IMG/VR virus record: IMGVR_UViG_3300043773_001187
Location: 1-20,099 of that record
Origin: a virus
Length of the DNA stretch: 20,099 bases
Direction: 5' to 3' (one strand)
In this document: positions 1 through 20,099 of the stretch, piece by piece
Position numbering within the stretch: the first letter of the stretch is position 1
How the letters are laid out: each line of letters starts with the position of its first letter
Notes under the pieces: model-generated
What the model saw: only the letters and a program-made list of their open reading frames with translations
Database searches by the model: none
Told to the model about the DNA's origin: nothing
Position numbers and translations under genes: made by a program

Positions 1-1
1 G

Positions 2-517
2 GTAACGGTAGTTATCGAAGCCTATAAAATGCTACTTGAATTTCTTTGCTCAATCAACAATCTGACACAAGTAAACAGCGTAGGCGGCAACCACGACAGA
101 CCGACCGCAAGCAACAAAGAGGAAACCAATGGAGAGATAGCCGAGTTAATTAACTTCATGCTATCAGAGTCGCTAAAAAGCATCAAATTTACCTACAATC
201 ACAGCCTTAATGCACAAGTGATTGACGGTATTAACTACATTTTGGTACACGGTGACAAAGGACATAGTAAAGATAGCAAGATAGGCACGCTAGTATTCAA
301 CCACGGCAAACAGGATATGTTTAACCTAGTGTTGGCAGGGCATTTACATAGCAGGATAACGGGGTGCGACAGTAGTAAATATAGAAAGATAACAGTTCCC
401 AGCGTGTTTACGGGCAATGCGTATTCAGACGACTTAGGTTTTAGCGGTACGGCTGGCTTTATAATCATTTCCAACCGTAACGGGTTGCCTTTAATAACCG
501 ATTATACACTAATTTAG
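2..517 (+). CDS. Metallophosphoesterase, 5'-truncated by the window edge
   Basis: The frame is open from base 2, so the true start and the first metal-binding motif lie outside the window. The visible part carries GNHD (in GGNHDRPT), a VHGDKGHS segment and AGHLHSR, which match the GNHD/E and GHxH metal-binding motifs of calcineurin-like phosphoesterases. Such enzymes hydrolyse phosphomono- or diesters with two metal ions; phage members include SbcD-like nucleases and nucleotide phosphatases, and the substrate here cannot be told. It ends 4 nt before the next gene, so the two are probably one transcription unit. ATG 29 is an internal Met, not a credible start, because GNHD would then sit too close to the N-terminus. 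The family call is firm, the specific role open. Confidence 0.8.
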   Translation, partial: VTVVIEAYKMLLEFLCSINNLTQVNSVGGNHDRPTASNKEETNGEIAELINFMLSESLKSIKFTYNHSLNAQVIDGINYILVHGDKGHSKDSKIGTLVFNHGKQDMFNLVLAGHLHSRITGCDSSKYRKITVPSVFTGNAYSDDLGFSGTAGFIIISNRNGLPLITDYTLI

Positions 518-521
518 CGTT

Positions 522-1025
522 ATGAGATACCTAATACTACTAATTTTATTCAGCGGTTGCGCTATAATGGAAATGCCAAAGGCACGAGCCATAAAGAAAA
601 TCCAAAAGTTACAAGCCCGACAAGAACGGTTAGCCGAAAAATACGACATTGGCACACGTGACACGGTTGTATTTCGAGATACGATAATAACGGGCGGTTA
701 CAAGACTGACACGTTAGTGCAATGGCGTTTTGACGTGGACACCATTTACAGCCAACCTAACGAGGTTATTAAATGGCGCATAACACGAGGTAAGGTAGAT
801 AGTATTTACGTACCTTACAGCGTTAGTATTGAGTGCCCGACAGACACCACGTTTATTAGTGTAAAAATACCTTGCCCCGAAATAAAAATATCTCGTTTTG
901 AAAAGGTTTATTCAAAAGTTTTGCTAACTTTAAAGCGGTGGTGGTGGATTGCCATAATCGTTACTTGCATTTATTTGCTAGTGAGGTTTTGGAGAAACAT
1001 AAAGCCCTATTTACCTTTCGTTTAG
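522..1025 (+). CDS. Putative unimolecular spanin-like lysis protein (lipoprotein signal plus C-terminal TM)
   Basis: 167 aa. The N-terminus MRYLILLILFSGCA is a short hydrophobic signal ending in a lipobox-like LFSGC with the candidate lipidated Cys at residue 13. A charged helical stretch follows (about 20-45), then a beta-like central part, and a single hydrophobic segment (WWWIAIIVTCIYLLVRFW, about 139-156) near the C-terminus. A protein anchored to the outer membrane by its N-terminal lipid and to the inner membrane by a C-terminal helix is the known layout of unimolecular spanins such as phage T1 gp11, which fuse the two membranes in the last step of lysis. The call rests on topology, not on sequence homology. 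It is the last gene before a strong terminator, a usual place for lysis genes. A phage membrane lipoprotein with another role is the alternative. Confidence 0.5.
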   Translation: MRYLILLILFSGCAIMEMPKARAIKKIQKLQARQERLAEKYDIGTRDTVVFRDTIITGGYKTDTLVQWRFDVDTIYSQPNEVIKWRITRGKVDSIYVPYSVSIECPTDTTFISVKIPCPEIKISRFEKVYSKVLLTLKRWWWIAIIVTCIYLLVRFWRNIKPYLPFV

Positions 1026-1047
1026 TTGGTTGTTTATTGGTTAGTGT

Positions 1048-1078
1048 GGGGGTGTGGTGGTTCGCGCCCCCTTTTTTT
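1048..1078 (+). terminator. Rho-independent terminator after the lysis-type gene
   Basis: GGGGGTG (1048-1054) pairs with CGCCCCC (1065-1071), 7 bp with one G-U pair and a 10-nt loop, followed at once by seven T (1072-1078). It starts 22 nt after the stop of the spanin-like gene and separates that operon from the early promoter downstream. Confidence 0.85.
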
Positions 1079-1146
1079 ATGCCAATACTTAAATTAAAGG
1101 CGTTGATAATCAACTATTTAGCTAAACACCCATAAATACTCTAAAA

Positions 1147-1164
1147 ATAGTTTAGTAAAACTAT
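1147..1164. repeat. Inverted repeat ATAGTTT-AGTA-AAACTAT upstream of an early promoter
   Basis: A perfect 7-bp inverted repeat with a 4-nt centre lies about 20 bp upstream of the TATCTTTG box. Related AAAAATAGTTT or AAAACTATTTTT sequences lie upstream of the promoters at 2985 and 3860, so it may be an operator or an upstream activating element. No binding protein is identified. Confidence 0.35.
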
Positions 1165-1185
1165 ACTAGGTATTATATTAACCCT

Positions 1186-1193
1186 TATCTTTG
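1186..1193 (+). promoter_or_regulatory. Bacteroidota-type promoter, -7 box TATCTTTG
   Basis: TATCTTTG fits the TAnnTTTG -7 element of Bacteroidota sigma factors and lies 31 nt before ATG 1224, just downstream of a terminator. A clear -33 TTTG is not seen, only weak T-rich sequence. The same eight bases recur in three further promoters of the window, which supports the call. Confidence 0.65.
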
Positions 1194-1223
1194 ATACATC
1201 ATTAACCACTTAACCAAACTAAA

Positions 1224-1412
1224 ATGAACAATCAACAAGTAATCGGAAGCGCAATAATCAACACAAAATCAAACTTTAGAAACCTTAACGGCACAGTCCA
1301 ACAGGTTGTTGAATATATCCCAAACAAGAGAGTATCTTGCAAAATTTGGGCCGAAGATGTGCAGAAATTTATAACTGCCGACTTTTCACCTAATGAGTGT
1401 ATGTTTTTATAA
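1224..1412 (+). CDS. Hypothetical protein, first early gene
   Basis: 62 aa, not recognised. It contains no membrane segment or metal motif; the composition (many Asn, Gln, Val, Ile) suggests a small soluble, mostly beta-strand protein. The start is set by the A/C-rich leader TTAACCACTTAACCAAAC directly before the ATG, a leader shared with six other early genes. It is the first gene behind the promoter at 1186 and so is likely expressed early, where phages often keep host-takeover proteins. Confidence 0.6.
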   Translation: MNNQQVIGSAIINTKSNFRNLNGTVQQVVEYIPNKRVSCKIWAEDVQKFITADFSPNECMFL

Positions 1413-1467
1413 AAACAAAGGGGCGCAGCATCCTAACAACTGCATTAACCACTAAACCAAACCAAAA

Positions 1468-1644
1468 ATGAACATTTACAAGAACATGACCGAAGCAATG
1501 GAAGGCGCAGAATTATTTTTTTCTGCAAACTTCAACTACAATGACGGGGTAGGTATCGAAAGCCAAAACGGAAACTTTGTTGAGTTTTACAGCAAAAACG
1601 ACCCTGCAATGGATGATACGTTTGTTTGCGAAATACTAGCCTAA
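1468..1644 (+). CDS. Small hypothetical protein (58 aa)
   Basis: ATG 1468 to TAA 1644 reads MNIYKNMTEAMEGAELFF, then a middle rich in Asn and Asp and a C-terminus ending CEILA. It is not recognised. It is accepted because the ATG is preceded by TTAACCACTAAACCAAACC, almost the same leader as the gene before it, and because it fills the gap between two genes without overlap. The protein is acidic and has no membrane segment. Confidence 0.6.
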   Translation: MNIYKNMTEAMEGAELFFSANFNYNDGVGIESQNGNFVEFYSKNDPAMDDTFVCEILA

Positions 1645-1676
1645 CAACTGCAATTTTTAACAACTAAACACAACCA

Positions 1677-2075
1677 ATGAGCGTAGAAATACAAATACAC
1701 AAGGCACTAATAAGAGCCAATTTTTTAAAGGACAAAGACCCCGAAACGGGCTTCGCATGGATAGCCAATGCAATGGCTTGTAACTATACCGACCTTCAAA
1801 TTGAATTGATAGGCTTGCATGGTGATTATCACGCTGGCATGGAAAAGATAACCGTTAGCGAAGCGGTTGAATTGTGGGCAAGGCTTACAGGCAAAAAAAA
1901 CACCGTAGATAATTTTATTGAAACAAAGTGCTGGGCGCAACGCAACGGGTTTGAGATTGCCACCACATCGGAAAAAATACCAACGGAAACTAAACGTGGT
2001 GCAGGTCGCCCGAAACTAACCATTTATTACGAACCAGTAAGCATTTACAGGCTTGCGCAATTTTGTTTGAAATGA
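1677..2075 (+). CDS. Hypothetical protein with AT-hook-like GAGRPK segment
   Basis: 132 aa, not recognised. The N-terminal two thirds look globular and helical. Residues around 107-113 read RGAGRPK, like the G-R-P core of AT-hook DNA-binding peptides, followed by a short tail, so DNA binding is possible but unproven. The A/C-rich leader (TTAACAACTAAACACAACC) sets the start. Its TGA overlaps the ATG of the next gene (ATGA, 2072-2075), which suggests coupled translation. Confidence 0.65.
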   Translation: MSVEIQIHKALIRANFLKDKDPETGFAWIANAMACNYTDLQIELIGLHGDYHAGMEKITVSEAVELWARLTGKKNTVDNFIETKCWAQRNGFEIATTSEKIPTETKRGAGRPKLTIYYEPVSIYRLAQFCLK

Positions 2076-2485
2076 GAGAGATAATTTTTAAAGCCAAACG
2101 CACTGATAACGGCAAATGGATACAAGGTCATTTGTTTACAGTGTGGGAAGATGCTTTTATTTTATGGGGTGCTACTAACGATACCCCTAACATGAAGCAA
2201 GTAGACCCCGAAACCGTTTGTCAATATACAGGCTTAACCGATAAGAACGGGGTTAAAATTTGGGAGGGTAGTATAATAGAGTATGTACCAACTAATACAA
2301 TCCTGCAAGTGCTTTACATTAACGGAGCGTTTGCCGTAACGTATATGGCTAATGCTTATTCACCGATAAATTGGGAGATTGAAGGGGAGGGCGAATATTA
2401 CGACTTTGGAATTAGCAACGACTATTTAACTAGGTCTGAAGTATTAGGCAACATTTTCGATAACCCCGAACTACTAACCAAATGA
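2072..2485 (+). CDS. YopX family protein
   Basis: 137 aa. The start MREIIFKAKRTDNGKWIQGH, the middle VCQYTGLTDKNGVKIWEGSIIEY (about 49-71) and the end EVLGNIFDNPELL (about 123-135) are the conserved blocks of the YopX family, found in many phages of Firmicutes and Bacteroidota; the molecular role is unknown. ATG 2072 is chosen because the family begins with a short M-R-E-I-x-F-(K/R) strand, and an upstream TTG would add only three residues. Start and stop both overlap the neighbouring genes by 4 nt (ATGA), placing it in a tightly coupled cluster ending in the SSB-like gene. Confidence 0.85.
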   Translation: MREIIFKAKRTDNGKWIQGHLFTVWEDAFILWGATNDTPNMKQVDPETVCQYTGLTDKNGVKIWEGSIIEYVPTNTILQVLYINGAFAVTYMANAYSPINWEIEGEGEYYDFGISNDYLTRSEVLGNIFDNPELLTK

Positions 2486-2595
2486 GAAACCCGTTTAACC
2501 GACCCATAAACATAATGGATATTACAATGGTAATTTTTTACATTATGGTACTTAGTGCAATTTATTTTTTAGTAACTTATAACCCCACATTATGA
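2482..2595 (+). CDS. Small single-pass membrane protein (37 aa)
   Basis: ATG 2482 overlaps the stop of the YopX gene and its own TGA (2593-2595) overlaps the ATG of the SSB-like gene, both as ATGA. The 37 residues start MRNPFNRPINIMDI and continue with one hydrophobic helix (about 15-32, TMVIFYIMVLSAIYFLVT). The double overlap and the clean membrane segment argue for a real gene. Function unknown; an accessory lysis, superinfection or membrane-targeting role is possible. Confidence 0.55.
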   Translation: MRNPFNRPINIMDITMVIFYIMVLSAIYFLVTYNPTL

Positions 2596-2951
2596 ACTTT
2601 GAATTAACTGGTAAACTATTTGAGATTTACCCAACCCAACAAAAGACAGAGAAATTTAAAGCCCGTGAGTTCGTGCTCGAAACCACTAAGCAAGTAGGTG
2701 ATAGAGATATAACCGACTACGTAAAGTTTCAAGCCACAGGCGATAAATGCGATGTGCTAAACCGATACAAAACAGGCCACACGGTTACTATCCATTTTAA
2801 CATTCGTGGCAACAAATGGGAAAAGGAGGGCAAAGTAAGCTACTTTACAAATCTTGACGCCTGGCGCATTGAAGGCAGTCAACAAACCAATGACACGCAA
2901 CCGAGTTACGATGCGCCAGCAGATGAGTTCAGTAGCGACTTGCCCTTCTAA
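2592..2951 (+). CDS. DUF3127-type single-stranded DNA-binding protein
   Basis: 119 aa. It opens MNFELTGKLFEIYPTQ and continues with KAREFVLETT, a DYVKFQATGDKCDVL segment, TVTIHFNIRGNKW and a WRI strand (about 91-93), the layout of the DUF3127 family common in Bacteroidota and predicted to adopt an OB fold. The C-terminus is a disordered linker rich in Gln, Thr and Asp ending in DEFSSDLPF, the acidic tip with final P-F that SSB proteins use to recruit partners. It likely coats single-stranded DNA for replication and recombination, in line with ERF being encoded 280 nt downstream. The fold is inferred from family resemblance; the SSB tail is directly visible. Confidence 0.8.
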   Translation: MNFELTGKLFEIYPTQQKTEKFKAREFVLETTKQVGDRDITDYVKFQATGDKCDVLNRYKTGHTVTIHFNIRGNKWEKEGKVSYFTNLDAWRIEGSQQTNDTQPSYDAPADEFSSDLPF

Positions 2952-2984
2952 AAATAGTTTAAAATTATTTTTGCAAATTGGTGC

Positions 2985-3012
2985 TTTGTATTGTTTTTTG
3001 GCTTATCTTTGT
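2985..3012 (+). promoter_or_regulatory. Repeated early promoter, copy A
   Basis: TTTG (2985-2988) and TATCTTTG (3004-3011) are separated by 15 nt and lie 29 nt before ATG 3041. The 28-base block is almost identical to 3860-3887 and 5724-5751, and with its upstream flank it forms a 54-bp repeat (2959-3012). The boxes match the Bacteroidota -33/-7 elements, though the spacing is slightly short. Confidence 0.75.
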
Positions 3013-3040
3013 TTCACACTTAACCACTAAAGCAATCACA

Positions 3041-3202
3041 ATGGAAAACGTAACCCCAAATTGGAAACTAGCAACGGATAAATTTAGCGAAATATCAAAA
3101 ATGATATTTTCAGACAACCTAGACAAAGTAGCCTTAGCCGATTTAATTATTGAGTATGGCAGCCTAAAGTACAAAGACGGGCATAAAGATGGAACAAGAT
3201 AA
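3041..3202 (+). CDS. Hypothetical protein (53 aa)
   Basis: Starts MENVTPNWKLATDKFSEI and ends KDGHKDGTR. It is not recognised; it appears helical and acidic with a basic C-terminus. ATG 3041 is chosen over an upstream start at 2978 because the latter would place the promoter inside the gene, and because the A/C-rich leader TTAACCACTAAAGCAATC directly precedes 3041. It is the first gene of the transcript from promoter copy A and lies just upstream of the ERF gene. Confidence 0.6.
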   Translation: MENVTPNWKLATDKFSEISKMIFSDNLDKVALADLIIEYGSLKYKDGHKDGTR

Positions 3203-3227
3203 TTTAACCACTAAACAACCAAACAAA

Positions 3228-3788
3228 ATGAGTTTGATATTTGAAAAGCTGGCAGCAATCCAGCAAGACATTAACCCAATTGGCAAGAACCAAAAGAACG
3301 CTGGTCAAGGCTTTATGTTTCGGGGCGTAGATGCCGTTTACAACGCATTGCACCCGTTACTAGCAAAGCACGAAGTATTCACCACTAGCAAGATAATTAA
3401 CGCTATTCGTGAGGAAAAGCAAACCAAAAACGGTGGAACGGTTATTTACTCAATCATTGATGTAGAATTTACGTTTTACGCAAAAGATGGTAGCAACGTA
3501 AGCACTCAAGCACGTGGTGAAGGTATGGACAGCGGAGATAAAGCCAGTAACAAAGCGATGGCAGTAGCGCACAAGTACGCATTGACGCAAACCTTTACTA
3601 TCCCTTACGAAGGTATGGTTGACCCCGATGCGGAAAGCCACGAATTAGCCAACGCTATTGATACAGCTATTGCAGGGCTAATTGACTACGAAGGGCGTGA
3701 GCAAGTTACGGCATACTTCAACAAACAAACCGCAAAGGTAAAAGCCGATAAGCGTTTTATTGAAGCCTGCAAAAAACAGTCAGCGTAA
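3228..3788 (+). CDS. erf: ERF family single-strand annealing recombinase
   Basis: 186 aa. The N-terminal domain has MSLIFEKLAAIQQDINPIGK, the F-R-G-V-D segment (31-35) with YNALHPLL, and the signature GEGMDSGDKASNKAM (97-111) followed by AHKYALTQTFTIP, diagnostic for the ERF superfamily (P22 Erf type). These ring-forming proteins anneal complementary strands and drive phage homologous recombination or genome circularisation. ATG 3228 is preferred over an in-frame ATG at 3189 because the family begins near MS-IFEKLA and because the leader TTTAACCACTAAACAACC lies directly before 3228; the longer form would add 13 residues translated from that leader. The SSB-like protein upstream and the NinB-like protein downstream complete a recombination module. 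Confidence 0.9.
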   Translation: MSLIFEKLAAIQQDINPIGKNQKNAGQGFMFRGVDAVYNALHPLLAKHEVFTTSKIINAIREEKQTKNGGTVIYSIIDVEFTFYAKDGSNVSTQARGEGMDSGDKASNKAMAVAHKYALTQTFTIPYEGMVDPDAESHELANAIDTAIAGLIDYEGREQVTAYFNKQTAKVKADKRFIEACKKQSA

Positions 3789-3792
3789 TAAA

Positions 3793-3826
3793 AGCCTATT
3801 GCAGTATTGATTTATTGCGATAGGCT
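3793..3826 (+). terminator. Hairpin after erf, likely terminator or attenuator
   Basis: AGCCTATTGCA (3793-3803) pairs with TGCGATAGGCT (3816-3826), 11 bp with one G-U pair and a 12-nt loop, four bases after the erf stop. It is followed by AATTATTTT rather than a pure T tract, and promoter copy B starts 33 nt further on, so it separates two transcription units. Confidence 0.6.
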
Positions 3827-3859
3827 AATTATTTTAAAACTATTTTTGCAAACTAGTAT

Positions 3860-3887
3860 TTTGTATTGTTTTTTGCCTTATCTTTGT
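3860..3887 (+). promoter_or_regulatory. Repeated early promoter, copy B
   Basis: TTTG (3860-3863) and TATCTTTG (3879-3886) with 15 nt between, 22 nt before ATG 3909. With its flank (3834-3887) it matches 2959-3012 at 48 of 54 positions. Confidence 0.75.
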
Positions 3888-3908
3888 CAGACACTAAACC
3901 AATAAGCA

Positions 3909-4142
3909 ATGAGCAAGCAACTATTTGAACAGCAACAAGAACTGACTATGATTAACCAAAGCAACCTACCGTATGGCTTTAATGAGGAACGGTATTACAA
4001 GGAAGTAAACACCCAGCAAAGCCGAGCCTTTAGGGTAACACCTAGCAAGCCGTTAACCGATGCTGAACGCATAGCACAAGGTGAAGCATTTGCGATTATT
4101 GACGAATACGACAGGCGTAACAGGGGGCAGCAGTTCCAATGA
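3909..4142 (+). CDS. Hypothetical protein (77 aa)
   Basis: Starts MSKQLFEQQQELTM and ends RRNRGQQFQ. It is charged and Gln-rich with no membrane segment and is not recognised. The residues TDAERIAQGEAFAIIDEYDRR (about 50-70) look like an amphipathic helix. It is the first gene after promoter copy B, with the leader GACACTAAACCAATAAGC before the ATG. Its TGA overlaps the start of the NinB-like gene (ATGA), so it may be a small partner of that protein or simply a coupled cistron. Confidence 0.6.
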   Translation: MSKQLFEQQQELTMINQSNLPYGFNEERYYKEVNTQQSRAFRVTPSKPLTDAERIAQGEAFAIIDEYDRRNRGQQFQ

Positions 4143-4579
4143 AAAACATTAAGATGCCGTGCGAGGTGGTTAACGGGGCTATCCAAGTAAACAGGATAGC
4201 CCTAGACCGCCAAGTGAAATCCTTAAAAGATGGTTTGTACACAATAGCCATTGAACCCGTAACGGACACAATTAGCCACCAACAACGGAAATACTTTTTC
4301 GGGGTTGTAATTTCGGATTTACAGTCGGGATTTGCAAACAAAGGCATAGCGGTAAGCGTTCAAGAGTTACGCACGTTATTAGAAACGCTGTTTATATTTC
4401 GTGAGGAATATAGCCCTATACTAGACACCACGCTAAAAGCCCGTATAAGCCTTTCTAATAGCCCCAAAGGGATAAGCAAAGAGGAATTTAACACGATTAA
4501 AAACGCCATTCAGCAACACGCTGCAACGGAATGGGACATTTACGTTCACGACCCTAACGAACCGATATTTAAGGAGTAA
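4139..4579 (+). CDS. NinB/Orf-like recombination protein (tentative)
   Basis: 146 aa. The order of segments, DGLYTIAIEPVTDTISHQQRK (31-51) with an aromatic YFFGVVISDL, then a middle helix and a C-terminal KEEFNTIKNAIQQHAATEWDIYVHDPNEP (115-142), resembles phage proteins annotated as NinB or recombination mediators (lambda Orf type), which begin with an R-S-x-x-Q-N-R/K-Y-like motif and end with a helix and D-P-N-E. Lambda Orf binds single-stranded DNA and SSB and helps load the annealing protein. The position after SSB-like and ERF genes fits. The resemblance is of pattern, so an unrelated conserved phage protein remains possible. Confidence 0.45.
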   Translation: MKNIKMPCEVVNGAIQVNRIALDRQVKSLKDGLYTIAIEPVTDTISHQQRKYFFGVVISDLQSGFANKGIAVSVQELRTLLETLFIFREEYSPILDTTLKARISLSNSPKGISKEEFNTIKNAIQQHAATEWDIYVHDPNEPIFKE

Positions 4580-4660
4580 TAATTTGGCGGTATCAAAGTA
4601 AAGTATTATTTTTACCCCCGACAGCTTATTACGTTCTTTCCCAAGACACATTTAAGATAA

Positions 4661-4718
4661 TGCCCATAACGGATTAGTGCGTTTCCTTGAACGTAGTAAG
4701 TTGTCACCGTTATGGGCA
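4661..4718. repeat. Perfect 12-bp inverted repeat TGCCCATAACGG / CCGTTATGGGCA
   Basis: The arms lie at 4661-4672 and 4707-4718 and enclose 34 nt. That loop can itself form a small CGTT/AACG hairpin. No T tract follows, so it is not a standard terminator; an RNA structure or a binding site for a dimeric protein is likelier. Confidence 0.6.
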
Positions 4719-4948
4719 AATATATTATAGCCAGTTCCGAACCGCCTACTGGTAGCTAGTGACACAATCTAGCATACAAAAAGGCGTGATACTGCGATAC
4801 TATATTTACTAGTGGTTAATCTAGGCAACGATGACAACTTGCGACCTAGCCCTGCATACAACCGATATGCCATTAGTAAACTAAAGTAGCCATGCAAGGG
4901 TGGTGAGTACGTTAGGTATCTTTATAGGCAGTGTTTAAATAAAGCCTA

Positions 4949-5001
4949 TGCAACCTACATACTGTATTTAGTTTCAAATTGTTTGACTAGGTAGGTATGC
5001 A
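4949..5001. repeat. Imperfect inverted repeat in the non-coding region
   Basis: TGCAACCTAC (4949-4958) is complementary to GTAGGTATGCA (4991-5001) with a single bulged base. The stem is adjacent to the ATAGGC/GCCTAT hairpin (4924-4949), giving two consecutive stems just before the nuclease gene. Confidence 0.45.
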
Positions 5002-5037
5002 GGGGAAAAGTTGGTATGCCCTTACATGAATACTTAG

Positions 5038-5045
5038 TATCTTTA
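5038..5045 (+). promoter_or_regulatory. Possible promoter -7 box TATCTTTA
   Basis: TATCTTTA differs from TATCTTTG in the last base only; TTG at 5011-5013 could be the -33 element, 24 nt upstream. The ATG at 5050 follows by 4 nt, which would leave almost no leader, so either the transcript is leaderless or this is not the promoter. Confidence 0.3.
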
Positions 5046-5049
5046 GTCA

Positions 5050-5358
5050 ATGAAGCAAAGCCCACAGATAGCACTCTATTGTTTATGGCTCAAATCTAAG
5101 TCAGTTGACTACGTTCTAGAGTCAACCTTCCACCCTACCCGTAAATGGCGAGCCGATATGGCAATACCTAGCTTAAACGTGCTTATCGAATTTGAAGGAA
5201 TAATGGCAACCAAATCAAGACATACAAGTGTAACAGGCTTTACAAACGATTGCGAAAAGTACAACCAAGCGCAATTACTAGGTTGGAAGGTACTACGCTA
5301 CACGGTAATAAACAAGGCGCAATTTTTTACGGATATTGAAAGCCTAATCAATGCCTGA
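5050..5358 (+). CDS. PD-(D/E)XK-like phage endonuclease (VRR-NUC/Vsr-like fold)
   Basis: 102 aa. The pattern FHPTRKWRADMAIP (27-40), VLIEFEG (44-50), SRHTSVTGFTNDCEKYNQA (56-74) and GWKVLRYT (78-85) is that of small phage nucleases with a restriction-endonuclease-like core: Asp36 and Glu47/Glu49 are the likely metal ligands, and Lys70 and the R-H-T segment are typical of the group. Such proteins are often predicted to act as Holliday-junction or structure-specific nucleases, matching the recombination genes upstream. The last 8 nt overlap the HNH gene. The family is clear by pattern; the DNA substrate is inferred. Confidence 0.7.
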   Translation: MKQSPQIALYCLWLKSKSVDYVLESTFHPTRKWRADMAIPSLNVLIEFEGIMATKSRHTSVTGFTNDCEKYNQAQLLGWKVLRYTVINKAQFFTDIESLINA

Positions 5359-5686
5359 TAACCCTAGACCATTTACGCCAGTACCCAAGCCCGAACCGAA
5401 AGCCAAAGCAAAAGCCAAGCCGATTAAAGCACGTTCAGCTAAACGGGCAAAAGACGACAGGGTATATTTAAAGCTACGCAGTGAGTATTTAGCTAACAAC
5501 CCCCTATGCGAAGCTAGGCTAATGAAATGCACGGGGGTAAGCACCGAAATTCACCACACGCACTCAGGCACTGACCGCAACAAGTATTATCTAATCACTC
5601 CGACTTGGTTAGCCGTTTGCAGGAACTGCCACAACGAGATACACGACAACCCGAAACAGGCTAAAACATTAGGGTATTTAAAGTAG
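5351..5686 (+). CDS. HNH endonuclease
   Basis: 111 aa. A basic, low-complexity N-terminus (KPEPKAKAKAKPIKARSAKRAK, about 13-34) precedes the HNH core: C53, C60, the HH pair at 68-69 (EIHHTHSG), C90-x-x-C93 and H94-N95-x-x-H98 (CRNCHNEIH). The two cysteine pairs form the structural zinc site and the histidines with Asn form the beta-beta-alpha-metal nuclease. Free-standing HNH proteins of this size in phages either nick DNA during packaging or act in recombination; here it lies beside another nuclease and far from the terminase. It starts inside the end of the previous gene. Confidence 0.85.
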   Translation: MPDNPRPFTPVPKPEPKAKAKAKPIKARSAKRAKDDRVYLKLRSEYLANNPLCEARLMKCTGVSTEIHHTHSGTDRNKYYLITPTWLAVCRNCHNEIHDNPKQAKTLGYLK

Positions 5687-5723
5687 CCTAAAATAATTTT
5701 AAAAAAGTTTTAGAAAAAGATAC

Positions 5724-5751
5724 TTTGTATTGTTTTTTGGTTTATCTTTGT
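5724..5751 (+). promoter_or_regulatory. Repeated early promoter, copy C
   Basis: TTTG (5724-5727) and TATCTTTG (5743-5750) with the same 15-nt spacing as copies A and B; only two bases between the boxes differ from copy A or B. It lies 37 nt before ATG 5788 in the gap after the HNH gene. Confidence 0.75.
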
Positions 5752-5787
5752 CGTATAGTTATTCAGTTACCAATAAACAAACCAAAA

Positions 5788-5976
5788 ATGAAAACAGCAA
5801 CACCATCAGAATTATGGAACATGGTATGGGACAATGATTACTTCGGCTCAATTAACCACGTTCAGAAAAGCAATCAAGAACTTTTAAACGAGTTACACAA
5901 TATGCCCGATTGTACGCTACACTACGTTATAACTGGCGACTGTTTAATGATTTTCTCAAAACCTAGCCAACAATGA
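5788..5976 (+). CDS. Hypothetical protein (62 aa)
   Basis: Starts MKTATPSELWNMVWDNDYF and ends MIFSKPSQQ. It is acidic and Trp-containing, with no membrane segment, and is not recognised. ATG 5788 is chosen because an upstream start at 5725 would lie within the promoter and because the leader TTACCAATAAACAAACC directly precedes 5788. It is the first gene after promoter copy C and its TGA overlaps the start of the next gene (ATGA). Confidence 0.6.
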   Translation: MKTATPSELWNMVWDNDYFGSINHVQKSNQELLNELHNMPDCTLHYVITGDCLMIFSKPSQQ

Positions 5977-6059
5977 AAAGACTATTAAAAATAATACTAG
6001 CCATAGTTATACTGTGGTTGGTGATTGATGCCGCTAACTCTATAAACGCAGTGCTATGA
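5973..6059 (+). CDS. Very small membrane protein (28 aa)
   Basis: MKRLLKIILAIVILWLVIDA followed by eight residues ending in NAVL: a basic start, one hydrophobic helix of about 15 residues and a short polar tail. Both ends overlap neighbouring genes as ATGA (5973-5976 and 6056-6059), which is the main support for it being translated. Function unknown. Confidence 0.5.
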   Translation: MKRLLKIILAIVILWLVIDAANSINAVL

Positions 6060-6295
6060 CACCCGAAAAGAAAGCAGAATACAACGCCAAGCGATGCAAA
6101 GACATTAGCGAGCACCTAGCACGGCAGCGAGCCAACTTACAAGCCCTTAGAGATAAGAACGCCAGTACGGGCAGGGTAATACCCAAAGACCACCCGTTAA
6201 GCCCGCAAATTAGCGATAAAACGGTTTTACCAAAGGTTAAGCCGTTATACGGTACACCCGATTACAAACCACAAAGAAAAATCAATCATGGCTAG
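6056..6295 (+). CDS. Hypothetical basic protein (79 aa)
   Basis: Starts MTPEKKAEYNAKRCKDIS with a helical, strongly charged N-terminal half (RQRANLQALRDK), then a Pro- and Lys-rich tail containing RVIPKDHPLSP. It is not recognised. The phrase IPKDHPLSP resembles FPKGHPMNP in the next gene, so the two adjacent proteins share a short C-terminal motif with the pattern PKxHPxxP. Its end overlaps the next gene by 8 nt. Confidence 0.6.
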   Translation: MTPEKKAEYNAKRCKDISEHLARQRANLQALRDKNASTGRVIPKDHPLSPQISDKTVLPKVKPLYGTPDYKPQRKINHG

Positions 6296-6644
6296 ACAAT
6301 TAGGTCAACAAGATATACCCGAGGGCAAAACGTGCTATTGTAATAAATGTAAATTGCCATTTGCTAAAAACCCCGATAATTTTTATTACAATAGTAACGG
6401 CAGGATACGTAGCTACGTTTGCAAAGGGTGTTATTATCAGTACACTAAGGCACGATTATACGAAAGCAGGGCCCAAGCAAAAGAACCCAAGCCCGAAAGG
6501 AAACAGACCTTATTGGAAGTCGTGAAAACTCGCACGTTTCCAAAAGGACACCCGATGAACCCGACCGCAGAACAACGGGCGGCATTAATTGAACAAATCG
6601 AAAATAGGAGGGTTTACAAGAATGAAAACCGCAACCAAAAGTAA
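6288..6644 (+). CDS. Zinc-ribbon protein related to endonuclease VII N-termini
   Basis: 118 aa. A zinc ribbon is formed by C18-N-K-C21 and C45-K-G-C48 with the intervening F-Y-Y-N-S-N-G-R-I-R-S stretch (32-42). The pattern CxxC-(about 12)-F-x-x-N-x-x-G-x-x-R-x-x-C-x-x-C is the one seen at the N-terminus of many phage endonuclease VII-like (HNH) proteins, but no nuclease domain follows; instead there is a charged tail with FPKGHPMNP. DNA or RNA binding is likely. The adjacent downstream gene carries a similar ribbon. It overlaps both neighbours. Confidence 0.65.
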   Translation: MARQLGQQDIPEGKTCYCNKCKLPFAKNPDNFYYNSNGRIRSYVCKGCYYQYTKARLYESRAQAKEPKPERKQTLLEVVKTRTFPKGHPMNPTAEQRAALIEQIENRRVYKNENRNQK

Positions 6645-7110
6645 TTACCCAAGCGAAATTTATTGTTTAGCTTGTGACGAAAACAAACCTTTGCAAGCCT
6701 TTAATTTAAATAGTGACGGGTGGTTAAGGTCAATACTTTGCAATAAACATAGACTTGAACAAATAAAATCTGTAAGAAATAAAAATTATAGCTTAGTAGC
6801 TAAGTTGGCAAGCCGTGAGCGCACTTGTGAATGTGGCGGTGTTATACGTTACGATACACATTTGTTTAGAGAAAATAACTACCAAAAGATTGAAAAGTGC
6901 TTTAAGTGTAAGAATAAGAAAGAACCCATACTTATTGTGCGCAAAACATTTTATGAGTGGGCGCAACAAACACCTAAACCACAAGACAAGCATAAAGGAT
7001 TAGCGTCTTACAATCAAAAGTACAGCGCAATAAACCAAATTGAAAACATAAACCATAACCCTAGCTTTTTTAGCTGGCTATGCGCTGGCAGCAATAAACG
7101 CTTTGGCTAA
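6622..7110 (+). CDS. Protein with two zinc-binding motifs
   Basis: 162 aa. The first site, C15-L-A-C18 to C40-N-K-H43 with FNLNSDGWLRS between, mirrors the ribbon of the preceding gene. A second site is C69-E-C71 with C93-F-K-C96. The C-terminal 60 residues contain YEWAQQTPKPQDK and no recognisable catalytic motif. ATG 6622 is preferred over a TTG at 6589 because it is preceded by GGAGGG at 6607-6612, one of the few Shine-Dalgarno-like sequences in the window, at a suitable distance. The start lies inside the preceding gene. Function unknown; nucleic-acid binding is inferred. Confidence 0.65.
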   Translation: MKTATKSNYPSEIYCLACDENKPLQAFNLNSDGWLRSILCNKHRLEQIKSVRNKNYSLVAKLASRERTCECGGVIRYDTHLFRENNYQKIEKCFKCKNKKEPILIVRKTFYEWAQQTPKPQDKHKGLASYNQKYSAINQIENINHNPSFFSWLCAGSNKRFG

Positions 7111-7119
7111 AAAAAAATA

Positions 7120-7140
7120 AAACCGAAATAAAAACGGTTT
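7120..7140 (+). terminator. Weak hairpin AAACCG / CGGTTT after the zinc-ribbon genes
   Basis: Six base pairs (7120-7125 / 7135-7140) with a 9-nt A-rich loop, 10 nt after the stop. No T tract follows, so it may only slow or partly stop transcription. Confidence 0.35.
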
Positions 7141-7201
7141 ATAAAACGGCTAAAACTATTGTAAACGCTATATTTTTCTTATTTTTATCTAAGCTAACTT
7201 T

Positions 7202-7480
7202 ATGAACTTCCAAGAATACAACGAACTAAACCCGACTGTTTATCCACGCTTTTTAAAGATAGCGATAGAAACGCATTCTAAAGGCTTTAAAAGATATTCG
7301 GCTAAGGCAATACTAGAAGTGGTACGATATTTCACCAGCGTAGCGGAAAATGGTGGTAAATTCAAAATTAATAACAATGTTACCCCGATGTTCGCAAGGC
7401 AAGCGGTAAAAGACCGACCCGAACTTGACGGGTTCTTTGAACTTAGAAGGAGTAAATTTGATAACCGTATAAACGATTGA
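7202..7480 (+). CDS. Conserved phage protein of unknown function (92 aa)
   Basis: The pattern VYPRFLKIAIETHSKGFKRYSAKAILEVVRYF (13-44), KFKINNNVTPMFARQ (53-67) and ELDGFFELRRSKFD (74-87) recalls a small protein family frequent in phages of several phyla near replication genes, with a R-Y/F-S-A motif, F-K-I-N-(N/D) and G-F-F-E-x-R. Its function is not established to my knowledge. It lies just upstream of the replication block. The start follows an A/T-rich gap that may hold a weak promoter. Confidence 0.65.
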   Translation: MNFQEYNELNPTVYPRFLKIAIETHSKGFKRYSAKAILEVVRYFTSVAENGGKFKINNNVTPMFARQAVKDRPELDGFFELRRSKFDNRIND

Positions 7481-7481
7481 C

Positions 7482-7604
7482 ATGAAGTACTTAATTGCGC
7501 TGGCAATAATTGGCTTGAGTGCTATTGGCTGGCGTGTTGGAAGCTACATAGCAAAGCAACAAATTAACCGTCAAAAACTTGCACAATTGAAAAGTAAAGT
7601 GTAA
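7482..7604 (+). CDS. Small membrane-anchored protein (40 aa)
   Basis: ATG 7482 directly after the stop of the preceding gene: MKYLIALAIIGLSAIGWRVG, then a basic Gln/Lys-rich tail ending LAQLKSKV. One N-terminal hydrophobic helix (about 3-20) suggests a small inner-membrane protein with a cytoplasmic basic tail. It is not recognised. Support is the tight spacing (one base) and the clean signal-anchor pattern. Confidence 0.5.
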   Translation: MKYLIALAIIGLSAIGWRVGSYIAKQQINRQKLAQLKSKV

Positions 7605-7637
7605 TTTAGCGGTACGATATTAAACTAAGGTTGACGA

Positions 7638-7735
7638 CTCGCAAAAACGTAACCATAGTATCTAAGAAAAACTTATAGCCCTTTTGTAGCCGACCCTTTT
7701 GCGAGAAGGAGAAGCGCAAGAGGGCTTCTTATTTT
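7638..7735 (+). terminator. Two-hairpin non-coding element before the replication block
   Basis: CTCGCAAAA (7638-7646) is perfectly complementary to TTTTGCGAG (7697-7705), 9 bp closing a 50-nt loop. Directly after it AGAAGC (7710-7715) pairs with GCTTCT (7724-7729), followed by TATTTTT, a terminator-like end. The whole gene-free gap is 7605-7736. It could be a small structured RNA ending in a terminator, or an attenuator for the replication genes, since the T tract runs into the ATG at 7737. Confidence 0.45.
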
Positions 7736-7736
7736 T

Positions 7737-8273
7737 ATGTACGACCCAGATTTAGAAAGGCGACCATTTCCTTTAGATACAATTGAATTTTTGTATGTAA
7801 CATCACATCTAGACGCCACACAATTAGGCGGTTTTATAAAATTGCTATGTTTTTCGTGGGCAAATAAAAGACTTCCTTTAGACCATAAATCACTAAAAAG
7901 ATTATCTGGACTACCGTCATCAAAATTTAATGACGTTATCTTAATGTTTACCAAGAATGCTATATCTTATAAATATGCCCCTATGGAAGAAGTAAGGGCA
8001 GATATGGATAAGCCTGTTTATGTTTATATAGCTATCCACAAAGAAAATCGTACTTATAAGATAGGCGCAAGTAGGGATATTTGGAAACGTGAGATTGCAC
8101 TTAGAGGTAAAAAACAAAACGTAAAGATGCTTTATTATTTTGAAGGTGGATTTGCAAAAGAGGCTGAATTACATAGATACTTCGCAACAAAAAGAATAGA
8201 CGGTGAATGGTTTAATCTTGATGAAGATGATTTATCCTATATTTTATCTAACCATGAAATTATGGAGGCTTAA
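7737..8273 (+). CDS. DUF1376-like N-terminus fused to a GIY-YIG (T5orf172/Mug113) domain
   Basis: 178 aa. Residues 9-65 (RPFPLDTIEFLYVTSHLDATQLGGFIKLLCFSW..LPLDHKSLKRLSGLP) resemble the winged-helix-like DUF1376 domain of phage replication proteins. Residues 94-170 form a GIY-YIG-type domain of the T5orf172/Mug113 class: VYVYIAI (94-100), YKIGASRD (107-114), basic R118, EAELHRYF (142-149) and DGEWF (155-159). Such domains are DNA-cleaving. The fusion could be a replication protein with a nicking domain or a recent domain capture. It ends 2 nt before the initiator gene. Domain calls are by motif; the combined role is inferred. Confidence 0.65.
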   Translation: MYDPDLERRPFPLDTIEFLYVTSHLDATQLGGFIKLLCFSWANKRLPLDHKSLKRLSGLPSSKFNDVILMFTKNAISYKYAPMEEVRADMDKPVYVYIAIHKENRTYKIGASRDIWKREIALRGKKQNVKMLYYFEGGFAKEAELHRYFATKRIDGEWFNLDEDDLSYILSNHEIMEA

Positions 8274-8275
8274 TA

Positions 8276-9007
8276 ATGGCTAATAGAATTATCAATACTG
8301 AAATTTGGGACGACCTATTGGAAGTTTCTATTGAAACAAGGCTATACTATATTTACCTATACACTAGTTGCAACCATGCAGGGCTAATAAAGCCACAGAA
8401 AGCAATTATAAGCGTGTATTGTGGTAAAGTTGATATAGTTGCCATTGAAAAGGAATTGAGCGATTGTGGTTTAATTAAAAGGATTGATAACGGCAAACTT
8501 TTTTTACCTCAATTCATTAAAGCTAATTATAGAGATTTAGGTAATAATAATTCAAACGCTGCTAAAAGTTGTATTGCATTGTTAGCAGAAAATGGTATTA
8601 ACTATTTAACCCTTAATGAAGGGTTGATGAAGGGTTCATTAACCCTTATAGAAATAGATAAAGAAAAGGATAAGGACATAGATAAAGAAAAGGAAAATAA
8701 AACAGCCGAAATAAATTATCAATTTCCTGACAACTTTACAGACGACCATAAAAAACTTTGGTTTCAATATGAGCAAGTACGGGAGTCAATACCTAAACCA
8801 CCTTACTCACAGGCCACAAGGCAATTAGCCATAAACGAATTTGTTAGTAGTGCTAGTTGCGACGCTAAAAAATATACTGAAGGATTAAAAGCAAGTATTC
8901 AAGGTGCATGGGTAACGCCAAAATGGTTTGCACCTAAACAAAATAAGTACACACCCGAACAACCAACCAAATCAAGTTACGACCGCAAATTTAAAGGCTA
9001 TGAATAA
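8276..9007 (+). CDS. Phage replication initiator / helicase-loader protein
   Basis: 243 aa. The N-terminal 90 residues (MANRIINTEIWDDLLEVSIETRLYYIYLYTSCNHAGLI..) are typical of winged-helix replisome organisers in phages, which open with a W-x-D/x-L segment followed by a ten-residue helix and an N-x-x-G-L. A very charged linker (about 126-143, KEKDKDIDKEKENK) joins a C-terminal domain (about 149-233) like those that bind the helicase. Its last 8 nt overlap the dnaB start, which supports helicase loading. The linker-coding DNA and the heptamers before it form a likely origin, as in lambda O. Homology is by pattern; the specific family is not determined. Confidence 0.7.
   Translation: MANRIINTEIWDDLLEVSIETRLYYIYLYTSCNHAGLIKPQKAIISVYCGKVDIVAIEKELSDCGLIKRIDNGKLFLPQFIKANYRDLGNNNSNAAKSCIALLAENGINYLTLNEGLMKGSLTLIEIDKEKDKDIDKEKENKTAEINYQFPDNFTDDHKKLWFQYEQVRESIPKPPYSQATRQLAINEFVSSASCDAKKYTEGLKASIQGAWVTPKWFAPKQNKYTPEQPTKSSYDRKFKGYE
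8608..8720. other. Candidate replication origin: four phased heptamers plus A-rich tract
   Basis: AACCCTT or its complement AAGGGTT occurs at 8608, 8619, 8630 and 8641, exactly 11 bp apart, in the orientation + - - +. Directly downstream lies about 70 bp of almost pure purine, A-rich top strand, containing a 17-bp direct repeat (8654-8670 and 8678-8694). Iterons followed by an A/T-rich, strand-biased tract inside the initiator gene is the layout of the lambda origin in gene O. Confidence 0.55.
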
Positions 9008-11348
9008 TCTTTACGAAAAGCAAGTATTGGGCGCAATAGTGCAAAGCGATGAAAGCCTACCCGACCTAATGGCAATGGTGCATGAAGATATGTTCAGCAC
9101 AAGCGAGTACAAAGACATCTTTAGAAGTGCTAAGTACCTATACGACAGCGGCAGACAAGTAAATATAATTAGCATACTGACCCACAATAAAAAGCATGAC
9201 ATAATGAAGCTAACCGACGTAAGCGGTTCAATAGCTTCAACTGCTCACATAATGGATTGTGCTAAAATATTAGTGCAGGAATTTATAAGGCATGAAATTG
9301 TTTCGTTAGCTGCAAAGATTAGCAACATGGCACTAGCGCAAGATGACGTATTTGACATTTTAAACTACACAGGCACGACCGCTGGCAACTTAGAGCAAAC
9401 CATAAGCCCATCAACTATTGAGCACGTTAGCACGATTGTAAAGGAACAAGCCCTAAAACGTGAAAAGGTTACGGATATGGCTGGCATACCTACGGGCTTT
9501 AGGGAATTAGATAAATTGTTAGGGGGGTTTGGCGATGAGTGGTTGATAATTTTGGCAGCAAGACCCGGCATGGGAAAGTGTCTAGGTAAAGGCACTAAGG
9601 TTATAATGTTTGATGGCTCAATTAAAAACGTGGAAGATGTAGTAGTAGGCGATAAGCTAATGGGCGATGACTCGACACCTAGAAACGTATTATCTTTAGC
9701 AAGGGGGCGTGAGGAAATGTATTGGGTTAAGCAAAATAAGGGCATAGATTATCGTGTAAATAAAAGCCATATTTTGTCTTTGAAAAAAAGTAGGTCAGAT
9801 GGCTACCGTAGCAAAGGTGAAGTGCTTAATATTTCGGTAAGTGATTATCTAAACAAGTCGGATAAATTTAAATCTAACTACAAAGGCTATAAAGTAGCCG
9901 TTGAATTTGAACAAAAGACAGTTGGCATTGACCCGTATTATTTAGGCTTATGGCTTGGTGATGGAACGACAGTAAACCAAAACATAACAAATACCGACAA
10001 CGAGATTATAGAATATTTACAGAAGTATGCAGGTGAAATAGGCGGCACATTATCAACTAAAATTTATGGTGACAAAGCACCAACGCATAAAATTTTGGGG
10101 TGTAAAATGCAACAAGGATTAAGACAGTTGGGCGTTTTAGGATTCAAACACATACCTAATGACTACTTGATAAATTCAACCGAAAACAGATTAAAGTTAT
10201 TGGCAGGCTTGCTAGATACTGATGGCTATTACGATAAGGCAGCTAATGTATTTGAGATAACGCAAACAAAAGAACACTTAGCGAAGCAAATTAAATACTT
10301 ATGTGATTCACTTGGCTTTAGAACTAATTATAAAAGTAAGATTGCTACAATCAAATCAACTGGCTTTAAAGGTGAGGTATTTAGATTGCAAATATCGGGT
10401 GACTTGCATTTAATACCTACATTGGTTGAGCGCAAAAAAGCTAGGATTGGAAGTAATCAAAAAGACAATAAGGTTACGGGCATTAAAGTTGAATACGACA
10501 AAGTAGATGATTATTATGGGTTTGAAATTGATGGCAATAGGTTATTTCTTTTAGAGGATATGACCGTAACGCATAACACCAGCCTAATGCTATCTTTTGC
10601 GTACTACATAGCTAAACAAGGCTATGCGGTGGATATTTATTCAATGGAAATGAGCAAAGGACAGTTAACAGATAATTTGATTAGTATGCATTGTGGTGTT
10701 CCGCTTTGGAAGATACAGCGCAATAAAATGGAGCACTACGAATTAGAGCAAGTAAAGCAAGCCGAAACATACATAGCAAGCCTACCAATACACATAGACG
10801 ACCAAGCCCGTATAAAAGGCAGACAGATACGCAGCCGTATTGTGATGGGTAAAAAGAAGCGAAATACAGCGATTGTAATGGTCGATTACATACAAATCAT
10901 GGGAGAGGAAGGCAAAGGTAACAGAGAGCAAGAGATAAGCAATATAACGGGTAATTTAAAGGCTGCAGCAAAGGAAGCCAAGATACCCGTAATAGCATTA
11001 GCGCAATTGAGCCGAGAAGTGGAAAAGCGAGCCGACAGACGACCCCAACTAAGCGATTTAAGGGAGTCGGGCGCAATAGAGCAAGATGCGGATATTATTA
11101 TGTTTCCTTTTCGGGCTTGGTACTACCACACTACAGGCGTGGCAGGGTTTGAGTATAACGATAAAAACGAAAGCACCGAAAATTTAGGCGAGTTGCTGAT
11201 AGCTAAAAACAGGCATGGTATAGTAGGTGATATTGAGGTAGGATGGGAAGGTAGTAAAAAGCTATTTTACGACAAAGAGCAGGATTTCGAAATAAAGCCA
11301 TTATCTAAAATGCAGCGACCGAGTGAAGATGATTTTGACGTATTTTAA
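9000..11348 (+). CDS. dnaB: Replicative DNA helicase DnaB, intein-containing
   Basis: 782 aa precursor, 449 aa after removal of a 333-aa intein (residues 194-526), a normal length for phage DnaB. The N-terminal domain starts MNNLYEKQVLGAIVQSDESLPDLM. The RecA-like domain carries Walker A (ARPGMGK before the intein, TSLML after), Walker B VMVDYIQIMG, and LAQLSREVEKRADRRPQLSDLRESGAIEQDAD. It unwinds DNA 5' to 3' as a hexamer ahead of the fork. ATG 9000 overlaps the initiator stop and gives the canonical DnaB start; an in-frame ATG at 8928 would add 24 residues translated from the other gene's frame. The helicase cannot bind ATP until the intein is spliced out. Confidence 0.95.
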   Translation: MNNLYEKQVLGAIVQSDESLPDLMAMVHEDMFSTSEYKDIFRSAKYLYDSGRQVNIISILTHNKKHDIMKLTDVSGSIASTAHIMDCAKILVQEFIRHEIVSLAAKISNMALAQDDVFDILNYTGTTAGNLEQTISPSTIEHVSTIVKEQALKREKVTDMAGIPTGFRELDKLLGGFGDEWLIILAARPGMGKCLGKGTKVIMFDGSIKNVEDVVVGDKLMGDDSTPRNVLSLARGREEMYWVKQNKGIDYRVNKSHILSLKKSRSDGYRSKGEVLNISVSDYLNKSDKFKSNYKGYKVAVEFEQKTVGIDPYYLGLWLGDGTTVNQNITNTDNEIIEYLQKYAGEIGGTLSTKIYGDKAPTHKILGCKMQQGLRQLGVLGFKHIPNDYLINSTENRLKLLAGLLDTDGYYDKAANVFEITQTKEHLAKQIKYLCDSLGFRTNYKSKIATIKSTGFKGEVFRLQISGDLHLIPTLVERKKARIGSNQKDNKVTGIKVEYDKVDDYYGFEIDGNRLFLLEDMTVTHNTSLMLSFAYYIAKQGYAVDIYSMEMSKGQLTDNLISMHCGVPLWKIQRNKMEHYELEQVKQAETYIASLPIHIDDQARIKGRQIRSRIVMGKKKRNTAIVMVDYIQIMGEEGKGNREQEISNITGNLKAAAKEAKIPVIALAQLSREVEKRADRRPQLSDLRESGAIEQDADIIMFPFRAWYYHTTGVAGFEYNDKNESTENLGELLIAKNRHGIVGDIEVGWEGSKKLFYDKEQDFEIKPLSKMQRPSEDDFDVF
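9579..10577 (+). mobile_element. Intein with LAGLIDADG homing endonuclease in the DnaB P-loop
   Basis: 333 aa, in frame, inserted between Lys and Thr of the GMGK/TS Walker A motif. It begins with the nucleophile Cys1 (CLGKGTKVIMFDGS) and ends in the block G sequence THN before extein Thr. Block B is NKSH (61-64), with His64 present but Asn where Thr is usual. Block F is DYYGFEIDGNRLFLLED (311-327). Both endonuclease motifs are intact: LGLWLGDGT (122-130, Asp128) and LLAGLLDTDG (207-216, Asp213/Asp215). It should splice itself out post-translationally and home into intein-free dnaB alleles. Confidence 0.95.
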
Positions 11349-11358
11349 AACTATAAAG

Positions 11359-11742
11359 ATGAAAACGCAATTAGAATTAATGCTTGAGGAATTGATTAAT
11401 AAGACATCAGAAGAAACGATGGAAGATTTGATGGCAGCTATTTATGAATTAGTTACCACCCGACAAACAAAACCACTTGATGTGCTGGTTAAAAAACTAA
11501 AAAACTACCGACTAACAGAGGTTATTATAGCTGACAAAAAGCAGTATCAAACATTGGTAAATATGCTTCAGCTATGCGGCAAAACGTGGAACGATGGTAT
11601 GCCAATGGATAGCATAGACCCGTGGACAGAAATAGAAATTGATGAGTATTTGGTGTTGTGTATTCACAAAAATGGCGTTGGATATTACGGAGCAAAAGAA
11701 AAAACCGACCAACTAACACTATTGGAATACGCAAAACTTTAA
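11359..11742 (+). CDS. Hypothetical protein (127 aa)
   Basis: Starts MKTQLELMLEELINKTSEETMEDLMAAIYELV, an acidic helical region, then a mixed C-terminal half with WNDGMPMDSIDPWTEIEIDEYL. It is not recognised and has no metal or nucleotide motif. ATG 11359 is 10 nt after the dnaB stop; an in-frame start at 11323 inside dnaB would add 12 residues without conserved look. Probably co-transcribed with dnaB. Confidence 0.6.
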   Translation: MKTQLELMLEELINKTSEETMEDLMAAIYELVTTRQTKPLDVLVKKLKNYRLTEVIIADKKQYQTLVNMLQLCGKTWNDGMPMDSIDPWTEIEIDEYLVLCIHKNGVGYYGAKEKTDQLTLLEYAKL

Positions 11743-11789
11743 AAGCAAGGAAAAGAATATTGGAAAAGTGTAATAAAACCCAAAAATAG

Positions 11790-11820
11790 TTGATAATTAT
11801 CAGATTAATTACTAAATTTA
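11790..11820 (+). promoter_or_regulatory. Promoter with palindromic operator
   Basis: TTG (11790-11792) and TAAATTTA (11813-11820, one base off TAnnTTTG) are 20 nt apart and precede ATG 11835 by 14 nt. A perfect 12-bp palindrome TGATAATTATCA (11791-11802) overlaps the -33 box, where a repressor would block it. Confidence 0.5.
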
Positions 11821-11834
11821 CGTAAAGACTAACC

Positions 11835-12263
11835 ATGAGCACATTAACCATAACAATAGGCATAGTAGCCCCTATAATTACTTTTTTGATTGGTAGGTAC
11901 TTTAGAAGTAAAAGCAAAAAGCAAATTCAGAACATTGAAAAGGCACGGGACTATTGGCGTACACAATCTAATCACTACTGTAATCTTAATGAAATACAAA
12001 AGGAGCTTAGCGAAGCATTAGAAATAGATAATGAAGAATTAACGACACAAAACGAAGCACTTTTGGCTCAAATAAGCAACACGGCAACCGTTCAAATAGT
12101 ACCCAACATAAACCCCCACCACGCAGCCGATAAGGAGTACATAGGCGTATATCCTAACAACGGATTAGAGCCAGCGCATTTAACCCGTGAGGAGTATCAA
12201 AAGGGCGTGGATAGGTTAAAGGATAACCCCGAAGATAACATACTAACCAAACCCGTAAAGTAA
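11835..12263 (+). CDS. Membrane-anchored coiled-coil protein, unknown
   Basis: 142 aa. A hydrophobic N-terminal helix (about 4-21, LTITIGIVAPIITFLIG) is followed by the basic stretch RYFRSKSKK, so the protein is probably an N-out or signal-anchored membrane protein with its bulk in the cytoplasm. Residues about 30-80 are helical with heptad-like spacing (EIQKELSEALEIDNEELTTQNEALLAQI), a likely coiled coil. The C-terminus is disordered-looking and acidic. The layout recalls Rz-like i-spanins or phage membrane anchors, but there is no o-spanin nearby and no homology was recognised. Confidence 0.6.
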   Translation: MSTLTITIGIVAPIITFLIGRYFRSKSKKQIQNIEKARDYWRTQSNHYCNLNEIQKELSEALEIDNEELTTQNEALLAQISNTATVQIVPNINPHHAADKEYIGVYPNNGLEPAHLTREEYQKGVDRLKDNPEDNILTKPVK

Positions 12264-12312
12264 CATTATCAAAGATTAACACTAAATTAGCTAAACGAAA
12301 AAACCAATATCC

Positions 12313-12711
12313 ATGAGCAGCGAAAAATTAGGTAAATTTATTGACAAGTATCAAGATGTGGAGATGCGTTTTGATAGCGTTATAAACTTCCAACTTAATG
12401 GCAAACGTCAAAACATAGAATATGGCAAAACGACCATGCTAAGTTTTCTTGATTGGATGTGCATCAGCGATTATCAAGTATGGACAATAACCAACGATAA
12501 CGGGTTTACCTTTGTTACTAATAACTTGTTGTCAGCGTTTAAAGCTATCTTGCACTATAACACCACCGTAAAAGATGAGTTTTTGCAAATTATAGCGCAT
12601 AAAAGCTACATAGCCGCATACCAAGATTTGCTACACTGTGAGTTAGATTTTACCGAAGGCGGTGGCGATTTAAAAGATTTGAAAATTGAAATTGAAAAAT
12701 ATCACCAATGA
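12313..12711 (+). CDS. Hypothetical protein (132 aa)
   Basis: Starts MSSEKLGKFIDKYQDVEM; an aromatic centre (LDWMCISDYQVWTITNDNGFTF, about 46-67) is followed by helices and ends in GGGDLKDLKIEIEKYHQ. It is not recognised. It follows a 49-nt gap containing TAAATTAG, a poor -7 box, and a leader ending AAAAAACCAATATCC. The stop overlaps the next gene as ATGA, so the two are translationally coupled and may work together. Confidence 0.6.
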   Translation: MSSEKLGKFIDKYQDVEMRFDSVINFQLNGKRQNIEYGKTTMLSFLDWMCISDYQVWTITNDNGFTFVTNNLLSAFKAILHYNTTVKDEFLQIIAHKSYIAAYQDLLHCELDFTEGGGDLKDLKIEIEKYHQ

Positions 12712-13097
12712 TAGATTTTAAAACACCATGCCAAATACCTATCTTTGGTATAGAGAACGAGCCAACTTTTACGGAGTACGAAAGAAAGCTATACAACTAT
12801 GTACGGTATCAAATAGGCTACTTAGGCATAATTGTTATGAGTAATGTTTTGAAGTTTTACCAAGAGCAGGAAATGTGGGAAGAATGCAAAGCCATTCACC
12901 AAGCAATCGTAAATTATTGCACTAAAAAGGGAATTGAAACGCCACCACTTGACGACTACACAAGTTACCAAGATGTTGTATTGAAGTGGCAAAATGATGT
13001 AAAAATAAACCTATCAACCGACCACCTAGAAAACCGAACGGATTATTGTATAGGTCGTATTTATGATAAATTTATAGCAGTAAAACAAACAACATGA
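12708..13097 (+). CDS. Hypothetical protein (129 aa)
   Basis: Starts MIDFKTPCQIPIFGIENEP and is rich in Tyr and Trp with long helices (YERKLYNYVRYQIGYLGIIVMSNVLKFYQEQEMWEECKAI, about 24-63). It is not recognised. It overlaps the genes on both sides by 4 nt. The hydrophobic part YLGIIVMSNVL is too short and interrupted for a confident membrane segment, so a soluble helical protein is likelier. Confidence 0.6.
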   Translation: MIDFKTPCQIPIFGIENEPTFTEYERKLYNYVRYQIGYLGIIVMSNVLKFYQEQEMWEECKAIHQAIVNYCTKKGIETPPLDDYTSYQDVVLKWQNDVKINLSTDHLENRTDYCIGRIYDKFIAVKQTT

Positions 13098-13276
13098 ACC
13101 ACACTAAAGTAATATTGGAATATAAAGCAGACAGTAAGCAAACCATACCAAACCTACAAGCTAATAGGGCACAACGAAGGGCGCACAAGAAAGCCATTAA
13201 AACAGGCAAACAACAAACCGTGTATAACGGTCACACCCCAAGAAGCATGAAAGGTGGTACAGATAATTGGTGTTAA
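13094..13276 (+). CDS. Small basic protein (60 aa)
   Basis: MNHTKVILEYKADSKQTIPN followed by ANRAQRRAHKKAIKTGKQQ, a strongly basic segment (about 23-41), and a polar C-terminus ending DNWC. The N-R-A-Q-R-R motif with following Lys is frequent in small phage proteins near structural and packaging genes, but the function is not established. RNA or DNA binding is a guess from charge. Its start overlaps the previous stop (ATGA). Confidence 0.6.
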   Translation: MNHTKVILEYKADSKQTIPNLQANRAQRRAHKKAIKTGKQQTVYNGHTPRSMKGGTDNWC

Positions 13277-13277
13277 A

Positions 13278-13289
13278 ATAATTAATTAT
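13278..13289. promoter_or_regulatory. Palindrome ATAATTAATTAT, copy 1
   Basis: A perfect 12-bp palindrome just after the small basic gene and 42 nt before terS. The same 12-mer occurs at 16047-16058. Both lie at gene-block boundaries, so a shared regulator-binding site is possible, though A/T-only palindromes also arise by chance. Confidence 0.3.
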
Positions 13290-13330
13290 GCCAGCAAGTA
13301 ACCCAAGTGAAACAATAAAGCTAAGTGACA

Positions 13331-13744
13331 ATGCCAGCTAAAGGAGAAACAGAATACGACTACGAACTATGCAAGGAGATATGCGAGTATTACGCAAGTG
13401 GTATGGGTATAATGGACGCATTAAAGCAAGACAAACGGTTTCCTGTATGGTCAACATTCAGACGTTGGAAAAGGGATAACAAAGACCTGCAAACATTGTA
13501 CGCGTGCGCGCGCGAGGATAAAGCAGAGCCTGACGATAATAAGATAGATAATATACTCAAAAAATTAGAGGCTGGAGAAATAGACCCAGCAACGGCTAGG
13601 GTATTGATTGATGCTATTAAATGGAAAATGTCTAAATACAATAAGAATGTTTACGGGGATAGTAGCAACGTTGACGTTACTAGTGGGGGTGATAAGATAA
13701 CATGGAATGAGGTACGAACATACGATAAGCCCGAAAGTGAATAA
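13331..13744 (+). CDS. terS: Terminase small subunit
   Basis: 137 aa. The N-terminal part (ELCKEICEYYASGMGIMDALKQDKRFPVWSTFRRWKRDNKDL, about 14-55) is a helix-turn-helix DNA-binding domain of TerS type, followed by REDKAEP and a helical oligomerisation region (about 65-110). The tail MSKYNKNVYGDSSNVDVTSGGDKI (about 104-127) closely follows the usual C-terminal pattern of phage TerS proteins (K-Y-G-D-K/S-x-x-x-x-V/x-x-G-G-D). TerS recognises the packaging site and activates TerL, encoded 240 nt downstream. ATG 13331 is preferred over GTG 13325, two codons upstream. Confidence 0.85.
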   Translation: MPAKGETEYDYELCKEICEYYASGMGIMDALKQDKRFPVWSTFRRWKRDNKDLQTLYACAREDKAEPDDNKIDNILKKLEAGEIDPATARVLIDAIKWKMSKYNKNVYGDSSNVDVTSGGDKITWNEVRTYDKPESE

Positions 13745-13780
13745 GCACAATTCTTATCGGGGTTTAGTTGTGGAAATGCT

Positions 13781-13987
13781 ATGAAAGGCAAGATAATAAT
13801 AGTACCTATAACAACCGTACGGGGTGAAACCTTTTATCTAGTCTATAAAACGCTAAAAAAGGCTTGTATTGAGCACGGGGTGAGTTACCACAGCGCAACA
13901 AGTTACTTTAACGGAAACCCTAATAAGGATAGGTACTTCCATAAGAAAACAAACATTACCTTTGTAAAGACTGAATTAATATCATGA
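13781..13987 (+). CDS. Hypothetical protein between terS and terL (68 aa)
   Basis: Starts MKGKIIIVPITTVRGETFYLVYKTLKKACIEHGVSYHSATSYF. The segment TLKKACIEHGVSYHSATSYF (about 24-43) has the A-x-x-x-G-V-S spacing of a helix-turn-helix, so DNA binding is possible. It is basic, not otherwise recognised, and overlaps the terL start by 4 nt (ATGA). Confidence 0.6.
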   Translation: MKGKIIIVPITTVRGETFYLVYKTLKKACIEHGVSYHSATSYFNGNPNKDRYFHKKTNITFVKTELIS

Positions 13988-15271
13988 AACTATCAATGAA
14001 GCAAACCCGCGCCCTCGACCTTTTAGAAGACTTGGAAACATCCGAGATTCTATTTGGTGGGGGCGCGGGCTGAATAAAAAAAAGGTGGCGGCAAGTCAGT
14101 ACTAGGTTGTTATTGGATAACAAAGAGTGCGTTAAAGTACAAGGGCACTAGGTGGTTAATCGGCAGGGCAAAGTTAAAGACCCTAAAGGAAACCACGCTA
14201 AACACCTTATTTGAGGTATTCAAGATACAAGGCGTTACGACAGCCATGTACAACTACAATCAAACCAGCGGTATAATACAGTTCAGTAACGGCAGCGAGA
14301 TATTACTCAAAGACTTGTTTTACTATCCAAGCGACCCTAACTATGATGAGTTGGGTTCATTAGAGATAACAGGGGCGTTTATGGATGAAGCCAACCAAAT
14401 GGTAAAGAAAGCCAAAGAGGTGGTAAAGAGTAGGATAAGATACAAATTAGACGATTATGGATTAATACCTAAACTCTTAATGACTTGCAACCCGTCTAAA
14501 AATTGGATTTACAAAGACTTTTACAAGCCATACACGGCAAACGAGTTACGCAGCGATTGGGCGTTTGTACCTTCATTGGTGCATGATAACCCCGACATCA
14601 GTAAACACTACCTAGACAACCTACAAAACATACAAGACAAAGCCACACGGGAACGCTTACTAGGTAATTGGGAGTACGATATGAACCCGTCAAGGTTAAT
14701 GCCTTACGATGCTTGTGCTGACCTATTTACGAATATCCATGTATTAGGTGGCACGAAATACATAACAGCGGATATTGCACGGTTCGGCAAAGATAAGACC
14801 GTAATAATTGTTTGGGACGGTTACAAAGCTATTGAGGTGGTGACGTACAAGACTAACACGATAACCGAAGCCGCTGGAAGGATAACCGATTTGGCAAAAC
14901 AATACTTGATACCGATGAGCCAAGTAGTATGCGATGAGGATGGTATCGGTGGCGGTGTGGTGGATATGCTACGCTGCAAAGGCTTTATAGCCAACAAGAC
15001 TAGCACGAAGTATGCCAACGCAAAAGCAGAATGTTATTACCTACTTGCGGAAAAGGTAAATAAAAGCGAACTTTACATTAATTGCAGCGAAGCGGAAACG
15101 ATAATACAGGAACTGCAAGCGATTGAACGGGCTAACATTGACAAAGACACGAAACCAAGCATAAACAGCAAAGACAGTCAAAAGCAGATATTAGGTCGCA
15201 GCCCCGATTATGCCGATGCCTTAATGATGCGCTTTTGGTTTGAAACTAACACGTTACAAATTTACTACTAA
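13984..15271 (+). CDS. terL: Terminase large subunit, reading frame interrupted in Walker A
   Basis: The first 29 codons (13984-14070) end SEILFGGGAG and meet TGA at 14071. The rest continues in another frame from GGT 14084: GGGKSVLGCYWITKSALKYKG.. to the TAA at 15269-15271. Walker B is FMDEAN, motif III follows in LLMTCNPSKNW, and the RNase-H-like nuclease has YITADIARFGKDKT, VVCDEDGIGGG and SPDYADALMMRFW, so the remainder looks fully functional. Removing 16 nt (14071-14086) gives FGGGAGGGKS, a normal P-loop. No frame crosses the site: frame 1 has TGA 14071 and frame 2 has TAA 14075. Either the gene is recoded (translational bypass), inactivated, or the sequence has an error. A product from ATG 14246 alone would lack Walker A. 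Confidence 0.85.
14006..14089 (+). other. Possible recoding site: GC hairpin, stop codon and 13-16 nt gap in terL
   Basis: CCCGCGCCC (14006-14014) is perfectly complementary to GGGCGCGGG (14061-14069), and the stem can extend by TCG against TGG with wobble pairs. Its 3' arm ends inside codon GGC 14068-14070, which is followed by TGA. The insert TGAATAAAAAAAA then separates it from GGT GGC GGC AAG TCA. A Gly codon before a stop and a synonymous Gly codon at the landing site recall the hop in T4 gene 60. The stem uses GC-rich codons unlike the surrounding genes. Confidence 0.4.
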
Positions 15272-15873
15272 TGACACTACGACAGTACATAGAAGTAATG
15301 GATGCCTTAATAGGTGTGGACATAACAGAAGATATGACGGGAACGGATATGTTAGTGAGCTATCCTAAACAAGCGTATAAAGTGCTGTTAGCTTGCACGG
15401 ACATAACCGAAGCGGAACTACTAGCCAAACCCGTTACGGAGGTAGTAGGTATGCTCGAAATAGCCGTACAAGGGTTATACGTTCCCAAGCCTTACGAAGT
15501 GCCATTTATTGAGGTGAACGGCAAAACCTACACCGCTTGTGAGCCATTGTTAATGGATATGGGTAAAGTAAGAATACCGTACGGCAATATCGAATTTGGT
15601 AACTGTATTGAAGCCCTAACGATAATGGATAACACGACCCACACTCACAAGGCTATCCCAATGGTATTAGCATACTTGTACGAAGGTGAAGGACACGTTA
15701 CGGAAAAGGCAAACGAGTTTTTAGATATGGATGCGAGAGATGCGACTAGTGCGTTCTTTTTTTTTGCGAGGTTAGGGCGTGGATATACAACACATTTATC
15801 AAGCCAACTAGCGGAGATTACCGCACGGCAAAACATAAAGCGGCAGGGCAACGGGCAGGCGAGGACAAACTAG
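15271..15873 (+). CDS. Unknown phage protein, possible tail-assembly-chaperone-like, with frameshift site
   Basis: 200 aa in the zero frame. The central part (about 75-165) reads PFIEVNGKTYTACEPLL, then IPYGNIEFGNCIEAL, HKAIPMVLAYLYEGEG and DMDARDATSAFFFF, a pattern I associate with a Bacteroidota phage family of unproven, possibly chaperone, function. The ATG overlaps the terL stop (TAATG). The FFFF segment is encoded by nine consecutive T (15757-15765), a strong slippage sequence; downstream the -1 frame is open to 16043 with protein-like content, so a 257-aa product is expected as well. The zero-frame tail after FFFF may therefore be the minor or the aberrant form. Confidence 0.6.
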   Translation: MTLRQYIEVMDALIGVDITEDMTGTDMLVSYPKQAYKVLLACTDITEAELLAKPVTEVVGMLEIAVQGLYVPKPYEVPFIEVNGKTYTACEPLLMDMGKVRIPYGNIEFGNCIEALTIMDNTTHTHKAIPMVLAYLYEGEGHVTEKANEFLDMDARDATSAFFFFARLGRGYTTHLSSQLAEITARQNIKRQGNGQARTN

Positions 15874-16043
15874 CCCCGTTTGGGTGGTATGCTACGTTAA
15901 GGGAAGCAAGCCCCGACATAAGCAAGGATAGCCTAGTAAAAGCATTACCAGTGCATGAAGTGTTTGCATACATAATGCACAAGCGCATGAGTGGCAAAGT
16001 TGAATACAAGATGCAAATTTACATGAGTGAAGTTGCTAAGTAG
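15765..16043 (+). CDS. -1 frame extension of the preceding gene (92 codons, no start of its own)
   Basis: The frame is open from 15750 to TAG 16041-16043 and has no ATG, GTG or TTG near its beginning. It reads CEVRAWIYNTFIKPTSGDYR at the shift and later APFGWYATLREASPDISKDSLVKALPVHEVFAYIMHKRMSGKVEYKMQIYMSEVAK, which is clearly protein-like and runs 170 nt past the zero-frame stop (15871-15873) through an otherwise gene-free stretch. Entry is by -1 slippage on T9: 165 aa plus 92 aa. Alternatives are a missing T in the sequence or transcriptional slippage. Confidence 0.6.
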   Translation, partial: CEVRAWIYNTFIKPTSGDYRTAKHKAAGQRAGEDKLAPFGWYATLREASPDISKDSLVKALPVHEVFAYIMHKRMSGKVEYKMQIYMSEVAK

Positions 16044-16046
16044 CAG

Positions 16047-16063
16047 ATAATTAATTATATTTG
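16047..16063 (+). promoter_or_regulatory. Palindrome ATAATTAATTAT copy 2 overlapping a TATATTTG box
   Basis: The 12-bp palindrome (16047-16058) overlaps TATATTTG (16056-16063), a match to TAnnTTTG. ATG 16067 follows by only 3 nt, closer than normal for a leader, so the promoter may serve a leaderless transcript or the box may be fortuitous. Confidence 0.35.
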
Positions 16064-16066
16064 AGC

Positions 16067-16288
16067 ATGAAAATAGTTAACCGTTATTACCCCGAAAGCA
16101 GGACATACGAGTACGGTATAACCGAACTTGATGTGATTGATGGCAGGCAAACTTATCCGTATTCTGATAGGGCCGAAGCCGCAGCGCAATTGCGACTAGC
16201 CAAACTTAAAGAACGTGGCCCACGAAACAACGGCAGGTTTAGAGATAGAGCATTTGAGAACGCATTAATAGCAACCGATAGGATATGA
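16067..16288 (+). CDS. Hypothetical basic protein (73 aa)
   Basis: Starts MKIVNRYYPESRTYEYGITEL and has an Arg-rich, Ala-rich C-terminal half (RAEAAAQLRLAKLKERGPRNNGRFRDRAFENAL). It is not recognised. ATG 16067 is chosen over TTG 16061, two codons upstream. The TGA overlaps the start of the next gene (ATGA). Confidence 0.6.
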   Translation: MKIVNRYYPESRTYEYGITELDVIDGRQTYPYSDRAEAAAQLRLAKLKERGPRNNGRFRDRAFENALIATDRI

Positions 16289-16425
16289 CAACTCTAGCCG
16301 ATGCAACCGATGGAGAATGCCGCCAAGCATTGTTTAATTGTTACGGTTCGTATTGGGCAGAGTTTAACGCCATTTGCCATTATAACCGATACGGGGTGTT
16401 CCCGTTTGACCCACAACTAAACTAA
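16285..16425 (+). CDS. Small hypothetical protein (46 aa)
   Basis: MTTLADATDGECRQALFNCY then a Tyr/Trp-rich part ending VFPFDPQLN. Three Cys and one His are present (C12, C19, C31, H32), too widely spaced for a standard zinc finger but compatible with metal binding. It is accepted because its ATG overlaps the previous stop and the next small gene follows after 6 nt. Not recognised. Confidence 0.5.
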   Translation: MTTLADATDGECRQALFNCYGSYWAEFNAICHYNRYGVFPFDPQLN

Positions 16426-16431
16426 GACTAT

Positions 16432-16584
16432 ATGATTATATTTTTTATGTTATTTACCTCGGTACTTTTACTGCTTATAACAATAAGAGAGTATTGCCAC
16501 ATGATTGCGTTACACAAAGAACGGCTAAGTCATGAAGAAACTAAAGCTAAGTTAAAGTACTACCTAGAACAAAACGAATTATAA
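16432..16584 (+). CDS. Small membrane protein with helical tail (50 aa)
   Basis: MIIFFMLFTSVLLLLITIRE followed by a charged helix ending LKYYLEQNEL. One N-terminal transmembrane segment (about 2-18) and a cytoplasmic or periplasmic coiled tail are visible. It lies 6 nt after one gene and 10 nt before the first glycosyltransferase. Function unknown. Confidence 0.5.
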   Translation: MIIFFMLFTSVLLLLITIREYCHMIALHKERLSHEETKAKLKYYLEQNEL

Positions 16585-16594
16585 AGCACATTAA

Positions 16595-17281
16595 GTGATA
16601 CCAAAAATACTTTTAGGCGCACCGATTAACCAACGCAAGGCATACGTACTTGACGAATGGTTATCGTTCATTAGAACGCTTACCTATCCTAATTTGCACG
16701 TTATACTAGTGGATAACAGCAACGACCCTAAATGGCACAAGACAATAAAGGGTTTTGATGTACGTAGAGTTGAGCCTAAAGGCAGACCCGAAGCATACAT
16801 AGCAGCATCACAAGAACTAATAAGAGAGTACGCACTAGCTAATGGGTTTGATTATCTGTTTAGTTTGGAGTGTGATAACTTTTGCCCACAAGACACCATT
16901 GAACGGTTGCTAGTTTACCGTACCGATAACATTAACGTGCCGTACTTCTTGAAGGAAGGATTAAGTACCACCGTTGGCGTTCAGTTGATGGGTATTAACC
17001 AAGCTACTTACAGGCGGTTTGATGTACCACCCCCCGAAAGCTGCATAGGGTTCTTTGATGGCAAACTAAAGACGGGCGTACCTTCAATCGGGTGTAGCCT
17101 GTTTAGCCGTGAACTACTTACAAAAGTAAAGTTTAGGCACGACCCAAACCAGCTAGGTAAATTTAGCGATAGTTGGTTTCACCTTGACAGCATGAGGGCA
17201 GGCATAACCCCCATAATAGTAACCGATATAATTTCAACACATAAACGCAACCCACAATGGAGTACGATAAGGAACAACTAG
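16595..17281 (+). CDS. Glycosyltransferase, GT-A-like
   Basis: 228 aa. The N-terminus MIPKILLGAPINQRKAYVLDEWLSFIRTLTYPNLHVILVDNSND is a nucleotide-sugar-binding Rossmann-like start with the V-D-N-S motif of GT2-type enzymes. FDYLFSLECDNFCP (85-98) holds an E-C-D-N variant of the metal-binding D-x-D. DSWFHLDSMRAGITPIIV near 190-208 is the usual acceptor-side region. GTG 16595 is the start used, as no ATG lies near the conserved beginning. It probably transfers a sugar to a phage or host glycan; donor and acceptor cannot be inferred. It overlaps the next gene by 25 nt. Confidence 0.7.
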   Translation: MIPKILLGAPINQRKAYVLDEWLSFIRTLTYPNLHVILVDNSNDPKWHKTIKGFDVRRVEPKGRPEAYIAASQELIREYALANGFDYLFSLECDNFCPQDTIERLLVYRTDNINVPYFLKEGLSTTVGVQLMGINQATYRRFDVPPPESCIGFFDGKLKTGVPSIGCSLFSRELLTKVKFRHDPNQLGKFSDSWFHLDSMRAGITPIIVTDIISTHKRNPQWSTIRNN

Positions 17282-17703
17282 AACAAGCATGGCAGGAACG
17301 CCTTGAACGTGAGCACGAATACCTAACGCTAATCGAAGGGTATCGCAACGCAAAGCAAAAGGCATTGGATAAAGCCGAACCCGATAGCGTGGAATACTGG
17401 CAATTGTCTATTGAGATATTTGACCTAGACACGAATATCAAAACCAAAGAGCATTATATCGAAAGCATGAAGTCCGATAAGGCGCAACAACAAGCGTTTC
17501 AAGATGCCAAGATGCAATTTATCGAAACCCATTCAACAGACATACTGAAAAAAGCAAGGGTATGTATAGACCGCAAATCTGACAGGGCAACCGTATTGGA
17601 AGGCTTGACAAAGGATATGCCACAACGTGAAACAAACGAATGGTATGCAAGGATTTGGGAGATTAACGAGCACGTAAACGCTGCTAAAGTACCTAACGCT
17701 TAA
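17257..17703 (+). CDS. Coiled-coil protein of unknown function
   Basis: 148 aa, almost entirely helical and highly charged: EYDKEQLEQAWQERLEREHEYLTLIEGYRNAKQKALDKAEP, then EIFDLDTNIKTKEHYIESMKSDKAQQQAF. No membrane segment or enzyme motif. It lies between glycosyltransferase genes and overlaps the first one. Scaffold-like or structural roles are possible but not supported by homology. Confidence 0.65.
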   Translation: MEYDKEQLEQAWQERLEREHEYLTLIEGYRNAKQKALDKAEPDSVEYWQLSIEIFDLDTNIKTKEHYIESMKSDKAQQQAFQDAKMQFIETHSTDILKKARVCIDRKSDRATVLEGLTKDMPQRETNEWYARIWEINEHVNAAKVPNA

Positions 17704-17713
17704 TAACTAACTT

Positions 17714-18133
17714 ATGAAACTAACAAGTAAAGAGCATGACTTTGTTAATGATGTACGTATTCTTATTGAGCGTGGCACTACATCAATAACCATGAAACAA
17801 TGTTATATGAATGGCAGTGATGCAATGGAAATATTAAAAGAGCACTTAGGTATAGATGTTTGGTTTTCGGGGGTAAAGCCACCATTTGAACCAGTAATTT
17901 ACACCATTGAAACGGTATTTAATGAGCGATACATTTTTGAATTGTCAAAAGAAAAATGCCATATCTTAACCCCGAAACCTTTTGAGTTGTTAATGTATAG
18001 CTACCCATTAGATGTATCAGTTGAAGCTATAAATCAGCAGTTTCAAAATGCTTTAGTAAATTACAAATGCTACCAAAAAAACGGCTCTAAAAATATTAAG
18101 CCGTGGTACAAAAGGCTATTTATATGCGAATAA
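17714..18133 (+). CDS. Hypothetical protein (139 aa)
   Basis: Starts MKLTSKEHDFVNDVRILIE, with ITMKQCYMNGSDAMEILKEHLGIDVWFSG (about 25-53) and a basic C-terminus IKPWYKRLFICE. Not recognised. Its composition is richer in Phe, Tyr and Lys than its neighbours, and the DNA is more A/T-rich in this stretch, so a separate origin is possible. It ends 10 nt inside the next gene. Confidence 0.6.
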   Translation: MKLTSKEHDFVNDVRILIERGTTSITMKQCYMNGSDAMEILKEHLGIDVWFSGVKPPFEPVIYTIETVFNERYIFELSKEKCHILTPKPFELLMYSYPLDVSVEAINQQFQNALVNYKCYQKNGSKNIKPWYKRLFICE

Positions 18134-18795
18134 CACTAATACACCCCAGCCGTAACCGCCCCGAAATGGCGCACGCTAACTATCTAAACTGGTTAGCTAA
18201 AAGCGAAGCACACAACAGCGGTAACTCAAAGATAACCATTGAACATATTCTATCATTAGACTTAGACGAGCCGAGATACGATGGCTATGTACGGTTATTT
18301 GGGGCGCATCACATAGTGAGAGAAAATACAAGCGATGGGTATGTAGTGGGTGCGACTAATGCAGCGGCACAATACGCCACAGGCGATATACTGATTTACC
18401 TTAGTGATGACTTCGATTGCCCTAAACATTGGGATAGGTTGATAGTTGACAGGCTAAACGGGCTTACAATGGCAGGATTAGAGGTGAGTGATGCCTACCA
18501 AACAAATCGCAACCTATTGACTATACCGATTATCACAAGGGATTTATACGATAAGTGGGGGTTCTTTTGGCATCCCGATTTTAAGAGTATGTTTTGTGAT
18601 AACTTTATGTTTGAGCAAATAAAACGAGAGGGTATAATAGTTGATGCAATGGATTTAGTATTTGAGCACAAGCACCATTCAAGAGGCTTAATGGTTAAAG
18701 ACGAAACAAACAGCCGTAGCGAAGCCGAATATAACAACGGGCGGTTGATATTTAATAAACTATCAAAGGCATTAGGGTGGAACTGTCAATATTAA
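18124..18795 (+). CDS. Glycosyltransferase family 2-like protein
   Basis: 223 aa. MRITLIHPSRNRPEMAHANYLNWLAKS opens a GT2-type fold (the I-P-S-R-x-R-P motif), VVGATNAAAQYATGDILIYLSDDFDCPKHWD (74-104) carries the nucleotide-sugar site and the SDDFD metal-binding motif, and FWHPDFKSMFCDNFMFEQIKREG (about 152-174) is the acceptor region with catalytic acidic residues. ATG 18124 is preferred to 18103 because it gives the family's usual beginning. Cytoplasmic, no membrane helices. Acceptor unknown. Confidence 0.75.
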   Translation: MRITLIHPSRNRPEMAHANYLNWLAKSEAHNSGNSKITIEHILSLDLDEPRYDGYVRLFGAHHIVRENTSDGYVVGATNAAAQYATGDILIYLSDDFDCPKHWDRLIVDRLNGLTMAGLEVSDAYQTNRNLLTIPIITRDLYDKWGFFWHPDFKSMFCDNFMFEQIKREGIIVDAMDLVFEHKHHSRGLMVKDETNSRSEAEYNNGRLIFNKLSKALGWNCQY

Positions 18796-19364
18796 TACCA
18801 ACGGTCGTAGAGCGTAAATATAGGTTTTATCCGTTGTATGCTAACTTACTGCAACAAGCTAAAGATAAGCCCGTAGAAGTGCTTTATTTAAGCGATAACA
18901 AAGAATTACCGATAGGTACTAAACGCCAACAGTTACTAGAAATGGCACAAGGGCGATTTATTGTTTTCTTTGACGATGACGACACGCCAGCGAATAACTA
19001 CGTGGACTTAATACTTCAAGCTATTACAGAGCCTTTAGTTGATTGTGTAGGCATTCGGGTTAAGATGACCACCAACGGGAATAATCCACAAATATGCTTG
19101 CATAGGTTTAAACACCCGATGGCAGAAGGTATGGCAGCAGCTAAGTACGGAGTTGACTATGTAAGACCGATAACGCATTTTAACCCCGTGCTAAGAGTTA
19201 AAGCATTACAGGCAGGATTTGGGAATGAAAGGTTTGGAGAAGATGCAGCGTATTGGTCAAGAGTTAACCCATTACTAAGCTGCGAGTATTACATACCCGA
19301 AATACTATTTGATTACAACTATTCTAATTTGCAGCCACATAATCAAAAGTACGGTATAAAATGA
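18777..19364 (+). CDS. Glycosyltransferase family 2
   Basis: 195 aa. MELSILIPTVVERKYRFYPL, PVEVLYLSDNKELPIGTKRQQLLEMAQGRFIVFFDDDD (32-69) and FGEDAAYWSRVNPLLSCEYYIPEILFDYNY (about 152-183) are the classic GT2 blocks: donor-binding start, Lys/Arg-rich loop, D-D-D-D metal motif, and the ED catalytic site followed by an aromatic end. GTG 18777 overlaps the preceding gene by 19 nt. Small size suggests a single catalytic domain. Confidence 0.85.
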   Translation: MELSILIPTVVERKYRFYPLYANLLQQAKDKPVEVLYLSDNKELPIGTKRQQLLEMAQGRFIVFFDDDDTPANNYVDLILQAITEPLVDCVGIRVKMTTNGNNPQICLHRFKHPMAEGMAAAKYGVDYVRPITHFNPVLRVKALQAGFGNERFGEDAAYWSRVNPLLSCEYYIPEILFDYNYSNLQPHNQKYGIK

Positions 19365-20032
19365 GCAATCCGATAATAATAACAGTAGCACTAGGCAAGT
19401 GGTATCCTAAAGGACAATCAAGGCTAATACGGTCTTTATTTGAGCACGGTTGGACTAGTATAAAAGGTTGGGTTAATAGTTACCCGGTAGATGGGTATAA
19501 TGAAGATAACCCATACACTTGTAAGGCGGCTGCATTTGAAGCCATAATAGACAAAGGGCATGATGTGGTATTGTGGTGTGATAGTTCAATTTATGCCATT
19601 CAAGACATTACCCCGTTAATGAAGTTGATAAATGAAAAGGGCTATTTCTTTTGGGGCAGTGGCGAGAATTGCGCCCAAACGGTTAGCGATAAGTGTTTAA
19701 AGTATTTCGGGCTAACTAGAGATGAAGCCGAACTAATACCCGAATGCGCAACATCTGTTTTTGGTGTTAACCTGAATACCGAAATAGGGCGTAAATTTGC
19801 GGAACGGTTTATACAGGCAACGCACGAGGGCGCAGCCGATGGCAGTAGGCAACACGCAAGGCAATCTAAAGACCCCCGATTTAAGTACCACAGGCAAGAC
19901 CAAAGCGTTGCAAGCCTAATAATGAACGAACTAGGTATGGAATTAGAGCAAACCCGTTACGTTGGCTATAAAGCCTATTTAAATGATTACGAAAATATTG
20001 ATTATATTTGTTTACTAAACGAAGGAATGTAA
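19361..20032 (+). CDS. Glycosyltransferase-like protein (GT-A, D-x-S type)
   Basis: 223 aa. The start MSNPIIITVALGKWYPKGQSRLIRSL, the segment HDVVLWCDSSIYAIQDITPLMKLI (67-90), EKGYFFWGSG and the C-terminal YHRQDQSVASLIMNELGMELE (about 176-196) match a group of phage and bacterial proteins resembling galactosyl/mannosyl transferases in which W-C-D-S-S or W-L-D-A replaces D-x-D and a D-Q-S-V-x-S motif lies near the end. It overlaps the previous gene by 4 nt (ATGA). Function as a transferase is inferred from these motifs. Confidence 0.65.
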   Translation: MSNPIIITVALGKWYPKGQSRLIRSLFEHGWTSIKGWVNSYPVDGYNEDNPYTCKAAAFEAIIDKGHDVVLWCDSSIYAIQDITPLMKLINEKGYFFWGSGENCAQTVSDKCLKYFGLTRDEAELIPECATSVFGVNLNTEIGRKFAERFIQATHEGAADGSRQHARQSKDPRFKYHRQDQSVASLIMNELGMELEQTRYVGYKAYLNDYENIDYICLLNEGM

Positions 20033-20099
20033 TGCACAGCGAAGACAATTTAAACAAGCTAGGATTTGAGGGTGACCCACACGTTTTACCCGTAATTAA
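20032..20099 (+). CDS. Start of a further gene, cut by the window end
   Basis: ATG 20032 overlaps the preceding TAA (TAATG). The first 22 residues begin MHSEDNLNKLGFEGDPH and the frame is still open at the last base. Too short to assign; the overlap with the glycosyltransferase gene suggests the same transcript. Confidence 0.4.
   Translation, partial: MHSEDNLNKLGFEGDPHVLPVI

What the first reader, a model, noticed from the sequence alone, without database searches (positions are those of the whole stretch)
4580..5049. 470-nt structured non-coding region in a gene-dense genome
It contains a perfect 12-bp inverted repeat with a 34-nt loop, two further stems, and four copies of GCATAC/GTATGC arranged as two in each orientation. 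A TATCTTTA box at 4917 could start a transcript of about 120 nt through the last two stems. None of this fits a terminator. Candidates are a structured regulatory RNA, a decoy RNA, an anti-host RNA, a second origin, or an attachment site.
Basis: partly seen in the sequence, partly recalled or inferred. Interest (0 to 1): 0.6.

Follow-up and report, generated by a model that had tools for sequence, protein, structure and literature searches.

The report
Orphan structured RNA in phage slot
A phage of Bacteroidota-type bacteria seems to carry, at a spot where its relatives keep swappable accessory genes, a roughly 400-letter non-coding stretch that folds strongly as RNA and resembles nothing found so far; it may be an RNA aimed at the host, but only one copy is known and no function has been shown.

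Summary
4580-5049 is non-coding and the 12-bp perfect inverted repeat (4661-4672/4707-4718) is exact. Five strong helices lie in the region against 0.44 expected (0 of 400 shuffles); fold z is -3.15 on the + strand, -1.59 on the - strand. A sigmaA-like promoter would start a transcript at about 4619, one base before the long helix.

The region fills a variable slot: seven relatives with the same flanking genes carry a DUF559 nuclease, a Tad4 (Thoeris inhibitor) domain protein, a helicase-methyltransferase, small ORFs or nothing. One (L002) keeps both ends (56 and 57 nt, 100%) around a DUF559 gene; those ends pair with the window's own middle (0 of 400 shuffled middles), so the RNA is probably one unit whose middle L002 lost.

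No relative of the middle was found in the collections searched, so covariation is untested. Best reading: an orphan structured phage RNA of an accessory, probably counter-defence, slot. The function is inference.

The parts
4580..5049 (+). non-coding region; candidate RNA gene with its promoter
   Evidence: no coding frame; fold z -3.15 on + strand, 0 of 200 shuffles; five helices of score 24 or more, 0 of 400 shuffles
4580..4635 (+). left end shared at 100% with relative L002
4583..4614 (+). sigmaA-like promoter TTTG-N20-TATTTTTA; predicted start about 4619
   Evidence: pattern itself at chance level in the window; box position -12 to -5 from PMC9723704; inferred
4620..4636 (+). arm A of the 17-bp helix
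   Evidence: -23.4 kcal/mol with A'
4661..4672 (+). arm B of the 12-bp perfect helix
   Evidence: -20.8 kcal/mol with B'
4689..4705 (+). arm A', pairs with A; alternative partner at 4827-4845
4707..4718 (+). arm B', pairs with B; with A:A' an interleaved pseudoknot module 4620-4718
   Evidence: 4619-4720 alone z -3.83, 0 of 200
4636..4990 (+). unique middle, no relative found
4805..4880 (+). helix C:C' (4805-4816/4869-4880)
   Evidence: -13.5 kcal/mol; segment 4796-4900 not significant alone (z -0.98)
4827..4845 (+). segment A'', alternative partner of A' and B'
4850..5004 (+). helix D:D' (4850-4859/4995-5004), 10 bp perfect; D' competes with a local hairpin
4991..5047 (+). right end shared at 100% with relative L002

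Best explanation
A single-copy gene for a structured non-coding RNA of roughly 390-430 nt on the + strand, starting at about 4619 and opening with a 17-bp/12-bp interleaved (pseudoknot) module, in a variable accessory slot of a Bacteroidota-type phage. Shown: non-coding, more structured than chance, better on the + strand, slot variable, ends kept in one relative, ends pair with the unique middle. Inferred: it is transcribed as a discrete RNA, the pseudoknot forms, and it acts in trans as a decoy or inhibitor of a host (defence) RNA-binding system, as the proteins found in the same slot of relatives suggest. I put about 0.7 on a functional structured RNA and about 0.3 on the counter-defence role; the confidence given is for an RNA gene with some trans-acting role.
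For: Helix count and strength beyond 400 shuffles; fold energy 0 of 200 shuffles on the + strand and lowest of 21 + strand windows; 4619-4720 alone z -3.83; ends kept at 100% in L002 pair with the window's middle, 0 of 400 shuffled middles; slot of relatives holds a Tad4-domain protein, a DUF559 nuclease and a helicase-methyltransferase; promoter-like site placing the start at the first base pair.
Against: Only one sequence known, so no covariation; the promoter pattern is not enriched in the window; no terminator so the 3' end is undefined; the 3' half is not significantly structured by itself; the - strand also has four strong helices and one other window, on the - strand, has a lower z; no host RNA or defence RNA resembles it.
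Confidence: 0.5

Rival explanations
1. A cis-acting leader: the RNA is the 5' untranslated part of the transcript into the 5050-5358 nuclease-like gene, and the mutually exclusive pairings of A' (with A or with A'') switch processing or expression downstream.
For: No terminator between 4620 and 5050; A' has two possible partners; in the relatives L009, L012 and L013 a terminator-like hairpin stands just before the same gene, so its transcription is controlled at this place.
Against: The downstream gene has its own TATCTTTA box at 5038, also seen in L009, L011, L012 and L013; the other six relatives keep the gene without the RNA; the pseudoknot module lies over 330 nt from the start codon.
Confidence: 0.18
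2. A DNA element (origin, attachment, packaging or protein-binding site) whose inverted repeats act as DNA.
For: Inverted repeats, and paired GCATAC/GTATGC copies with a 14-nt near-repeat at the right end kept in L002.
Against: Interleaved arms do not make a simple cruciform; the two mismatches of A:A' as DNA are both G-U pairs in + strand RNA; the fold favours one strand; no clear skew turn at 4501-5500 in 500-nt steps; six of the seven relatives lack the ends and all seven lack the middle.
Confidence: 0.12
3. A spacer without function: debris of gene exchange in the slot, with inverted repeats made by copying errors (for instance inverted copying of the ends).
For: Only one phage has it; the slot turns over quickly; the segments tested between 4796 and 5012 are near chance.
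Against: Five strong helices against 0.44 expected; two separate long helices in the first 100 nt; ends and middle pair at three places; a gene-dense genome rarely keeps 470 nt of spacer (next largest gap 258 nt).
Confidence: 0.2

Closest known systems
GOLLD and ROOL RNAs (PMC12286853, passages seen)
   Same: Large structured RNAs with pseudoknots encoded by phages; function unknown.
   Different: No Rfam match here; about 400 nt rather than about 660 to over 800; no tRNA in the window.
Racr RNA anti-CRISPRs (PMC10651486, abstract and outline seen)
   Same: Phage non-coding RNA, often found among other anti-CRISPR genes; acts by mimicry.
   Different: Racrs are single CRISPR repeat units; no match to any of 395 Bacteroidota genomes at E 1e-4, so no repeat likeness was seen, though the host is not known.
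Pseudo-ToxI of phage PhiTE (PMC3475682, abstract seen)
   Same: Phage RNA that mimics the RNA antitoxin (ToxI, an RNA pseudoknot per the abstract of PMC5772629 in the listing) and disarms a host suicide system.
   Different: Made of repeats; no tandem repeat in 4500-5100, and the module here is about 100 nt.

Membership tests
GOLLD / ROOL / any Rfam 15 family (group I and II introns, tmRNA, riboswitches included) | match to the family's covariance model | tested here: not met
   0 matches at gathering score in the window; 0 matches up to E 5 in 4400-5200
GOLLD / ROOL | often near a tRNA island | tested here: not met
   no tRNA in the 20,099-base window; the phage genome outside the window is not held
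Racr | solitary unit resembling a host CRISPR repeat | tested here: inconclusive
   no DNA match in 395 Bacteroidota genomes at E 1e-4; host unknown
Racr | inhibits a CRISPR-Cas complex | not testable with these tools
   needs an assay
Type III antitoxin RNA (ToxI) mimic | tandem repeat of the antitoxin unit | tested here: not met
   no tandem repeat at score 30 in 4500-5100
structured RNA (general) | compensatory base changes among homologues | not tested
   no homologue of the middle found
structured RNA (general) | folding beyond shuffled sequence | tested here: met

The most novel reading that the evidence does not exclude
A previously unseen class of phage counter-defence RNA: a large pseudoknotted RNA that is exchanged with protein inhibitors and nucleases (Tad4-domain protein, DUF559 nuclease, helicase-methyltransferase) in the same slot and disarms a host system by binding it.
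Probability: 0.2. Interest if true: 0.8.

Novelty: new member of a known kind. Interest (0 to 1): 0.42.

Why it matters
Few phage RNAs that act against host defence are known, and the two named here (Racr, pseudo-ToxI) resemble a host RNA. A structured RNA in a slot otherwise used by probable counter-defence proteins would give a way to find such RNAs by position rather than by likeness. The case can be tested with one cloned 470-nt fragment. If it fails, it is one more unexplained structured spacer.

Tried and rejected
Coding gene or decayed gene: rejected on reading-frame scores. Known RNA family: none (also none in L002/L089). tRNA/tmRNA: none.

Homologue searches that led nowhere: phages (only a 24-nt match in 26 Staphylococcus phages, E 2 in the rows shown), plasmids, 30 and 50 phage records, viral contigs patterns, 4 and 395 Bacteroidota genomes, covariance model R1 built from this one sequence (two rows differing by one end base) in 78 sources, 48 records and 296 genomes. 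Single short hits looked at and dropped as chance: L097 (20 nt at 95%), L184 (19 nt, in what reads like a gene), L242 (E 2.5; reads like the start of a gene), L258 (21 nt, inside a 780-aa ORF). The other pattern hits (L098, L100-L103, L256, L257, L259-L261) showed no similarity beyond the pattern at the thresholds.

Another structured gap, L246:3487-4015 in a relative, holds terminator-like hairpins and is, as far as I can see, unrelated.

The 4917 promoter and 120-nt transcript: not favoured. Second origin: no positive evidence.

The name NinB that I used in a note for the upstream gene is recalled and not supported: Pfam and NCBIfam gave no such match, PHROGs only an unnamed family. The 'PD-(D/E)XK' label for the downstream gene is likewise recalled; searches give only phrog_503 (unknown) and weak nuclease matches.

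Full report
What is there. The window is a 20,099-base virus record with densely packed genes. 4580-5049 lies between a 146-aa gene of unknown family (4139-4579; one weak PHROG match of unknown function) and a 102-aa gene (5050-5358) that matches phrog_503 (unknown function) and, weakly, a homing-endonuclease family. It is the largest gap between the genes I listed (next 258 nt). No frame scores as coding on average. There is no tRNA, no Rfam match, no tandem repeat and no terminator-like site in 4300-5400.

Structure. The strongest helix was missed: 4620-4636 with 4689-4705, 17 consecutive pairs, the two non-Watson-Crick ones being G-U on the + strand. The order of arms is A (4620-4636), B (4661-4672), A' (4689-4705), B' (4707-4718), so the two helices can coexist only as a pseudoknot, with linkers of 24, 16 and 1 nt (read from the coordinates). 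Duplex energies are -23.4 and -20.8 kcal/mol. The folding program does not draw pseudoknots: it picks A:A' in the 470-nt fold and B:B' in the fold from 4619. That the two form together is inference. A second interleaved pair, C:C' (4805-4816/4869-4880) and D:D' (4850-4859/4995-5004), is possible but weaker, because D' also fits a local hairpin. A' and B' have a third possible partner at 4827-4845.

Is it more than chance? In 300 dinucleotide shuffles neither the best nor the second-best helix is reached. Five helices of score 24 or more are found against a mean of 0.435 (0 of 400). The fold energy is z -3.15 on the + strand (0 of 200) and -1.59 on the - strand (9 of 150). Of 20 other windows per strand, the lowest + value is -1.84 and the lowest - value is -3.72, at 7681. 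Cut out alone, 4619-4720 gives z -3.83 (0 of 200) and 4720-4800 z -2.12 (5 of 200), while the three segments tested between 4796 and 5012 are not significant: -0.98, +0.23, -1.46. The - strand, too, has four helices of score 24 or more, so the strand call rests on the fold energy and the G-U pairs.

Transcription. In Flavobacterium psychrophilum the sigmaA box TAnnTTTG lies at -12 to -5 (PMC9723704, passages). TATTTTTA at 4607-4614 with TTTG 20 nt upstream would put the start at about 4619, one base before arm A. This pattern is not enriched in the window (8 against 5.85 expected), so only the coincidence of place speaks for it. The 4917 box lacks the upstream element.

The slot. Seven loci hold relatives of both flanking genes. 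Between them are: a DUF559 nuclease gene (L002; Pfam 9.6e-20); a 70-aa ORF (L003 and L004, which give the same matches); a 214-aa protein with a Tad4 Thoeris-inhibitor domain (L005; 3.2e-23); nothing (L006); a 103-aa ORF and a 716-aa helicase-methyltransferase-like protein (L007); three ORFs (L008). This is a variable accessory slot with probable counter-defence content; none of these functions was tested.

The relative that kept the ends. L002 shares the first 56 nt and the last 57 nt of the region at 100%. The neighbouring sequence is also close (79 of 80 columns from 4536 and 155 of 160 from 4991), so the two phages exchanged or inherited this stretch recently. L002's middle is the DUF559 gene with a leader. 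The kept ends hold arm A (but for its last base) and arm D'. In the window these ends pair with the middle; with the middle shuffled, the top, second and top-three pairings are not reached in 400 trials. In L002 the best end-to-middle pairing scores 21.4 against 37.6 in the window. I infer that the RNA was the earlier state and that L002 lost its middle to the nuclease gene. A caution: pairing of ends and middle would also follow if the middle arose by inverted copying of the ends.

Homologues. None of the middle: phages and plasmids, 30 and 50 phage records, five viral-contig patterns of which two lie in the ends, 399 Bacteroidota-search genomes (4, 395), and a one-sequence covariance model in 78 sources, 48 records and 296 genomes. 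The DNA search found the shared ends in L002's record, so it can detect such matches. Metagenome contigs could not be scanned. Covariation is therefore untested, and this is the main weakness.

Reading. A structured RNA gene is the best account. A trans-acting role against the host is inferred from the slot. Known phage RNAs with such roles are the Racrs (PMC10651486, abstract and outline) and pseudo-ToxI (PMC3475682, abstract and outline); GOLLD and ROOL are large phage RNAs of unknown function (PMC12286853, passages). None fits as a family. Paper searches on phage non-coding RNA with pseudoknots, ROOL/GOLLD, Racr, Tad4, type III toxin-antitoxin escape and Bacteroidetes phage RNA showed no such element in the rows listed; the library holds open-licence papers only and no preprints.

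Noticed in passing
13985-14245 and 14246-15271: The large terminase seems broken near its start: a short frame from 13985 stops near 14072 beside an A run, and the terminase-like ORF begins at 14246, matching its profile only from position 72 (sequence). It may be a frameshift, an insert or a sequencing error.
   Followed up: no
8928-11348: The DnaB-like helicase ORF of 806 aa appears to hold an intein (read from the translation); 7 of 296 Bacteroidota-search genomes have matches of similar length, 42-49% identical.
   Followed up: partly
1134-1212, 2952-3030, 3827-3905, 5691-5769: Four copies of a 79-nt intergenic repeat (68-84% to the reference copy) end in TATCTTTG before a gene: a repeated promoter cassette.
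   Followed up: partly
7681-8150, - strand; hairpin at about 7690-7735: The lowest fold z of the sampled windows (-3.72, 25 shuffles); a terminator-like hairpin stands directly before the start codon at 7737 (sequence).
   Followed up: no
L005:3454-4098: 214-aa protein in the same slot whose C-terminal half matches Tad4, a type I Thoeris inhibitor (Pfam 3.2e-23), fused to an unassigned N-terminal part.
   Followed up: no
L002:3557-3612: The DUF559 gene of L002 is preceded by a terminator-like hairpin with a T run directly before its start codon.
   Followed up: no

Follow-up and report, generated by a model that had tools for sequence, protein, structure and literature searches.

A putative tail assembly chaperone gene of Bacteroidota-type phages with a conserved run of nine or ten T and its second domain in the -1 frame

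Tail assembly chaperones of the G/GT type are described from phage lambda, where gpG and gpGT come from one gene through a -1 ribosomal frameshift, and many analogues are reported (Xu, Hendrix and Duda 2004, as cited in PMC5009743). Few recoding events of tailed phages are as widespread as the G/GT frameshift. The cases covered in the review are ribosomal (PMC5009743). On the transcriptional side, bacterial RNA polymerase slips with high efficiency where nine A or T follow one another, and slippage at runs of nine is described for Thermus thermophilus dnaX, Shigella mxiE, and type III secretion genes (PMC5009743). The literature retrieved among open-licence papers comprised reviews, prediction tools, and unrelated work and describes no tail chaperone made by transcriptional slippage, which is not proof of absence.

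Here, we compare these systems with a gene located directly after the terminase large subunit gene (terL) on a linear virus contig from IMG/VR (20,099 bases), the whole of which is called the window below. The best explanation for this locus would be a G/GT chaperone pair made through transcriptional slippage on a run of nine T (T9), to which we give a probability of about 0.62.

The ATG of the gene overlaps the 3' end of terL by 1 nt. The zero-frame ORF (15271-15873) encodes 200 aa and stops at a TAG at 15871-15873. The run lies in the context TTC TTT TTT TTT GCG, and its length is exactly nine because TTC stands directly before it. The -1 frame is open from 15750 to 16043 and encodes an ordinary-looking protein (CVLFFCEVRAWIYNTFIKPT...MSEVAK). 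In the in-silico translation, re-reading one T or adding one U joins 165 aa to 92 aa in a fusion of 257 aa. Across the tabulated members, a stop is reached in the +1 frame after 0-8 codons. Given the early TAG in the +1 frame of the window (Table 1), U8 or U11 transcripts would stop within a few codons and yield a truncated product.

Table 1. Features of the putative chaperone gene and its upstream neighbour in the window
Feature	Coordinates	Strand	Evidence
terL, upstream neighbour of the putative chaperone gene	13984..15271	+	PHROG terminase large subunit, E 8.3e-22
G-like domain, 165 aa, ends SAFFFF, common to both predicted products	15271..15765	+	Profile homology to Nonlabens-phage family, hhalign E 4.2e-9
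T9 slippery run	15757..15765	+	Run of T9 or T10 at this position in all homologues
T-like domain, 92 aa + stop, -1 frame, GWY motif	15765..16043	+	-1-frame third-position bias
Zero-frame tail of the unshifted product (200 aa), 35 aa + TAG	15766..15873	+	Without conservation as protein
TAG closing the +1 frame three codons past the run	15773..15775	+	+1 frame closes early in all tabulated members

The T count proved sound, since the same run is found across independent assemblies and isolated phages. A protein-pattern search retrieved seven IMG/VR relatives (the window group), six with 94-96% amino-acid identity and one with 67%, all presenting exactly T9 in the same context. Protein patterns of a second, Nonlabens-type group, which ignore the T run, retrieved 21 further loci with 26-96% identity to the query. 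All 21 present T9 or T10 at the junction, with the downstream domain encoded in the -1 frame. The run is thus T9 or T10 in 28 of 28 homologues found by protein patterns, as well as in L039 and L040, retrieved by DNA pattern, and in the isolated phage P12024S, with identity among homologues falling to about 11-20%. A scan for TTYT9GCGAR also matched the diverged proteins L039 and L060, which present about 160 aa ending in FFFF, then T9, then an open -1 frame of 84-105 aa. L040 keeps T9 and shows apparent single-base frame breaks elsewhere in its chaperone gene and terL, which are probably sequencing errors.

Four forms of the run occur in the family: T9 in register 0 or 1, and T10 in register 1 or 2. 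In about eight diverged lineages its length is always 9-10, never below nine, and all three codon registers are represented. The first-pass annotation had expected ten T to mean a plain continuous gene, and this expectation failed: in T10 members the run stands in a different codon register, and once more the -1 frame encodes the downstream domain.

These observations bear on two alternatives. A sequencing or assembly error would hide a truly continuous frame with T10; homopolymers are error-prone, and terL on this contig shows a second suspicious frame break. However, the seven other assemblies of the window group and the isolates P12024S and P12024L all have T9, and members with T10, in other registers, always need the same -1 shift, so that the conservation of the run excludes such an error for practical purposes. 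Phase variation by replication slippage would make the run length differ between virions, with T9 as the off state and T10 as the on state. Runs of 9-10 are mutable in general, which fits this explanation, but no in-frame run length appeared in about 30 contigs from different samples and the isolated phage, and the T10 members are again out of frame. We therefore regard phase variation as very unlikely.

Isolated phages with the same arrangement were reached from L060, which led by tblastn to the Nonlabens (Persicivirga) phages P12024S and P12024L (Inhavirus). As in the window, their homologous gene lies right after terL and combines T9 with an open -1 frame. In P12024S, gene 38 directly follows terL, has T9, and continues into gene 39 in the -1 frame; P12024L has T9 too. 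Despite this likeness, the T9 of P12024S is in codon register 1 (register 0 in the window), and its fusion would have 231 aa instead of 257 aa. In the P12024S record (L119, JQ823122, 23136-23830), P12024S_38 and P12024S_39 are annotated as two separate hypothetical proteins and look like one T9-shifted gene. PHROGs likewise splits the Nonlabens-type proteins into two unknown families, 32199 and 38404.

Taken at face value, the GenBank entry for P12024S_39 as its own gene and the two PHROGs families would speak for two separate proteins, with the downstream ORF started independently. We find this highly improbable, since the -1 frame of the window lacks ATG, GTG, and TTG from T9 up to its last third, and selection reaches right up to the T run. 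In profile comparison, hhalign aligned the window group with the Nonlabens-type group over residues 38-243, across the junction (probability 96; E-value in Table 1), and L039 joins the same profile (E 8.5e-26). Motifs common to the family are an N-terminal ITLxQY, an IxGxEYG segment, FF at the slip site, and KWGWY in the second domain, to which the GWY of the window corresponds. Homologues align with the entire 257-aa fusion rather than with the 200-aa form.

The post-terL gene of Bacteroides phage BT47P1 encodes 212 aa in one frame without a clear profile match, and was not counted as a relative; the BT47P1 genome has no T run of eight or more. The N-terminal domain of the window had no match in the phage collection, and no relative was found among prophages in the genome contigs scanned.

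Selection separates the two overlapping frames. Among the five closest sequences, variable sites within the overlap fall on codon positions 1/2/3 as 2/0/15 when read in the -1 frame vs. 0/15/2 when read in the zero frame; only the -1 frame is therefore constrained as protein. Purifying selection acts on the -1 frame from the T run onwards, and the zero-frame tail, 16-52 codons long across the family, is free of it. The first-pass annotation had described the -1 frame as open, protein-coding, and without a start codon of its own, and both the frame reading, with no start codon near the slip site, and the codon-position bias bear this out. Its proposed shift into -1 at T9, giving 165 + 92 aa, also gains support from the conserved run, the selected -1 frame, and the homologues.

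Judging from sequence and gene order, the gene at 15271-16043 is very likely a tail assembly chaperone of the G/GT type, and the host of this siphophage probably belongs to Bacteroidota. The slip run, the selected -1 frame, and the junction-spanning homology are together the sequence signature of two products from one gene, and a tail-gene neighbourhood with a second domain in the -1 frame is the mark of G/GT chaperones. The two-domain -1 layout and the tail-operon synteny agree with the tail-assembly-chaperone identity guessed initially. As in lambda gpG/gpGT, one gene would give a short and an extended form through a -1 change near the end of the first domain, and the two-domain layout and the tail-gene neighbourhood are shared. 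In contrast to lambda and its analogues, the window family has a T9/T10 homopolymer with no stimulator found. It also differs from lambda in its zero-frame tail, in a position adjoining terL instead of between tail tube and tape measure, and in lacking a detectable match to a chaperone family model.

In Pfam, PHROG, and NCBIfam, no chaperone model reached the cut-off, and Phage_TAC_7 matched at E 0.01 only, for three relatives. Tail chaperone families have low sequence similarity to each other. The structure model of the N-terminal domain was partly confident (mean pLDDT 62), and that of the C-terminal domain was poor. In a weak fold search with the N-terminal model, the best viral matches were unnamed phage proteins, with two "tail assembly chaperone" entries lower down at poor E-values; the search against PDB gave no match.

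In the relatives, the gene stands after terL and ahead of the connector, neck, and tail genes. In L079 the order is terL, chaperone gene, connector, neck protein (phrog_29822), likely tail tube, and large tail protein, and in L039 it is terL, chaperone gene, and neck. In P12024S, the gene lies between terL and a connector plus neck/tail-completion protein (phrog_29822/phrog_5 in L079 and P12024S), with a tape-measure match further downstream. The L079 genes past the chaperone gene are collinear with those preceding the tape measure gene in G003, a relative of the window, with a BLAST match for each (weak for the tail-tube pair); the tape measure protein of G003 has a PHROG match at E 1.2e-6. 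A 645-aa protein adjoining the gene in L096 is tape-measure-like but has no PHROG match, so it was not used as evidence. The position right after terL had been called unusual by the first-pass annotation; the position is correct, but it is the usual place in this family (terL - chaperone - connector - neck - tail tube).

The window lineage departs from this order by having a glycosyltransferase cassette inserted ahead of the tail block. In the window itself, a cassette with glycosyltransferases occupies 16595-20032, between the chaperone gene and the contig end; in relatives it separates the chaperone gene from the tail block.

Which machine slips is a separate matter. We consider RNA polymerase slippage, from U9 to U10, to be the probable event, based on comparison of the sites: the run is never shorter than nine, its length and not its register is kept, and no consistent hairpin or Shine-Dalgarno-like element accompanies it. 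In programmed ribosomal -1 frameshifting, two tRNA-Phe would slip together on U_UUU_UUU, as in lambda G/GT; products and function would be unchanged, and the slipping machine alone would differ. We see this as possible, although rather unlikely. The U_UUU_UUU heptamer is in register at every member's site, and the tail-chaperone shifts in the review are ribosomal (PMC5009743). However, seven T would be enough for the ribosome, yet the run has 9-10 in all registers across the diverged lineages, and a consistent stimulatory hairpin or Shine-Dalgarno-like element is missing. No consistent downstream RNA structure was found in 13 members (z between -2.1 and +1.3), nor any Shine-Dalgarno-like stimulator consistent across the members examined; in L082 and L077, purine-rich sequence occurs 9-12 nt upstream. 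For ribosomal -1 frameshifting, a downstream structure or Shine-Dalgarno-like stimulator is usual, not obligatory.

Of three relative genomes checked, two (30 kb and 47 kb) contain no A/T run of at least nine other than the slip site. A caveat to the slippage reading is that T runs arise more readily in any case where Phe residues are conserved and codon usage is rich in TTT; Phe codons are 152 TTT vs. 30 TTC. The bacterial slippage cases described above resemble the window in having a homopolymer within the gene and two protein forms without a ribosomal signal. Nevertheless, the Thermus and Shigella cases are cellular genes, whereas the window has a phage tail-assembly gene in which slippage is proposed. 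Thus, of the "-1 frameshift" proposed initially, the change into the -1 frame stands, and the slipping machine is probably RNA polymerase, not the ribosome.

With RNA polymerase slippage, most transcripts would carry U9 and give the 200-aa form (G), with a corresponding ratio of products. Some transcripts would gain one U when RNA polymerase slips on T9, and ordinary translation of these U10 transcripts would give the 257-aa fusion (GT). If the parallel with lambda holds, the N-terminal domain present in both forms would coat the tape measure protein, and recruitment of tail-tube subunits would fall to the C-terminal domain. We lean towards the view that the whole Bacteroidota-phage lineage may set its G:GT ratio in this way, by RNA polymerase slippage on T9-T10 with the ribosome uninvolved.

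The window presents other features upstream. At 14068-14083, 16 nt (GGCTGAATAAAAAAAA) interrupt terL within the Walker A motif, near the gene start, and hold an in-frame TGA plus a TAA in +1. In L007, L110 (on the L040 contig), L111, and L112, terL reads FGGGAGGGKS and lacks this insertion, and the pattern matches L113-L115 leave no room for it. Either misassembly or a defective gene copy most likely accounts for it. Gly codons before the stop and after the gap would weakly fit a bypass like that of T4 gene 60, in a motif that is Gly-rich. The terL genes of the window and L007 are of the FGGGAGGGKS type, and those of L002-L006 and L008 are GGRGSGKS-like. Two terL types ahead of chaperone genes that are 94-96% identical in amino acids suggest a possible exchange of terL at the terL/chaperone boundary. 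Further upstream, at 8976-11348, an apparent intein with LAGLIDADG-like motifs splits the P-loop of a DnaB-like replicative helicase (GMGK|CLGKGTKV...HN|TSLML).

At the family level, these genes are best read as a chaperone family of Bacteroidota-type phages, unrecognised in Pfam and PHROGs. This would give a name to a tail chaperone family stored as two unknown pieces, PHROG 32199 and 38404. It also provides an annotation rule: T9-T10 near the end of a small ORF beside terL, with the -1 frame open. Since gene callers cut the fusion in two, this rule could annotate many such phages.

If transcriptional slippage is true, it would be a replacement for the textbook ribosomal frameshift of lambda, in parallel with dnaX, which uses frameshifting in some bacteria and slippage in others. 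The selected trait would then be the product ratio, and not the machine that produces it.
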